Positions 1 to 50,629 of a stretch of 50,629 nucleotides of DNA are shown here, piece by piece (positions within the stretch are counted from its first letter, which is position 1; the number at the start of each line of letters is the position of its first letter). Origin of the DNA: a virus. The translations under genes were made by a program, and so were the position numbers. The notes under the pieces are model-generated. The model was not told where the DNA came from. It saw only the letters and a list, made by a program, of their open reading frames with translations, and made no database searches. Where the stretch lies: IMG/VR virus record IMGVR_UViG_3300045836_000169, positions 1 to 50,629 of that record. One strand, written 5' to 3'.

Positions 1-928
1 CCGGAGCCGGCGCTGACTGGCAATCGCGCGTCTGTCGCGTGCCGTCCGGCTCCTGACCTCGGTTGGTGTGCAGCACCCAACGATTGATCCTCGAAGTGAC
101 CGAGGGAGACGGCTCGTCGGTGTCGCGTTCGTAGTCGTGGGCGTAGCCGTTGCCGGAGTTGGTGCGCACGCTCCAGGAGCGGGCCTTCTCGGTCAGCGCC
201 CAGCTCGGCTGGTCGGCGTCGAACTCGTTCCCGCCGGCCGTGGTGCGCTCCCCGCGGGTGTTGACAACACCCGCGGGGAGCCAGCCCAGGGCCTCGGCCA
301 TGGACACCCACGGCTCGCCCCAGAGCTGCTGGCCCTTGCGCGCGTCGTAGTGCGTCGGCTCCGGGCGGGTGACGCGCCGGACTCGTGAGGCGATCAGGAT
401 GGCGCGGGTGCGGGTCTGTGGTACGCCGTAGTCGGCGGCGTTCAGCGTGCCGGTCCAGGCGGAGTAGCCCTCGGCGCGCAGGTATCCGGCGGTCGCCTCC
501 CACACCGGCAGCGCGGCCGGGACCTGCTCCAGCGCCACCCACTCGGGCCGGGCGGCGAGTGCGTAGCGCAGCGGTTCGACGAGCAGCAGCGAGCGCGGGT
601 CGGCCATCTTCTCGGCGTAGGCGGCGCGCCGGTCGTGGCCGCCCCAGAGCAGGCCGAGCAGTTCGATGACCAGGTCAAGGTCGGCGACGCCTTCGCGCAG
701 CCCGGCCGCCGAGAGGCCCTGGCATGGAGGGGAGGCGATCAGGCCGGTCAGCCTGCCGGCGAGCTGGGCGACGGGCATGGCGGCCACGTCGGCGCGGATC
801 GTGGCGTGTCCGGCGGCGATCCGGGTGGAGCAGGCCCACGGGTCAAGTTCGAAGCCGACGTCGGCCAGGCCGAGCAGCCGCAGGCCCTCGGACCAGCCGC
901 CGGGTCCGGCAAAGAGGTCGAGTATCAC
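1..928 (-). CDS. C5 cytosine DNA methyltransferase (partial, C-terminus beyond window)
   Basis: Transfers a methyl group from S-adenosylmethionine to C5 of cytosine in DNA. The first residues give SAM motif I ([16 protein letters not shown]), and about 65 residues in comes catalytic motif IV (SPPCQG, nucleophile Cys). QTRTRAI further on fits motif VIII. About 309 residues are visible and no stop is reached before the left edge. The GTG start at 928 has GGAGG seven bases upstream and overlaps the previous stop as GTGA. It is the last visible gene of the replication operon. No restriction endonuclease is beside it, so protection of phage DNA from host restriction is the likeliest role (inference). 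Confidence 0.9.
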
Positions 929-1137
929 GACACCACCTCCGCCGCGGCGGTCCGTCGCTGCCATGCGGCCCTGTTGCTGGCGGGCCGGGTGTCGTGGGCG
1001 CGCAGCTCGGCGAGCAGCAGGGCGCGGCGGCGCTTGGTGACCGCGCGGGTGTCGCCGTGCTGTTGGGCGTAGTGCTCGGCGAGGGCGTCGAGGGTGGCGA
1101 GCGCCCATTCGTCGAGGCAGGGGGCCAGGGCGGTCAT
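925..1137 (-). CDS. Small basic helical protein, unknown
   Basis: A 70-residue protein of unknown function between the helicase and the methyltransferase. The ATG at 1137 overlaps the helicase stop (ATGA), and its own stop overlaps the methyltransferase start (GTGA), so translation is probably coupled. It is mostly helical, with an acidic/aromatic N-terminal half and a basic core ([15 protein letters not shown]). No family is recognised. Confidence 0.75.
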
Positions 1138-2519
1138 CGCTTGCCGTCCAGTACGCCGCTGGGCGACCACTCGGGCTTGGCCATGTCGACGATCCGGGCG
1201 AACTGCCCCTGAAACGCGCATGTGATCGAGAAGCCGGACGGGCCGGAGCGCTGCTTGTCGATGATCAGGTCGATCTCGTTCTGCCGCGGCGTCTCGCGCT
1301 CGTACATGTCCTCGCGGTAGAGCAGCACCACCGTGTCGGCGTCGTGTGCTAGTGCGCCGGACTCACGCAGGTCGTGCTTGGTCGGCCGGTGATCGGCGCG
1401 GCTGGTGAAGTTCTTGTTCAACTGCGAGAGCGCGATCACGCACACGCCCATCTCTTTGGCGATCATCTTCAGCCCGCGCGAGAGCCCGGCCACCTCGAGG
1501 TCGCGTCGCTCGGCGCGCCGTTCTCCAGTGGCCAGCTGGAGATAATCCACGACGACCAGGCGCGTGGGTACCCGCTTGCGCATGTGCTCCAGGCGCGCCC
1601 GGATGGTGGCCAGCGTGATGGTGGACGCGTCGTCGATGAGCATCGGCGCTGCGGCGATGCGCGGGGTGAGCTTCGCGATGGTCTCGCGCTCTGCCGCGTC
1701 CAGGGTCCGGTTCTTGATGTGGTGCAGCGGGATCTTCCCGACGCTGGCCAGCAGCCGCCAGTGCACCTCACGCCGGCCCATCTCCAGGCTGTGGATCAGC
1801 ACGCCTTCACCGAGGCTGAGCGCGACGTGTCCGCCGACGTTGAGCCCGAACACGCTCTTGGCCCCGCCAGTGTCCGCACCGACGATGACCAGCTGCCCGG
1901 CGTAGAGCCCAACGGCCTCGTTGAAGTCGATCCACGGGGTGGGGATGCGCCCGGCGTCGCGATCGTCGTCGATGGCTTCGACGCTCGCGGTGAAGTCCTG
2001 CTCAAGCCACGCAGCGCTCGGGTCGGCGCTCGCCTGCGCGGCGACCCGGTTGACGCCGTCGAGCAGGCCCGCGACGACCTCGGGTTCGAAGCGATGGTCG
2101 CCGGTCGCGTAGGCGCCGCGCAGAAACGCGGTGTGCAGCTGGCGGCGGTAGGCGTCGTCGGCGACCGTCTTGGCGTGGTGGCGCACGGACTGCGGGTGCG
2201 TGAGCACGGTCGCGCCGGCGAGCTGGTGCAGGATCGCTGGGCCGGAGCGCCGCAGCAGGGCGAGCTGCCCGGTGGTGGTCAGGTGCTGGTGTACGGCGAG
2301 CGGGTCGATCGGGGTTCCAGCGGCGTGCATGTCGATCGCGGCCTGGTAGATCCCGGCCAGTTCCGCGTCCCAGAACGAGGCGGCGGTCAGGGTCTCGCTG
2401 GCTGCCTCGAGAGCTGCGCGGGACATCAGGCACGCGCCGACGACCTGTCGTTCGGCTTCCAGCACGGGCGGGGCGGGGACGTGGCGCGCGAGGTCGTCGC
2501 CGGGCGGGGTGGTGTTCAT
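1134..2519 (-). CDS. Replicative DNA helicase, DnaB-like
   Basis: Hexameric helicase that unwinds the fork; 461 residues, near the usual DnaB length. The N-terminal part (about 1-130) resembles the DnaB primase-interacting domain ([12 protein letters not shown]). The RecA-like core holds a Walker A loop GADTGGAKS, Walker [11 protein letters not shown] and SQLNK. The canonical Gly before the Walker Lys is Ala here. An open frame continues upstream, but the ATG at 2519 overlaps the loader stop (ATGA) and the protein sequence is DnaB-like only from there. Partners are the upstream loader and initiator. Confidence 0.92.
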
Positions 2520-3166
2520 CGGGCAGCCGCCTTGCGCCGGTCTTCGCCGATCAGCGGGAGGGTCCAGCACATCTCGGTGACGCGGGAGGCGATGCGCGCG
2601 CCGAGCCGCTCGCTCATCTCGCCGGGCGGCACATTGGTGGTGAAGATCGAGGGCAGGGCGTGGGTGTAGCGCCGGTCGATCAGGCGGTAGAGGGTTTCCT
2701 CGGTCCACTCGGTGCGGTTGGTGGCACCCAGGTCGTCGAGCAGCAGCACGGGCGCGGTCGCGAACAGGGCGTAGGCGCCTTCGGTGTCGCGGCCGGGCGC
2801 CGGGCGCTGGACGCCGAAGAATTCGGCGGTGGAGCCGGCGCGCCAGGTGACGCAGGAGCGGCGCGACTCGCTCAGCAGCCGCAGGGCGGCGTAGCCGTTG
2901 TGGGTCTTGCCGGTCCCGGTGGGTCCGGCGATCAGCAGCGAGGGCGCGGTGCGGGGATTCTCGAGTACGGCCAGCGCCCAGGCGTAGATCATCGGCTGGT
3001 CGGTAGTGGCGTCGGCGTAGCGGGGCGGAGTGGCGTTGTGGGCGTGCTTGCGGTTCTCCTGCTGCTGCCAGCGTGCGGTTTTGGGCTGGCTGGGGGCGCC
3101 TTCCTCGGCGTCGGGGTCGGTGATGGCGCGGATGGTGTCGAGCCAGTCGGTGGGGAACGTGGTCAT
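2516..3166 (-). CDS. DnaC-like helicase loader ATPase
   Basis: AAA+ ATPase expected to load the neighbouring DnaB-like helicase at the origin. 216 residues, with Walker A GPTGTGKTHN at about residue 83, Walker B VLLLDDLGA, and a later FTTN sensor-like motif, as in DnaC/IstB ATPases. The ATG at 3166 overlaps the initiator stop and the gene's stop overlaps the helicase start, both as ATGA. This initiator-loader-helicase order is typical of phage replication modules. Confidence 0.9.
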   Translation of the reverse strand: MTTFPTDWLDTIRAITDPDAEEGAPSQPKTARWQQQENRKHAHNATPPRYADATTDQPMIYAWALAVLENPRTAPSLLIAGPTGTGKTHNGYAALRLLSESRRSCVTWRAGSTAEFFGVQRPAPGRDTEGAYALFATAPVLLLDDLGATNRTEWTEETLYRLIDRRYTHALPSIFTTNVPPGEMSERLGARIASRVTEMCWTLPLIGEDRRKAAAR

Positions 3167-4119
3167 GAGATGGCTCCGAAGTAGACGGACTGGTCGGCGG
3201 GGTTCTGGTACGGGCTGTGGCCGCTTGAGCGGCCGAAGCCTTCGATGGCGACGCGCAGGGTGTTCGCGGTCAGGGCGCGTTTCTCCTTGGCCAGAGCGCG
3301 CAGGCCGTCGGTGATCTGTTCGTCGTCGTAGAGCGGCTGGCGGGTGCCGGGCTCGGTGGAGCGGACGGCCTTGCGTACGACGCCTTGGACGGCGAGGAAG
3401 GTGGAGAGCGGGACGAGGTCGGTGTAGACCTTGGCGAGGCGGTTGATCCGCTGGCCTTCGGTCTCGGGTTCGGCGTGCTGCGGCGGCTCGTCCGCCGCGA
3501 GGTCGGGCACGAGCACGAGTTGCGCCGGCGCGCCCGGCTCGGGCGCAGCAGCACATGCAACCTGCAACCTGCTACCTGCTACATAAAGAAGCGACGACTT
3601 GTCTGCGCCGGACGCAGACTCGTCCGCGCGCCGCGCAGACTTATCTGCGCGAGATTCGGGTGGCGCGCTGGCCTGCACGTTCGTCTCGTGCGCGCTCGAA
3701 TCGGCGTCCGGCGCATCTTCGTCTGCGTCTCGCGCAGACTTGTCCGGGCGCGGCGCGGGGTCGTCTGGGTCCGGCGGCGGCGGGAGGCGCGAAGGGACCT
3801 TCGCGGCCTCGAGTCGCTGATGCTTCGCCAGGCGCGGCAGGAACAGGTACGGGTCGCCGTCGACCTCGTAGCGCACGACCCGCCCGGCGATCACGAGCAT
3901 GTCGAGCAGGGCGTCGATGACCTTCGGCGTCAGGTCGTCGTCCTCGGCGTACGGGAACGCCTGACCCTTGATGTAGGCCGGGTCACCCATGAGCCGGGCG
4001 TGCTCGTCGGCCAGGTTCCACAAGGCCATGTAGAGCATCCGGGCGTCGCGGTTCGGCACTTTGCGCACGAACGAGCGGTCGACCCAGAACTCCGGCTTCA
4101 CTGAGCGGATGCGTGCCAT
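3163..4119 (-). CDS. Replication initiator, winged-helix type (replisome organiser)
   Basis: 318 residues, probably binding the origin and recruiting the downstream loader and helicase. Residues 1-110 look like the winged-helix domain of phage initiators (RSVKPEFWVDRSF, then YMALWNLADEHAR and a wing with DGDPYLFL). The middle is a low-complexity linker with repeated ADKSAR/ADESA-like units. The C-terminal third is helical, like DnaD-type modules (TANTLRVAIEGFG). The linker DNA carries iteron-like repeats, so the origin may lie inside the gene as in lambda O. The start ATG lacks a clear ribosome site. Confidence 0.8.
   Translation of the reverse strand: MARIRSVKPEFWVDRSFVRKVPNRDARMLYMALWNLADEHARLMGDPAYIKGQAFPYAEDDDLTPKVIDALLDMLVIAGRVVRYEVDGDPYLFLPRLAKHQRLEAAKVPSRLPPPPDPDDPAPRPDKSARDADEDAPDADSSAHETNVQASAPPESRADKSARRADESASGADKSSLLYVAGSRLQVACAAAPEPGAPAQLVLVPDLAADEPPQHAEPETEGQRINRLAKVYTDLVPLSTFLAVQGVVRKAVRSTEPGTRQPLYDDEQITDGLRALAKEKRALTANTLRVAIEGFGRSSGHSPYQNPADQSVYFGAIS
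3557..3760. other. Candidate replication origin inside the initiator gene
   Basis: Seen directly: four tandem 7-mers (GCAACCT, GCAACCT, GCTACCT, GCTACAT) at 3557-3584, then the AT-rich patch ATAAAGAA, then several copies of a CGCAGACTTRTC-like box. One is a perfect dyad, CGCGCAGA-CTTA-TCTGCGCG (3632-3651); another is GTCTGCG paired with CGCAGAC near 3721-3740. Iterons plus an AT-rich patch within an initiator gene is the lambda-type layout. Origin function is inferred; the repeats may instead only reflect the repeated peptide linker. Confidence 0.4.
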
Positions 4120-4164
4120 GCTTCGTCGCTTCGCTTTCCCCGAGTGGCGGACGGTGGAGGACGG

Positions 4165-4560
4165 CTAAGCGCCGAGCAGAACGGACGCCTGGACGATCCG
4201 GCCTCGCCGGCCGAGGGCGCAGGCCATGACGAGCGCCGCCCAGTCCGACCTCGCGGGCCAGTGCTTGGAGGACAACTGGCTGGTCCACTGCGCCAGCTGC
4301 TTCCAGGTGCGGATCTGCTCGACGCCGATCTGGTAGAGGTCGCCGATCTCGTGCTCGGGGGGCGTGCATTCGCCGTAGTGCCGGGCGTACCAGCGGATCG
4401 GCATCGGCTGGGCGATCACGGTCTCGATCCCGGCGAACGTCACGCGCGGCAGCTCGTCGCCGCGGTGTGCCCGGATCTCGACATAGGGCGCGTAGAGGTG
4501 GCCCTCGTCGTCGGCGATCGGGGCGTGGCAGGCGTCGCAGATAGCGGCTAGCTCGTGCAC
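4165..4560 (-). CDS. Hypothetical protein with N-terminal Cys pair
   Basis: 131 residues, unknown. The GTG start at 4560 has a very strong ribosome site (AAGGAGG eight bases upstream), which supports the call. It begins with a CDACH zinc-finger-like motif, followed by a beta-rich segment and a C-terminal half rich in Trp (IRTWKQLAQWTSQL). It precedes the initiator in the replication operon. Only one clear CxxC pair is present, so metal binding is uncertain. Confidence 0.75.
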   Translation of the reverse strand: MHELAAICDACHAPIADDEGHLYAPYVEIRAHRGDELPRVTFAGIETVIAQPMPIRWYARHYGECTPPEHEIGDLYQIGVEQIRTWKQLAQWTSQLSSKHWPARSDWAALVMACALGRRGRIVQASVLLGA

Positions 4561-4584
4561 GGTCCCCCTCCTTTCGTGAGCTGG

Positions 4585-4848
4585 TCAGTTGGTCTGTGCG
4601 AGTGCGGCTCGCCCTTGGCGGATCAGCGCCTCGCCGAGCGCGATCGCCGCGGCCGGGTCGAGCGCGCCCTCTTCGTCGAACAGGTACTTGGGGTGGGCGA
4701 GCCACACGACGGTCTCTTCGTCGTCGCCGGACAGGCCGACGAGCCAGCCGGCCGCCGCGCGCTGGTCAGCGGCGACGCATATCCCGGCGTCGTGGCGCTT
4801 ACAGAAGGGCCGGTGGCGCCTGACGGGGCTGGTTTCGCCGGGGATCAC
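4585..4848 (-). CDS. Small hypothetical protein
   Basis: 87 residues, unknown. The GTG start at 4848 overlaps the previous stop as GTGA; the much longer open frame upstream is not coding-like. The N-terminus has a FCKRHDAGICVAAD segment with two Cys and a His, then a conserved-looking VVWLAHPKYLFDEEGALDP stretch and a C-terminal helix. Early operon context suggests a replication or host-takeover accessory role, not shown. Confidence 0.7.
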   Translation of the reverse strand: MIPGETSPVRRHRPFCKRHDAGICVAADQRAAAGWLVGLSGDDEETVVWLAHPKYLFDEEGALDPAAAIALGEALIRQGRAALAQTN

Positions 4849-5114
4849 GGCGCGCCGCCGGAGCGTCGTTCGCGGCGGTTGCGGTGCCAGGCGGCGAAGT
4901 CGATCACGTTGTCCGGCAATAGGACCTCGGCCGCGTCGGCGAGCGTGGTCATCGCGTCGGCTGCGGCGTGCAGCTGGCTGGCCGCGGCGCGAGCCTCGCT
5001 CGGGCTGACCGCCGTGTCGCCGGTCAGCGCGTCGGTCAGGAAGCGCAGGGCCGTCTGGACGGCGCTCAGGGCGTCGCTGGCCGTCTCGGTGTCGAGGGTG
5101 AGGGCCGCTGTCAT
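4845..5114 (-). CDS. Small all-helical protein, first major gene of replication operon
   Basis: 89 residues, unknown, rich in Ala, Thr and Asp, and predicted to form an antiparallel helical bundle with no Cys. Its ATG overlaps the stop of a 10-codon leader frame (ATGA), and its stop overlaps the next start (GTGA). It lies about 110 bases downstream of the minus-strand promoter within the 5224-5275 palindrome. Confidence 0.7.
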   Translation of the reverse strand: MTAALTLDTETASDALSAVQTALRFLTDALTGDTAVSPSEARAAASQLHAAADAMTTLADAAEVLLPDNVIDFAAWHRNRRERRSGGAP

Positions 5115-5143
5115 CGTCGGCCGCCGACGGTAAAGTCAGGCAT
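5111..5143 (-). CDS. Possible 10-residue leader peptide
   Basis: ATG at 5143 with GGGAG about eight bases upstream reads MPDFTVGGRR and stops in an ATGA overlap with the next gene. The layout would couple translation of the operon to this leader. It is too short to support by coding statistics. Confidence 0.3.
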   Translation of the reverse strand: MPDFTVGGRR

Positions 5144-5223
5144 ACGTCCACTCCCGGTCTCATCGGGTGTTGGGCTACGCCCCGGCCGGAGTGTCCAGCT
5201 CCGGTTCGGGGCGGCTCTGTTTC

Positions 5224-5275
5224 TGTGTCACAGATTACTTGTGCAAGCTGTCTTGTGCAAGTAATCTGTGACACA
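5224..5275. promoter_or_regulatory. 52-bp palindrome with mirror-image divergent promoters
   Basis: Perfect 18-bp arms, TGTGTCACAGATTACTTG (5224-5241) and its complement at 5258-5275, plus an inner CAAG-CTGT-CTTG stem. Plus strand: -35 TTGTGC (5239-5244), 17-bp spacer, -10 TAATCT (5262-5267), with the predicted start on or beside the ATG at 5275. Minus strand: -35 TTGCAC (5260-5255), 17-bp spacer, -10 TAATCT (5237-5232), driving the replication operon. Two copies of CTTGTGCAAG (5238-5247, 5252-5261) cover the -35 boxes and look like operators. Base composition is far less GC-rich than the surroundings. Confidence 0.7.
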
Positions 5276-5664
5276 TGGACCGAGACCCGTTGAGACGACG
5301 CCCCAGCGGCGCGGCGCGACCCCCGCACATCGCAAACCCGGTAGCGCATCTGCACTTGGCCAAGCCGCTGTGGCAACATGTCCGCGTGGCGCGCATTGAT
5401 CCAGACGACCCGCGACTGACTCCCGTGAGGGACGCCGTTGCGGCGCTCAAGGCCGCCGAGGAGGCCGTGAAGCAGCGCCGAGCCGAGTTGGGCAAGGCCG
5501 TCGCCGACGCCATCCGCAACGACGTCGGGCCCGCTGTCCTGGTGCGCGAGACCGGGAAGTCCGCCGAGTCGATCCGGACGATGGCGCGCGAGAACGGCGT
5601 CGAGCCGCTGCGCGATCCGAGGGGCGCCGCGAAGTCGGCCGCCAAGCGCGCCGCCGACTCCTGA
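5275..5664 (+). CDS. HTH-like DNA-binding protein, probably leaderless
   Basis: 129 residues. The C-terminal two thirds are helical, with a HTH-like stretch (VRETGKSAESIRTMARENGV, about residues 87-106) and a basic Ala/Lys tail; the first 36 residues are Arg/Pro-rich. The ATG at 5275 lies 7 bases after a -10 box with no ribosome site, as in leaderless actinobacterial mRNAs. A GTG at 5386 is an alternative start. As the only plus gene here and divergent from the replication operon, it could autoregulate the shared palindrome (inference). Confidence 0.65.
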   Translation: MDRDPLRRRPSGAARPPHIANPVAHLHLAKPLWQHVRVARIDPDDPRLTPVRDAVAALKAAEEAVKQRRAELGKAVADAIRNDVGPAVLVRETGKSAESIRTMARENGVEPLRDPRGAAKSAAKRAADS

Positions 5665-5684
5665 CGCCGCGTGGGCACGCGAAC

Positions 5685-5705
5685 GCCCCGGCACACGGCC
5701 GGGGC
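5685..5705. terminator. Bidirectional hairpin between convergent genes
   Basis: GCCCCGG and CCGGGGC (7 bp, 7-base loop) lie between the plus gene ending at 5664 and the minus gene ending at 5724. There is no U tract on either strand, so efficiency is uncertain. Confidence 0.5.
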
Positions 5706-5723
5706 ACGCGAGACGGGGGAGGG

Positions 5724-6410
5724 TCACGGGGCGGCCCCGAAGTCCAGCGCGGTCTGGCTCAGGCGCCGGGCCGCGATCTCGCAGTAGCGCTCCTCCAGCT
5801 CTACGCCGACCGCGCGTCGTCCCTGATTGCGGGCCGCGACCAACGTCGAACCCGACCCACAGAAAGGGTCCGCGACCACACCCGGCGGACACGCGCTGAT
5901 GAGTTGTTCCAGCACATCGACCGGCTTCGCGTGGGGATGCTGATACCGGCCAGTCAGCCCGTTCGGACTGCTCTGCATCCGAGTGGAAGAACGCAGCAAC
6001 GCGCTCCGGCCGCCGAGCCCCGACCGGAACCCGCCTAGCAGGTAGACGGCCTCGATATCCCGCCGGTAGCCGCCGATCGCCCCCCGCATCCCGGCGTCGA
6101 CAGCCTTGAGATAGACCAGGGTGATCTTCGCGCCATCCGGGGGGGGCAACAGGGGATCACCGAACACGACCGCCGGGCGAGTCCCCCACTCCTTCAACGC
6201 GGCGTCACGGACCGACGTGTCCCGGTCGTTGGCGATCCCCGCGTGCCCGTCGTTGCCGCCGTTGGACTTGAGGTTTCCTTGCCGCCAGCCGCGCCCGTAC
6301 GGCGGGTCGGTCACGAGCACGTCGGCATCAAGCCACGCCGTCAGCTCCCGGCAATCCCCATGCCACAACTGCACGGTGCCGTCGTCGAAGTACGGGGTCG
6401 CGCCCATCAC
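5724..6410 (-). CDS. DNA methyltransferase, N6-adenine/N4-cytosine beta class
   Basis: 228 residues. Catalytic motif IV (VTDPPYGRG) is near residue 35 and SAM motif I (ADPFCGSGSTLVAA) near residue 186. This permuted order with the catalytic motif first defines the beta class. A target-recognition segment with KPVDVLEQLI precedes motif I. The start is GTG 6410 or ATG 6407, overlapping the upstream stop. DPPY methylates adenine N6 in most relatives. No partner endonuclease is adjacent, so this is an orphan enzyme, perhaps anti-restriction. Confidence 0.9.
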   Translation of the reverse strand: MMGATPYFDDGTVQLWHGDCRELTAWLDADVLVTDPPYGRGWRQGNLKSNGGNDGHAGIANDRDTSVRDAALKEWGTRPAVVFGDPLLPPPDGAKITLVYLKAVDAGMRGAIGGYRRDIEAVYLLGGFRSGLGGRSALLRSSTRMQSSPNGLTGRYQHPHAKPVDVLEQLISACPPGVVADPFCGSGSTLVAARNQGRRAVGVELEERYCEIAARRLSQTALDFGAAP

Positions 6411-6556
6411 CGCACCCCCAGTGCCCGGCCGGCGAGCGCGATCAGCGCCAGCCCCAACCGGCCCAGGCCGTACGCGCCCAGCAGGAACGCGGCGGTCGCC
6501 AGCAGCATCCCGGCGGTCGGGAAGGGGCAGCGGCGACGAGGGCGGGAGCCGGTCAC
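6407..6556 (-). CDS. Small single-pass membrane protein
   Basis: 49 residues from GTG 6556, overlapping the upstream stop as GTGA and the methyltransferase start at its end. A basic Arg-rich N-terminus is followed by one long hydrophobic segment (MLLATAAFLLGAYGLG). Function unknown; overlaps on both sides support it being real. Confidence 0.6.
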   Translation of the reverse strand: MTGSRPRRRCPFPTAGMLLATAAFLLGAYGLGRLGLALIALAGRALGVR

Positions 6557-6942
6557 GCTGGCACCGCCTCAGCCGCAGCGACAGGCGGATACGCCGCGGC
6601 GTACTCCTGCCACAGCCCCGCCTCCTTCAGCAACTCGATCAGCAGCCGACCGGCCCGCGTGATCTCGTAGAACTCGCTGAACCTCGCGCCCGAGGTGTCC
6701 GTGCGCGGCGGGTACGGATAGGAGTGCAGCAGCAGGCCCCGGCGGATCAGGCCGTTCGACCCGGCTACGAAGTGCGGGATCGTGTGGTAGCTGTCCGCCG
6801 TGACGAACTCGTTGATGGTCGTGTCATTGGCGAGCCGCCAGTCGATGTAGGCGAGCGTGCTGATGTGCGTCTTGCGCAGCGTCAGGGTGAAGGCGCTTCC
6901 GGTGACGTGGTCGCGCAGCGCGGTGTTGATCGGAGCGCTCAC
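6553..6942 (-). CDS. Winged-helix-like hypothetical protein
   Basis: 129 residues from GTG 6942 (GTGA overlap with the DUF4326 gene). The central part (TINEFVTAD, GLIRRGLLLHSYP, FSEFYEITRAGRLLIELL) resembles a MarR/PadR-type winged helix: helix, recognition segment, beta wing and a terminal helix. It could act as a transcription regulator, but no binding site can be assigned. Confidence 0.7.
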   Translation of the reverse strand: MSAPINTALRDHVTGSAFTLTLRKTHISTLAYIDWRLANDTTINEFVTADSYHTIPHFVAGSNGLIRRGLLLHSYPYPPRTDTSGARFSEFYEITRAGRLLIELLKEAGLWQEYAAAYPPVAAAEAVPA

Positions 6943-7310
6943 GGCGTGCCCCCGATCCGCACCGCACCCGCCGCGCACAGCCGCTCCACGAGCGCCGCCA
7001 GGCCGCGGGCATGGCACGGCATGTCGTCCGGGCACCAGCAGCCCAGCCGCTTCCCGTACAGCTCCGGCAGGCGGCGCATCAGCTCGGCCTGCTGCGGCAG
7101 CCACTCGGCGTACAGGCGCACCGCCTCAGCCGCGCCGCCCACCTTCTGGGCGCGGTGCGGGTTCGCCCACGGCGAGGCGGGCAACCGCCAGCCGCCCTGG
7201 AACTGGGCGCGCCCGACATACACCACGTTCCGAGCCGCCGGGAGTTCGAGCGACGGCCCGAACTCCTCCCGGCGACCCTTCAAGCAGATCGCCTGCGTCG
7301 CGGCGGTCAC
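6939..7310 (-). CDS. DUF4326 family protein
   Basis: 123 residues. NVVYVGR followed by SPWANPHR and later LGCWCPDDMPCHARGLAAL match the family found in many phages and bacteria, whose members carry a conserved C-x-C-x5-C-H cluster. Biochemical role unknown. It overlaps neighbours by ATGA/GTGA on both sides, within a run of small early genes. Confidence 0.85.
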   Translation of the reverse strand: MTAATQAICLKGRREEFGPSLELPAARNVVYVGRAQFQGGWRLPASPWANPHRAQKVGGAAEAVRLYAEWLPQQAELMRRLPELYGKRLGCWCPDDMPCHARGLAALVERLCAAGAVRIGGTP

Positions 7311-7636
7311 AGGGACGCTCCAGCGTCAGGGCCCTTGGCCACGGCCGCACGCATCGCGTTACCCGCCGCACGCCACCCGTCCTGGTAGCCCTTGCGGTAC
7401 GCGTCCGTATCCGCCTCGGCACCGATCAGCAGCGCCGCCAACGGGCAGTTGAGGATCGCGGCGATCTGAAGCAGCCTCGGCAGCGTGGGCAGCGTCGTGC
7501 CGTGCTCCCACTGCGAGACGTTCGGCGAGCCGATCCCGAGCCGTTCGGCGAGCGCCAGACCGCTGAGTCCGGCGACCTTGCGCTGCGTGGCGATGTTCCT
7601 GCCGATGGTCTTGGCGATCTCCGGGGTGTCCATCAT
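7307..7636 (-). CDS. XRE-family HTH regulator (copy A)
   Basis: 109 residues, with a Cro/CI-type helix-turn-helix at about residues 10-65 (LSGLALAERLGIGSPNVSQW). The C-terminal tail ADTDAYRKGYQDGWRAA is shared with the XRE protein at 7877-8206, so the two are paralogues of equal length. The ATG at 7636 overlaps the upstream stop. It probably regulates early genes; no operator can be assigned. Confidence 0.85.
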   Translation of the reverse strand: MMDTPEIAKTIGRNIATQRKVAGLSGLALAERLGIGSPNVSQWEHGTTLPTLPRLLQIAAILNCPLAALLIGAEADTDAYRKGYQDGWRAAGNAMRAAVAKGPDAGASL

Positions 7637-7884
7637 GAGGTCACCGGCCGATCGCGCCAGCAGTTGCCGCACGGCAACAGGTGCACGGCCATCACCGGGC
7701 AGTAGCAGGCCTCGGAGCACCACGGCTCGCCGACTTGCACGACCGCAGCGACCGGGGCGACGACGATCCGCATGCGTGGCTGCGCGGCCACCCACGCCAC
7801 CGGCGCACGGCGCACCGCGGCACGATCCCGAGCGGACGCCGCAGCGGCACGCAGACGCGCGGCGAGAGGGGGACGATCAGCCAT
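7633..7884 (-). CDS. Small protein with C-terminal Cys cluster
   Basis: 83 residues lying between the two XRE genes. The N-terminal half is Arg/Ala-rich and helical. The C-terminus carries CSEACYCPVMAVHLLPCGNC, which could bind zinc. Function unknown. It shares 8 bases with the upstream regulator and an ATGA overlap with the downstream one. Confidence 0.65.
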   Translation of the reverse strand: MADRPPLAARLRAAAASARDRAAVRRAPVAWVAAQPRMRIVVAPVAAVVQVGEPWCSEACYCPVMAVHLLPCGNCWRDRPVTS

Positions 7885-8206
7885 CGAACCGACCGCCCTT
7901 CGGCTTCCACGTCAGGTGGCCGCTCACGTCATCCGCGCACGCCGCCCAGCCATCCGCATAGCCCTGCCGATAGGTGTCCGAGTCCGCGCCGACGCCCTTG
8001 AACAGGGAGACCATCGGGCATTCGAGCGCGGTGGCGACCTTGACCAGGAACTCAGTTCCGGCGAGCCGCTGCCCGCTCTCATACATCGATATCGAGGACT
8101 GATTCACGCCGGTCCGATCGGACAGCCAACCCTGGTTGACGCCACGGTTCTTGCGCGCTGCGGTGATGTTCGCGCCGATCATCTCGGCCAGCGTCTGCTC
8201 AGCCAT
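7877..8206 (-). CDS. XRE-family HTH regulator (copy B)
   Basis: 109 residues, Cro/CI-type HTH (NQGWLSDRTGVNQSSISMYE at about 24-43). The tail ADSDTYRQGYADGWAA mirrors copy A. Tandem duplication with divergence in the recognition helix suggests the two bind different operators or form heterodimers (inference). The ATG at 8206 lies inside the end of the upstream gene. Confidence 0.85.
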   Translation of the reverse strand: MAEQTLAEMIGANITAARKNRGVNQGWLSDRTGVNQSSISMYESGQRLAGTEFLVKVATALECPMVSLFKGVGADSDTYRQGYADGWAACADDVSGHLTWKPKGGRFDG

Positions 8207-8801
8207 CGTTCTCGCCGCCTTCACCGTGCGCGTCCACCGGCTCGGCCACGACCACCGCGGCCTTCGCGTGCCGCTCGGCGTGATGGATCGCACCGCCGAC
8301 CGCGCGCAGGGTCAGCACCAGCTCGGCGATACGACCGCGCGCCTTCTCCAGCTCGGCCTCCGCCGCATCCGCGCGGGCCTCGGCCGTCACCAGCCGCGCC
8401 TGCGCGTCCTGCCGCAGCGACTCCTCACGCACCGCCTCGGCGCGCGCCTCATCCCGCTCACGACGCAGCCGCTTGTTGTCGGCCCACGCCGCGTCAGCGC
8501 TCACCGCGTCATCGATCCCGGCCAGCACGCGGCTGGTGGAGCCGGGGTACGACGGGCGTGAGTGCCGCTCCACGGGCCCACGTGCGGCCAGCGGGGTGAC
8601 TAGCGCGCCGTCGCGGTTGCGGGCCAGCAGCAGGCCGCGCAGCCGCTCGACGCGGTAGAACGAGCCGGGCGGCTCCGGCTCGTCGAGCCCCTGCGTGAAG
8701 CGGGAGTGCCCGACCGCCATCGCCTCGGCGTCCGGGGGCGTGTGCGCGGCGTCCGGTTCGGTGGCCGCGTCCGGGGTCGGCGCGCCATGCAGGATGCTCA
8801 C
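8199..8801 (-). CDS. Coiled-coil hypothetical protein
   Basis: 200 residues from GTG 8801 (GTGA overlap). Residues 110-175 form a long heptad-like charged helix (NKRLRRERDEARAEA onwards). The N-terminal half contains SFYRVERLRGLLLARNRDG. Such proteins are common in actinophage early regions and have no known function. Confidence 0.75.
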   Translation of the reverse strand: MSILHGAPTPDAATEPDAAHTPPDAEAMAVGHSRFTQGLDEPEPPGSFYRVERLRGLLLARNRDGALVTPLAARGPVERHSRPSYPGSTSRVLAGIDDAVSADAAWADNKRLRRERDEARAEAVREESLRQDAQARLVTAEARADAAEAELEKARGRIAELVLTLRAVGGAIHHAERHAKAAVVVAEPVDAHGEGGENDG

Positions 8802-9052
8802 AGCGCACCCGCCTTCAGCCGCGCACGACGGACACGCGCGTACTCGGTGTTCGCGCGGGTGCAGTCCTTGCAGCGGCAGCCTCGGTGGTACTTGCTGATC
8901 GTCCCGTGCTGCGCCGGCTGGAACGGCTTGCCGCCCGGCACGCGGTTGCGGGAGTTCTCCGCCTCGCGGCACTCGTCGCACGGTTTCTCGCCGTGGCGCA
9001 GGTGGCGGCGGTACGCGGCCGGGGTGCCGCACGGCTTGAGGGTGCGTTCCAT
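8798..9052 (-). CDS. Small zinc-knuckle protein with two repeats
   Basis: 84 residues with two related units: CGTPAAYRRHLRHGEKPCDEC and HGTISKYHRGCRCKDC, each with paired Cys and a His, followed by a basic helix. The pattern is frequent in actinophage genomes and suggests a zinc-stabilised nucleic-acid-binding fold. Role unknown. ATGA and GTGA overlaps join it to both neighbours. Confidence 0.75.
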   Translation of the reverse strand: MERTLKPCGTPAAYRRHLRHGEKPCDECREAENSRNRVPGGKPFQPAQHGTISKYHRGCRCKDCTRANTEYARVRRARLKAGAL

Positions 9053-10026
9053 CAGACCGACACCGCCTCACGCACGCGCGGGAAGTGCCGCTCCTGCAAG
9101 CCCTTCGGCCACTCCGCCGGGTCGCCGCCCTTACGGTCCGCCGCGCCGTTCTCCCGCGCCCACACCGAACCGAGCTGCTTGACGAACATCGGCAGCCTGC
9201 GCGCCGAGCACTGGATGACGAGATCCATCGCCCACAGCGTGTCCATCGGCCGCGCACCTGGGCCCGACTCGCCGCCGATGATGACCCAGTCGAGCACCGA
9301 CGGCGTACCGGTGTAGACCTCGCCGTCCAGGGTCTTCACGTCGCCGCCGAGAGCGTCCATCACCGCGCCGCGCGCCTTGAGGTTGCGCAGGTCGATCGGG
9401 CCGAGCAGCGGCTCAGCGCTGATGAACCGGACGGCCGCCGGAGTCTCCAGCAGCAGCGGGATGCGCGCCTCGGCCCACTGCTGGTCCTCAGTGCTGACGC
9501 CCAGCCAGACATTCGGCAGCGGCCATCCGGCCTCGTGATAGACCTGCCGCTCGCTCGGCCCCGGCACGCCGTCACCGTTGGCCTTGGACACGGCCCACGA
9601 CATGGCGGAGCGGAAGTGGACGCTGGGCTGATGTCCCGCGCCACAGCGGCACTCGTCGCGCAGCAGCGACCGCATCCGCGCGGGCCGCTTGGTCAGGATC
9701 TGGTAGGTGTGCTGCGGCGTCGCGGCCATCACTGCGAACACCTTGGCGATGTGCGAGGCCGGGACGCCCTCGTGGAACAAGTCGCTCAGGCTGTTGACGA
9801 ACACGCGGCGCGGCTTGCGCCAGGTCAGCGGCAGGGTGAGCCGGTCATCGTGCAGGATCACGCCGGTCGTGCCGCCGATCTCCGGCTTGTCGAACTTGCG
9901 GCCGTTCATGCGGAACGGCGGCGTGCGGTCGATATAGCAGCGCTCACAGCCCGGCGACACGCGGGTGCAGCCGGACACGGTGTTCCACGTCGCGTCCGTC
10001 CACTGGATATGGGACTGGTCAGACAT
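9052..10026 (-). CDS. Phage Gp37/Gp68 family protein (DUF5131)
   Basis: 324 residues. The N-terminal SHIQWTDATWNTVSGC with C-x6-C-x2-C (CTRVSPGCERCY), FVNSLSDLFHE, and VIIGGESGPGARPM are family hallmarks. The three-Cys motif suggests an iron-sulfur or zinc site; some relatives pair with a 'three-Cys-motif partner' protein, which is not seen here. A strong AAGGA lies seven bases before the ATG, marking a fresh ribosome entry after a 70-base gap. Confidence 0.88.
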   Translation of the reverse strand: MSDQSHIQWTDATWNTVSGCTRVSPGCERCYIDRTPPFRMNGRKFDKPEIGGTTGVILHDDRLTLPLTWRKPRRVFVNSLSDLFHEGVPASHIAKVFAVMAATPQHTYQILTKRPARMRSLLRDECRCGAGHQPSVHFRSAMSWAVSKANGDGVPGPSERQVYHEAGWPLPNVWLGVSTEDQQWAEARIPLLLETPAAVRFISAEPLLGPIDLRNLKARGAVMDALGGDVKTLDGEVYTGTPSVLDWVIIGGESGPGARPMDTLWAMDLVIQCSARRLPMFVKQLGSVWARENGAADRKGGDPAEWPKGLQERHFPRVREAVSV

Positions 10027-10097
10027 TCTCGGGTCCTTAAGGCTTGAGCCCCGCCCGCCCGTGAGTGCGGCACGAGCGGACGGGGAGACTCGGGTTG

Positions 10098-10304
10098 TTA
10101 CTTCGGGGGAGTGGCCAGCCGCTCACGCGCAGCGGCCACCAGCACACGCAGATCCGCCTCGGTCAGCACGGCATCGCTCTCGACGCCGCCCCACGCGGTC
10201 GCGACCTGCTCAGCCGCCTGCGGCTCCAGGCCGATCCGCGCGCCGCGCAGGCGCAGGAACCGCTCCGTGTCGGCGACGACCACGGCCAGCTCACGCTCAG
10301 CCAC
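10098..10304 (-). CDS. Small hypothetical helical protein
   Basis: 68 residues from GTG 10304, overlapping the end of the membrane protein gene by 8 bases. Helical throughout; no motif recognised. The open frame extends upstream, but overlap spacing favours this start. Confidence 0.65.
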   Translation of the reverse strand: MAERELAVVVADTERFLRLRGARIGLEPQAAEQVATAWGGVESDAVLTEADLRVLVAAARERLATPPK

Positions 10305-10434
10305 GACGACCACCGCCCGCGCGCTTGGCGGCCCGACGGCGGGCACGACGCTCACGGGCGACACGCACCCGGGGGGACTCCCACACCAGTACGGCGACGA
10401 CGGCGAACGCGGCGATAGCCGCCAGGGCGATCAC
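10297..10434 (-). CDS. Small membrane protein with basic tail
   Basis: 45 residues from GTG 10434 (GTGA overlap with the annealing protein gene). An N-terminal hydrophobic segment (IALAAIAAFAVVAVLVW) is followed by an Arg-rich cytoplasmic-type tail. Unknown role; small membrane proteins of this type may act on the host envelope. Confidence 0.6.
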   Translation of the reverse strand: MIALAAIAAFAVVAVLVWESPRVRVARERRARRRAAKRAGGGRRG

Positions 10435-11795
10435 AGCGACGCCCCGGTCATCTGCTCGAACCGCTGGTGCGACCAGCCACCGGACGGCTCCGGAGCGCCG
10501 GCCAGGGACTTGGCCATCGCCTCGTAGCGCGCGTCCAACTGGGCCTCCAGCGCCCCCACCTGAAGCGCCGTCACCTGGCCGACGTCACGCGCCTCGACGA
10601 TCGTGTTGTAGATCGCGCCCAGCTCCTCGGGCGAGGTCGCGTCCTTGATCTGGTTGGCGAAGTGGCTGGCCTTCGCCAGCTGCGCCTCGCTCGGCGCGTC
10701 CGGGTGCTGCGGCTGCGCGGGTGCCTGGCCGGACAGTTCCCGGTCCTTGGCCTGTCCGAGCAGGTTCAGGTTCGCGAACTCGTCGCGGCTGATGTGCCCG
10801 CCCTTGTGCGCCTCGTCCGCCACCCGCCAGATCGCGGCGAGCTCCGGCGCGGTGCTCGCCTTGGCGATCAGCCCGTCGAGCGAGGCGGCCACGCTCGGGC
10901 CGTTCTCGCCGCGAGCGTGACTCAGCAGGATCTGCAGCGACGGGACGAACGCGGCCGGGTCCAGCGGCTTACCGGTGTCGCCGTTACGCGGGTTCGGTGC
11001 CGGGTTCTCCTTCGTCCCGGCAATCGAGCGCATCACGTGCCGCGCCTCAGCGTCCGACAACTGCTTCGCCGAGGTGATCGGACGCCCGACGATGCGGGAG
11101 ATCTCCGCGTGCCGCTCCTCGTCTGTGGCGAATCCGCGATCCTTCAGCCCGATCGCCATGTTGCGCAGCACACTGTCCGAGGGGCGGTCCGCCGGCTTTG
11201 CCGCAAACGGGTCGTCCTCCGGCGGCTTGGTGCGCCGCTCCCGCTTCGCCTTACGCTCCACCGCCTCAGCGACCTGCGCACCCGGCTCGTCGTGCTCGTC
11301 ACGGTGCAGGTCCGACTTCGCCCACAGGTCCAGCGCCACACCGAAACGCATCGCCGCGTTGCGGATCGCATCGCCGATGACCTCCTTGACCAGGTCGCCA
11401 CGCGCCTTGTTGCCGAACGCGTTCTCGGCGGTGCCGTAGCCGATGCGGGTCACCCCGCACACGGTCAGCCGGATCCACAGACCCTTGGTGTCGTCGAACT
11501 TCGGCAGGCCGTCCTCGCCCAGCGCCATCGGTTCCCAGAACCAGCCGGGGTCGGCGTCCAGCAGGATGCTGGTGGTCTCGGCGTGGCCGACGTAGTCCAG
11601 GTGGATGTGCTGCGGGGAGATGAAGGACTTGCAGACCGGGCACTGGGTCTTCTTGTGGCTCGCGCAGGAGCCCTTGTTGTTGGAGCAGTCGCGGCAGGTG
11701 ACGCGGGGCAACTTGGCGATCAGGTGCGCGGGCACTTCGGCGCGCAGCTTGGCCAGCCCGATCTCGTCGGCGGTGGTGATCGTGGTCTCAGACAT
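10431..11795 (-). CDS. Rad52/Erf-like single-strand annealing protein with zinc ribbon
   Basis: 454 residues. An N-terminal metal site (CRDC, C, H, CPVC, about 34-56) precedes a Rad52-like core (YGTAENAF then KEVIGDAIRNAAMRFGVALDLW, about 120-160), typical of phage annealing proteins. The C-terminal 280 residues are helical and less conserved in appearance. It probably pairs complementary strands in phage recombination or circularisation. No exonuclease partner is recognised. The start shares 8 bases with the upstream gene. Confidence 0.8.
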   Translation of the reverse strand: MSETTITTADEIGLAKLRAEVPAHLIAKLPRVTCRDCSNNKGSCASHKKTQCPVCKSFISPQHIHLDYVGHAETTSILLDADPGWFWEPMALGEDGLPKFDDTKGLWIRLTVCGVTRIGYGTAENAFGNKARGDLVKEVIGDAIRNAAMRFGVALDLWAKSDLHRDEHDEPGAQVAEAVERKAKRERRTKPPEDDPFAAKPADRPSDSVLRNMAIGLKDRGFATDEERHAEISRIVGRPITSAKQLSDAEARHVMRSIAGTKENPAPNPRNGDTGKPLDPAAFVPSLQILLSHARGENGPSVAASLDGLIAKASTAPELAAIWRVADEAHKGGHISRDEFANLNLLGQAKDRELSGQAPAQPQHPDAPSEAQLAKASHFANQIKDATSPEELGAIYNTIVEARDVGQVTALQVGALEAQLDARYEAMAKSLAGAPEPSGGWSHQRFEQMTGASL

Positions 11796-12105
11796 GCTGC
11801 TCCCCGTTCTGCGCGGTCAACGCCGCGTACTCGCTCTCGACGTGATTCAGCTGGCACGCACGCCACAACGCGGCCTTCATCCGGCGGCAGAAGCACTCCG
11901 GGCTGTCCACGTAGTCGTCCGCGATCAGCGCGGCCAGACCACCCGGGACCCGGCCGGCCAGCAGGCGGACCGCGACGATCGCGGTCTCGACCTCGGCGTC
12001 CGAGCACAAGCCGAGGTCGCGGGCCAGCAGACCGTCGTGCATCGCGTGCTCGATCAGTTCGGCGCCCTCGACGACGACGGCGCGGAAGTCAGCGGTGATG
12101 GTCAT
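11788..12105 (-). CDS. Hypothetical helical protein
   Basis: 105 residues from ATG 12105, overlapping the upstream stop (ATGA). Mostly helical, with a SPECFCRRMKAALWRACQL segment holding three Cys. Function unknown; it is co-transcribed with the annealing protein. Confidence 0.7.
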   Translation of the reverse strand: MTITADFRAVVVEGAELIEHAMHDGLLARDLGLCSDAEVETAIVAVRLLAGRVPGGLAALIADDYVDSPECFCRRMKAALWRACQLNHVESEYAALTAQNGEQHV

Positions 12106-12458
12106 CGGGCCACCGCCGCTTCGGGCGCCGGGAACGCGAACTTCGCGTCCACGTGACCCCACACCCGCACCGAGTGGCCCATGTACGACACCTGCACCGA
12201 CACGCGCCGGAACGGCCTGCCGTAGCCGACGTCGATCGGGTCGGTCACCTCGACGGTGCCGCCGGTCGCCGACGCCCAGTCGTTGACGGCGCCCCACGTG
12301 CTCGCGTCGCTGGCAAGCGCCAGCTGGCCTGTGATGACTGGTTCCGGCTCGCTGCGGGTGAGCTCCACCTTCAAGGCGCACAGCTGCGGCAGGTCGAGCG
12401 TGCCGGGCAGATCCATGAAGTCGACCAGCAGGCCCGTGAGACTGTTGATGTCGCTCAT
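12102..12458 (-). CDS. Hypothetical protein
   Basis: 118 residues from ATG 12458 (ATGA overlap). The N-terminus is helical and the C-terminal half beta-rich (RRVSVQVSYMGHSVRVWGHV), giving an alpha+beta fold of unknown role. Close analogues with DPIDVGYGRPFRR-like strands occur in Streptomyces elements as hypothetical proteins (recollection, not checked). Confidence 0.7.
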   Translation of the reverse strand: MSDINSLTGLLVDFMDLPGTLDLPQLCALKVELTRSEPEPVITGQLALASDASTWGAVNDWASATGGTVEVTDPIDVGYGRPFRRVSVQVSYMGHSVRVWGHVDAKFAFPAPEAAVAR

Positions 12459-13075
12459 CGCGTCACCTCGGCGGGGACTCGCGGCAGGCGCTCGGTGTCG
12501 CCGTCCTGCGGAGCCCACGCGCGCCCGCGCAACTCGGCGGCGAGCGGCGAACCCTGGCATGCCGGGCACGTCACGTCGGCCAGCAGGGAGGTGCGCCACA
12601 CGGGGTCCGGCTCGTCGCACGCCGCACCCCACTGCGAGCCGTCCGCCGGAGCCAGGTGCACGCAGATCGACGGCTGCGGCTGGAATCCCGCCGACGGGGC
12701 CTCGGCCTGCGGAACCTGCGGCGCCGGAGCCGGCCACTGCGCGCCCTCCGGGGTCACCGCGTCCAGCTCCGCCAGGCGCAGCAGCCGGAAGCGGTCCGCG
12801 GCCTGCACACGCTGGCGCGCGGCCAGAGCGTGCAGCGCGTCGACCTGCGCGAGCAGTTCGACGGCCTGCCGCTCGTTGACGTCCGCCGAGGTCAGCAGCT
12901 CCCGGCCCTCGGCGTACAGGCTGGTCAGGGTCGCCGCGTCGTAGCGGTACTGGCCGGCGAACGCGGCCGTCGTCGGCACCGCGGGCGCGTGGGGCGCCAA
13001 CGGGACCTCGGGGCCGGGGACCGCGCGGCGGCGGCCGGTGGTGGCGGGTTTGCGGCTAGATAGCCTAAAATGCAT
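12455..13075 (-). CDS. Hypothetical protein with C-terminal zinc-ribbon-like cluster
   Basis: 206 residues from ATG 13075. A TTG at 13084 is possible, but GAGAGG fits the ATG better. A helical middle (about 45-105) is followed by a Pro-rich linker and a C-terminal cluster (CVHLAP, CDEPDP, CPACQG) able to bind zinc. It is the first gene of the rightmost early block after the hairpin at 13121-13151. Confidence 0.7.
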   Translation of the reverse strand: MHFRLSSRKPATTGRRRAVPGPEVPLAPHAPAVPTTAAFAGQYRYDAATLTSLYAEGRELLTSADVNERQAVELLAQVDALHALAARQRVQAADRFRLLRLAELDAVTPEGAQWPAPAPQVPQAEAPSAGFQPQPSICVHLAPADGSQWGAACDEPDPVWRTSLLADVTCPACQGSPLAAELRGRAWAPQDGDTERLPRVPAEVTR

Positions 13076-13120
13076 CTCGGTCAACCTCTCGAACTTGAAG
13101 CGGTAGTGCTGGTTGATCAG

Positions 13121-13151
13121 GCGGCCTTCTCGTGTGGAGCGAGAGGGCCGC
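13121..13151. terminator. 12-bp hairpin between lysogeny and early genes
   Basis: GCGGCCTTCTCG pairs with CGAGAGGGCCGC (one wobble) around a 7-base loop. On the plus strand it is followed by GTTCTTT; on the minus strand there is no U run. It could attenuate leftward read-through from the repressor operon into the early genes or stop plus-strand transcription. Confidence 0.4.
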
Positions 13152-13156
13152 GTTCT

Positions 13157-13378
13157 TTAGCGGGGCTTGCGGCCGTAGTCGGCCGGATCGCAGACGTTGC
13201 GCTCGATCAGCTCGTCGAGGAACGCCCTCGGGAAGAGCCGCTTGCGCCCGATCTGCACGTGCTTGATGCGGTGCTGCTGCGCGAGCCGCTTAAGCCGCTG
13301 CGCGCTGTACGCCCCGCCGATGTACGCCGAGCCCTCTTCGGGGGTCAGCAGCGCCGGCACGACCTCGACGACGCTCAC
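13157..13378 (-). CDS. Excisionase-fold/HTH_17-like DNA-binding protein
   Basis: 73 residues from GTG 13378 (GTGA overlap with the repressor). LTPEEGSAYIGGAYSAQRLKRLAQQHRI followed by a wing (KHVQIGRKRLFPRAFLDELIE) fits the small winged helix of excisionase/MerR-like proteins. Co-transcribed with the repressor, it may be a regulator rather than the true excisionase. Confidence 0.75.
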   Translation of the reverse strand: MSVVEVVPALLTPEEGSAYIGGAYSAQRLKRLAQQHRIKHVQIGRKRLFPRAFLDELIERNVCDPADYGRKPR

Positions 13379-13650
13379 GACTCCGCCGCCCGCGAGTCTG
13401 TGTGTCCGTTTCCAGGCGGACACTCAATGGGCGCGAAAAGCTCGTCGAAGGGCGCCGCCAGTTCCTCCGAGATGCGTTTGGCGACCTCCCCGTCGACCGT
13501 CTCGCGCTCGCCGGTCAGAAGGTGTCCGACCAGCGGGGCGCTGACCCCGACCTCTTTGGCGAGGCTGCCGATGCTGTGCGGGACCACCCGCTTGGATCCG
13601 GCCAACCGCTCGCGCAACTTCAACCTGTCGCGCACCCGGTATCGGGCCAT
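13375..13650 (-). CDS. XRE-family repressor (candidate immunity repressor)
   Basis: 91 residues. The HTH lies at about 20-65 (IGSLAKEVGVSAPLVGHLLT) after a basic N-terminus (MARYRVRDRLKLRERL). The ATG at 13650 follows a very strong GGGGGAGG site. Upstream lies a promoter whose boxes are covered by palindromes, so it probably represses itself and the rightward genes. It is short for a CI-type repressor and lacks an autoprotease domain, so induction would not follow the LexA-like route (inference). Confidence 0.75.
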   Translation of the reverse strand: MARYRVRDRLKLRERLAGSKRVVPHSIGSLAKEVGVSAPLVGHLLTGERETVDGEVAKRISEELAAPFDELFAPIECPPGNGHTDSRAAES

Positions 13651-13664
13651 TGACCTCCCCCTTT

Positions 13665-13767
13665 TCTGTATCCGTACAGACACACTACACCCACGTAGAG
13701 TCTCCGTCTACGAAACCGGACGGGGAGGCTGGTGTTTCCATCTAGAAACGTAGACAATGTTTCTACA
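13665..13767. promoter_or_regulatory. Lysogeny switch: repressor promoter and operators
   Basis: Two sites share the pattern CGTAGA-N7-TCTACR (13694-13712 and 13749-13767, 55 bp apart). A third palindrome is TCTGTA-N4-TACAGA (13665-13680), and GTTTC-N6-GAAAC lies at 13734-13749. The minus-strand promoter reads -35 TAGACG (13710-13705), 17-bp spacer, -10 TAGTGT (13687-13682). The first operator overlaps the -35 box and the third palindrome sits at the start point. No strong plus-strand promoter is evident. Confidence 0.6.
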
Positions 13768-13812
13768 GAGGCCCGGACTCCCCGGCCGGACCCCTGACAA
13801 TTGGAGACCGCC

Positions 13813-14196
13813 ATGCCAGGCAGCACCCCCACGCTGCTGCGCGACATGGTCAAGGACGCACTCGCCAGCGGCCGGACCTATCGGCAACTCGCCGAACGCG
13901 CCGTCGACCCGGAGACAAAGCAGACCGCATCCTTCGCGCTGCTCAACGACATTGCACGCGGGAACGTGAACCGCGCCCCCTCGGTGGCGCACCTGCGCGC
14001 CATCGCCGTCGCGCTGGACCAGCCCTTCGAGAAGGTCCGGCAGGCCGCCATCGACGAGTACCTGCCCGAGAAGATCGACACCAGGGCCCTGCTGGAACAG
14101 GCTGACCAGCTCGAAGCCGAAGCGGAACGGCTCAAGGCGATCGCCGAGCGGCAGATGGGCGGCGGGGAGAGCGCGGGGGAGCGGGACACCGCCTGA
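13813..14196 (+). CDS. Lambda-repressor-like HTH regulator, first rightward gene
   Basis: 127 residues from ATG 13813 with GGAG seven bases upstream. The N-terminal domain (LASGRTYRQLAERAVDPETK, then LRAIAVALDQPFEKVRQA) is a degenerate XRE-type HTH; the C-terminus is a charged coiled coil (LLEQADQLEAEAERLKAIAE). Its position opposite the repressor suggests a Cro-like or antirepressor role (inference). Confidence 0.75.
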   Translation: MPGSTPTLLRDMVKDALASGRTYRQLAERAVDPETKQTASFALLNDIARGNVNRAPSVAHLRAIAVALDQPFEKVRQAAIDEYLPEKIDTRALLEQADQLEAEAERLKAIAERQMGGGESAGERDTA

Positions 14197-14277
14197 ACGT
14201 CTCGAACGTCCTAACAGTCTTATTCATACCCGAATGTCTCTTACGAGGTGAAACGTCGGTAAACGTCGCGCAATGAT
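14196..14277 (+). promoter_or_regulatory. AACGTC-box promoter of the excisionase-like gene
   Basis: Four AACGTC boxes lie at 14196, 14205, 14252 and 14262, in pairs 9-10 bp apart. A weak promoter, GTGAAA (14248-14253), 18-bp spacer, AATGAT (14272-14277), would start transcription on or beside the ATG at 14283, giving a leaderless mRNA. The second pair lies in the spacer region, as expected for operators. Confidence 0.4.
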
Positions 14278-14282
14278 GCGCC

Positions 14283-14471
14283 ATGCCCGACGCGAAACTG
14301 CTCACGACCACCCAGGCGGCCAAAGCCATCGGCGTGGGCCGCTCGACCCTGCACCGTTGGTGGGGCGAGGGTACCGTCACACCCACACTCGTGACAGCAG
14401 GCGGACACGCACGATGGGACATCGAGGACTTACGCGCACAACTACGTGCATTGCGATCCAACGGAAACTAG
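14283..14471 (+). CDS. Excisionase-like small MerR/HTH_17 protein
   Basis: 62 residues: LLTTTQAAKAIGVGRSTLHR gives the helix-turn-helix, followed by a wing (TPTLVTAGGHARWD) and a terminal helix (LRAQLRALRSNG). Such proteins act as recombination directionality factors next to tyrosine integrases. It lies 870 bp upstream of the integrase on the same strand. Apparently leaderless. Confidence 0.75.
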   Translation: MPDAKLLTTTQAAKAIGVGRSTLHRWWGEGTVTPTLVTAGGHARWDIEDLRAQLRALRSNGN

Positions 14472-14531
14472 GGCACTGATCAGCCCGATTGACGCTCCGT
14501 CAGCCGTACGAGTGCGTATGGCAACGCTCTC

Positions 14532-14560
14532 TTTACGTCCCAATCGTCTCGCAGTAACCT
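14532..14560 (+). promoter_or_regulatory. Candidate promoter before membrane protein/integrase
   Basis: TTTACG (14532-14537) and TAACCT (14555-14560) with a 17-bp spacer, 70 bases upstream of the ATG at 14630. Spacing is ideal and box matches are partial. Confidence 0.35.
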
Positions 14561-14629
14561 GACGACTCCAGCGAGCTACTACTGGCGATCGGGCGCGCCG
14601 GACGAAGGCGTTAAAGGGGTGGGCGGGCC

Positions 14630-15319
14630 ATGCCCGACGAGGCAGGAGACCAGCGCAGAGCGCAACTGCACCGGCGGCTCGGCGAGATCCAGCAGGAGAT
14701 CGGCGAGATCCGTGAACGACTCGGGCCGACGGGGGAGGAGGGGCAGCTCGCCGCCAGACTCGCCGCGATCCGCACCGAGATGACGGGCATCGACCGCGAG
14801 CTCGCGTCGCTGCAAAGCCCGGAACGCCGCCGTCGCGCATTCCGCGTCATCACCGGGGGAGCAGCCGGAGCCGCCGCGTTGCTCGCCTCCGGCCCCGCCT
14901 GGGCGTCACGTCACAGCCGCACCATCGCCGCCAGCACCGTCTCAGCCGTCGGGGGAGCGGTCGCCGGCACCGCGGTCACCGTGGCCGTCATGGGCCATCC
15001 CGCGGCCGGCCCGCACACCGAGCCGGTTCCCCCGTACCTGAGCGCGCTGCCCGCGCCCACGGCCACCCTCGACACGTCGCCGAGCCCGCAGCACACCAGG
15101 CCGCGCGGCAAGCGCACACCGCCGCTGCCGCCCATCCTCACGCCCGCCTCCCGGCGCCGCAGCCCCGCCCCGGCACCCACCGCGCCGGACGCCGGGCCAC
15201 CCACGCCGCCCACCCCGGTGGGCAGTCCCACGCCCGCCTCGTCCACTACGCAGCCCTCACCGAGCGGCAGCTGCCTGATCGTGTTGGAGGTCGACCGCAT
15301 ACTGAGGGTCTGCGTGTGA
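14630..15319 (+). CDS. Membrane-anchored protein with coiled coil and Pro-rich tail
   Basis: 229 residues. Residues 1-65 are a charged coiled coil (RRLGEIQQEIGEIRERLG). A hydrophobic stretch lies at about 75-120 (FRVITGGAAGAAALLASG and VSAVGGAVAGTAVTVAVMG), then a long Pro/Ser/Thr-rich segment of extracellular type. Function unknown. It sits 25 bp before the integrase, so the two are probably co-transcribed; expression in the lysogen could modify the host envelope (inference). Confidence 0.7.
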   Translation: MPDEAGDQRRAQLHRRLGEIQQEIGEIRERLGPTGEEGQLAARLAAIRTEMTGIDRELASLQSPERRRRAFRVITGGAAGAAALLASGPAWASRHSRTIAASTVSAVGGAVAGTAVTVAVMGHPAAGPHTEPVPPYLSALPAPTATLDTSPSPQHTRPRGKRTPPLPPILTPASRRRSPAPAPTAPDAGPPTPPTPVGSPTPASSTTQPSPSGSCLIVLEVDRILRVCV

Positions 15320-15343
15320 CCCGACACGGCAGGGGAGTGGAGC

Positions 15344-16657
15344 ATGGCCTACGCCGAGAAGCGGCCCGGCAGCAAGACCTGGCGCGCCCGATATCAGCGC
15401 CCTGACGGAAGCTGGGCCAGCGAGCCCGGCTTCCCCACCCGGCGCAAAGCCGAGGAATACGGAGACGACCAGGAGGCCGCCATGCGTGCCGGAACCTGGA
15501 TCGACCCGAAGGCGGGGGAGCGGACCCTCGCGGACTGGTGGGCCGAATGGTTCCCCGCGCAGACCTACCGGCCCAACACCGCCGAGACCTACGAGCGGCG
15601 CTGGCTCAAACAGATCGAGCCACGCTGGGGGAGCACCCCGCTCAACCGGATCCGCGGCATCGACCTGGACAAGTGGATCAAAGAACTCTCACAGAGCCTC
15701 GCCCCGTCCAGTGTGGGGACCGTGCTCGCGCCGCTGCGCGACTGCTTCGACGACGCCGTGCACAACCGGCTCATCCCGGCCTCACCAATGCCGCCGAAGG
15801 GGCGCCGGGGGCGGCGCGCGCTGACCGTGGCGCCCCCACGCGAAGGAGTCGTCATCCCGCTGGAGCAGGCCGAGGCCATCATGCTGCGGCTGCGCCCCGA
15901 CGAGGCGCTGCTCGTGCTGATCGCCCTGTTCACCGGGATGCGCTGGTCCGAACTCGCGGCGATGCGCCGGCAATACCTGACCCTGCATCCGCCCCGCGAC
16001 GGACAGCCGGCGTCTGGCTGGTACTTCGTCCACCCGGTCGAGGGCGCGGTGCACGAGGACAAGCACAGCCGCCGCTTCCTCGACCCTCCCAAGTCCGGTG
16101 TCGCGTCCGGCCGCATCATCGACCTGCCGCCGTTCCTCGTGCTGATCCTGCTCGCCTACCTCGAGGCGCTGCCGGATGGGCAGGACGTGCTGTTCCCGCC
16201 CCTGCGCGAGCGCGAGGGAGCGCAGTTCCGCAACTACGACTCCTGGAACACCGGCCGCTGGCGACCGGCCTGCGACGGGCGCCCGGCGAAGGTCTACAAG
16301 AACGGGCGCGTACGCGAAGCGCTGGCACCGATTCACAAAGGCCTGCGGCTGCACGACTGCAAGCACACCCACAAGGCGATGCTCAACAACGGGCGCATCC
16401 ACCCGGCCATGCAGAACTACCGCCTCGGCCACGCCGAACAAGGCGCTGCGGGGGCGTACTCGCACCCCACGCCGGAGATGCGCGCCGAGACGACGGCGTG
16501 GCTCGAGCAGGTGTGGCAGGCGTGGAACCCCACCCGGCTAATCGAGCACCTGTCGCTGCTCTGGGCGCGTCCCGCGCGTCGGCAGGTGCCGGCGTCGGCT
16601 CCCGCTCGTCTCCCACAGGCTGCTCTGCCACCGGGTGAACAGGACTCGTTGTTCTAG
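15344..16657 (+). CDS. int: Tyrosine site-specific integrase
   Basis: 437 residues; integrates and excises the element at an att site. The Arm-type domain (WRARYQRPDGSWASEPGFPT) and core-binding domain precede the catalytic part: Arg I in FTGMRWSEL, then LHDCKHTH, then RLGHAE and tyrosine in AYSHP. The usual H-x-x-R box reads H-D-C-K, so the second catalytic Arg is Lys; other residues are intact. The ATG follows GGGGAG. An attP candidate lies immediately downstream. Confidence 0.93.
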   Translation: MAYAEKRPGSKTWRARYQRPDGSWASEPGFPTRRKAEEYGDDQEAAMRAGTWIDPKAGERTLADWWAEWFPAQTYRPNTAETYERRWLKQIEPRWGSTPLNRIRGIDLDKWIKELSQSLAPSSVGTVLAPLRDCFDDAVHNRLIPASPMPPKGRRGRRALTVAPPREGVVIPLEQAEAIMLRLRPDEALLVLIALFTGMRWSELAAMRRQYLTLHPPRDGQPASGWYFVHPVEGAVHEDKHSRRFLDPPKSGVASGRIIDLPPFLVLILLAYLEALPDGQDVLFPPLREREGAQFRNYDSWNTGRWRPACDGRPAKVYKNGRVREALAPIHKGLRLHDCKHTHKAMLNNGRIHPAMQNYRLGHAEQGAAGAYSHPTPEMRAETTAWLEQVWQAWNPTRLIEHLSLLWARPARRQVPASAPARLPQAALPPGEQDSLF

Positions 16658-16860
16658 TCCTCACAGGCAGGTGCTATCAGCTAGTGGATTTGGCGTCCTA
16701 TCTCATGCATAAGAGAGATTCAGCTGTGCGCGATCCCATACGCTGCCGTGTAGACAGAATCCCTACGTCAGGAGCGCTCGCGGTTATCACGCGAGTCACA
16801 CTCGCGACCCTCCATAGCCCCCCGAGAACCTAGATCGTCTCCCGTTTGTCTCCCGCTGAA
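16607..16860. other. Candidate attP with integrase arm sites
   Basis: GTCTCCCG repeats directly at 16837-16844 and 16848-16855 (one helical turn apart), and CGTCTCCC occurs at 16607-16614 in the end of the integrase gene, resembling arm-type sites. Between them is an AT-rich island (16672-16725) with a dyad ATCTC-N10-GAGAT (16700-16719), then CTCGCG/CGCGAG repeats near 16778-16805. The crossover core cannot be fixed without the host attB. Confidence 0.45.
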
Positions 16861-16897
16861 CCCGCATCCGACCTGCACGAAGGCGTACCGTCCTTCC

Positions 16898-17374
16898 ATG
16901 TCCGCCGACGCCCGCTGGCTTGACGACCCGCCGCTGCCCGAGCTCGCGCCTCCGCCCGCGCAGCGGATCCTGGTGCGTGGCGCGCAGGTCGTGCGCGTCC
17001 ACTTCACCGACGAGCCGAACGAGAAGCAGCGCGGTCACATCGAAGTCGTCGTCATCGCCTGGGCGCGCCTGCCCGGCGGCGACTGGGCCGGGCTGTGCGT
17101 GTGGCTGGCCGCCGTCCGGAAGCCCGGCCCGCGCGGCACGCGCACCACCGGCGGCGGCCGCTACGGCTGGCTGCGGATGCTGCCGGACCGTGTGCAGTCC
17201 TGGCGTCCGCCGCGCCCGTACCTGGCCGATCCGGACGAGGGCTGGCACGGGCAGGGAGAGCCGGGCGAGGTGAGCGCGGCGATCGAGCGCGCCGCGGCCA
17301 CGCTGCCGGAAGAGGTGCGGGAGCGGGCGGTCAGGCCGATGGACGTGAGCAGCACGGACGGGACCGACCCTTAA
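16898..17374 (+). CDS. Hypothetical protein downstream of integrase
   Basis: 158 residues, alpha+beta, with VRVHFTDEPNEKQRGHIEVVVIAWARL and a Trp-rich centre (GLCVWLAAVRK). TACCGT sits six bases before the ATG with no ribosome site, so a leaderless mRNA is possible. It may be a lysogeny-expressed accessory gene. No family recognised. Confidence 0.7.
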   Translation: MSADARWLDDPPLPELAPPPAQRILVRGAQVVRVHFTDEPNEKQRGHIEVVVIAWARLPGGDWAGLCVWLAAVRKPGPRGTRTTGGGRYGWLRMLPDRVQSWRPPRPYLADPDEGWHGQGEPGEVSAAIERAAATLPEEVRERAVRPMDVSSTDGTDP

Positions 17375-17510
17375 TTCTGGCCACAGTAATTTCGCGGCCG
17401 CGCATAAGGTGGGCTCGCGCTGTCGGCGTAGCGCGCTATGGTGTGCGCAGGCTCGCCGCGCGAGACGGACGTAACCGAGGGGCGCGGCGAACCGCAGGAC
17501 TCCCAATTGA

Positions 17511-17589
17511 GGGGGCACGCAAAGGGAAGGGATCCGGACTCGATTCCGGAGGGCTCCGCCAAGCCTGAAGAGGCGGTCCCTGTGCCCCC
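17511..17589 (+). ncRNA. Candidate structured RNA, three-way junction
   Basis: Nested pairings visible: P1 GGGGGCAC/GTGCCCCC (17511-17518 with 17582-17589), P2 AGGGA/TCCCT (17523-17527 with 17577-17581), P3 TCCGGA-CTCGAT-TCCGGA (17533-17550), P4 CCGCC/GGCGG (17556-17560 with 17572-17576). The P4 loop AGCC can pair with GGCT before P4. It lies between convergent genes. P3 onward (GGACTCGATTCC ... GCCA) resembles a tRNA T-arm and CCA end, but no tRNA can be completed. Strand is uncertain. Confidence 0.35.
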
Positions 17590-17648
17590 GCCGCCGAGGG
17601 TCTGACTCGAAGCCGCAGCAGTGGAGTGGCGGACGGCAGCCCAGCGGG

Positions 17649-17676
17649 CGCCCCGGTCAACCAGGCCGGGGCGTTT
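17649..17676 (+). terminator. Rightward terminator hairpin
   Basis: CGCCCCGG and CCGGGGCG (8 bp, 9-base loop) followed by TTTCGCTT on the plus strand. It would end the integrase-side transcript before it meets the leftward operon. Confidence 0.6.
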
Positions 17677-17682
17677 CGCTTG

Positions 17683-18147
17683 CTACTGCGGCGCCGCGTC
17701 CTGCGGCGGCGGCGCGTCCTCCACGATCCCCCAGTACGCGAAGAACTCCGGCAACTGATCCGCCCGCACAACGGCCTGCGCCTGGTTGCCCGGCCCCTGC
17801 CGCCCGCCGACCGCGCCCGTGGACTCCAATGCCCACAACAGCCGCATCGCGTTCGTCACGTCCACGCCGAGCCTGCGCTGGAGCATCAGCGGCGTAACGA
17901 ACCCCTTCTCCACGGCGAGGCGCACCGAGCGGGAGAACAGAACCTTCAGATCCTCCGGCCACCCGCCGGGCAGAACCATCGGATGCGCCGGAGCGGCTGG
18001 CTGCGAGACCGGCACCTGAACAGGCGCGCGCTGCTGCCGTCTGCGCGCAACCGACCGCTCGAACCGGTCCATCCGGTAGATCACCCGAAGGAACGCCAAC
18101 CCCAGCACGCCAAGCGCCGCCAAACCCGCGCCCGTTCCACCGTCCAT
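17683..18147 (-). CDS. Membrane-anchored protein with FtsK-gamma-like winged helix
   Basis: 154 residues from ATG 18147. An N-terminal hydrophobic segment (GLAALGVLGLAFLRVIY) is followed by a basic stretch, a Pro/Gln linker, and a C-terminal domain with GFVTPLMLQRRLGVDVTNAMRLLWALESTGAVG. This matches the pattern of the FtsK/SpoIIIE gamma winged helix (LQR-R----N-A--L----E--G-V). The motor domain is absent. It could bind DNA at the membrane; an FtsK-like motor is encoded at the right edge of the window. Confidence 0.75.
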   Translation of the reverse strand: MDGGTGAGLAALGVLGLAFLRVIYRMDRFERSVARRRQQRAPVQVPVSQPAAPAHPMVLPGGWPEDLKVLFSRSVRLAVEKGFVTPLMLQRRLGVDVTNAMRLLWALESTGAVGGRQGPGNQAQAVVRADQLPEFFAYWGIVEDAPPPQDAAPQ

Positions 18148-18195
18148 CGCACCCACCCCTCGAAGCACGCACGGTAGCGCGCCGCGAGCGGTTTG

Positions 18196-18417
18196 TCAGG
18201 CGTCTACCGCGATCGGTTCGACCCGCTTGCGCACCAGCTGCACGCCGTCCGCGTTCACAACCCAGTAACCGAACCCCGCCACTGGATTGCCGACCAACAG
18301 CACGAGCTCCTGCCGAGGATCGGCCGCCGCCTGCTCGTACAGCTCCTGCGCCTTCGCCCGGTCCACTCGCTCGCTCGTGAGCCCCGCGCTGATCACCTGG
18401 TATGCCAGCCCTGTCAC
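18196..18417 (-). CDS. Small hypothetical protein
   Basis: 73 residues from GTG 18417; a CACAAT -10-like box lies 12 bases upstream, consistent with a leaderless or nearly leaderless message. ATG 18453 is an alternative start. Features are ELVLLVGNPVAGFGYWVVNADGV, alpha+beta. Unknown role. Confidence 0.6.
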   Translation of the reverse strand: MTGLAYQVISAGLTSERVDRAKAQELYEQAAADPRQELVLLVGNPVAGFGYWVVNADGVQLVRKRVEPIAVDA

Positions 18418-18436
18418 GTCACGGATTGTGCCGCAG

Positions 18437-18474
18437 AAACGTCCCGAACGCACTCAACGGTCCCGAACGTCCTA
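18437..18474. promoter_or_regulatory. AACGTC/GTCCCGAACG repeat cluster
   Basis: GTCCCGAACG occurs at 18441-18450 and 18460-18469. CGAACGTCCTA (18464-18474) is identical to 14203-14213 near the excisionase-like gene, and AAACGTC recurs at 18437-18443. It lies upstream of the gene starting at 18417 and may share a regulator with the excisionase promoter. Confidence 0.4.
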
Positions 18475-18488
18475 CACGCGGGCACGCG

Positions 18489-18517
18489 AAAAAGCCCCCA
18501 CCCCGAAGGGTGAGGGC
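18489..18517 (-). terminator. Rho-independent terminator of the late operon
   Basis: On the minus strand a 10-bp stem (one mismatch) with a UUCG tetraloop (18494-18517) is followed by five T. It lies just after the last late gene, so it ends the leftward structural/lysis transcript. Confidence 0.85.
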
Positions 18518-18530
18518 CGCCACACCAGCG

Positions 18531-18965
18531 TCAGAACCCCGGACCGCCGAGCGACAGCTTCCGGTTCAGATCCGCTACCTGATCCTCCAGCGTTCCGATA
18601 CGGACACGCGCCTCCCGTTCCCTACTCTCCGCCGTCTCCGCCCGCGAGAGCAGCTCCCGGTTCTCCGACTCCAGCCGGTACATCGACGCCTGCAATTCCG
18701 TCAACTGCTGCCCCTGCGCCCGCAGCTTGCCCTCGGCCTGGGCCAGCTTCTCGCGCGACTCCGCCTCGGACGCGGTCAACTGAGCCAGCCGCTGATCCTT
18801 CAGCCGCAGCGCCGTCTCCGCCTCCTCGATCGCCGCGGCGCCCGTCAGGAACGGCTTGCGCGCCGCATCCTGAATACGGCGCCGCCAACCGCGGATCAGG
18901 ACACCGGCCGCCGTGGCCGACGAGATAGCCAGCCCGGCGACGGCGGAGACGGCTTCAAGGGTCAT
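18531..18965 (-). CDS. Membrane protein with coiled-coil tail (lysis cassette)
   Basis: 144 residues from ATG 18965 (ATGA overlap). One N-terminal membrane segment (AVAGLAISSATAAGVLIRG) is followed by about 95 residues of charged coiled coil (RLKDQRLAQLTASEAESREK and on). This resembles the small membrane/coiled-coil proteins next to actinophage lysins (DUF2746-like) and could be a holin accessory or envelope-disruption protein. Last gene before the late terminator. Confidence 0.75.
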   Translation of the reverse strand: MTLEAVSAVAGLAISSATAAGVLIRGWRRRIQDAARKPFLTGAAAIEEAETALRLKDQRLAQLTASEAESREKLAQAEGKLRAQGQQLTELQASMYRLESENRELLSRAETAESREREARVRIGTLEDQVADLNRKLSLGGPGF

Positions 18966-19414
18966 GGCGCGAGGTCCGTTCTTTCCTTGCCCGCAGCGTT
19001 GAACGTGTGGCCGATCAGGCTCGCCCGCGCCGCAGCAGCGCCCCCGAGGGCGCAGTACACGGACCCGGCGACGAGGCCGACCTTGCCCGCGCTGAACGCC
19101 CCGATGGCGATCGCAGCCAGCACGCCGCACATCAGCGCCTGCCCGGCCTGCTCCAGGCGGCGAGCCATCACGCGGCGCACGTCGGTGAGCATGCAACCGG
19201 CGGCGAGCAGCCCGGCCAGCGTCAGAACGCCGGCGAGGGCCAGCAGCGCGGCTGCCGGGTGCAGCGCCCACGCGGGCAGGACCCGCCGGGCGGCACTGGC
19301 CGGTGCGCGCGTGCTGAGGCTGGCGAGCGAGCTGACCGCCAGCGCGAGGGCGAGCGCCGCCTCGTACGGCTGCTGGCGCAACACGTGCCGCAACCCCTCC
19401 AGTCGCGGCGACAT
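18962..19414 (-). CDS. Polytopic membrane protein, holin candidate
   Basis: 150 residues with about four membrane segments (EAALALALAVSSLASL; LHPAAALLALAGVLTLAGLLAAG; LMCGVLAAIAIGAFSAG; GLVAGSVYCALGGAAAA). Location directly after the lysin gene supports a holin role, though it is longer than typical holins. Inference from context only. Confidence 0.65.
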   Translation of the reverse strand: MSPRLEGLRHVLRQQPYEAALALALAVSSLASLSTRAPASAARRVLPAWALHPAAALLALAGVLTLAGLLAAGCMLTDVRRVMARRLEQAGQALMCGVLAAIAIGAFSAGKVGLVAGSVYCALGGAAAARASLIGHTFNAAGKERTDLAP

Positions 19415-19415
19415 G

Positions 19416-20381
19416 TCAATTGGCCGGCGTGTCGTCGTGCAGTTCGACCGCGCCGGCGTGCGCGATGGCCTTGAGTACCGCGGGGTCCAGCAGCGCGGTC
19501 TTCACCGCCGCCGCCAGGTCCGCGGGCGCGACCGTCGGAGCCGCCAGCTGCGCGAGCTTCGTCTCGATCGCGGCGACCTGGGCGGCCAGGTCGGGCACCT
19601 GCTTGGCCGCGGCCAGGATCTCCTGCAGCGGCGAGCCCGTCCCGTACGGGGTCAGCGCGGTCGGGTCGCCCCACAGGGCGTCGCGCAGCCGGCCGAGGTC
19701 GGTGAGGATGTTGCCGACGCTGTTGCCGTTCGGCCGCCCGTTCGGGCCGGTGACGATATCGGTGAGGTTCACGTCTGCTCCAGCTATGTCGGGCAGCCGG
19801 CCGGGCTGCCATTGGCCGTAGTCCTGCGTCCACGCCTCGTTGGTGTCCACCAGCACGCCGCCGACCATCGCCGTACCGGTCTGGCGGATGTTCACCCGCG
19901 GCTCCCACTGGCCGCCGGACCAGGCCCGCGGCTGCCACTCCCACGAGGTGACCCCGGCGTCGCGCTGGACGCGCAGCGGGTAGAACCCCGCGTATTCGCC
20001 GACCTGTGCGACGCCGATCTGCGAGTCCCAGCCGCGCAGGTAGTCGGTGATGGTGGCCTCTTGCGCGGGGGTGACGTCCCAGTCGTCGCTCTCGTAGATC
20101 GGCCGGGCGGGGGGCTGGCCGCAGGCGGTGGCGAGCGAGCGGGCGAGCTGCGCGTTCGCGACACCGGCCGGGTAGCCGCCGAGGGCGTCCTGCGCGCCGT
20201 GCTCCCAGTTCCCGACGATCCACAGTCCGACCGCGGCCAGTGCGTCAGCCTCGGCGCGGGTGAGGTTCTTCGACGGGTCGCGGGAGTAGTAGCGCACCAC
20301 GAAGTCGTAGCCGGCGTCCTTGATGGCCTGCGGGCTGGGATGCGTCCAGGCGTAGTCGATGCCGCGTGCGAACACGGTCAC
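19416..20381 (-). CDS. Endolysin-like glycoside hydrolase (DUF1906)
   Basis: 321 residues from GTG 20381 (GTGA overlap, with GGAG upstream). Residues 1-215 form a DUF1906/Rv2525c-like TIM-barrel domain (FARGIDYAW, YDFVVRYYS, GLWIVGNWEHG, YESDDWDVTP, GEYAGFYPL). Such domains are proposed to cut peptidoglycan. The C-terminal 100 residues are a helical tail (LQEILAAAKQVPDLAAQV) that may target or multimerise. No signal peptide, so export needs the holin. Confidence 0.85.
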   Translation of the reverse strand: MTVFARGIDYAWTHPSPQAIKDAGYDFVVRYYSRDPSKNLTRAEADALAAVGLWIVGNWEHGAQDALGGYPAGVANAQLARSLATACGQPPARPIYESDDWDVTPAQEATITDYLRGWDSQIGVAQVGEYAGFYPLRVQRDAGVTSWEWQPRAWSGGQWEPRVNIRQTGTAMVGGVLVDTNEAWTQDYGQWQPGRLPDIAGADVNLTDIVTGPNGRPNGNSVGNILTDLGRLRDALWGDPTALTPYGTGSPLQEILAAAKQVPDLAAQVAAIETKLAQLAAPTVAPADLAAAVKTALLDPAVLKAIAHAGAVELHDDTPAN

Positions 20382-20734
20382 GTCGCTCCACCTCCGTCCG
20401 GCGGTGTTGCGGCCAGCGCCCGGTCGACGTGCGCCTTGATCTCGTCGGCCAGTGTGTCGCGGTGCTCGGCCAGCTTCGTCTCGACGTGCGCGGCGACGTG
20501 CTGCGCGACTTCCTGCTTGACCTCGTTGGCGACGTGCGCGGCCACCTCGTGCTTGACCTTGCGCACCAGCAGGCCCGAGGTCGCGACCACGGCCGGGGTG
20601 CCGACCACGCCGTCGGCGACCACATTCGGCCACAGCGACACCCACCACATCGCCAGCGACAGGGCAGCCAGCGCGGCGTAGCCGAGCGCGATGGCGATAC
20701 GAGCCCGGCGTGGCAGCGTCGCGAGCGAGGTCAC
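20378..20734 (-). CDS. Membrane protein with amphipathic C-terminus, holin/accessory candidate
   Basis: 118 residues from GTG 20734 (GTGA overlap). One or two N-terminal hydrophobic segments (IAIALGYAALAALSLAMWWVS; GVVGTPAVVATSGLLV) precede repeated helices with regularly placed His/Val/Glu (HEVAAHVANEVKQEVAQHV). It lies between the HNH and lysin genes. Role in lysis is inferred. Confidence 0.7.
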   Translation of the reverse strand: MTSLATLPRRARIAIALGYAALAALSLAMWWVSLWPNVVADGVVGTPAVVATSGLLVRKVKHEVAAHVANEVKQEVAQHVAAHVETKLAEHRDTLADEIKAHVDRALAATPPDGGGAT

Positions 20735-21189
20735 GGTTTCGCGTCCTTGGCCGGCACGAACTCGGCCGCGGCCGGCGTGCCGTCCCTGCGGAAACGGATC
20801 GCCTCCCACAGCGGTCCCGGCAGGTTGTGGATCCCCAGGTGCGAGGTGTGGTGGTTGCGGCACAGCACCTCGAGGTTGCCCGGTGACTCGGCCCACGCCT
20901 GGAAGTCCTCGTCCGATGCGAAGTGCAGACCGAGCGCCCTGGCGACCTTCTCCGGATCGACCTCGTTGATCTGCGAGAACTCGATCCAGGTGTGGTGCAG
21001 CTCCGCCTCGCCGCCGCACAGGTCGTCGTCGATGATGCACTTCCACAGGCCCTGGCGCTTCAGGCGCGCCTTGGCCTGCTCGAACAGGTGGTAGTGCGGA
21101 TCGTCCTCACGCCGCTCGTGCGCGGGCACGCGGGTGAGGATGTGCAGCGTCTCGCGCTGCTCGTGCGCCGCGACCGTCCCGTCTGCCAT
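20731..21189 (-). CDS. HNH endonuclease
   Basis: 152 residues. The HNH core is CIIDDDLCGGEAELHHTWIEF followed by SPGNLEVLCRNHH (about 50-115), with paired Cys for zinc and the catalytic His. It sits inside the lysis cassette, away from the terminase, so a homing or packaging role is unclear. The TGA overlaps the next start as GTGA, so it is integrated in the operon. Confidence 0.85.
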   Translation of the reverse strand: MADGTVAAHEQRETLHILTRVPAHERREDDPHYHLFEQAKARLKRQGLWKCIIDDDLCGGEAELHHTWIEFSQINEVDPEKVARALGLHFASDEDFQAWAESPGNLEVLCRNHHTSHLGIHNLPGPLWEAIRFRRDGTPAAAEFVPAKDAKP

Positions 21190-21201
21190 GTCGGCCGCCT
21201 T

Positions 21202-22755
21202 TCAGTTCTGCGTGTAGCCGAGCAGGCCCTCGGTGCGCTGGCCCTCGCACAGTGGGTCGGGGCTGACGAAGTGGTCGTTGGTGGCCACGACGACGCACCG
21301 GTAGATCGCGATCCGGTCCGCGGCGGCCACGCTGTACGCGTAGCCCTCCAGGCCGAGCTTGTACTGGCCCTCGCAGCCCGAGTCGAGGCTGACGAAGTAG
21401 GTCACGCTGCCGGCCTTGCAGCTGTAGAGCGCCGCCGTGGCCGCGCCGGCCGGGGCCTCGGCGAGGTGTCCGAGGTTCACTGGCTCCACGTGGTAGACCG
21501 TGTTGTCCCACCAGCCGGTGGTGACCTCGTGGTGCCCGCCGGGGTAGTCCAGGCGCTGCAGCAGACGCCACGGCGCGCCGGGCGCCCAGCTCGCCGCACC
21601 GATCTGCCAGGAGTTGAACGCGCCCGCGTCGCCGAGCTGCGCGCCGGAGGCGTTGTACGCCGGACGCGGCCAGGACTGGGAGAGGTCCACCTGCACGGTG
21701 GGCAGCAGCGAGGGGGCGAGGTTCCCGGACGGGTCGCGAAGCAGTCCGGCGATGAAGTTGCTCTCGCTGCCGGTGGTGGCGGTGTCGATGGTGTCCAGCT
21801 CGGTCCAGGTGCCGGTGTCCAGGTTGCCGGTGGAGTACAGGGTGACGCCGCCCTGGCCGCGCTCGGCCACGCCCCCGGTGGTCGAGGCCGGGCGGAAGGG
21901 CTGGTTGAACGCCGCGTACCAGCGCCCGTCGGCCGGGTTGTAGGCTGCGCCGCCCCACGACGGGGTGGGCAGCGGCAGTCCCGCGGAGGTCATCAGCGCC
22001 GGACCGGCGAAGGTCACGCCGTCCGGGTTGGCCATCGTGTACCAGTGCGTGCCCACCTGAGCCGGCTGCGTCCCGGTCGCGTTCGCCCGCGGCGGGCGGC
22101 CCGGCGTCGTCAGCGCCAGGCGCGCGTGCGACCTCGCCGGCCCCGGTGCCGGGGTCGCGGGTGCGTCCCAGTCCTCGAACACCAGCCACACCCGGCCGGC
22201 GATGACCACCGCGTTGGGCTGGGCGTACCCGTAGTAGCCCTTGCCGGTGTCGGTGAAGGTGAGCACCGGGTTCGGGTATTTGCGCCAGGTCGAGCCGTCG
22301 TTGCTGAACGCCGCGCCGATCGAGTTGTCCTCGCTGCCGGCCGTGCCGACGTAGTACATCGCGTAGCCGTAGCTCAGGCCGTCGCCGAACGGGTCGACGA
22401 ACTGTCCCTGCACGACTGAGGGGTTGCACACCAGGCCCGCGTCCCACGTGCCGACGCCGCCCTCGGCGAGCACCTGATGCTCCGGGATCGTCACCGCGCC
22501 GTCCGCGAGGCGGATCTGCTCCTGCACGATCGTGTCGGTCACGTGGCCCGGCAGGTCCGCGCACCACCAGTGCGTGTCCGTGCCCGCGGCGGTGTCGCGG
22601 ACGGCGGAGTCGCTGTAGTCGTAGTAGCCGCTCAGCCCGAGAAACGGGCCGCTCGCCGTGGTCGTGGCCGCGGCGGGCGGCAGTACGGCCAGCAGCAGCG
22701 CCAGGGACGCGAGCAGGGCGGGGCCGACCCGCCGGAGGGAATGCAGCATGAACAT
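21202..22755 (-). CDS. Secreted beta-propeller sugar-hydrolase-like protein
   Basis: 517 residues from ATG 22755 (ATG 22749 also possible). The N-terminal signal peptide is LHSLRRVGPALLASLALLLAVLPPAAA. The middle has repeated blade-like segments (VVQGQFVDPFGDG, AAFSNDGSTWRKYPNPVLTF, AQPNAVVIAGRVWLVFEDWD, HWYTMANPDGVTFAGPALM), as in five-bladed glycoside hydrolases. The C-terminus carries two related Cys units (VSLDSGCEGQYKLG; VSPDPLCEGQRTEG) found in secreted actinobacterial proteins. A signal peptide is unusual for a tail component. Confidence 0.75.
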   Translation of the reverse strand: MFMLHSLRRVGPALLASLALLLAVLPPAAATTTASGPFLGLSGYYDYSDSAVRDTAAGTDTHWWCADLPGHVTDTIVQEQIRLADGAVTIPEHQVLAEGGVGTWDAGLVCNPSVVQGQFVDPFGDGLSYGYAMYYVGTAGSEDNSIGAAFSNDGSTWRKYPNPVLTFTDTGKGYYGYAQPNAVVIAGRVWLVFEDWDAPATPAPGPARSHARLALTTPGRPPRANATGTQPAQVGTHWYTMANPDGVTFAGPALMTSAGLPLPTPSWGGAAYNPADGRWYAAFNQPFRPASTTGGVAERGQGGVTLYSTGNLDTGTWTELDTIDTATTGSESNFIAGLLRDPSGNLAPSLLPTVQVDLSQSWPRPAYNASGAQLGDAGAFNSWQIGAASWAPGAPWRLLQRLDYPGGHHEVTTGWWDNTVYHVEPVNLGHLAEAPAGAATAALYSCKAGSVTYFVSLDSGCEGQYKLGLEGYAYSVAAADRIAIYRCVVVATNDHFVSPDPLCEGQRTEGLLGYTQN

Positions 22756-22790
22756 CCGATCGGGTCGAAACCCCTGCGGCGATAGGGCCG

Positions 22791-23315
22791 TCAGAGGCTG
22801 TAGAAGTTGAAGTTGAAGAACATCGCCTCGACTGTGTCGGTCGAAGAGGTGAAGCCGGAGTTGAGCGACTGGACGCCGATCTTGTCCCCGGCGGACACGC
22901 GCACGTAGTCCTGCAGCGTGTTGCCGCCGTTCGCGATGATCGCCGCCGGGTCGGGGGAGTGCGCCAGCGCGGTCGTCCCGGACGCGCCCCCGAACAGGCC
23001 GATGACCTGGTTCGCGCTCGGCGTGGTGCTGCCCCACTTGAACTGGATCACGACCTCGTACAGGCCGCCCCAGCCGGAGGGCACCACCCACCAGTGGTTG
23101 GTGCCGTCCCAGCCGGAGTAGTTGTCCTCCGCCGCGGTGTACGCGATGTTCGTGCCCGCGCTGACCGCCGTACCGGGGGTCAGCGTGCCCTTGAAGTGCG
23201 CCTTGTTGAACGCGGCGTTGAGCGCGTCGCGGATCGCGTTCATGCCCGCCGCGGTGGGCACGCCGTTGACGCTCCACGTGGCCGCCGGGTTCGGCGGCAG
23301 AAGGCCCCCGCTCAT
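22791..23315 (-). CDS. Minor tail / receptor-binding-like protein
   Basis: 174 residues. The helical N-terminus (TAAGMNAIRDALNAAFNKAHF) is followed by a beta-rich domain (HWWVVPSGWGGLYEVVIQFKW, GDKIGVQSLNSG, EAMFFNFNFYSL) resembling a C1q/TNF-like jelly roll of phage tail-tip proteins. It lies next to the large tail-tip gene, consistent with a small fibre or receptor-binding protein. Confidence 0.7.
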   Translation of the reverse strand: MSGGLLPPNPAATWSVNGVPTAAGMNAIRDALNAAFNKAHFKGTLTPGTAVSAGTNIAYTAAEDNYSGWDGTNHWWVVPSGWGGLYEVVIQFKWGSTTPSANQVIGLFGGASGTTALAHSPDPAAIIANGGNTLQDYVRVSAGDKIGVQSLNSGFTSSTDTVEAMFFNFNFYSL

Positions 23316-23351
23316 CCGCGCCTCCCTCGGTCAGGACGTAGACGGGCGGGG

Positions 23352-26300
23352 TCAGTAGGCCAGGCGCACCGGTGAGGCCGGCGGGCCGGTCGATCCGGCC
23401 GGCAGCGGGTCGCACACGGTCTCGCCCGGGTTGTGGCTGAACGCGAAGTTGTTCGCCATCGTCAGCTGCACCGAGGAGTAGCCGGGCGCGCTGGCGGCCA
23501 CCGACTTGATCTGCGGCACCACCCCGAACGCCGACGCGGAGCCTGCCTGCTCGACCTGCAGGCCGTCGGCCTGGAAGGTCCAGGACACTCCCGGCGCGGT
23601 CTGCAGCAGCACCCCCATCTGCACCCACACCGTGCCCGACGGGGCCAGTCCGGTGGCGGCGATGCGCGTCCAGCCCGCGGTCGGCGAGCCGGTCAGCGTC
23701 GTGTTCACGCTGTTGGACTGCGCGAGCGAGTTGCCGTTGCCGTCCAGGAACTTGACGTACACGGTGACGACCGGGTTCGCCCCGGTGGTCACCGAGCGCA
23801 CGTACACGCTGCCGGTGTAGTTCAGGCCCGCGGTGACCGGGACCTTGAGCAGGTACAGCAGCCCGGTCGGCGTGGAGACTGAGGCGCCGCACGCGGTCTG
23901 CCACACGTTGCCGCCCTGGAACGCCGACGCGCTCGCGGTGACGGTCGGCGTGCCCACGTCCGCGGTGATCCCGACCGACGCCCCGGAGGACCCGGCCGGC
24001 AGCGGGATCACACCCTCCCCGGCCGTGGCCTGGTTCGGCGAGCAGAGGTTGTAGCCCTCGAAGTTGCCCGTGCCGACGCCGACCCACAGCAGGTCCCCGA
24101 CGTTCCACGTCGAGCCGAGCGCGTTGGCCGACGCATCCGCCAGCGGCCCGACGGTGATGGTGTTCGTGCCCGACGCTCCGCCGGAGAGCACCGGGGCGGC
24201 GGCCGCGCCGAGGCTGACCTGCCCGTCCCACGTGGTGGGGTCCGTGAAGCCCGCGGGAAGCGGCTCGCACACCGTGGTTCCGGCGGCGTGCGTGAACTGG
24301 AAGGTTCCGGTGAAGGTCAGCGTCGCGGTGAAGTAGCCCGGGTTGGTCGCCGGGATGCCGCTGGAGCCCCCGGACACCAGTGTGAGCGTCTCATCGCGTG
24401 GCGTGCCCGGTTCGAAGCGCAGCTGGTAGCCCTGCGGCAGCGACGCCGCGAGCGGGTTCACGGCGCTGTCCGCCAGCGCGTTGATCTTCGCGGTGTTGCC
24501 GCCCGCCGCGGCCTGCGCGTTCAGCGTGGTGTGCAGCGCCGCGGTCACCAGGTAGTTCGCGGTGTCCGCCGGGGAGGCCTCCACGCGCACCGTGACCGTG
24601 CCGTCGATCGCGCGCGTCCACTCGGTGCGCTCCACGAAGCAGTCGACCTGGATCGGCGCCGCGAACGAGCGGCCCGGGGGGCGTTTGAACGCGCGGATGC
24701 GCACGCCCTTCTCCAGCTGGGCCGCGACCCGCCACAGGCCCGGCACCGCGCTCACGTTCAGCGTCATGGACGCCAGGCGCTGGCGCGGGGTCCTCAGCTG
24801 CCCGAGCTCGTACTGGCCTGCGGCCTGCACCTCCGGATACGAGGTGGAGTTGATCACGCGGGTGGTGGCGGTGCGCTCCCAGTTCGCGTTCTGCGACGAG
24901 GCGTCCTGCGCGGTCGCGGTCAGGCCGGTGCTGTACTGCTGGGTGGGGATGATGTTGTACGTGTTGAGCGGGTCGGTGGGCAGGCGCATGTCCTCGGCCG
25001 GCCACTCGCCCGGGTTCCCGCGTGGCGGCCCCTCGCCGAAGATGAACAGCGGCGTGGAGTTGTAGCGCGCCGCGCGCGACTTGAACGTCGGCACGCCCGC
25101 ATTGGAGGCGTACCCGTCGCCGTTCTCCGTGGTGATGATCGCGTTGAACGCGTCGAGGGCGGACTGTCCGGCCAGGTCGTTCGCGGGGCCCATGGACGTG
25201 GTCTGGCCGGTGTCGAACGCGGTCGGCCCGCCCCACCCGATCCAGGTGAACAGCCGCGCGGCGCGCGACCCGGTGGACTCGCCGGCCGAGGCGGAGCGCC
25301 AGGAGTTGTACAGGTTCGTGATCTGCGTGGGGGTCAGGGACAGCGGGACCTGTGCGGCCAGGGCGATGTCGGCGTTCGCGCCGCCCTGGTACAGGTTCAC
25401 GTCCTGCACGTAGCCGCCGATGCTGTCGCGGGTCATGCCGTATGGCATGAGGTTCGCCCCGCCGACCGTGTTCCACACCCCGTCCAGCGAGGTGGTCGCG
25501 ATGCCGGTGCTCGCGTCCACGCCGATGGTGGCCAGGTGCCAGTTGCCGTCGGCGTAGTTCTGCGCCGTGTACGCCTGCGTGCTGTTGCCCCCGACGCCCA
25601 CCAGCTCCAGCTGGATGTGCCCGGAGACGTCCATGAAGAAGCTGATCTGCTGCGAGGTGGTGGGGCTCGCGGCCGGGCCGGTCGCCGACCACAGGTACAT
25701 GGCCGCGGCCGGGGTCGTGGAGACCCGGAACGCGATCAGCCTGGTGAACGAGGTGAACGGGCCGGTGGAGGGCACGCCGTAGTTCGGCACGGTGGCGCCC
25801 GCGTTCAGCGCGATGTACGTCATCGCCGTGCTCGCGGCGCCCGACGGGGTGTTGGCGAAGGTCGCCACGGGCCCGGTCGTTCCCTGGAACAGGCCGGAGG
25901 CCGAGTTGGCGTTGATCCCGACGCCGAGGGTCAGCGAGCCGAGGCCGGCGGGCGCGCCCGTGACACTGCCGGCGGGGCAGGTGCCGGTGGTGTCCGCGAC
26001 GCTGCCGGAGCCGGCCGGGTCGCCGAGCTCGTAGATGAACCGCGCACCGAGCGCGTTCAGTTCCTCGATGTAGGGCTGCTTGAGGGTGCGCTGCGCCAGG
26101 CCCGCGAGCACGTCGGTGCCCACGGCCTCGCTCTGGCCCCAGGTTTCCGACAGGCGCCAGGACTGCGGGAACTGCTCGAAGAATCCGGACCAGGCGAACA
26201 GCGTCGGTCCCGGGTCCGCCCACGCGGACACCGCCGCGGCCTGCTCCAGCTGCCAGCCCGTGGAGTAGATCGTGTTCTGCGCGGTCGTGCTGGCCGGGGT

Positions 26301-27635
26301 GGAGATGAAGAAACGGGCGCGGCCCCACACCGCCCCCGCGGGGGCGGTGACATTCGCGACGGAGGCGCGCACCCACGACCCGACCGGGACCGTGGTCGCG
26401 GCGCCGTTGCTCGCGGAGATCACCGTGCCGGAGCTGTTGAACCACCTGATCCCGACCTGCACCTGGACGGTGGCGTCCGCGCTGGAGGTGCGCATCAGGT
26501 AGCAGCTGGCGCTGTACACCGAGCCCGCGGTGACCTGCGTGCAGTCCATCACCGGCCCGTCCACGGCGCTGGCCGAGGGGGCGACGGCGCCGCAGTAGAA
26601 CGGGCTGGAGCTGGTGGTGCCCGACGGGCTGGTCCACGCGACCGCGGTGGTGGCGCCGTTGGGCGCCGCGGTCAGGTTGACGGCCTGCGCGATCGTGCCG
26701 GCGGCGCAGGCGAAGTACTTGCCCGGGCTGTCCTTGGTCGGGTCGATGATCGCCGTGCCGGTGGCGACCTGCTGGGGCAGCAGGTTCGCGCCCAGCGTGC
26801 CCGGCGCGGTCCACAAGGTCGGGTACGCGGACTGCTCCCACTGCAGGCCGTCGACCTGCCACGTGGTGGAGCCGGTCAGTGTCCCGGAGGCGATCTGCAG
26901 CTTGAGCTGCGCGCTGTACGCCCCCGCGGGCGCGGCGCCCGTGGACGCCGACAGCTGCGCCCACGTGCCCGAGCCGGAGGTGAGGGTCTGCGCCGCGCCC
27001 GAGACCGTGGAGCTCGAGAGGCTGTTGCCGTTGGCGTCGTACCAGAGGATCACGGCCTGCGTCGAGACGCTGTTGCCCGCGGTGATGCGGCACTGGGCCT
27101 GGAACGAGTAGGGCTGGCGGGGGATCACCGGCACGTTCTTGACCAGCAGCACCGTGCCGAACTGGGTCGCGCCGGTGGGCAGCACCGCCTGGTAGACCTG
27201 CGTGCCCTGGAACGCGCTGCCGCTGGTGGTGATCGACAGCGGGTAGCCGAAGTCGTTGACGACGTTCAGCCGGGTGGGGATCGCGTTGAGGAATCCGGAC
27301 TGCTCCCCGGCGGTGGCCTGGTCGCTGGTCAGCTGGTTCGGGCCGAAGCGCAGGCGGATGCGCGCCGGGTTGTACGGGGCCAGCAGCGGATAGTACGGCC
27401 CGGCGCTGTTGGACGGGTCGAGGCCGCCGTCGCGGTTGTCCAGCACCGGGCGCCAGGTTCCGGCCTCGGTGCGGGTCATCTGGTACTGCTCGCCGTGCAC
27501 GGTCGACCAGGGGCCGAGCACGCGGTTGGTGATGTCGGTCCACAGCGGCGGCGGGGACCACTGCCGCGGCGCGCTGCCCCACGCGGCCTCGTAGGTCACG
27601 GCGTCCGGATAGGTGGGGATGCGCGTGGTGGACAC
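23352..27635 (-). CDS. Large tail-tip protein with carbohydrate-binding-like modules
   Basis: 1427 residues. Residues 1-110 (PPLWTDITNRVLGPWSTVHGEQY, then RDGGLDPSN) look like an actinophage minor tail hub. Beta-sandwich modules follow at about 115-270, 275-475 and 1225-1400, with the motif NGNSLSSSTVSG ... TWQVDGLQWEQS echoed by NGNSLAQSNS ... TFQADGLQVEQ. A LamG-like domain lies at about 640-760. Two copies of H-x-PG/AG-x-TVC-[ED]-PLPAG occur near the C-terminus. Probable host-surface sugar binding. Confidence 0.8.
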   Translation of the reverse strand: MSTTRIPTYPDAVTYEAAWGSAPRQWSPPPLWTDITNRVLGPWSTVHGEQYQMTRTEAGTWRPVLDNRDGGLDPSNSAGPYYPLLAPYNPARIRLRFGPNQLTSDQATAGEQSGFLNAIPTRLNVVNDFGYPLSITTSGSAFQGTQVYQAVLPTGATQFGTVLLVKNVPVIPRQPYSFQAQCRITAGNSVSTQAVILWYDANGNSLSSSTVSGAAQTLTSGSGTWAQLSASTGAAPAGAYSAQLKLQIASGTLTGSTTWQVDGLQWEQSAYPTLWTAPGTLGANLLPQQVATGTAIIDPTKDSPGKYFACAAGTIAQAVNLTAAPNGATTAVAWTSPSGTTSSSPFYCGAVAPSASAVDGPVMDCTQVTAGSVYSASCYLMRTSSADATVQVQVGIRWFNSSGTVISASNGAATTVPVGSWVRASVANVTAPAGAVWGRARFFISTPASTTAQNTIYSTGWQLEQAAAVSAWADPGPTLFAWSGFFEQFPQSWRLSETWGQSEAVGTDVLAGLAQRTLKQPYIEELNALGARFIYELGDPAGSGSVADTTGTCPAGSVTGAPAGLGSLTLGVGINANSASGLFQGTTGPVATFANTPSGAASTAMTYIALNAGATVPNYGVPSTGPFTSFTRLIAFRVSTTPAAAMYLWSATGPAASPTTSQQISFFMDVSGHIQLELVGVGGNSTQAYTAQNYADGNWHLATIGVDASTGIATTSLDGVWNTVGGANLMPYGMTRDSIGGYVQDVNLYQGGANADIALAAQVPLSLTPTQITNLYNSWRSASAGESTGSRAARLFTWIGWGGPTAFDTGQTTSMGPANDLAGQSALDAFNAIITTENGDGYASNAGVPTFKSRAARYNSTPLFIFGEGPPRGNPGEWPAEDMRLPTDPLNTYNIIPTQQYSTGLTATAQDASSQNANWERTATTRVINSTSYPEVQAAGQYELGQLRTPRQRLASMTLNVSAVPGLWRVAAQLEKGVRIRAFKRPPGRSFAAPIQVDCFVERTEWTRAIDGTVTVRVEASPADTANYLVTAALHTTLNAQAAAGGNTAKINALADSAVNPLAASLPQGYQLRFEPGTPRDETLTLVSGGSSGIPATNPGYFTATLTFTGTFQFTHAAGTTVCEPLPAGFTDPTTWDGQVSLGAAAAPVLSGGASGTNTITVGPLADASANALGSTWNVGDLLWVGVGTGNFEGYNLCSPNQATAGEGVIPLPAGSSGASVGITADVGTPTVTASASAFQGGNVWQTACGASVSTPTGLLYLLKVPVTAGLNYTGSVYVRSVTTGANPVVTVYVKFLDGNGNSLAQSNSVNTTLTGSPTAGWTRIAATGLAPSGTVWVQMGVLLQTAPGVSWTFQADGLQVEQAGSASAFGVVPQIKSVAASAPGYSSVQLTMANNFAFSHNPGETVCDPLPAGSTGPPASPVRLAY

Positions 27636-27671
27636 GGCGCCCCCTCCCGACTGGTGGGCGCCGTGCGCCTG

Positions 27672-30600
27672 CTACTGGCCGACCCCGACGAAACCGGTCA
27701 CGCTGTTGCGCCGGGCGTAGTTCTGCGTCTCGGCGCGAGAGCCCGCGGTCACGGCCTGCCCGATCAGGTTGCCGTCCAGGTAGATCGGGGCGTACACGGT
27801 GATCGCGTCCGATCCGCCGTAGCCGGAACCGAAGCCGCCGCCCCCACTGCTCGGCGCCGCGAGGGCCGGGGTGAGCATGTCCATCGGCGTGATGTAGCCG
27901 TCCGCGCCGGGGACGAAGACCTCCGGCTTGCCGTTCAGGCCGATCATGTAGGGCTCGCCCGCCTGGACCGGTCCGCCCACGTCGCGGCTCGGCAGCAGCG
28001 CTTTACCGCCGGGCAACCCGTTCGGTGAGGCGTACACCTGGATGTAGGCGGCCTGATGGTCGAAGTACTCGACCATCGACCTGACCGCGTCGGTCGCCGG
28101 CGCGGTGTTCGCGCTGATGTCGATCGGGATGTCCTGCGGCAGGTGGTAGAGCTCGTTGGCGAGCTCCTTGACCTTGTCCTTGTTGAAGCCCGCCTTGTCC
28201 GCGGCCTCGACGAACGCCTGCTTCTCCTCCCCCAGGATGCGGTTGGCGTCCTGGAAGGCCTGCGAAGCATGCCCGGTGGCCACGTCGTTCTGATAGATCG
28301 ACTCAGCGGCCTTGTCCGCCGCGCCGGCGAGCTGCGTGAAGGTCAGGATGTTCTGCGCGCCGTGCACGTTGTTGATGTCCAGGCTGTGACCGTTGGCCTG
28401 CGCCGCCTTGGAGACGCCGTCCAGGCCGATCGTGACCTGCGCCTCGGCGCTGAGCATGCCCTGCATGGAGCCGTTCAGGGCGGTCACCACGCTGGTGTAT
28501 CCGCTGGCCTGCGCGGCGGCGAGGGCGTAGGCGTCCACAGCGTTGTAGAGCGCGAGGTCCAGCGCACCCTGGTTCGCGCCCAGCTGCAGCGCGGCCACCG
28601 CTGAGAGGGCGGTGGCGCTGGCCTGCGCCTTGAGCTTGGCGTCCGTGGCGTCGATCGCGTCGCCCAGCAGCATGGCCTCCTGCGCCGCGGTGAGCGTGTG
28701 CGCCCCCAGAGAGCCGAGCACCGTGGCGTACGCTCCGGCCTGCGCCGATGCCTGCGAGAAGGACTGCACCGAGCCCATCAGCGTCTCGCCGAGTTTGGAC
28801 TCGTTGGCCCCCAGGTCCAGCACCCCGACCGCCGACAGGGCGGCCTGCTGGGCCTGGGTCTGCATCTTGCTCGCGACCCCGTCCAGGGCGCCTTGCAGGA
28901 TCATCGCGTACTGCGCCGCGGTGACGGTGTGCGGGTCCAGCGCGCTCAGGATCGTCGCATACGCCGAGGCCTGCGTGTTGGCCTGGGAGAAGGCCTCCAC
29001 CGAGCCCATCATGGCCTCGTTCAGGCCGGTCTGGTTGTCGCCCAGGTTCAGCGCGCCGACGGCCGAGAGAGCGGTCTGCTGCGCCTGGTCCTGCATCTTC
29101 TGGGTGACCCCGTCCAGGGCACCCTGAAGCAGCATCCCGTACTGCGCGGCCGAGACCATGCCCGAGTTCGGGCCGCCGAGCGCGAGCAGCGCGCTCTCGT
29201 ACGCGCCGGCCTGGGTCGCGGCCACGCTGTACTGGGAGATGGCCTCGACCAGGGTGTGGTTGAGGTCGGATTGCGCGTCGCTGAACCCGAGCGCGGCCAC
29301 GGTGCCCATTGCGCCGGACTGGGCCTGCGCGAGCATCTTGGTGTGCCCGTCGTCCAGGGCCGCGTTGAAGATCTGCTCGGTCTGCTCCGCCTGCATCGTG
29401 GCGGCGGTGAAGTCCCGGTCCTGCTGCACCGCCTGCTGTACGGCGCTGGCCACCTGGTCGAGTTGGGCCTTCTGGGTCTGCAGCTGCTCCAGCTGCTTCT
29501 GCTGCGCGGTCATCTGCGCGTTGGTGGCGCTCAGGCCGATGTTCGAGGCGTCCGCGGCCTGCGCCATGGACTGCGCCTTGGCGTCGTAGGCCTTGGTGAC
29601 CTGCGTCTGCGCGGCGCTTTCCCCGGCCGCGTACTCGATCAGCGTTGCCTGCGAGACGCCCAGCTGCTGCGCGAGGCCGGTCAGCTGGCTCTTGGACAGC
29701 GCGTTCTGGATCGTGACGACCGTGTTGTCGCCGACCGCATTGGAGTCCTGCTGCACCGCCGAGGTGAAGTCCGAGGCGGAGGCGGCGGCGTTGTCGAACG
29801 CCCCGGCGATCATCGTGCCGACCTGCCCGAGCGCCATGGGCAGGAACGCGATCGCGGAGATGCCGTAGATGCCCTGCATCAGCGGGCCGTTCATGATCCC
29901 GGCCAGCCCGCCCATGGACTCCTTCGCCCGGCCCGCAGCCGCGGCGGTCTGGTCCAGCTCGCCCGCAGCCGCGCTGACGCCACCCGCCTTGCCGCCGCCG
30001 AGCGAGGCCACCTCCCGCTCGGCCGCGGCCACTGCCGCGAGCGCTGCGGCCTGCTGCTCGGCGGAGACCTCGGCGCCGTTGGCCAGCTGCGCATAGGTGT
30101 CCACGAGCGTCAGGTTCGCGGCCACGAGCTGCTGCTGCGCGGCGCTAAGGGCGATGGCCTGCAGCTCGGCCTGGGCGGTCGCTGAGGCCTCGTCCAGGGC
30201 CCACGTGCTGCCGTTCTCCAGCGCGACCGCGAGCGCATCGACGTCCACGCCCGCCAGGTCGGCCGCCGCGGCGAGGGAACGCAGCGCGATCTCGTCGTCG
30301 ATGACCGCGTTCTCGTTCTGGATCACGGCGAGGTTCACCGCATTGAGCGCGTCGACCTGAGCCTGCGCCATGCTGGCCACGGTGGCCTGCGCGCCGGCCA
30401 CCTCGTCGAGGGCGACCCTCAGCCCGTCGAGGTCGGCGTTGCCCGAGGAGGCCATGACCAGGTAGCTCTGCATCAGCGACGCGTTCGAGGACGCGAGGGC
30501 CGCCTGCGCCTCCTCCAGCCCCTTGGTGCTCAGTGCCAGCTGCGCCTCGCTGGTGCCGTAGCGCTCCGCCGCGGCCTGCGCGTCGGCGAAGCTGACGCTC

Positions 30601-31241
30601 ACGGACTTGAGCTGCTCGATCGACAGGCCGCTGCTCGCGCCTACGGTGCGCAGCGCTGCTGCTGCGGCGTTGAACTGGGCGGCGCCGATCTCGGCCACCT
30701 GGCCGCTCGCGCTCATCGACGCCTCAAGCTGAGCCACGGCCTGCGCGGCGCTGATCGCCCCGGAGTCGACCTGCGCGAATACGTTGCCTACCGGGCCGGG
30801 GACCGAGGCGCCCATGCCGCTCGCCTCGGCCACGGACGCGCGCCACGCGGCCAGTTCCGTCTCGGCGGCATCGGTGAAGGCGGCGCCCGCCTCGCTGCCG
30901 GTCTGCGCCATCGACTCGACGATCGGGGCGTTCAGCTCCCGGATCGTAGCCTCGATCTCCGGGGTTACCTCGGTGGAGAACTCCTCGCCGAGCCCGGAGG
31001 CGCCCTGCGCGATCCCGGCCGCCAGTTCCTCGCCGATCACCTCGCCCGCTGCGCCGACTCCGACGGAGGAGACATCCGCGCCGGAGACCGTGACCCCACT
31101 CAGGCCCTCGGTCAGGGCCGCCTGGATCTCGGTGGCGGTGGCGCGTGCGGCCTCGGCGTCGCGCTCGAGCATCGCCAGGAACGACTCGTCGTTGCCGACC
31201 AGGGTCGCGACGACTGGGGGCAGCTCCTCGCCCTCGGCCAT
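27672..31241 (-). CDS. Tape measure protein
   Basis: 1189 residues, setting tail length. Long Ala/Gln-rich helices run throughout, with a hydrophobic stretch near 450-480 (GPLMQGIYGISAIAFLPMALG). Four imperfect tandem copies of a ~77-residue unit (ALSAVGALNLG ... GALDGVASKMQTQAQQ) lie at about residues 643-950. The C-terminus reads GGFGSGYGGSDAITVYAPIYLDG. The ATG at 31241 is preceded by GGTGAGG. The longer upstream frame belongs to no visible protein. Confidence 0.92.
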   Translation of the reverse strand: MAEGEELPPVVATLVGNDESFLAMLERDAEAARATATEIQAALTEGLSGVTVSGADVSSVGVGAAGEVIGEELAAGIAQGASGLGEEFSTEVTPEIEATIRELNAPIVESMAQTGSEAGAAFTDAAETELAAWRASVAEASGMGASVPGPVGNVFAQVDSGAISAAQAVAQLEASMSASGQVAEIGAAQFNAAAAALRTVGASSGLSIEQLKSVSVSFADAQAAAERYGTSEAQLALSTKGLEEAQAALASSNASLMQSYLVMASSGNADLDGLRVALDEVAGAQATVASMAQAQVDALNAVNLAVIQNENAVIDDEIALRSLAAAADLAGVDVDALAVALENGSTWALDEASATAQAELQAIALSAAQQQLVAANLTLVDTYAQLANGAEVSAEQQAAALAAVAAAEREVASLGGGKAGGVSAAAGELDQTAAAAGRAKESMGGLAGIMNGPLMQGIYGISAIAFLPMALGQVGTMIAGAFDNAAASASDFTSAVQQDSNAVGDNTVVTIQNALSKSQLTGLAQQLGVSQATLIEYAAGESAAQTQVTKAYDAKAQSMAQAADASNIGLSATNAQMTAQQKQLEQLQTQKAQLDQVASAVQQAVQQDRDFTAATMQAEQTEQIFNAALDDGHTKMLAQAQSGAMGTVAALGFSDAQSDLNHTLVEAISQYSVAATQAGAYESALLALGGPNSGMVSAAQYGMLLQGALDGVTQKMQDQAQQTALSAVGALNLGDNQTGLNEAMMGSVEAFSQANTQASAYATILSALDPHTVTAAQYAMILQGALDGVASKMQTQAQQAALSAVGVLDLGANESKLGETLMGSVQSFSQASAQAGAYATVLGSLGAHTLTAAQEAMLLGDAIDATDAKLKAQASATALSAVAALQLGANQGALDLALYNAVDAYALAAAQASGYTSVVTALNGSMQGMLSAEAQVTIGLDGVSKAAQANGHSLDINNVHGAQNILTFTQLAGAADKAAESIYQNDVATGHASQAFQDANRILGEEKQAFVEAADKAGFNKDKVKELANELYHLPQDIPIDISANTAPATDAVRSMVEYFDHQAAYIQVYASPNGLPGGKALLPSRDVGGPVQAGEPYMIGLNGKPEVFVPGADGYITPMDMLTPALAAPSSGGGGFGSGYGGSDAITVYAPIYLDGNLIGQAVTAGSRAETQNYARRNSVTGFVGVGQ
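28385..29312 (-). repeat. Four ~231-bp repeats in tape measure gene
   Basis: The protein repeats ALSAV[GA]-[LV]-LG-N ... [SA]-A-AY-[TS]-[IV] ... TAAQ-AM-L about every 77 residues (first copy 80), four times. Copies have diverged in DNA, so this is an old expansion. Confidence 0.75.
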
Positions 31242-31245
31242 GACC

Positions 31246-31683
31246 TCACCCCCCGCCCGGTAGTGCCTGACGCCACGCCTTCGCGACGGCGTCGCCTGCG
31301 GCCTGCGCGCTCGATTCGCTCGCCGTGCGCACATAGGGCCGCGCGGGCAGGAAACTGCGGTGCCCACGCCCCGCCCAGCCGGAGAGCTCGTGGATGCGGG
31401 CGTACACGGTGGACGGGTAGATGCGGGCCTGCCAGCCGGCGTCCACCGCGAGCGGACCGCGCACGTACACGTTGTCGTGCAGGTAGCCGGTGCGCAGCGC
31501 CGGGGGTTCACCGGCCGGGGACGCGGGCGGGTAGCTGCGTGCGGACAGGTTGTCCTGGATCGCCTTGCGCACGACCTCGGCGCCGTCTTTCACGCCCGCC
31601 TGCGTGGCCTCGGTCGTGCGCTCGCCCCAGGCCTGCAGGGCGGCGAGGAAGTCGTCGACCTGGACGCTCGCTGATCCGGGCAT
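31246..31683 (-). CDS. HK97 gp10-like connector/tail completion protein
   Basis: 145 residues. DFLAALQAWGERTTEATQAGVKDGAEVVRKAIQDN, then TGYLHDNVYVRGP and PARPYVRTASESS, fit the HK97 gp10-like family, which joins head and tail. It lies four bases after the chaperone extension and just before the tape measure, instead of the usual place before the tail tube. Confidence 0.75.
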   Translation of the reverse strand: MPGSASVQVDDFLAALQAWGERTTEATQAGVKDGAEVVRKAIQDNLSARSYPPASPAGEPPALRTGYLHDNVYVRGPLAVDAGWQARIYPSTVYARIHELSGWAGRGHRSFLPARPYVRTASESSAQAAGDAVAKAWRQALPGGG

Positions 31684-31686
31684 CGG

Positions 31687-32273
31687 CTACTCCCCGCGCA
31701 GGTACTTCTCCCACTCGGCGGCCGCGGCCCGGTAGCGCCGGCGCAGCCACAGCGGGATGGCGTCGACCTGCTCGTGGGTCCAGCCACGCCAGCACGCGAA
31801 GAACGCGTACTCGGCGGCGTCGTCCCAGTCGGTGTGCAGGTCTACGAGGGGCTTTCGTCCCCGCAGGGCGACCTTGAATCGCTCGTATCCCTGGTAGGTC
31901 CCGTAGGGTCCGCCCACTCCTCCTGGTCCGGCACGACGGAGACGCCGAGGACCAGCAGGTACGCCTCGGCGACCAGTCCGTAGAGCCTGCGCCAGTCGTC
32001 GATGCGCTGCGCCTTGACCGTCTCCAGGGTGCCGTCCAGGGCGGGAGCGCCGCCGGCGCCGGGCTCGATCTCGGTGACCATGCGCCGGATCAGCTCGTTG
32101 TGCATGTCGACGACGCCCTGCGAGCCGGGGGCGGTCTGGGCGGCGATCACGGCGGCGCCGTCCTCGCCGAGCAGGGTGCGGTGTGAGCGCACCTCCACGA
32201 CCTTGCCGGAGGGCAGGGTGTGCTTCGCGGGCGCGTTCGGGTCTACGGGCGGTGCGGGTGTTTCGGTGTCCAC
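31687..32273 (-). CDS. Tail assembly chaperone, frameshift product (GT type)
   Basis: Siphovirus chaperones are made as a short protein and a -1 frameshifted longer one. Here the short frame stops at 31842, while the -1 frame is open to 31687 and encodes GPYGTYQGYERFKVALRG then WDDAAEYAFFACWRGWTHEQ. It has no own start. The slip must lie between about 31910 and 31842; candidates are GACCCTA and AGCCCCTC, neither a classical heptamer. The longer form should bind the tape measure. Confidence 0.7.
31842..32273 (-). CDS. Tail assembly chaperone, short form (G type)
   Basis: 143 residues: KHTLPSGKVVEVRSHRTLLGEDGAA, then helical NELIRRMVTEIEP and RIDDWRRLYGLVAEAYLLVLG. Position between tail tube and tape measure is diagnostic. 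The last ~20 residues (PTRDTSDSRSPCGDESPS) are low complexity, as expected where the alternative frame carries the constrained sequence. Confidence 0.8.
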   Translation of the reverse strand: MDTETPAPPVDPNAPAKHTLPSGKVVEVRSHRTLLGEDGAAVIAAQTAPGSQGVVDMHNELIRRMVTEIEPGAGGAPALDGTLETVKAQRIDDWRRLYGLVAEAYLLVLGVSVVPDQEEWADPTGPTRDTSDSRSPCGDESPS

Positions 32274-32318
32274 GGGCCGGGTCGCCCTTTCGTTGTTCGG
32301 GTCCGATGCTGTACGGGC

Positions 32319-33350
32319 CTAGATGTACATGCCCGATGTCACGGCGTTCTTCAGGGTGATCTGCGCGGGGGCGAGACCCCCGGAGGCGCCGACGTTCGTC
32401 GAGTTGAACACGCCCTTGCCGCTGGCCTGCCAGCGCACCATCTTCTTGCTCATGTCGACCGGGACCGCCTTGAACGCGGCCTGCTGCATGTCGATCTGCA
32501 CGAGCGTGAGCGTCCCGGAGGAGCCGGTGGTGAACTGCGCCTGCAGCTGCGGCTGGGTGTTGTTGAGCATGTAGTTGTAGTACGTGTAGTCCTGTGCGAG
32601 GAACTGCAGGTCGAAGGTCACCGACAGGCCGCCGCGGGCGATCGAGAGCGGGTTCTGCTGCCCGTTGCCGGTGTACTCGTTCTCCAGCTCGCGGGTGAAG
32701 GTGAAGGTCGCCTTCTCCAGGTTCGTGACCGAGTTGGTGGGCACCGTGCCGCCGAGGGCGAGCGCCCCGACCCATGCCGCGTACGGCTTGATGGCGCTGG
32801 GCGCGGCGGTCGGGCGCGCGCCGAGGGTGATCGACTTCCAGCCCTGGCCCTTGCCGGACCACATCATCATCCCGGTCGCGAACTCCCACGTGAGCACCAG
32901 CTGGCTCATGCAGAAGTACGGGATCTGGATCGCGCCGGAGGTGGTGGGCGGGCCGAAGTAGTGGGTCCACGTGTGCGTGGTGCCCTGCCCGGTCGGCGCA
33001 CCGGAGGTCGGGTTGAGCAGGGAGATCACGTGCTGGAACGGGGCGGCGGTGCCGGTGGTGGTGATGTCCCCGAGCAGGTTGCCGGCCAGGTAGCCGAGCG
33101 TGTCCGGGTAGGCCGGGCCGCCCATCGCGGAGACGTCGCAGAACTGCACCAGCTGGATCTCGTTGAACGCGTCGTTGCCCATGACGCCGCGCGGGGCCTT
33201 GTCTTCGCCCCAGGCGAACTTGTCTTCCCACTTGAAGGTGTCCAGCGGCATCGTCGCGGTCATGTTCACCGGCGTGCCGGGGGCGCTGGGCGACTCCTTG
33301 GCGATGCCGTTGAACTGGCTGACGACCGGGTACACGACGGGAGCGGGCAT
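32319..33350 (-). CDS. Major tail tube protein
   Basis: 343 residues, beta-rich: FKWEDKFAWGEDKAPRG, LGYLAGNLLGDITTTGTA, FCMSQLVLTWEFATGMMMWSG, TFTFTRELENEYTGNG. Placed directly upstream of the chaperone, as the tube protein always is in siphoviruses. The size suggests one extra domain beyond the minimal tube fold. Confidence 0.85.
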   Translation of the reverse strand: MPAPVVYPVVSQFNGIAKESPSAPGTPVNMTATMPLDTFKWEDKFAWGEDKAPRGVMGNDAFNEIQLVQFCDVSAMGGPAYPDTLGYLAGNLLGDITTTGTAAPFQHVISLLNPTSGAPTGQGTTHTWTHYFGPPTTSGAIQIPYFCMSQLVLTWEFATGMMMWSGKGQGWKSITLGARPTAAPSAIKPYAAWVGALALGGTVPTNSVTNLEKATFTFTRELENEYTGNGQQNPLSIARGGLSVTFDLQFLAQDYTYYNYMLNNTQPQLQAQFTTGSSGTLTLVQIDMQQAAFKAVPVDMSKKMVRWQASGKGVFNSTNVGASGGLAPAQITLKNAVTSGMYI

Positions 33351-33353
33351 CGC

Positions 33354-33668
33354 CTACGCCTTCCCGGACGCCGCGGCGTCCTGCTCGGCGGCCTTGGCCG
33401 CGGCCTTCTGGTTGGCGGCGATCTGGTCCGGGTGGTTGTCCGGCAGCCGCGTGACCTTCTTCTTGCTGGGCTGCCAGCGGCCGTCTTCCGGGTCGTAGGG
33501 CAGCGGGCACACGTCGCCGAACTCGGCGGTCTGCGGCCCGGACCCGGGGAACAGGTACGTGTGCGGGGTCAGGTCGACGTACTCGTACACGCCCGCCGTC
33601 GAGGGCGCGGGCGGCTCGGGTGCCTGCTCGGGCGCTGCGGCGTCCGGCGGCGGTGACTGCGTGGCCAT
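33354..33668 (-). CDS. Small hypothetical protein before tail tube
   Basis: 104 residues from ATG 33668. The Pro/Ala-rich N-terminus is followed by GVYEYVDLTPHTYLFPGSG and a basic C-terminal helix (NQKAAAKAAEQDAAASGKA). Unknown; may be a tail-associated accessory. A hairpin lies just upstream. Confidence 0.7.
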   Translation of the reverse strand: MATQSPPPDAAAPEQAPEPPAPSTAGVYEYVDLTPHTYLFPGSGPQTAEFGDVCPLPYDPEDGRWQPSKKKVTRLPDNHPDQIAANQKAAAKAAEQDAAASGKA

Positions 33669-33697
33669 CTGCCTGCCTCTCGGGGCGTGAAAGGGAA

Positions 33698-33731
33698 CCA
33701 CCGGCCGCGCGGACCCGCGCACGACCGGTGG
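33698..33731. terminator. Two-part hairpin in the late operon
   Basis: CCACCGG/CCGGTGG (outer) and GCGCG/CGCGC (inner) form a hairpin between the tail-terminator-like gene and the next gene. No U tract, so it may be a processing or attenuation site. Confidence 0.4.
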
Positions 33732-33757
33732 GGACTGGGGGAAGGGGAGGCGACCGC

Positions 33758-34324
33758 TTAGGCGGTGATGACCTCGGTGGCGTGGAACTCGAGGACCGCG
33801 AAGTTGAAGACCTCGCCGCCGTCCTCGTCGCGCACGGGCATGTCCCCGGCGCTCATACGCAGGTCACCCTGGGCCTGCGCGCACTGCCAGATCGTGCCGC
33901 TGCCGTCCCCGGCGGGCTGTCCGGCGGGCGGGCTGACGGGGCCGGTGCCCGCGAGCGGGTCCGCGCGCAGGTACGCCTTGAGGGCTTCGACGGTGTCGTC
34001 CCAGCCGAGCACCCACTCGTCGCCCTGTAGCTGCGGGCTCTGCGTCCCGGTGGGCACCGCGTAGCGGGAGATCAGGATCAGGGCGACGGTGTACTCGACC
34101 ATCTTCTGACCCTGGATCGCCGGGTAGGCGTCGCGGTCCTCTTCGGCCAGCGCGATGTGCAGGTAGCCGAGGGTGCCCACGTTCTGGTCGGCCGCGGTGA
34201 GCCACCACTTGGTGGGGTCGAGGAACATCGGCTGCGCCAGGTAGCAGTGGTTGAACCCGGGCAGCGAGGCGAGGCCGTTGTTCAGGTAGGCGGCGATGGC
34301 CTTACGTACCGTGCCCTGGCTCAT
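33758..34324 (-). CDS. Tail terminator-like protein
   Basis: 188 residues from ATG 34324 (ATGA overlap). RKAIAAYLNNGLASLPGF, then GYLHIALAEEDRDAYPAIQG, EYTVALILISRYAV and DDTVEALKAYLRADP resemble the tail terminator/minor tail protein that caps the tail tube. Assigned from fold impression and position between connector and tail tube. Confidence 0.55.
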   Translation of the reverse strand: MSQGTVRKAIAAYLNNGLASLPGFNHCYLAQPMFLDPTKWWLTAADQNVGTLGYLHIALAEEDRDAYPAIQGQKMVEYTVALILISRYAVPTGTQSPQLQGDEWVLGWDDTVEALKAYLRADPLAGTGPVSPPAGQPAGDGSGTIWQCAQAQGDLRMSAGDMPVRDEDGGEVFNFAVLEFHATEVITA

Positions 34325-35235
34325 CGGGACCTCTTGAGGGTGAGCAGGTCGCGCACGGCCTGCTGGTAGTCCTCGTCGCCGTCGGGCTCGGTCTTCTGTG
34401 GCTTGGCGCGGGATGTGTTGACGGTGCGCCCGCTGATCGAGGGCATGGCGATCGCCTTGGTGCCCTTGGTTTTCGCGAGCCACTTGGCCAGGGCGATCAC
34501 GGACTGGCGCACGAACGGCGGCAGCGCGGAGACGGTGATCCCGGCGGCGTGGGCGTTGGCCAGTGGCGAGACCAGCGGCACGGTGGCAGCGCCGACGACG
34601 TAGGTCGGGGCGACCTGCGCGGCCTCGGTGTTCACGCCGTCGTACACGGTGAACGGCAGGCCGGGCACGAACCCGACGACCGACTTCGGCGTGATCGACT
34701 GTGCGTTGGCGAGCGTGCTCGCCGACAGCGTGGAGTGCGCCCAGCCGTTGACGTAGGTCACGTCGGCGAAGATCCGGCCCGGTCTCGCGTACGCGGCGGG
34801 GTTGGGGGAGAACTGGAAGCTGAGCGGCGGCGGGCACTGCACGGGGATGAGCGCGACGTTGCCCTCGAACCGGATCCCGGACAGGTCCGCCAGGGCGGTC
34901 ATGGTGTTCGCGGTGAACCCGGCCACCACGCTTGTGATCATGATGACGGGGCCGAACGGCAGCGGGACGTGGATCGTGCCGTCGCGCTGGACGCGGTAGG
35001 TGCGCGACTCCACGTCGAGCGTGGCCGCGAGCACCTTCTGGCAGATGCGGTCCGCTTCGCTGCTGGCGTTGGCCACCAGCCGGGCGAGCGCCTGCGCCTC
35101 CGTCAGGCTGCTGCCCGCGGGGATCAGCTGACTGGTGTCGACGCCGGTCGGCTCGGCGAGGAAGTCGGCCGCGGTGATGTACGGGGTGTAGGTGGCGTAT
35201 GAGGGTGCGATCGGGGCGATGACCGGGGTGACCAC
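34321..35235 (-). CDS. Head-tail connector protein
   Basis: 304 residues. Helical N-terminal YITAADFL and AQALARLVANASSEADRICQ, then a beta domain (SRTYRVQRDGTIHVPLPFGPVIMITSV), then FADVTYVNGW, fit the head-tail connector (gp6-like) family. The C-terminal extension with VRQSVIALAKWLAKTKGTKA is typical of actinophages. It bridges portal and tail. Confidence 0.75.
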   Translation of the reverse strand: MVTPVIAPIAPSYATYTPYITAADFLAEPTGVDTSQLIPAGSSLTEAQALARLVANASSEADRICQKVLAATLDVESRTYRVQRDGTIHVPLPFGPVIMITSVVAGFTANTMTALADLSGIRFEGNVALIPVQCPPPLSFQFSPNPAAYARPGRIFADVTYVNGWAHSTLSASTLANAQSITPKSVVGFVPGLPFTVYDGVNTEAAQVAPTYVVGAATVPLVSPLANAHAAGITVSALPPFVRQSVIALAKWLAKTKGTKAIAMPSISGRTVNTSRAKPQKTEPDGDEDYQQAVRDLLTLKRSR

Positions 35236-35244
35236 GGCGCCCCC

Positions 35245-35718
35245 TTACACGCTCGGGTACTTGTGGTAGTGGCGCACCTCGGGAAGGTGCTCGTGCTGCC
35301 GGTAGCCGCGGGCGCGCAGGTGGTCCAGAATCCGCACGTCCAGGCGACGCCAGTCCTTCGCGGGCAGGCCTCCGCTGCCGTCCTCGCCCACCGCGTCGAG
35401 CAGGTCAGGCTCGGCGGCCTTGAGCGCGGCGCTGAAGCGGGTACAGCCGAGGCAGACCAGCAGCTGACGGCCGATCGGGTACGGGAATCCGCACCACGGC
35501 TGCGGGCATGCGGCCAGTTCCTCGACGGCGCCGGCGCGGATGCCGATGTCCTGCTCGATCACCATCAGGTCGCCGCGCTGACGCCAGTGCTCGGCGAGCA
35601 GCCGCCAGTACGCGGCATCGTCCGCGGGGTCCAGGCGGACGCGCAGGTGTCCTGGCGCATGGGTATTCGCCAGGCGCGCGGTGACCGGATGCAGCCGCGT
35701 GTACGGCAGCAGGATCAC
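35245..35718 (-). CDS. Glycosyltransferase-like protein in head-tail module
   Basis: 157 residues. DLMVIEQDIGIRAGAVEELAACP followed by WCGFPYPIG and LGCTRFSAAL recalls GT-A-fold enzymes in actinophages, where an E-x-D motif binds the metal-nucleotide. It could decorate capsid or tail proteins with sugar. The domain is short and key residues are only partly identifiable. Confidence 0.45.
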   Translation of the reverse strand: MILLPYTRLHPVTARLANTHAPGHLRVRLDPADDAAYWRLLAEHWRQRGDLMVIEQDIGIRAGAVEELAACPQPWCGFPYPIGRQLLVCLGCTRFSAALKAAEPDLLDAVGEDGSGGLPAKDWRRLDVRILDHLRARGYRQHEHLPEVRHYHKYPSV

Positions 35719-36086
35719 TCGGCGGGCGGCTGGTCCGGCTTGGCCGCGGTCTTCTTGGCCGGCGCCTTGCGCGCGCCGGATGCCGCGGGCTTGGCCTTGG
35801 CTGCCGCCTCCAGTTCGTCGATCCGCACCTCGGCGCGCGCCAGCCGGTCGCGCAGTTCGGCGACGACGCCGGGCAGTACGTGCGGGTTGCGCAGCTCCTC
35901 GACGTGCGCCTGCCGCTGCGCGGCCTCGTGCGCCGACGGCTCGCGCCAGTGCGAGGCGTGCTGGGTGACCAGTTCACGGGCGAAGTCCAGTGGCAGCGTG
36001 GTGAACACGCCCTCGGCGTTCGCCTCGTGCATGTTTCCGTCGTGGTCCTGCACGCTGGTGGCGCCGGCCAGGTTGATGACGTGCAT
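35715..36086 (-). CDS. Hypothetical protein following capsid gene
   Basis: 123 residues. N-terminal MHVINLAGATSVQDHDGNMHE, then LPLDFARELVTQHASHWREP, a coiled coil (VVAELRDRLARAEVRIDELEAA) and a Lys/Ala/Pro-rich tail. Actinophages often encode such proteins between the major capsid and connector genes. ATGA overlap with the next gene. Confidence 0.7.
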   Translation of the reverse strand: MHVINLAGATSVQDHDGNMHEANAEGVFTTLPLDFARELVTQHASHWREPSAHEAAQRQAHVEELRNPHVLPGVVAELRDRLARAEVRIDELEAAAKAKPAASGARKAPAKKTAAKPDQPPAE

Positions 36087-36105
36087 GAGCGGGTCCTCTC
36101 GAAGC

Positions 36106-36142
36106 GCCGGACCCGGGCCGAGGGGAAGGGCCCGAGTCCGGC
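36106..36142 (-). terminator. Strong hairpin after major capsid gene
   Basis: GCCGGAC pairs with GTCCGGC and, inside, CGGGCC with GGCCCG. It lies just after the capsid stop; no U run. It may give partial termination or stabilise the 3' end of an abundant capsid mRNA. Confidence 0.5.
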
Positions 36143-36160
36143 ACGTATCGGCTACGGCGA

Positions 36161-37654
36161 TCAGGTCGCCTGGATGGACTGGATCACTCCGAACACCACG
36201 GGCGCCCGGTTGATCAGGGTCTCCACGGCGCGGGTCTCGCCGTCTTCACGCGGACCGCCGTGCGCCCTGTCCGAGCCGTACACGTAGTTGTACAGGTCGT
36301 CCAGGCAGCGCATCTCCAGCACGCGGGAGATGTTCGCGTTCGGGTAGGGCACGCTGTCGCGCTTGGCGATCAGCGTCCCGGGGGGCATGTTCGGGTAGAC
36401 CTTGATCGGGATCTGCTCGCCGGTGATCCGGTTGACGTACGAGCCGACCTTGCCGCCCGCGACGATCCGGCCACGGCCCGCGCCGTCGTCCATCGTCAGG
36501 TACGTGACCGCGCCCGGCGTGTTCAGCACGAGAGCCGACAGGGAGTTGGCCTCCTGGCTGGAGACCATGTACGCGCTCGGGCCGAGGTAGGTGGCGTTGT
36601 AGTACTGCTTGTTGAGGTTGTCGAGCTGCTGGATGCCGCCGCCCGACACGGTGAACTGCGAGCCGGCCGCGTCGATGATGGTCGCGCCGGAGTTGACGCC
36701 GGAGCCGTGCTGCACGATCACGCTGTTGTTCACGTAGTCGCCGGTCACGGTGGCCAGCAGGCCGTTGAACTCGTTCGTGCCCGCGCTGCCGTTGTCGGCT
36801 GCGGTGTTGATCGTCGGGACGGTGGTGGACAGGCCCGGCAGCGTGGTGGTCGGCGGGGTCTGGTTCGCGCCCGGCACGCTGGTCATCGTCACGGACGGGA
36901 TCGTGGTGGTCGTGTAGTAGAACCACGTGGTGCCGCCGTTGGTGGACTGGAACCAGTCGTAGGCGACCGCGCCGATGACGGACGGGACCGAGGCCGTCAC
37001 CGCGTGCGTGCCCGAGCCGACCGTGGAGGTCGTGATCAGGGCGCTGTTGGCGCGGCTGTTGCCGTTGCCCGCGCCGGTGCCGTCACCGTTGCAGTAGTAG
37101 TAGCCGGAGCCGGTGCGGGCGGCGACGCCCACGGTCAGCGCCGTGCTGTTGGCGATACTGCCGCCGGTGGTTGCGTCCGAGAGGGTCGGCGCGGCGGGCC
37201 GGGCGAGCGGGAAGTTCTGCCCGCCCATCCCCATCTTGTCCTCGCCGATCTTCCACTGGTTCATCGCGTTGTAGATCGCGATGGACTGGGCGTTGGCGTA
37301 GCCACGGGCCTTGGCGATCGCGTCGCGGGTGACGGTGTAGCCGATCGCCATCGGCTCGTACGCGGCCTGCACGAGGATCTGGGAGATGTTGGCCAGCGGG
37401 CCGGCGGCGTCGAACGCGACGGACGGCTTGGGCTGGCTGGAGTTGACGTTGAGCAGGACCTCCCACTGCGCGACGTCCGATCCCTGGTCGGGGCCGGTGC
37501 GCGGCAGTTCGTCCCGGAAGTCGGTCGGGACGGGGATCAGGCTGATCAGGTCGGAGAGGTCGACGCCCTTGATGCCGGTGGAGCTGGTGATACCAGAGGT
37601 CTGCGCCTTGGCGATGTTGAGCGTCTCGATCGTGATCTCGTCGAGCTCGGTCAT
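36161..37654 (-). CDS. Major capsid protein with inserted Ig-like domain
   Basis: 497 residues, HK97-fold candidate by position and by segments such as WEVLLNVNSSQPKPSVAFDAAG, LVQAAYEPMAIGYTVTRDAIAKARG and YMVSSQEANSLSALVLNTPG. Residues about 155-265 (PAAPTLSDATTGGSI ... AYDWFQSTNGGTTWFYYTTTT ... VTMTSVPGANQT) look like a fibronectin/Ig-type sandwich inserted into the capsid fold. The ATG at 37654 was chosen over the upstream frame. The gene is flanked by hairpins on both sides. Confidence 0.85.
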   Translation of the reverse strand: MTELDEITIETLNIAKAQTSGITSSTGIKGVDLSDLISLIPVPTDFRDELPRTGPDQGSDVAQWEVLLNVNSSQPKPSVAFDAAGPLANISQILVQAAYEPMAIGYTVTRDAIAKARGYANAQSIAIYNAMNQWKIGEDKMGMGGQNFPLARPAAPTLSDATTGGSIANSTALTVGVAARTGSGYYYCNGDGTGAGNGNSRANSALITTSTVGSGTHAVTASVPSVIGAVAYDWFQSTNGGTTWFYYTTTTIPSVTMTSVPGANQTPPTTTLPGLSTTVPTINTAADNGSAGTNEFNGLLATVTGDYVNNSVIVQHGSGVNSGATIIDAAGSQFTVSGGGIQQLDNLNKQYYNATYLGPSAYMVSSQEANSLSALVLNTPGAVTYLTMDDGAGRGRIVAGGKVGSYVNRITGEQIPIKVYPNMPPGTLIAKRDSVPYPNANISRVLEMRCLDDLYNYVYGSDRAHGGPREDGETRAVETLINRAPVVFGVIQSIQAT

Positions 37655-37683
37655 GCGGGGTGCCTGCCTTTCGTGGCATGACA

Positions 37684-37713
37684 AAGCCCCCGGGCATCAG
37701 CTCGCGGGGGCTT
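37684..37713 (-). terminator. Hairpin between scaffold and capsid genes
   Basis: AAGCCCCCG/CGGGGGCTT (9 bp, 12-base loop) followed on the minus strand by a short T run (CTTTGTC). It could trim transcription between scaffold and capsid. Confidence 0.5.
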
Positions 37714-37730
37714 GCGTGGAAAGGTGGTCC

Positions 37731-39182
37731 CTATGCGTTGCCGAAGCGTCCCTTGATGGCGGCGATCGCGACCTCGCGCTGCGCCTGCTCCTTCGCCGGC
37801 CCGTCGGGCAGGGCCGCGAGGGCCTTGCGGATAGGGTCGAACTCGGGGCTGCGCTCGAAGCCGTCGCCGCGGTGGGAGGGCGCGAGACCGGCCTCGCCGG
37901 TGGCGCCGTTCAGCAGCGGGGACCTGCGGTCGTCAGGCTGGGCCAACGCCTTCTCCACGCGCCCGGTCTGGCTCCCCATCTGCGTGGTCAGCTCACCGAG
38001 CTGCTTCACCACGGATGCCATGGCCTCACCGAACGGAGCGAGCTGGGCTGCTACCGCCTTCGCAACGTCGTCCGACGCCGCGGCGGGCGCCTGGACGGTC
38101 TCGGTGCCCGGGATCACCCGGGCGTCATCCGGTGCGGCCGCACCGGAAGCCTTCGCGGCCGCCGCCTTGGCGGCCTTCTTGAGCAGCGCGCGCCGGCCGA
38201 TCTCGGCCAGCTCCGCCTCGGTCAGCCCGAACGCGCCCTTGGCGACCTCGGTCGCCGCGGCGGTCTCGGTGCCGGTGGTGGTTGCGGCCTGCTCGCCCTC
38301 GCGCACGCCGGTGGTGTCCGTGTTCGTCACGGTGCTCTCCTGGGGTTGGGGTGCCGCGTGCGCGGCGGGAGTGGTGGTGGCCGCCTTGGCGACGGCACCG
38401 GATTCGGCGTGCTCGGCGACCGCTACGCCGCCGACGAGCTTCGCGGCCTGCATCAGGCAGTCGCGGGCGGCCTGCAGGTCGAACACGTCGCCGAGGTCGC
38501 CCATGTCCCCGGCGCCGACTTCGGCGCCTTCGCGGGCGGCGAACGCCTCGAGGCGGGGACACAGCGCGAGGATCGCCTGCACGATGCCGTCGGCGGTGGC
38601 GGCGTCCTGGCCTTCCCACGCCGGGGAGCCGGGCTCGGCGGCGCCGTCGGCCTTGGCGACCTCGACGCCGAAGTGGTTGGCCGCCGCGCGGATCTTCGGC
38701 ATGGCCTTCTCGCCGAACGGGGACTGCGGGGCCCGCGACAGGGCGTTGCGCACGTGCGCCGCGTCGTGCACCGGGAAGTGCCGCTTGGAGCGCGGGGTCG
38801 TCTTGCCCTGCTCGTCCTTGGTGCCGCCCGGTTCGATGTACGCGAACGCCGAGTCGGGCAGGTCGTTGACGTCCGCGGTCGAGAGGTCGGCCTTGGCGAC
38901 GACTTCCACGGCGCGCCGGTCGGCGGCTTCCTTCATCAGCTTCGCGATCGCGCTGGGGCTGCCTGTCATGGTGACGGTCTCGCGCTCCGGCGCGGCCTGC
39001 GCTTCGGCCTTCTCGACCTGTTCGCGCACGAACTGCGGGTCGAACAGCGCCGGTCCGCCCTCCGGTGCGGCCGACTTGGCGATCAGCCACGGCGTGCCGT
39101 TCGCCGCCTTGTCCACCTGGTCCATGCGGTGGATGTCCGGGTCCACCAGCTCGCTGAACGGTTCCTCGTCGGGCGTGGTCAT
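37731..39182 (-). CDS. Scaffold-like protein with DUF6582-like domain
   Basis: 483 residues. The N-terminal part has HRMDQVDKAANGTPWLIAKSA and, at about 115-180, FAYIEPGGTKDEQGK then RHFPVHDAAHVRNALSRAPQ, a DUF6582-like segment. A long Ala/Glu/Lys-rich helical C-terminus (about 300-470) is typical of scaffolds lying between protease and capsid genes. The ATG overlaps the protease stop (ATGA). Confidence 0.7.
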   Translation of the reverse strand: MTTPDEEPFSELVDPDIHRMDQVDKAANGTPWLIAKSAAPEGGPALFDPQFVREQVEKAEAQAAPERETVTMTGSPSAIAKLMKEAADRRAVEVVAKADLSTADVNDLPDSAFAYIEPGGTKDEQGKTTPRSKRHFPVHDAAHVRNALSRAPQSPFGEKAMPKIRAAANHFGVEVAKADGAAEPGSPAWEGQDAATADGIVQAILALCPRLEAFAAREGAEVGAGDMGDLGDVFDLQAARDCLMQAAKLVGGVAVAEHAESGAVAKAATTTPAAHAAPQPQESTVTNTDTTGVREGEQAATTTGTETAAATEVAKGAFGLTEAELAEIGRRALLKKAAKAAAAKASGAAAPDDARVIPGTETVQAPAAASDDVAKAVAAQLAPFGEAMASVVKQLGELTTQMGSQTGRVEKALAQPDDRRSPLLNGATGEAGLAPSHRGDGFERSPEFDPIRKALAALPDGPAKEQAQREVAIAAIKGRFGNA

Positions 39183-39571
39183 CCGCTGCTCCTGCGTGTG
39201 ATTCGGCGGGCGGTGCCTTGCGGGGACCAGCCGGTGACCTTGCCGGCCTTGTAGAGGCGCCAGGCCTGTTCGCTGAGGATCGCGCCCACGAGCCAGTCGC
39301 CTGCCTTCACGACCGCCACGGAGCCGTCTGGGGCCGTGACCGGCCAGTCCGGGCCGCGGTAGATGTAGGACTCGACGATGGTCGCTTCGCCCTCGGTGCC
39401 GTCCGCGTGGAACATCCCGCTGCGGGCGCCGTTGCGCATGAACGAGAAGGCGGCCTTCTCCAGCTGCTCCGGGGTGAAGTAGTCGCGGCCGCCGTCCTGT
39501 CCCTTGCGGATGCGCGGGTCCGGTCCGGCCTGGTAGGCGATGCCGAGGACGTAACGCTGTTCGTCCGCCAT
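39179..39571 (-). CDS. XkdF-like prohead protease
   Basis: 130 residues. GGRDYFTPEQLEKAAFSFMRNG, GMFHADGTEGEATIVESYIY and KAGDWLVGAILSEQAWRLY match the XkdF-type capsid protease, with a His in FHADG and a Ser in ESYIY as candidate catalytic residues. It would process scaffold and capsid in the prohead. Portal and scaffold genes flank it. Confidence 0.8.
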   Translation of the reverse strand: MADEQRYVLGIAYQAGPDPRIRKGQDGGRDYFTPEQLEKAAFSFMRNGARSGMFHADGTEGEATIVESYIYRGPDWPVTAPDGSVAVVKAGDWLVGAILSEQAWRLYKAGKVTGWSPQGTARRITRRSSG

Positions 39572-39584
39572 GCGGCCTCCCTGG

Positions 39585-42500
39585 TCAGGCTGGGATGTTG
39601 GCGCAGCGGTCGCCCGGATGGACCGGGCATTGCAGGTCGCCGGACGGGTACGGGGTGCCGATCGGGACGGCTCCGGCCGCGGCGTTCTCGTCGCAGATCA
39701 CGCAAACCCGCGCGTCCCCGACGGTGATCTGCCGGGTGGCCTTCACTCCGGCGCGGCGGTAGGCCCGCATCGCGGCAGCCGACGATGCGCGGCTGATCTC
39801 GGTGGTGGCGATCAGTCGTGCGCGGGCCTGGTTGCCGAGCAGCGCCTTGATCTCCTCGGCGAGGTCTTCCGCGCTCACGCCGCGCAGCACGCCGTCGGCC
39901 AGAAGCCGCGCGAGATCCTCCAGCCGCGACTGGGCGATCGAGCGGATCTCGATGCCCTGCGCGTCCAGCAGTTCCCGCAGTCCGGAGCCGTCGCCCCACT
40001 CGCCGATCAGCATCTCGGCGATGTCCGTGCGCCCGGCTTCCCAGTCGCCGTACTCGGCCACGGCCTGATCGAGCGGGGTTCCGTCCGCTACCGCGTCGAG
40101 GATGGCGCGGGCGGAGGAGTCGCCGATCAGGTAGCCGTCGGTCCACAGGCCTGCCATGTCGCGGGCGAGGGCCTGCGCGAGGTGCGAGCGAACGCCCCAG
40201 GCGAGCAGGAACGCGACGGTGGCGTCGATCAGGCGTTGGCGCTTGTCCTGGTCGTCGTCGGTGTGCGCGGCTGCCGGTTGTGCCGTGAGGTACGCCGAGG
40301 CGAGCGCCGCGGCGTCGATGGCGGCGAGCATGTCTGCGGCCAGCAGCGGCGCCCAGTGGGCGATTGCGGCGAGGTCGAGGCGCCAGCCCGGCCAGTCATC
40401 TGACCGGGCCTGGTCTTTTGGGTCGCCGTCCGCCTTGGTCACTCCGTCGCGCGCTTCCCAGTGGTCGCACACCGCGCGCTCGTCGATGGCCCCTTGCACG
40501 AGCGTGCAGGCGCCGCTCTCGAAGTCCGGCGGGTTGAGCCGGAACATCGAGCAGTTGCCGCAGTGGCGGCCGTCCACGTCGCTCGGGTCGCGATAGTGCG
40601 CCTGCGCTTTGGTCAGCGTTGCGGCCTTGGCCACGCCCGAGCGCAGCGCGGCCAGCACGCGCGGCATGTCCGCCGCCAGTTCGCGCCGCACCGCAGGGTT
40701 GCTGACCAGCTGCTCAGGATCCCACCAGGCGATCGCCTCGACGTGATCGCGGCCCGGGTCGTCCGGGTTGATGACGCGGTCGCGCGGGTCGTCGATGCGC
40801 AGCACGCCCTCGTGCGGGACGGTCCAGACGAATCCGGCGTAGACGCCGTTCGAACTGGTCCACGCGCCGGTCTGCGCGCCGTCGGGCAGCGGGCTGCCGA
40901 CCTCTTCCTCCCACTCGCGGCTGGCTGCGGCGTGGGGCTGCTCGCCGGGCTCCAGGCATCCGCCGGGGAACTCCCAGGTGCCGGATGCCGGGTCGCTCTC
41001 GTCCATGCCGCGCTGGAGCATCAGTATGCGCCCGGTGTCGGCGGCGCGTACGGCGATGCCTGCGGCCTTCGGTCCGGCCGCCTTGGTCACGTCGGCGTCC
41101 GGGTCCTGGTGGGCGTGCAGTTCGTCCCACGGGCCTTCGGCGCGCTTGGGGTGCGCCACGTACGCCGGGACCGGCTCGTGGCGCGAGCGGTGCGCCAGGG
41201 CGTGGTGATGCCCGTCGGCGACCATCACTGTGGGCTGGCCTGGCCGCTGCACGGCGACGGAGGGCTTGGTGTCCTTGCCCTTGGCCATCCGGCGCGCGAG
41301 CTTGGCGACCTTCCCCGGCTCGCGGCTGGCACGCCACGACTCCAGGTTCGACCAGTCGACGCGGTCGAGCGGCAGATCCTCGCGGGTCCAGTGCTGCTCG
41401 AGCACCCAGCCGATCGAGTCGGCGGGGAAGTTCTCGGCCAGCTGGTTGTAGACCTCCCGCGCCGGGACGGCGCTGTCCTTCGGCGCGGGCTTTGCGGTGG
41501 GCTGCGCCTTGGCCTTCAGGACCGCGCTGACCTCGGCCCGGCCGCCGCGGTTGAGCTCGGAGGCGACGACGGGCGAGACGGCCTTGAACACGAAGTCGCG
41601 CGACCAGCGCCCGCGGCGCTTGCAGCCGGTGACGTACTCCCGGAACGCCAGCAGCTCCGCCGCCTCGGCGCCGCTGAGGTCCGCGCCCTTGGCCACCGGC
41701 TCCTGCTGCCCGGCGGAGCGCTGCTGGGTCTGGGAGCCCTGCGGCGCGGACCTCAGCGGCGCGTCCCCGGTGCCGGGCTGCGGCTGCTGGGCGCCGCGCT
41801 GCTCGCGCTGCGCCGGGGTCTCGCGGTTGGGGTCCTGCTGCGACTCCAGGGCGCGGCGCGTCTGCACCTGGTAGGCGTCGATCGCGGCCTGCGACGCCTT
41901 GTCGTCCGTCGTCCCGGGCGTGGGCACGACGGGGATCGGCGGCACGTACGGCTGATCGAGTACCAGCTGGCCCTTGGCGGGGCCGTAGGTCTCCGGGTCG
42001 GTCTTGCCCGCGGCGCCCTCGATGGCGAGCAGCGTGACCGGGCCCAGGCGCTGGGTGGAGAAGAACCGCGGCGTGGGCCGCTCCTTGTCCACCTTCTTGC
42101 CGAGAATGTCGACACGCACCTCGTCCGGGGACTCGGCGCCCATCTCCACGTACAGCTGGTGGGCCTGCGCCTCCTGGAGGCGGTCCTCCTTGTCGCGGCC
42201 GGTGTCGAGCGACACCTTGACCGGCAGGCCGATGTCGTGCTGCAGGTAGCGGCTCAGCGTGCCCTCGACGAACCGCACCCAGGGCAGCGTGTTGACGCGG
42301 AACTGGATGTCGACCTGGGTTTCGCCGTTGGCGCGGTTCACGTCCGAGACCAGGCCGAGATCCTGCGGCACGACGCCGAACGCGGCGCACGTGCGCTTCA
42401 TCAGCCACTCGGGGAACTTCGGGTCGAACGTGGCTGGCTTGGTGCCGGTGTACTTGCTGCCGTTGGGGACGGCGAGCAGCTGGTGCAGCTTGGCCTGGTC

Positions 42501-43433
42501 GCCCATGACCATGGCGTCCCAGTGGTCCTGCCACTCGCGCACCTGCGCGGGCTCGGAGACGTCCGGGGGCAGTTCCATGAACCCGGCCGGCACGCTGCCG
42601 TCGGTGAACAGCTGCAGGAAGTGCCACTGGAAGCGGATGTCGGTGTTCGCGGTCAACACGACGGACTCGATCGGCGCGAGCCCGTACGGGGAGTCCTCCT
42701 GCGGGCGGAACGGGGTGTAGATCAGGTCGTCGGTGGTGAACCACGTGCCGACCATGCCGTGGATGACCTGCCAGAACGCGGGCGCCGGGGGCTTGGGGCG
42801 GCGGCCGTGCTCGTCGATGTACGGGGCGATGGTGCGCCCGTCCACGACCTCCAGGCCGATGATGTCGCCGTTGTAGTCGCGGCGCTTGTACAGCGGGCAG
42901 GCGTCGTACTTGAGGGCGTTCTCCAGCCACTTGCTCAGCCACGCGTCGTAGGGCAGCTCGCGGTCGGGCTTGTCCAGCACGAGGCGAGCGGCGTCGATGG
43001 CGTCCTCGACGTCGTCCTCGACGCCGTGGGCGGGCTGGAACATCAGCGGCATGGAGCGCAGTTCGTCGATCTTGTGGTTGATGCACATGCGCGCCACGTC
43101 GTAGGCGTCGATCAGCGCCTTGAGCACGTCGAAGGAGACCTTGCCCCAGGCGGCGCGGCCCTGGGTGGCGATGTTGACGCCGACCGGGTAGTCCTGCGCG
43201 CGGGCCGGGGCGCTGTAGCCGAAGTAGGGCTGTAGCGGCCGGCCGGGGGTGAAGTTGCCGCCCTGGTTCATGCCGTGGGCGGTCAGGGCGTTCTCGATCG
43301 GCGCGGGCGTGGTGGCGGGGGCGAGGCGTGCGGGTGCGCGGTCAGCCGGGGCGCCGCCCATGCGGGCCAGGGAACGGGCCGCCGCGGGCTTGGCGGCGGA
43401 GACCTTGCGCGGCGGGGAGGACGCCTTGGCCAC
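39585..43433 (-). CDS. Portal fused to ParB-like, NUDIX, Cys-rich and MuF-type domains
   Basis: 1282 residues. About 60-480: portal (VARMCINHKIDELRSMP, FTTDDLIYTPFRPQEDSPYG, GVVPQDLGLVSDVNRANGET). About 480-650: Gln-rich linker. About 655-780: ParB/sulfiredoxin-like fold ending VADGHHHALAHRS. About 790-925: NUDIX hydrolase, box G-x5-E-x7-REWEEEVG with catalytic Glu intact. About 945-990: cluster HCGNCSMF, CTLVQG, VCDHW. About 1065-1282: MuF-like minor head domain (ATTEISRASSAAAMRAYRRAG; CVICDENAAAG; CPVHPGDRC). Starts inside the end of the terminase gene. Confidence 0.88.
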   Translation of the reverse strand: MAKASSPPRKVSAAKPAAARSLARMGGAPADRAPARLAPATTPAPIENALTAHGMNQGGNFTPGRPLQPYFGYSAPARAQDYPVGVNIATQGRAAWGKVSFDVLKALIDAYDVARMCINHKIDELRSMPLMFQPAHGVEDDVEDAIDAARLVLDKPDRELPYDAWLSKWLENALKYDACPLYKRRDYNGDIIGLEVVDGRTIAPYIDEHGRRPKPPAPAFWQVIHGMVGTWFTTDDLIYTPFRPQEDSPYGLAPIESVVLTANTDIRFQWHFLQLFTDGSVPAGFMELPPDVSEPAQVREWQDHWDAMVMGDQAKLHQLLAVPNGSKYTGTKPATFDPKFPEWLMKRTCAAFGVVPQDLGLVSDVNRANGETQVDIQFRVNTLPWVRFVEGTLSRYLQHDIGLPVKVSLDTGRDKEDRLQEAQAHQLYVEMGAESPDEVRVDILGKKVDKERPTPRFFSTQRLGPVTLLAIEGAAGKTDPETYGPAKGQLVLDQPYVPPIPVVPTPGTTDDKASQAAIDAYQVQTRRALESQQDPNRETPAQREQRGAQQPQPGTGDAPLRSAPQGSQTQQRSAGQQEPVAKGADLSGAEAAELLAFREYVTGCKRRGRWSRDFVFKAVSPVVASELNRGGRAEVSAVLKAKAQPTAKPAPKDSAVPAREVYNQLAENFPADSIGWVLEQHWTREDLPLDRVDWSNLESWRASREPGKVAKLARRMAKGKDTKPSVAVQRPGQPTVMVADGHHHALAHRSRHEPVPAYVAHPKRAEGPWDELHAHQDPDADVTKAAGPKAAGIAVRAADTGRILMLQRGMDESDPASGTWEFPGGCLEPGEQPHAAASREWEEEVGSPLPDGAQTGAWTSSNGVYAGFVWTVPHEGVLRIDDPRDRVINPDDPGRDHVEAIAWWDPEQLVSNPAVRRELAADMPRVLAALRSGVAKAATLTKAQAHYRDPSDVDGRHCGNCSMFRLNPPDFESGACTLVQGAIDERAVCDHWEARDGVTKADGDPKDQARSDDWPGWRLDLAAIAHWAPLLAADMLAAIDAAALASAYLTAQPAAAHTDDDQDKRQRLIDATVAFLLAWGVRSHLAQALARDMAGLWTDGYLIGDSSARAILDAVADGTPLDQAVAEYGDWEAGRTDIAEMLIGEWGDGSGLRELLDAQGIEIRSIAQSRLEDLARLLADGVLRGVSAEDLAEEIKALLGNQARARLIATTEISRASSAAAMRAYRRAGVKATRQITVGDARVCVICDENAAAGAVPIGTPYPSGDLQCPVHPGDRCANIPA

Positions 43434-44970
43434 GGCGCCCCCCTGCTGGTGTCGTGGTGGTGGTGGCGTCGCGCGCTGCGGTGGGGATCTCGATGCCGGC
43501 CTCTTGCGCGGCCTGCTTCATCGCCGCGAGGTACGCGCCGCCCTGCCCGTCGCCGCCGTAGAAGGCCAGCAGCAGCGCGTCGGCATTGTCCGGGGAGCGG
43601 CCGATGCGCTTCTTGGTCTCTTCCTTCTTCTCCACGACGATGCGCCGGGAGGAGTCCACGGTGTACTTCGGCGCCGTGAGCTGCGCGATGAGCCGTTCGC
43701 GGTCCGCGTCCTCGAGGGCGGACAGATCCCAGCCGCGGTCCTCGGTCAGCTGGCGGCCGATCTCCCACCAGATCTGCGAGCGCAGCCGGGGGAAGCGTTC
43801 GGGTTTGGCGGAGGCTTCCCCGACGTTGACCGGCACGACGCGGCAGTCGTGCTCGCCCTTGGCCCGGCGCCGTCGCAAGGAACCGACCACGCCCCAGCCG
43901 ACACCGATCACGTCCACCTTGACCGCGGTGGCGCCGGTCTCGTGGATGGCCTCGACCACCAGGTCAACGAGCTCTTCGCTCTCACGGGTGCGGGTGCGCC
44001 ACTCGCGGCCGACCACGATCCCGCGTCTTTCGCGGATCGCCGCCTCGTCGTCTCCGCCGGCGCCGACGTCCACGCCGAGTTCGACCGGCAGCAGCCGCTC
44101 CGGGGCGTACGCGGACTCCGGCGGCAGGGCGCAGGCGCGCAGCTTGGACAGGCGCACCACGCCGTCGCTGGCCTCTTCCGGGAAGCGGCCGAGCACCTTG
44201 GAGATGTAGACCGGGGAGCCTTCGCCGAAGTCACGGGCGATCTCGCGCTCGTACGAACGAGAGACCAGCATCTCGCTCAGCTCTGCGGGCACCTGCTCGC
44301 CGGTGAAGTTCGGCGAGTCGAAGACCGAGATCTCGATCAGGTTCCAGTCGCCGCCCGCGCACACCGTCGCGAAGTACGAACCAGGGTCGTCCGGGTTGCC
44401 GATCGCGAGAATGCGGCAGTGCTCACCGGTGGCGATCGAGTTGGCCGCCGTCCAGAAGTGCTTGGTGACGCCGCATGCCTCGTCGATGATGACCAGCACG
44501 AACTTGGCGTGAATGCCCTGAAACGCGTGCTCGTTGTAGTCCGAGGGTTTGCGCCCGAACGCCACGAGTTGGTTGTCGAGCATCCACTCGGTCTGGTTGA
44601 CGATGCCGCGGAACGGGTTACCGCGCGCAGCGGCCTTGTGCGCCGCGCCGTTGATCTCCGCCCAGAGGATCGCCTTGACCTGGTCGCCGGTGGGTGCGGT
44701 GGTCACCACGCGCGCGGTGCCGGGTGGGTGGGCGTCGAGCCACCACGCGGTCAGGCGTGAGGCTACGAAGCTCTTACCGACACCGTGGCACGACTGGACG
44801 GCGGTACGCCGCTGGTCGCGCACGGACTCGACGATCTGCACCTGCTTGGTCCACAGATGCTCGCCGAGCTTCTCGCGCACCCAGGCGTCGGGTCGGGCGA
44901 GGTAGTCATCGGGTGTAGGGCGCTCGAACTCGCGGGCGGCGTGTTCGGCCCAGTCGAGCGCGGCAGTCAT
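43342..44970 (-). CDS. Terminase large subunit
   Basis: 542 residues; the ATP-driven packaging motor and nuclease. Walker A SCHGVGKS near residue 60, Walker B FVLVIIDEA near 160, nuclease motif GVDVGAGGDDEAAI near 295, and a later acidic motif DNADALLLAFYGG. The last ~30 residues overlap the portal gene by 92 bases and are basic/low complexity. It follows the small subunit by 13 bases. Confidence 0.95.
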   Translation of the reverse strand: MTAALDWAEHAAREFERPTPDDYLARPDAWVREKLGEHLWTKQVQIVESVRDQRRTAVQSCHGVGKSFVASRLTAWWLDAHPPGTARVVTTAPTGDQVKAILWAEINGAAHKAAARGNPFRGIVNQTEWMLDNQLVAFGRKPSDYNEHAFQGIHAKFVLVIIDEACGVTKHFWTAANSIATGEHCRILAIGNPDDPGSYFATVCAGGDWNLIEISVFDSPNFTGEQVPAELSEMLVSRSYEREIARDFGEGSPVYISKVLGRFPEEASDGVVRLSKLRACALPPESAYAPERLLPVELGVDVGAGGDDEAAIRERRGIVVGREWRTRTRESEELVDLVVEAIHETGATAVKVDVIGVGWGVVGSLRRRRAKGEHDCRVVPVNVGEASAKPERFPRLRSQIWWEIGRQLTEDRGWDLSALEDADRERLIAQLTAPKYTVDSSRRIVVEKKEETKKRIGRSPDNADALLLAFYGGDGQGGAYLAAMKQAAQEAGIEIPTAARDATTTTTPAGGRRGQGVLPAAQGLRRQARGGPFPGPHGRRPG

Positions 44971-44983
44971 GTGCGCGGCCCGG

Positions 44984-45565
44984 TCAGTTCAGCGCCGCGG
45001 ACGAGGCGGTGAGCAGTTCCCGTAGCCGGGCCGGGACGACCACGGGCACACGGGCCTGCTGCTGCGGCGTGAGCTCCAGGTCGGCGAGCACAGCGCGGAT
45101 GACCTGCGCAACCAGCGCGCCCTGCTGTTCGGCGAGCTTGACGCGGCGCTCCTCGATCCCGGCTCGCAGCGCCGCGGCGCACACGGTGACCAGGTGCTTG
45201 CGTTCCTCCTGGTAAAGGCGCAGCAGGGCGTGCGGGACGGCTTCCTCGGTGACTCCGGCGTCGTCGCCGCCCTCTTTGACCTTCGTGATGCCCCACACCA
45301 GTTCGCCGCGAGTCAGGGCGTGCACCTGCTGCTCGAGCCAGGCGACGTGCCCGGCGGTGCGGTGCACTTCGTCGAGGATCGCCTGCTCGGGCGTGGTCTC
45401 GACTGGCAGGCCGTAGGTGTCGGCTAGTTCGCGCACCTTCGCCTCGGCTTTTACGTCCTTGGCCTTGCGGCCGAGATGCATGCGGCACTTCTCGGCGCCG
45501 GTGACGGCTGGCCCCTCGCAGGGCGAGCCGTCTTTGCAGTGACCCGTGCACGTGCGGCGTGGCAT
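44984..45565 (-). CDS. Terminase small subunit-like protein
   Basis: 193 residues. The N-terminal zinc-type motif CTGHCKDGSPC ... CRMHLG is followed by helices (KVRELADTYGLPVE, ILDEVHRTAGHVAWLEQQVH, LYQEERKHLVTVCAAALRAG). This arrangement is standard for actinophage small terminases, which recognise packaging sites. It is the first gene of the structural module. Confidence 0.85.
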   Translation of the reverse strand: MPRRTCTGHCKDGSPCEGPAVTGAEKCRMHLGRKAKDVKAEAKVRELADTYGLPVETTPEQAILDEVHRTAGHVAWLEQQVHALTRGELVWGITKVKEGGDDAGVTEEAVPHALLRLYQEERKHLVTVCAAALRAGIEERRVKLAEQQGALVAQVIRAVLADLELTPQQQARVPVVVPARLRELLTASSAALN

Positions 45566-45598
45566 GGGGTCACCGCCTCACCGGGGTTGCATGGGCCC

Positions 45599-45793
45599 CT
45601 AGCTTTGGTCGGCCGCCGCCTCTGGCCGCTCGGGTAGTTGCGCGTCGGGCCGGCCCGCGAACCATTCCCATAGCTGGCGGGTGATGGTGCTGCGGTCGCT
45701 GCCCGCTCGTCGCGCTGCGTCGTCGAAGTCTTCGGTCAGCTGGTCGTCGATGCCGCGTACGACGCGCTGCTTGTGCTTGTGGGCGTTGGCCAT
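45599..45793 (-). CDS. Ribbon-helix-helix DNA-binding protein, leaderless
   Basis: 64 residues: KQRVVRGIDDQLTEDFDDAARRAGSDRSTITRQLWEWF fits a ribbon (residues about 8-14) and two helices, a MetJ/Arc-type repressor. A promoter (TTGCCG, 17 bp, GATGAT) ends six bases before the ATG, so the mRNA is probably leaderless. A GGTGGCTTGCCACC palindrome lies in the promoter spacer, suggesting self-repression and control of the divergent plus gene. Confidence 0.75.
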   Translation of the reverse strand: MANAHKHKQRVVRGIDDQLTEDFDDAARRAGSDRSTITRQLWEWFAGRPDAQLPERPEAAADQS

Positions 45794-45799
45794 GACTCG

Positions 45800-45858
45800 A
45801 TCATCTCAGGTGGCTTGCCACCCGGCAAGAGCCGTGCCATAGTAGGTGGCAAGCCACC
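45800..45858. promoter_or_regulatory. Divergent promoters with twin 14-bp operators
   Basis: Plus: TTGCCA (45815-45820), 17 bp, CATAGT (45838-45843). Minus: TTGCCG (45828-45823), 17 bp, GATGAT (45805-45800). Palindromes GGTGGCTTGCCACC (45809-45822) and GGTGGCAAGCCACC (45845-45858) have centres 36 bp apart. They cover the minus spacer and plus -35, and the plus start point. Confidence 0.75.
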
Positions 45859-45877
45859 CGCTACTAGGGAGAACGCC

Positions 45878-46195
45878 ATGACGCACCGCATCGCCCGTCG
45901 CGCAGTGAAGGCCCTCGCAGTCGCAGCCGTCGCGGTTGCCACGTTCGCGGGAGGCTACCTCGCGCACCAGCCGCACACCGTCACCAAGACGGTGACCGTC
46001 GTGCGCACCCAGGACGACGTGGCCTCGTTCAACGACGGGTGGCTCACCGCACTCGACGACGTGGCGCGCGCCGAGCCGAGCCTGGCGCACAGCTACGACG
46101 GTCTGAACGCCGGGATCACGGTCGGCTCCGGCTGCACTGGGATCGGGTTCGAGACGCGCGGGAACGTCGGGCCGTTCACCGACCTGTGTCAGTAG
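45878..46195 (+). CDS. Small exported/membrane-anchored protein (moron candidate)
   Basis: 105 residues from ATG 45878 with AGGGAG upstream. N-terminal signal anchor (RRAVKALAVAAVAVATFAGGYLA), then TVTKTVTVVRTQDDVASFNDGWLTALDDV and a C-terminal part with two Cys (GSGCTGIGFETRGNVGPFTDLC) that could form a disulfide outside the membrane. Alone on the plus strand, with its own regulated promoter beside the terminase, as typical of lysogenic-conversion genes. Function unknown. Confidence 0.75.
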   Translation: MTHRIARRAVKALAVAAVAVATFAGGYLAHQPHTVTKTVTVVRTQDDVASFNDGWLTALDDVARAEPSLAHSYDGLNAGITVGSGCTGIGFETRGNVGPFTDLCQ

Positions 46196-46294
46196 CGTCG
46201 CCCACCGCAGCGCGCCTCAGCCTTCGGGCGGGGCGCGCTGCCGCGTTTGTCAGGCCGCCCCGGGGCCGGGCAACTCGGGGCGGCCAGTCTGTGG

Positions 46295-46876
46295 TTACTC
46301 GGTGACGCCGGGCACGATCGGCCGGTGGGGCACGGACGGTGCCGCGGTCGCCTCGTTCTGCTCGAGCACGAGGTGCCAGAGGTCTTCGGGCGTCACGTAC
46401 CCGTCCCAGCGCCCGTCGGCGTACAGGTGCCATCCGCCGTTCGCTGCGGCGCGGTCGGCCAGCTGGCTGCACATCATGTGCTTGCTGCTGCGCACGTAGC
46501 TTCGCAGCCACGGGATCGGCAGGTGCAGCCGGTGCGCGGCGATCGCGGCGTAGTCGGCGAACGAGTACGGGGTGTCGCGCAGGGCGAGTGCTGCCTGGGC
46601 GACGTCGCCGCGGTACTGCTCAGGACAGCGCAGCCACGCGATGCCCCGCGGGTCGTACTCGGTGAGCGGGACTTCGCGTGCTCCGCCGGGTTCGGCTTCG
46701 ACGATCAGTACGTGTGGCGGCTGCCCGTTGCCGGACGGGACGACTTCGGTAACGACGAAGGCGTGCTCATAGTTGGCGAAGCCGTCGCCGTTGAGCCACT
46801 GGCCTACGCGGATGCCGAGGCCGACCGCGCCGCGGATCTGCGTGAGGCCGATGTCACCGGGCTGGGGCTGGTACAT
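46295..46876 (-). CDS. Papain-like cysteine peptidase/amidase (YiiX/NlpC-P60-like)
   Basis: 193 residues from ATG 46876 (GGAGGG upstream). PQPGDIGLTQIRG, then NYEHAFVVTEVV with the His, PPHVLIVEAEPGG, and KHMMCSQLAD with the Cys, give the circularly permuted His-before-Cys order of YiiX/LRAT-like NlpC-P60 proteins. Could cut cell-wall peptides or amide bonds. No signal peptide. Confidence 0.75.
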   Translation of the reverse strand: MYQPQPGDIGLTQIRGAVGLGIRVGQWLNGDGFANYEHAFVVTEVVPSGNGQPPHVLIVEAEPGGAREVPLTEYDPRGIAWLRCPEQYRGDVAQAALALRDTPYSFADYAAIAAHRLHLPIPWLRSYVRSSKHMMCSQLADRAAANGGWHLYADGRWDGYVTPEDLWHLVLEQNEATAAPSVPHRPIVPGVTE

Positions 46877-47007
46877 GCGGATCCCTCCCCGTGCTCGGGG
46901 CAGCAGTGCCGTGTGGCGCTGCGGTCGATGCTTTCGCCGGTGGCGAAGTCCACCTCGGTGAAGCGGGCGCAGCAACAGCCGGCGCGATGGTCGGTGCCGC
47001 TGGCCAT
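46804..47007 (-). CDS. Small Cys/His-rich protein
   Basis: 67 residues from ATG 47007 (TGATG overlap with the upstream stop). CCCARFTEVDFATGES and HCCPEH could bind zinc. The 3' end overlaps the peptidase gene by 73 bases in another frame, so the exact extent is less certain. Confidence 0.5.
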   Translation of the reverse strand: MASGTDHRAGCCCARFTEVDFATGESIDRSATRHCCPEHGEGSACTSPSPVTSASRRSAARSASASA

Positions 47008-47219
47008 CAGGCGTCCGGACCGAGCACGGCCCGCTTGTTGCGCAGCGCCTTGGCGCGCCGTCGCCCGGGTCCGCTGGCCGGGATGGTGCGCTCGAACCCG
47101 CGCGCCTCGTCGTTGGCCTTCCGCTCGACCAGGCGCGCATTGCGCCGGGAGAACCGCTGAGCAGCCGCGACCTGGCGAAGGTGTAGGTCGTAGCCAGTGA
47201 GGCGTCTGCGCCGGATCAC
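47007..47219 (-). CDS. Small basic protein
   Basis: 70 residues from GTG 47219, overlapping the previous stop. Very Arg/Lys-rich (RRRRLTGYDLHLRQVAAAQRFSRR; GRRRAKALRNKRAVLG), so probably nucleic-acid binding. No fold assigned. Confidence 0.65.
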   Translation of the reverse strand: MIRRRRLTGYDLHLRQVAAAQRFSRRNARLVERKANDEARGFERTIPASGPGRRRAKALRNKRAVLGPDA

Positions 47220-47488
47220 TAGGCGCTCGGCTTGTCGCTGCCGCTCACCGCAGCCTCGGCGTCGGCTACCGCGTCCTTCGCGAGCGTTCCCGCGTCGGAC
47301 TCGACCGCGTGCACGACCGGCTCGGCGGCTACCTCGGCCTGGTGCTCCACGTCGGTGGCGTCCGCCTTGGCCTCGCCGAGCAGCTTCGCGGCGATCGACC
47401 GGAACTCGTCGAGCAGGTGGCTCGCGTCGGCGGCCAGCTTCTGCTCGAACGCGGAGACTTCGGCGTGCAGGTTGCTCATCGCGGACAT
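47219..47488 (-). CDS. Acidic helical protein
   Basis: 89 residues from ATG 47488 with GGGAG upstream. Long amphipathic helix (LHAEVSAFEQKLAADASHLLDEFRSIAAKL) and an Ala/Asp/Glu-rich tail. Unknown function. Confidence 0.65.
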   Translation of the reverse strand: MSAMSNLHAEVSAFEQKLAADASHLLDEFRSIAAKLLGEAKADATDVEHQAEVAAEPVVHAVESDAGTLAKDAVADAEAAVSGSDKPSA

Positions 47489-47540
47489 GCGTCACTCCCG
47501 GGTCGGGTGAGGGGTGGCCGAATCGGGCCAGAAAAGGCGA

Positions 47541-47573
47541 AAGCCCCCGACCAGTCGCTGGTCTCGGGGGCTT
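47541..47573 (-). terminator. Leftward terminator hairpin
   Basis: AAGCCCCCGA-CCAG pairs with CTGG-CTCGGGGGCTT; on the minus strand the stem ends in CTTTCGC. It separates the HTH gene ending at 47625 from the small genes after it. Confidence 0.65.
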
Positions 47574-47624
47574 CGGGGCGCAGTGCGCCTACGGGCAGAT
47601 CATGTGCGAAACATCAGGTCGTCG

Positions 47625-47954
47625 TCAAGTGGACGCGCTGCTGAGCCCTTCCATCGCTTCCTCGGCGAGTGCGCGTTCCCGCGCACCGCGCCGCGTCTGT
47701 GCTTCGGCGGTGAGCACGGCCAGTTCTTGGTACAACGGTTGGCCGCCGTCGGTGGTCACGGGTTCGATGAGCTTGCGCCTCGCCCAGTCGCGGATGCGGG
47801 CCTCGTCCACGTGCGCCGCCTTCGCCGCCTCGGCCGTGGTGAGCAGTCGCTGCGAGGGGTCGTCGGGGTCGAGCTCAATCACGATCGTCCTCGGCGCGGT
47901 CGGCAGGCCGCACTGTTTGCGCAGGTACTTCTGCGCCCAGTCCAGCGCGTGCAC
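47625..47954 (-). CDS. MerR/excisionase-like HTH protein
   Basis: 109 residues. LLTTAEAAKAAHVDEARIRDWARRKLIEPV is a MerR-type HTH, followed by a short wing (GGQPLYQ) and a charged helix. The N-terminus has HALDWAQKYLRKQCGLP. The gene starts 80 bases inside the end of the upstream gene. Possible regulator of the right-end genes. Confidence 0.75.
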   Translation of the reverse strand: MHALDWAQKYLRKQCGLPTAPRTIVIELDPDDPSQRLLTTAEAAKAAHVDEARIRDWARRKLIEPVTTDGGQPLYQELAVLTAEAQTRRGARERALAEEAMEGLSSAST

Positions 47955-48171
47955 GGTCGGCGTCCTGATCGTCTCGGGGGATGGGATCAGGATAGTGGGG
48001 CGCGGGGACAGGTTTTCCGTCGGCGATCCACGCGGCGGCTCGGTTCGCCATCTTCGCCGTGGGATGCACGCCGATCGTCGGGAGTCCCGCAGCCGCGAGG
48101 TAGTCGCGCACGTTGCGGCGCATCTCGTCAGAGATCGGGTCTCCCGGCCGGAACGCTGGGGTCTCGCTCAC
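47875..48171 (-). CDS. Hypothetical protein
   Basis: 98 residues from GTG 48171 (GTGA overlap). PGDPISDEMRRNVRDYLAAAGLP, then KMANRAAAWIADGKPVPAP and an Asp/Arg-rich tail. Unknown. The 3' end overlaps the HTH gene in another frame. Confidence 0.6.
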   Translation of the reverse strand: MSETPAFRPGDPISDEMRRNVRDYLAAAGLPTIGVHPTAKMANRAAAWIADGKPVPAPHYPDPIPRDDQDADRARAGLGAEVPAQTVRPADRAEDDRD

Positions 48172-48473
48172 GCCTGCACCACCAGCTCCCACGCCTCGTC
48201 CACCCACTCGGCGCGCATCCCGGCCGCCGCAAGCGCCTCGCGCAGCTGCTCGAACTTCGCCGTCAGCTCCTCCACGCCGAGCATCTGGTGCCACTGCACG
48301 CGCGGGCCGCCCTGCTCGCTGCCCTCGATGACGACGTACCCGGCGACCACCAGCATGCGGCCGGTATGGTCCTGCGTGCGTCCGACCTTGGCCGCGGGGA
48401 AGCCTGCCGCGGCGAGGGCGACGCGCACGCGTTCGGCGGCGAGGATCGGATCGGTGGTCAGCGGGCTGTTCAC
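48168..48473 (-). CDS. Hypothetical alpha+beta protein
   Basis: 101 residues. AAERVRVALAAAGFPAAKVG, then MLVVAGYVVIEGSE and a C-terminal helix-strand (FEQLREALAAAGMRAEWVDEAWELVV). Two helix-strand units suggest a ferredoxin-like fold. No family recognised. Confidence 0.7.
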   Translation of the reverse strand: MNSPLTTDPILAAERVRVALAAAGFPAAKVGRTQDHTGRMLVVAGYVVIEGSEQGGPRVQWHQMLGVEELTAKFEQLREALAAAGMRAEWVDEAWELVVQA

Positions 48474-48506
48474 CCGCCCATCATCACCTGACGAACGCCA
48501 GCAGCG

Positions 48507-49661
48507 CTATCGCTTCGGGCGCTTGCCGGTCGCGGCCTCGCGCGCGGTGAGCCGGTGGTGCTCGGGCAGGTCGGTGCGTCGGTGCCAGTCGCCGGCGTGC
48601 TGCGAGGGGACGCGGCCGAGTCCGCGGCACTGGCGGCAGTGGTCGTAGGGGTAGGCCTTGCGTGCTAAGGCGGCGAGCTTGCGGCGTGAGGGTGCGCGTT
48701 CGCCGGCGCCCTCGCACTCGGCGAGGATCCGCGCGATGTAGTCGGCGCGCAGCTTGTCGGTCAGGGGCCGGTTGACGATGCCCTGGTCGCAGGCCCGACA
48801 CTCGAGGGTCGGGCCTGCCTGGCGCTTGCGTCCGGCCTGGCGGACGGCGCGGCGCTGCTTCGCGTCGAGGTTGCCGCGCTTGCGGCTTGCGAGCCATCCG
48901 GCGACGCCGGGCAGGCCGGCGTCGGTCATGGCGCGCCGGGAGAGGGTTTTGCGCTGGCCGCGGGCGGTGCGTCCGTGGGTGGGGCACGAGACGGAGCCGC
49001 TGACCATGCCGTTGGTGATGACGGCGATGCGGCCGGTGCCCTGGCAGGGGCAGGTGACGGCGAGGTAGACGCCGCGCAGGTTCTTGCCGGGCACCGCGCT
49101 CGGATCGGGGGCGGGTCCGATCTTCTTGCGCGGGGTGCGGGGTTTGGCCGGCTTGCAGGCTGGCCGAGGTGTCGGCTTGGGTTGAGCCCGCGCGGGCGCG
49201 ATCTTCTTCGCTGGCACCTTCGGTGCGCGGGCTCGCTTCGCGGGAGGATCGCCGGGCAGGCCTGCGGCCAGTCGCTCGGCGCGTTCCTGCGCTTCCCGCA
49301 GCGCCTTCTGTGCCTGCGCCCAGGTGATCGGTTTGCCGGTGTGCGGGTTGACCGCGATGGGCGGGTTGGGCTTGCGTACGCGCGACGGCCTGGGTGTGGC
49401 CTTCTTCGCCGCGGCGGCCTTCTTGCGGGCCTGCTGCGCGGCGCGCTGGGCTCTGCGCTTCTCGGCGAGCGCCTTCTGTCGCTCGCGGCGCTGGTGCGCG
49501 CGGTACTGCTTGCGCCGGTTCGTGCTGTTGGTGACGGTCTTGTGCTTCCACGGCGAGGTGACGATCGCCTTGAACGTCTGGTGTTTGCCGCCGGAGATGA
49601 ACCGGGCGGCGATCCGGTTCGGGCGCATCGCCCGCTTCGCGCGGCGGTAGCGGCGGCCCAT
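48507..49661 (-). CDS. Large basic protein with zinc-type motifs, partner of FtsK-like gene
   Basis: 384 residues, extremely Arg/Lys/Ala-rich, with a Lys/Pro linker at about 80-185. Two Cys clusters: CPCQGTGRIAVI ... CPTHGRT (about 205-235), and CRACDQG with CRQCRGLGRVP (about 290-360), the latter like a DnaJ-type zinc finger. Its ATG overlaps the stop of the translocase (ATGA). It probably binds DNA; context suggests work with the translocase. Confidence 0.7.
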   Translation of the reverse strand: MGRRYRRAKRAMRPNRIAARFISGGKHQTFKAIVTSPWKHKTVTNSTNRRKQYRAHQRRERQKALAEKRRAQRAAQQARKKAAAAKKATPRPSRVRKPNPPIAVNPHTGKPITWAQAQKALREAQERAERLAAGLPGDPPAKRARAPKVPAKKIAPARAQPKPTPRPACKPAKPRTPRKKIGPAPDPSAVPGKNLRGVYLAVTCPCQGTGRIAVITNGMVSGSVSCPTHGRTARGQRKTLSRRAMTDAGLPGVAGWLASRKRGNLDAKQRRAVRQAGRKRQAGPTLECRACDQGIVNRPLTDKLRADYIARILAECEGAGERAPSRRKLAALARKAYPYDHCRQCRGLGRVPSQHAGDWHRRTDLPEHHRLTAREAATGKRPKR

Positions 49662-50629
49662 CAGGCGCCCCTGCTCATGCGGCGCTTGATCGCCTCGTCG
49701 TCACGCCAGTAGCGGTAGTCGCGTCCCTCGATGCCGAAGCCGACCGAGCCGCCGGTGCGCCAGAGCTTGCACACGTCGCGCACCCACGCCAGCGAGCAGT
49801 TTTCGTGGCCTGCGGCCTGCGCGGCGGCGGCCAGTTCGCTGACGGTCACACCCTGCTCGAACGTGTCCAGCAGTTCCCACAGCGCCCGGTGCTTCTCGTC
49901 GATCTCGCTGCCGTTGGGGTAGCAGTCCGGGACCGCGCGCAGGTATGGCACGGCGCCGCGGGTGTCCTGCGGCTCGCCGGGCGCACCATTGCCGCTGCCG
50001 CCGGGCGGCGTGGTGCGCGGGGTCGCGCCGACGTCACCGAGCACCGAGGCTGCGGCCTCGGCCGAGCGCGCGTCCAGTGTCGGGCGGGTGTCGGCGTAGC
50101 GCTCGACGTACTCCACGATCTCGTCGTTGCTGACGTAGTAGCCCTTGTACTTGACCGGGATCTTCACGGCCGGGGTGCGCATGTAGAACATGCCGGGCAC
50201 GTACAGGTCGATGTGCGCGCGGTACCCGTCGCCGTGCGCACCCGGCCCTAGGATGATGTTGGTCTGGGAGACCTTGGAGGTCTGGAAGCACACGAGGTTC
50301 TGGATCTGGTCGATGCCGCCCTTGCCGTCGCCGGAGGTGATGGAGCTATCCGGGGACTGGGTGGCCATGACGATCTGGATGCCGAGCGCCCGGTAGACCT
50401 GCACGGCGGTCTCGAAGTTGGAGGCGATGAACTTGATCGCTTCCATGACCTTGGGTGGGAAGGCGTTCTTGCGTACCTTCTTGCTCTGGCGCACCAGTTC
50501 GGCCAGCTCGTCGATGACCACGACGAGGACGGGCCCGTGCTGCGCGGGATCCCACTTCTCCACGGGGGTGCCGGTGCGCTCGCGGATCTCGGCGAGCATG
50601 TCGCCGCGGGCCTTGGCCACCGCCGTGAG
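49661..50629 (-). CDS. FtsK/TraB-like DNA translocase (partial, N-terminus beyond window)
   Basis: About 320 visible residues of a RecA-type DNA pump. Walker B is VLVVVIDELAELV, followed by QIVMATQSPDSSIT and a sensor segment (QTSKVSQTNIILG) as in FtsK/SpoIIIE and TraB motors; Walker A must lie off the right edge. The C-terminal ~75 residues (HRALWELLDTFEQGVTVSELA ... WRTGGSVGFGI) form a winged helix. Such proteins drive plasmid/ICE transfer in actinomycetes and occur in some phages. Confidence 0.85.
   Translation of the reverse strand, partial: LTAVAKARGDMLAEIRERTGTPVEKWDPAQHGPVLVVVIDELAELVRQSKKVRKNAFPPKVMEAIKFIASNFETAVQVYRALGIQIVMATQSPDSSITSGDGKGGIDQIQNLVCFQTSKVSQTNIILGPGAHGDGYRAHIDLYVPGMFYMRTPAVKIPVKYKGYYVSNDEIVEYVERYADTRPTLDARSAEAAASVLGDVGATPRTTPPGGSGNGAPGEPQDTRGAVPYLRAVPDCYPNGSEIDEKHRALWELLDTFEQGVTVSELAAAAQAAGHENCSLAWVRDVCKLWRTGGSVGFGIEGRDYRYWRDDEAIKRRMSRGA

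Follow-up and report, generated by a model that had tools for sequence, protein, structure and literature searches.

A near-perfect 52-bp palindrome as the probable shared operator-promoter of a phage regulator gene and a divergent replication operon

Divergent autoregulation is a common kind of gene control; in tetR/tetA of Tn10, for example, one regulator acts on its own gene and on a divergent operon through palindromic operators. The locus described here belongs to a viral record that is 50,629 bases long (approximately 71% G+C) and is hereafter called the window. Compared with tetR/tetA, the presumed regulator belongs to a protein family that is unrelated as far as our searches show, and the window has no known inducer.

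Bidirectional bacterial promoters, as presented by Warman, Grainger and colleagues, share one -10 element, with starts mostly 18 bp apart and distances of 10 and 23 also common (PMC12825309). The palindrome in the window is like these promoters in that symmetric DNA would engage the polymerase either way and binding in one direction would exclude the other; in our case, we infer mutual exclusion from the overlap of the two promoters only. It is unlike them in that it contains two -10 elements, presumed starts at 5224 and 5275 (51 positions apart) and -35 elements located in the overlap, and thus falls outside the definition of a bidirectional promoter. In Streptomyces coelicolor, the -10 element is TANNNT and leaderless transcripts account for about 21% of the primary starts (PMC4895711), with TANNNT located approximately 12 bp before the start codon of actinobacterial leaderless genes (PMC4895711, PMC3160421). 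By these accounts, a leaderless start is ordinary in Actinobacteria, and the window differs in that the promoter is embedded in a putative operator palindrome.

Further comparisons are provided by helix-turn-helix regulators, namely gp102 of Streptomyces phage TurkishDelight (NC_073473) and the proteins encoded in G001 (101,757 bases) and G002 (89,769 bases). Both of these records are Streptomyces-type phages or prophages, and G002 matches part of the Streptomyces sp. NRRL B-1347 sequence. All three proteins show profile homology to the window protein, and in each case, as in the window, a -10-like box precedes the start by 6-7 nt. Also common to the window, G001 and G002 are the CTTGNNCAAG box, its 14-bp step and a divergent neighbour, whereas gp102, also a family member, contains the domain twice and its record has zero copies of CTTGNNCAAG. 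In G001, G002 and a further locus, L140, there is one array for the regulator and another for the divergent operon, whereas in the window one palindrome serves both. Our literature searches found no description of the regulator family or the site, a statement that applies to those searches only.

The segment 5224-5275 (Table 1) is a near-perfect palindrome with 24-nt arms (5224-5247 and 5252-5275) that match in 22 of 24 positions and flank a CTGT centre. The palindrome scores 18, well above the 9-12 reached when the window was shuffled 25 times under a first-order Markov model, and the coordinates given in the initial annotation are correct. As single-stranded DNA, it folds with -23.6 kcal/mol (z -9.6). 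We add to the earlier description that the 52 bp consist of four 10-bp units and three 4-bp spacers, with an exact 14-bp step (5224, 5238, 5252 and 5266) and the order, from 5224 to 5275, TGTGTCACAG, CTTGTGCAAG, CTTGTGCAAG, CTGTGACACA. The two arm mismatches (TG vs CA) are at the centre of the inner box. The outer-unit motif TGTGNCACA differs from the inner boxes and is found in the window only at the two outer ends. There are three copies of CTTGNNCAAG in the window (at 5238, 5252 and 5355) against 0.30 expected; the third is either a chance occurrence or a downstream site.

Table 1. Features of the window in and around the palindrome; promoters, starts and regulatory roles are predicted
Feature	Position	Strand	Remarks
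DnaB-like helicase	1134..2516	-	PF03796, E 1.1e-63
DnaC-like helicase loader	2516..3127	-	phrog_50, E 1.9e-33
Replication initiation protein	3163..4119	-	phrog_1408, E 4.7e-29
Leftward ORF, 131 aa	4165..4560	-	no assigned function
First leftward ORF, 89 aa	4845..5114	-	no assigned function
Presumed leftward leader	5110..5224	-	strong GC hairpin, -45.5 kcal/mol, z -2.5
Palindrome, interpreted as a four-unit fused operator containing putative back-to-back promoters	5224..5275	.
Outer unit, TGTGTCACAG	5224..5233	.	contains TGTGTCACA
Leftward mirror promoter (putative)	5232..5260	-	TTGCAC 5260-5255, 17 bp, TAATCT 5237-5232, presumed +1 ~5224
Inner box 1, CTTGTGCAAG	5238..5247	.	covers rightward -35
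Rightward promoter	5239..5267	+	TTGTGC 5239-5244, 17 bp, TAATCT 5262-5267, presumed +1 5275
Inner box 2, CTTGTGCAAG	5252..5261	.	covers leftward -35; 14-bp step as in the G001/G002 double boxes
Outer unit, CTGTGACACA	5266..5275	.	contains TGTGACACA; overlaps presumed rightward start
129-residue protein, presumed regulator	5275..5664	+
Third CTTGNNCAAG	5355..5364	.	within the regulator gene, ~80 nt past its start

Two further repeats were noticed in the window. A second near-perfect palindrome, at 247-281, has 17-bp arms and a 1-base centre (score 17, shuffles 9-12), and its G+C-rich arms flank TGTTGACAACA. A tandem 231-nt direct repeat, 72% alike, occupies 28649-29110 within a large minus-strand ORF.

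The initial annotation read each strand of the palindrome as a -35 element, a 17-bp spacer and a -10 element, with the rightward start at or next to an ATG and a box over each -35 element, and the sequence contains exactly this arrangement. The TAATCT element is followed by 7 nt on either strand, reaching the A of the ATG at 5275 in the rightward direction and position 5224 in the leftward direction. The mirrored TTGNNN-17-TAATCT elements are poor matches to sigma-70 promoters, and a consensus promoter scan of 4000-7000 yielded zero promoters. The TTG-20-TANNNT pattern alone was observed three times in the window, with 1.2 expected per shuffled window; directly before an ATG, it was observed once, against a mean of 0.0 in 60 shuffles. 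The rightward promoter, with TAATCT, 7 nt and ATG, has the configuration of actinobacterial leaderless genes, namely TANNNT at about -12 and an AUG start. What makes this promoter credible is the 7-nt distance between its end and the ATG, together with the family-wide placement of the -10 element (see below). The leftward promoter is a candidate suggested by symmetry and by the need for one. The genes on its side include those for replication initiation, DnaC-like and DnaB-like proteins by PHROGs and Pfam, which upholds the earlier assignment of a replication operon to the left of the palindrome. A 10-codon ORF that starts from 5143 on the minus strand, in the presumed leader, overlaps the start of the 89-aa ORF and may couple its translation.

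Searches with the 129-residue protein yielded no match in Pfam at E 0.001, nothing in PHROGs at E 0.1, nothing above the cut-off in NCBIfam and no match in the phage collection. In particular, no HTH_3 domain of the Cro/CI type was detected at the Pfam threshold of E 0.001. The predicted structure, a mediocre model (mean pLDDT 67.9, pTM 0.40), consists of a low-confidence N-terminus, a long helix (46-81) and helix-turn-helix-like helices (86-93 and 97-106). Comparison of the model with solved structures produced no match at E 0.001; Rex- and Fis-like folds (best E 1.2) were set aside.

The closest homologue, 59% identical, is encoded in four viral contigs (L003-L006), two of which are distinct by their flanks. 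Both distinct contigs encode replication-initiation and DnaB-like proteins on the opposite strand, like the window, and the second helix of the homologue is similar to that of the window protein (ETIRQMAR against ESIRTMAR). The homologue gene is preceded by TACAGT, 7 nt and ATG, that is, a -10 element and a leaderless-looking start, but the upstream DNA in L003-L006 contains neither the palindrome nor the CTTGNNCAAG box. Among viral contigs, an exact search with the arm gave no match and a search for the fused mirror pattern found none. Profile A1, for which the window protein and the 59% homologue served as seeds, again recovered the same four contigs in a second viral scan; in genome contigs, it gave 125 candidate stretches, none of which was confirmed.

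Profile A1 also matched G001 (E 6.3e-5), G002 (E 2.2e-6), TurkishDelight (E 3.9e-4), G003 and G004; identity to the window protein is 32% for the G002 homologue and 28% for that of G001. A separate scan of viral contigs for the double box gave 60 stretches, only four of which are high in G+C: three in G001 and one in G002 (L025, L026, L066 and L073). The others have a G+C content of 0.34-0.57, and many look like one conserved sequence in related contigs; the double-box pattern alone is not diagnostic. The regulator homologue genes in G001 and G002 start right after a double CTTGNNCAAG-like box, with two departures in the box of G001. Since the searches for the pattern and for the protein were separate, their meeting in these two records carries more weight than any other single observation. 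Arrays of boxes with a 14-bp step number six within 16 kb of G001 and four within 10 kb of G002; besides the arrays by the regulator genes, others cover further promoters. In the G001 stretch, lags of 12, 15 and 18 also give many matches. Most of these arrays have TTGACT between the boxes and a TANNNT-like -10 element under a further box. The array-region DNA of G001 matched two TurkishDelight records (72.8%) among phages and had no match among plasmids. Across 392 Streptomyces genomes, the double box had two matches (G005, a known prophage, and G018), compared to 14 genomes for a reversed control pattern, so it is not a host-wide motif. The repressor/Cro intergene of the TurkishDelight record (L114, 47592-47755) contains, by eye, a repeated CGCTACTA-like motif of its own that is unlike CTTGNNCAAG.

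A second profile (A3; the window protein seeds both this profile and A1) was compared with the same 392 genomes and matched 26 of these at E 1e-5, in 33 places, three of which, without a locus, were left out. Upstream regions were analysed for 31 of 37 loci, with the omission of L121 (upstream as in L120), L123 (which represents the L133 gene), L158 (lacking a clear start) and the second domains L163, L164 and L166; five of the 31 (L118, L120, L122, L124 and L133) are seeds of profile A3. A xAxxxT element ends 6-7 nt before the ATG in 30 of the 31 regions, including the window, compared to 84 of 1784 control ATGs (4.7%); the family starts were chosen by eye, a procedure that favours the former figure. 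The full TANNNT is present in only 4 of the 31 family promoters, and none of the 31 regions contains a Shine-Dalgarno-like motif. The retention of the -10 placement across the family supports the leaderless start that the initial annotation assigned to the 129-residue HTH gene. Several family members have a tandem double domain (L139/L164, L141/L166, L145/L163 and TurkishDelight gp102, L118/L119).

Palindromic 8-mers starting between -34 and -29 are present in 16 of the 31 regions compared to 12.2% of the controls (binomial 1.2e-7), with other bins near background; the boxes of the window, at -36 and -22, lie outside this bin. A divergent TTGAC between two like palindromes was detected in five of the 31 regions against 0.1 expected from shuffles, namely in the seeds L133 and L124 and in the new loci L140, L141 and L145; the window, where the spacer is CTGT/ACAG, lacks this feature. 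In these five regions, the boxes of the divergent promoter are similar to those of the regulator gene itself (divergent/own): CTTGGCCAAG/CTTGGCCAAG, CTTGTGCAAG/CTTGTGCAAC, GTTGGCCAAC/CTTGGCCAAC and, twice, GTTGCAAC/GTTGCAAC. Given that L141 and L145 use GTTGCAAC, box and regulator seem to vary together. Lag 14 exceeds the shuffles in a subset only (3 of 31 regions at a score of at least 15; lag 13, 2 of 31), so the 14-bp step is not family-wide.

The view that the boxes are sites of one regulator, put forward when the palindrome was first noted, gains support from the boxes beside the G001 and G002 homologues and from the matching divergent boxes; that regulator would most likely be the 129-residue protein itself. 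The suggestion that relatives might preserve both arms did not hold: the closest homologue lacks the palindrome, and the paired boxes of the remote relatives are on separate arrays. What recurs in relatives are the boxes and the -10 placement, not the stem.

Taken together, we consider it likely, with a probability of about two in three, that the palindrome is the operator-promoter of the 129-residue regulator, shared back-to-back with the replication operon. Judged by its sequence, the site probably serves as a landing place of the regulator that controls its own gene together with the divergent replication genes. The 129-residue protein, presumably a dimer given its long helix and helix-turn-helix, would bind CTTGNNCAAG boxes spaced 14 bp apart, two of which in the window would occupy the -35 elements of the two back-to-back promoters. 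The rightward promoter would produce the leaderless regulator mRNA and the leftward promoter would feed the replication operon. When bound, the regulator would cover and repress both promoters, such that its own synthesis and early expression of the replication genes would be limited together; the location of boxes over the -35 and -10 elements suggests repression by occlusion. Without the regulator, the overlapping promoters would hold one polymerase at a time. Several results weigh against this reading: the closest homologue has neither box nor palindrome, the TurkishDelight record is devoid of CTTGNNCAAG, identity to the G001 and G002 proteins is low, the boxes of the window fall outside the bin preferred by the family, its spacer lacks TTGAC, the consensus scan returned no promoter, the structure model is mediocre and without a solved match at E 0.001, and the searches of viral contigs gave no second fused palindrome.

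The rightward promoter might function alone, with the left arm being an inverted copy or a matter of operator symmetry, the leftward -10 and -35 elements a by-product, and the operon read from elsewhere. The leftward promoter, as the mirror of the rightward one, needs no separate selection, its TTGCAC is a poor -35 element, the nearest homologue lacks the palindrome, and the divergent promoters of the family, where found, use TTGAC. Against this, 5115-5274 contains just one other leftward TANNNT candidate, at 5132, and the mirror one is the sole candidate with a TTG at 17 bp; furthermore, the regulator gene, on the opposite strand, stands between the operon and the next upstream gene on the leftward strand, a methyltransferase (5724-6410). 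On balance, we regard rightward-only activity as unlikely, albeit a serious competitor.

It appears distinctly improbable that the boxes are the operator of a Cro/CI-type HTH_3 protein, with the 129-residue protein merely a target. Short palindromes in early promoters are common phage repressor sites, and two HTH_3 proteins are encoded in the window (7307-7642 and 7877-8194). However, none of the three copies of CTTGNNCAAG in the window is by the HTH_3 genes, and neither the TurkishDelight repressor/Cro intergene nor that of the G002 HTH_3 pair contains the box, whereas the G001 and G002 homologues of the 129-residue protein start beside it. An even more remote prospect is that the palindrome acts as a structure, be it a cruciform, an origin or a terminator: its strong hairpin potential, its position adjoining replication genes and its 58% A+T content in a genome of about 71% G+C would fit such a role, but there is no T run after either arm, a terminator scan did not select the palindrome, a search against Rfam gave no match, and it is the boxes and -10 placement rather than the stem that relatives keep.

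Beyond the shared operator-promoter, a broader scenario can be proposed only tentatively, and we consider it doubtful as a whole. Under this scenario, the actinobacteriophage regulator family would have an operator code of its own, in which short palindromes occur in pairs at a distance of 13-14 bp and differ from one regulator to another, and the window would represent a collapsed form, in which a self-mirrored 52-bp site provides both promoters and the whole operator, the polymerases are mutually exclusive, and replication genes are set against their brake in an either/or switch. The regulator and its operator make a small, testable pair for a phage protein family that has no name in the searched libraries. 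An operator that changes with its regulator would allow operator prediction across Streptomyces phages, and the fused palindrome would offer a small, naturally occurring site at which to study polymerase competition at fully overlapping promoters.

Follow-up and report, generated by a model that had tools for sequence, protein, structure and literature searches.

The window analysed here, a stretch of 50,629 nucleotides from the IMG/VR virus record IMGVR_UViG_3300045836_000169, carries a block of head genes on its minus strand. Among them, a single unbroken ORF joins portal, ParB-like, NUDIX, Cys-cluster and MuF parts in one polypeptide, as a preliminary description had claimed. Its frame is stop-free throughout, from a GTG start, and it is flanked by the terminase gene on one side and by the genes for the protease, the scaffold and the major capsid protein (MCP) on the other. 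The features are listed below, and the L-numbers used in the text are labels of relative loci.

43342-44970, minus strand: terminase large subunit, upstream of the fusion and overlapping it by 92 bp (PHROG 2, E 5.1e-35)
39585-43433, minus strand: whole fusion ORF, 1282 aa, in the order portal, helical hairpin ("Link"), ParB-like, NUDIX, Cys cluster, MuF
42114-43097, minus strand: portal domain, residues 113-440 (Pfam PF04860, Phage_portal, E 6.3e-23; PHROG 2662, E 1.4e-55)
41685-41696, minus strand: candidate protease site VAK|G, residue 580, at the portal/Link junction
41487-41693, minus strand: "Link" helical-hairpin module, residues 581-649 (AFRxF..RRGxWxRDFxF..LNxxGRAEV)
41112-41465, minus strand: ParB/sulfiredoxin-like domain, about residues 657-774, motif DGHHH
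41079-41090, minus strand: candidate protease site VTK|A, residue 782, at the ParB/NUDIX junction, in a low-pLDDT linker
40626-41078, minus strand: NUDIX hydrolase domain, residues 786-936 (PF00293 at 789-919, E 4.7e-16)
40893-40961, minus strand: Nudix box, residues 825-847, with every catalytic Glu in place
40605-40634, minus strand: candidate protease sites VAK|A (934) and LTK|A (940), at the NUDIX/Cys junction, in a low-pLDDT linker
40434-40607, minus strand: Cys-cluster segment, residues 943-1000
40431-40442, minus strand: candidate protease site VTK|A, residue 998, at the Cys/MuF junction, in a low-pLDDT linker
39588-40379, minus strand: MuF (SPP1 gp7-like) minor head domain, residues 1019-1282 (PF04233, TIGR01641)
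39179-39571, minus strand: XkdF-type head maturation protease (Peptidase_S78_2; PF14550, E 3.5e-15; PHROG 3017)
37731-39182, minus strand: scaffold-like protein with 11 copies of h-x-K-[AGS]
36161-37684, minus strand: MCP (PHROG 13692; position as the MCP of Sonali and Mufasa8), with IAK|A in the N-arm

The presence of portal and MuF domains in one open frame identifies the predicted product as a portal-MuF fusion head protein, and PHROGs concur with Pfam on the portal, NUDIX and MuF/head morphogenesis assignments. In the MuF part, the Phage_Mu_F profile matches residues 1175-1249 (E 1.9e-6) with 29.0 bits against a Pfam cut-off of 29.6, which the relatives exceed well, and TIGR01641 matches with E 4.7e-7. 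Structure prediction of each segment with AF2 (from an alignment that excluded the Sonali and Mufasa8 rows) was confident for the NUDIX domain (pLDDT about 90), for MuF (about 95) and for the hairpin that precedes the cargo, that is, the Link module (about 95), which is also kept in relatives. The ParB and Cys parts were modelled with low confidence, the former reaching a pLDDT of 45 by itself.

The ParB-like identity is the weakest domain call in the fusion, and the support for it is indirect. No Pfam match over the cut-off was obtained for this domain in the window, and profile matches to SbnI/free serine kinases of the ParB/Srx superfamily are weak (E 0.05-0.4). A ParB-like HMM is common to L001-L004, L015 and L028, the homologue L137 matches PHROG 1033 'ParB-like partition protein' (E 5.6e-6), and the DGHHH motif of the window reads DGHHR in most relatives. 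Only L014 and L028 share the Cys cluster (C-x2-C...C...C, residues about 962-992) with the window, L066 giving a weak match; a search among annotated phages gave no match at E 0.01.

Since the window is one metagenomic contig and the ORF overlaps the terminase gene by 92 bp, it could be argued that an assembly or frameshift fault has merged separate genes, an objection already foreseen in the preliminary description. However, the portal and the same NUDIX occur together in more than 50 independent IMG/VR contigs, in six bacterial genome records (the same fusion is found in Streptomyces, Kitasatospora and Subtercola) and in two completely sequenced, isolated Arthrobacter phages, Sonali and Mufasa8. 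An artefact was ruled out on these grounds, its probability being practically negligible. The fusion itself is not essential, because in several relatives, L006, L007 and L009 among them, the portal, NUDIX and MuF parts are divided among ORFs that either stand apart or overlap.

The window has a complete Nudix box (GX5EX7REUXEEXGU), which reads G825-CLEPG-E831-QPHAAAS-R839-E840-W-E-E843-E844-V-G846-S847, and the full set of catalytic Glu residues reported earlier is thus confirmed. Loss of these residues in close relatives, which had been raised as a possible objection, is not what is seen: among 53 relatives, E840 and E843 are kept in 53/53, E844 in 52/53 and E831 in 92%. The active-site residues rank among the best-conserved positions, and the domain is evolving under purifying selection (dN/dS 0.18-0.61). 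With regard to the substrate class, the fold matches (Foldseek E 1e-5 to 1e-4) are headed by ADP-ribose pyrophosphatases (ADPRases), with MutT2 and BdRppH close behind, whereas the sequence matches are headed by MutT/RppH/CTPase-type enzymes, the profiles including MutT, CTP pyrophosphohydrolase and MutT2. Due to this disagreement between the two lists, assignment of the substrate by the nearest structure was dropped. An invariant Tyr (Y865) lies 17-18 residues past the Nudix box, a spacing reminiscent of a rule for dinucleoside-polyphosphate hydrolases that serves as a lead only.

The NUDIX subfamily of the window sits almost only on head proteins. In annotated phages, 4/4 distinct members are attached to such proteins (portal-MuF in Sonali and Mufasa8, MuF in Pam4 and the S78 protease in Gilgamesh), and of the 79 IMG/VR loci whose NUDIX is most similar, 75 have it in one ORF with portal, MuF or XkdF; beyond these, Pfam reveals two more, L137 (Mu-type portal) and L178 (MuF). 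As part of a portal-MuF chain, the domain plausibly lies inside the capsid.

The gap between portal and MuF is a slot where cargo is exchanged. The nearest relative, L025, shares 85% identity with the window across the first 677 residues of the ORF (91% in the portal); it then holds a 2H phosphoesterase, with both HxT motifs present, where the window has ParB-NUDIX-Cys, followed by a MuF that is 44% identical. The slot of other relatives contains ParB, ParB+2H, NUDIX or nothing, and a portal tree built from 80 rows shows 16 changes of cargo state. Among 79 portal-defined relatives, NUDIX is found on portal/MuF proteins in 53 and 2H in 6, while in 20 the slot lacks any of the three enzymes. Cargo at the portal-MuF site is therefore common, contrary to the rarity that had been assumed for it. 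The idea of a portal/MuF-NUDIX fusion is not new either, because a 2022 paper (PMC9503650) already presents such fusions.

A short motif, [V/L/I/F]-x-K-[A/S/G], recurs at the domain junctions, along the whole scaffold and in the N-arms of major capsid proteins; this protease-like junction motif, the exchange at the slot and the occurrence of the NUDIX subfamily on other head proteins were all missed in the preliminary description. The copies at the internal junctions sit in AF2 linkers with a pLDDT below 50. Measured against shuffles that leave the relatedness among sequences in place, the motif occurs in the window 5 times in 287 linker residues (0.15 expected) and 6 times in the scaffold (0.35 expected), with 0 occurrences among 5066 terminase residues and 1 among 3313 residues of three other long ORFs of the window. 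Counted with wide margins, and with the Link and NUDIX profiles overlapping at Link|NUDIX, 30/33 junctions carry the motif in the window's clade (5.6 expected) and 137/174 overall (35.6 expected). Position scans run separately on linkers and scaffolds yield the same profile (Lys 5.4x vs 5.3x; V at P3 7.1x vs 8.6x; A/S at P1' 6-8x), and a slightly relaxed motif is present in 60/60 capsid N-arms. The enrichment extends to XkdF phages of Lactococcus, Enterococcus and Bacillus and to another Arthrobacter phage genus.

The window combines an adjoining protease gene with a site that resembles FNK|S of HK97 and is enriched in the linkers, the scaffold and the N-arm of the MCP, as expected of substrates of HK97/XkdF-type proteases. 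The adjacent XkdF-type protease, presumed to be the processing enzyme of the chain, probably cuts at this motif. Not every match can be cleavable, since looser copies (VLKA 103, VFKA 615, MAKG 716) fall within folded parts. The strict motif is absent from the linkers in 30/73 loci, and independent fusions show less enrichment (L137, p 0.02; L183, p 0.11). No copy was found in the PBP180 capsid N-arm or in Gilgamesh gp52, a search for capsid homologues with solved mature N-termini found none, and a literature search on XkdF cleavage specificity and ul36 capsid N-termini returned nothing.

According to these data, we propose a head-assembly polyprotein, in which a portal-MuF chain with exchangeable cargo would be cut by the XkdF protease and the NUDIX delivered to the host, a model whose chances we judge to be about even. 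The portal part would form the DNA-entry ring and the MuF part would be a minor head protein at this ring, with the segment between them acting as the cargo slot, here occupied by the ParB-like domain, the intact NUDIX and the Cys-cluster peptide. Because cargo and portal are one chain, about 12 cargo copies would be incorporated per prohead. The neighbouring protease would cut after Lys at [V/L/I/F]-x-K|[A/S/G] in the scaffold, the capsid N-arm and the fusion junctions, releasing portal, NUDIX (785-936, about 16 kDa) and MuF (1001-1282, about 30 kDa). The released NUDIX may be retained in the head, exit with the DNA and hydrolyse a nucleotide-diphosphate-type compound as infection starts, either a defence signal (ADP-ribose-type or other) or a harmful nucleotide. 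More generally, and with somewhat less than an even chance, XkdF-protease phages could share a way of loading cargo in which swappable NUDIX, 2H, ParB-like and other modules, placed inside portal-MuF or other head proteins and flanked by h-x-K|[A/S/G], are freed in the prohead by an XkdF/S78-type protease for injection.

It is also conceivable that the chain is left uncut and the cargo remains attached to the portal within the capsid, h-x-K-A being a docking or flexible-linker motif. Portal-MuF fusions exist in Microbacterium cluster EA phages, which are reported to lack a maturation protease gene (PMC7302621), and the motif also appears in long, possibly helical scaffold stretches. Nevertheless, the specificity profile obtained separately from linkers and scaffolds is the same and matches the HK97 cut site, and an XkdF protease gene is present in 75 of the relative loci retrieved, which makes a permanent fusion unlikely. 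A role of the NUDIX in the cytoplasm of the phage-making cell (the clean-up of oxidised or unwanted nucleotides, or the breakdown of defence signals late in infection), with portal attachment merely coupling its expression to the late genes, would agree with the MutT, CTP pyrophosphohydrolase and MutT2 profile matches and with the relatives that encode NUDIX on its own ORF. For such a role, however, a soluble gene would suffice, and packaging is favoured both by the near-exclusive presence of the subfamily on several unrelated head proteins and by the swap for 2H at the same spot, so that we regard it as quite improbable. Relatives devoid of recognised cargo, together with L043, whose Nudix box reads EVVG in place of EEVG, might indicate that the inserted domains are a structural spacer or decoration with no need for catalysis. 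This is very improbable given the conservation of the active site, a dN/dS below 1 and the fact that the replacement domain is another phosphoesterase with its HxT motifs.

If the polyprotein model is correct, a short motif would predict the proteins loaded and freed in the heads of a large phage group and its HK97-like relatives, and the question of what phages inject besides DNA would turn into a sequence search. The model would also describe a natural modular route by which an enzyme enters the capsid in as many copies as the portal. The swap between NUDIX and 2H at one slot would suggest that small nucleotide molecules are competed for during the first minutes of infection. The isolated Arthrobacter phages allow a direct test. 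Their gp3 proteins are annotated as 'portal and MuF-like fusion protein' in Sonali and, by RefSeq, as 'MutT/NUDIX hydrolase' in Mufasa8. As in the window, portal, NUDIX and MuF form one chain, with the XkdF-type protease and the MCP downstream in the same order, but both phages lack the ParB-like domain and the Cys cluster, and their portals are about 47-50% identical to that of the window.

The protease of HK97 belongs to Peptidase_S78. The cut of HK97 gp5 after K103 reads FNK|S, which fits the motif, and four motif copies are found in its scaffold domain. This domain, of 103 residues, sets the cleavage point (PMC10275583). In comparison with HK97 gp4/gp5, the protease of the window is of the XkdF type (S78_2), and its presumed substrates include an enzyme-bearing portal fusion. 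The SPN3US prohead protease gp245 also cuts many head proteins, portal included, at a short motif (PMC10052503); contrary to the presumed protease of the window, it cuts after AXE, strips N-terminal propeptides and frees no enzyme modules.

Enzymes attached to head proteins have been described in several other phages. Iyer and colleagues (2022, PMC9503650) reported fusions in which portal, MuF or head protease carries a Nudix or 2H domain, and proposed that such enzymes are packaged and injected against nucleotide signals; the examples given there are mainly T4 NudE- or NadM-like Nudix, and the sections consulted describe neither cargo swap at one slot within a family nor cleavage motifs. The window likewise presents one feature expected of a packaged effector, an enzymatic domain fused to a head protein. 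In the MuF-VIP2/ADP-ribosyltransferase fusions of Microbacterium clusters EH and EJ (PMC7302621), the enzyme is attached to MuF, whereas the enzymes of the window lie between portal and MuF and not on MuF alone. An ART domain placed after MuF in L036 resembles those fusions. Polyvalent proteins (Iyer et al. 2017, PMC5512222) combine MuF/portal with enzymes in multi-domain proteins inferred to enter the host; compared with them, the portal scaffold, in which a single slot is exchangeable, is of smaller size and is linked to the assembly of the head.

On the - strand of the window, a virus record from IMG/VR, the head genes follow the order terminase, fusion, XkdF-type protease, scaffold-like protein and major capsid protein, as assigned from Pfam/PHROGs matches and from the identical order in the isolated Arthrobacter phages Sonali and Mufasa8.

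Head genes of the window (basis: Pfam/PHROGs and gene order)
43342-44970, -, terminase
39585-43433, -, fusion ORF, single stop-free frame, 1282 aa
39179-39571, -, XkdF-type protease
37731-39182, -, scaffold-like protein
36161-37684, -, major capsid protein

The single polypeptide claimed in the preliminary description is borne out by this one stop-free 1282-aa frame, which holds portal, NUDIX and MuF domains plus a ParB-like domain and a Cys cluster. The fusion ORF shares 92 bp with that of the terminase (43342-43433), and its start position is provisional. Upstream of the terminase, 46295-47140 shows an enoyl-CoA hydratase-like PHROG match (phrog_1128, E 6e-15). The fusion itself is already a known type, because Iyer and colleagues (PMC9503650) described Nudix and 2H domains joined to portal, MuF and head protease proteins, with the idea of injection, and because Sonali and Mufasa8 carry the same fusion under plain annotation. 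What appears to be new at the sequence level is an exchangeable slot between portal and MuF and a shared cleavage-like motif, the novelty of the XkdF motif being judged within a library of open-access papers.

Searches with the fusion protein and the portal alignment recovered about 100 IMG/VR loci, six bacterial genome records (Subtercola, three from Streptomyces, Catenulispora and Kitasatospora) and two isolated phages. Domains were mapped on these relatives with HMMs made in this analysis, and among 79 non-redundant loci NUDIX is found on portal/MuF proteins in 53, 2H in six and ParB-like in six, while this mapping detected none of the three in 20. The NUDIX box had been credited with the full set of catalytic Glu residues, and relatives retain this signature: E840 and E843 are kept in 53/53, E844 in 52/53 and E831 in 92%, with W858, Y865, E875, W903 and R916 as further invariant positions. 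Among the relatives, only L043 (4400-4858) has its catalytic EE pair damaged: the box reads REWQEVVG, one metal-binding Glu being replaced by Val. Pairwise dN/dS of NUDIX (0.18-0.61) is near that of the portal and mostly below that of MuF, these values being rough because synonymous sites are compositionally constrained. In seven relatives (L007, L009, L006, L033, L035, L036 and L039) portal, NUDIX and MuF are split across adjacent or overlapping ORFs, reflecting gene fission or sequencing errors. Intein-like insertions occur in the MuF Cys/His end of L014 (5198-6340) and in the portal domains of L017 (896-2107, where the insertion includes HTH and LAGLIDADG-like segments) and L071 (5008-6033).

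Judged by sequence, the NUDIX subfamily of the window belongs to head proteins. Compared with 50,697 phage records (E 1e-8), it matched four distinct phages, in all four on head proteins: portal-MuF in Sonali and Mufasa8, MuF in Pam4, and a Peptidase_S78 head protease in Gilgamesh. An IMG/VR scan by NUDIX alone, in which portal was not a selection criterion, gave 79 scored loci, and in 75 the NUDIX ORF also encodes portal, MuF or XkdF. The remaining four comprise fusions to a Mu-type portal (L137) and to MuF (L178), a locus with its 5' end cut off (L117), and a NUDIX-2H protein with PHROG matches to head proteins (L152). A single ORF of L183 (3569-6016) combines NUDIX, histidine phosphatase and XkdF protease. 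The product annotated as 'RNA ligase' in Arthrobacter phage Salgado (gp18, L105:4269-5390) joins a 2H phosphoesterase to an XkdF protease, and related Lactococcus XkdF proteins are annotated as 'DNA methyltransferase'.

The closest relative by portal, L025 (91% identical), carries a 2H phosphoesterase where the window has ParB-NUDIX-Cys; similarity ends abruptly past the helical-hairpin Link module that follows the portal, and returns in MuF. In the subclade of ten rows to which the window belongs, the slot is occupied by 2H (n=4), ParB+NUDIX (n=4), ParB+2H (n=1) or ParB alone (n=1), 2H being assigned from PF13563 (slightly below to above cut-off) and two HxT motifs in every copy. The portal tree requires a minimum of 16 cargo-state changes, and the closest relatives differ by part of the chain (portal, L025; NUDIX, L001; Cys, L028/L014; MuF, L047). 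The 2H family has been proposed to clear nucleotide signals, and since NUDIX is exchanged with it in the slot, the NUDIX target is likely to be of some nucleotide type. After MuF, L036 (8816-9496), whose portal ORF has NUDIX, encodes an ADP-ribosyltransferase exoenzyme domain (PF03496, E 2.7e-23), a position that we regard as a second cargo site, and L089 (9049-9870) a PI3/4-kinase-like stretch (PF00454, E 2e-4, under cut-off).

The motif [VIL][AT]K[AGS] lies at the portal/Link (580), ParB/NUDIX (782), NUDIX/Cys (934 and 940) and Cys/MuF (998) junctions of the window, that is, five copies per 287 linker residues versus 0.15 expected, a count reached by 0/10,000 shuffles. The scaffold holds six versus 0.35 expected. 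No copy occurs in the 5066 residues of the terminases, and a single one in the 3313 residues of three further long window ORFs, of which only one has a PHROG tail match. This enrichment is significant in the window by itself, and the linker and scaffold protein classes are mutually unrelated. Over all relatives, 90 copies fall in linkers versus 25 in domains, and the motif is the most frequent of the 24 orderings of its residue classes in linkers. Position-by-position scans of linkers and scaffolds, performed separately, gave one common profile, with Lys alone enriched at the third position (5.4x in linkers, 5.3x in scaffolds), V and other hydrophobics two residues before it, and A or S after it. 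The general form h-x-K-[A/S/G] marks 30/33 domain junctions in the clade of the window (5.6 expected by shuffling) and 137/174 in all loci (35.6 expected), although these shuffle tests ignore kinship among sequences and thus overstate the count of independent events; within domains, 8-10% of equal-length segments contain it. A slightly relaxed form occurs in 60/60 capsid N-arms, and protease/scaffold proteins are likewise enriched in XkdF-type phages of Lactococcus, Enterococcus, Bacillus and Arthrobacter (Salgado).

An AlphaFold2 model of residues 581-1282 (32-row alignment) is confident for the helical hairpin, NUDIX and MuF and poor for the ParB-like part; the segments separating the confident domains have pLDDT <50, and motifs 782, 934, 940 and 998 lie within or at the edge of such segments. 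Structural matches of the modelled NUDIX are headed by ADP-ribose pyrophosphatases, with BdRppH and MutT2 close after. Portal rings contain about 12 copies, and from its portal position and MuF fusion we infer that the chain would be built in at the portal vertex in about that number. Given the adjoining XkdF-type protease and the motif pattern, this enzyme would cut it into portal, Link-ParB, NUDIX (predicted 16 kDa), Cys peptide and MuF (predicted 30 kDa). The cargo may then be delivered along with DNA, because such behaviour is known for MuF and internal head proteins, as described in PMC5512222 and PMC9503650.

In the HK97 capsid protein, the cleavage point reads FNK|S, and four of the five motif matches lie within the domain that is removed. 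The exact bond is K103|S104. Cleavage in this protein follows its 103-residue scaffold domain (PMC10275583). The HK97 cut site FNK|S resembles the junction motif of the window's fusion.
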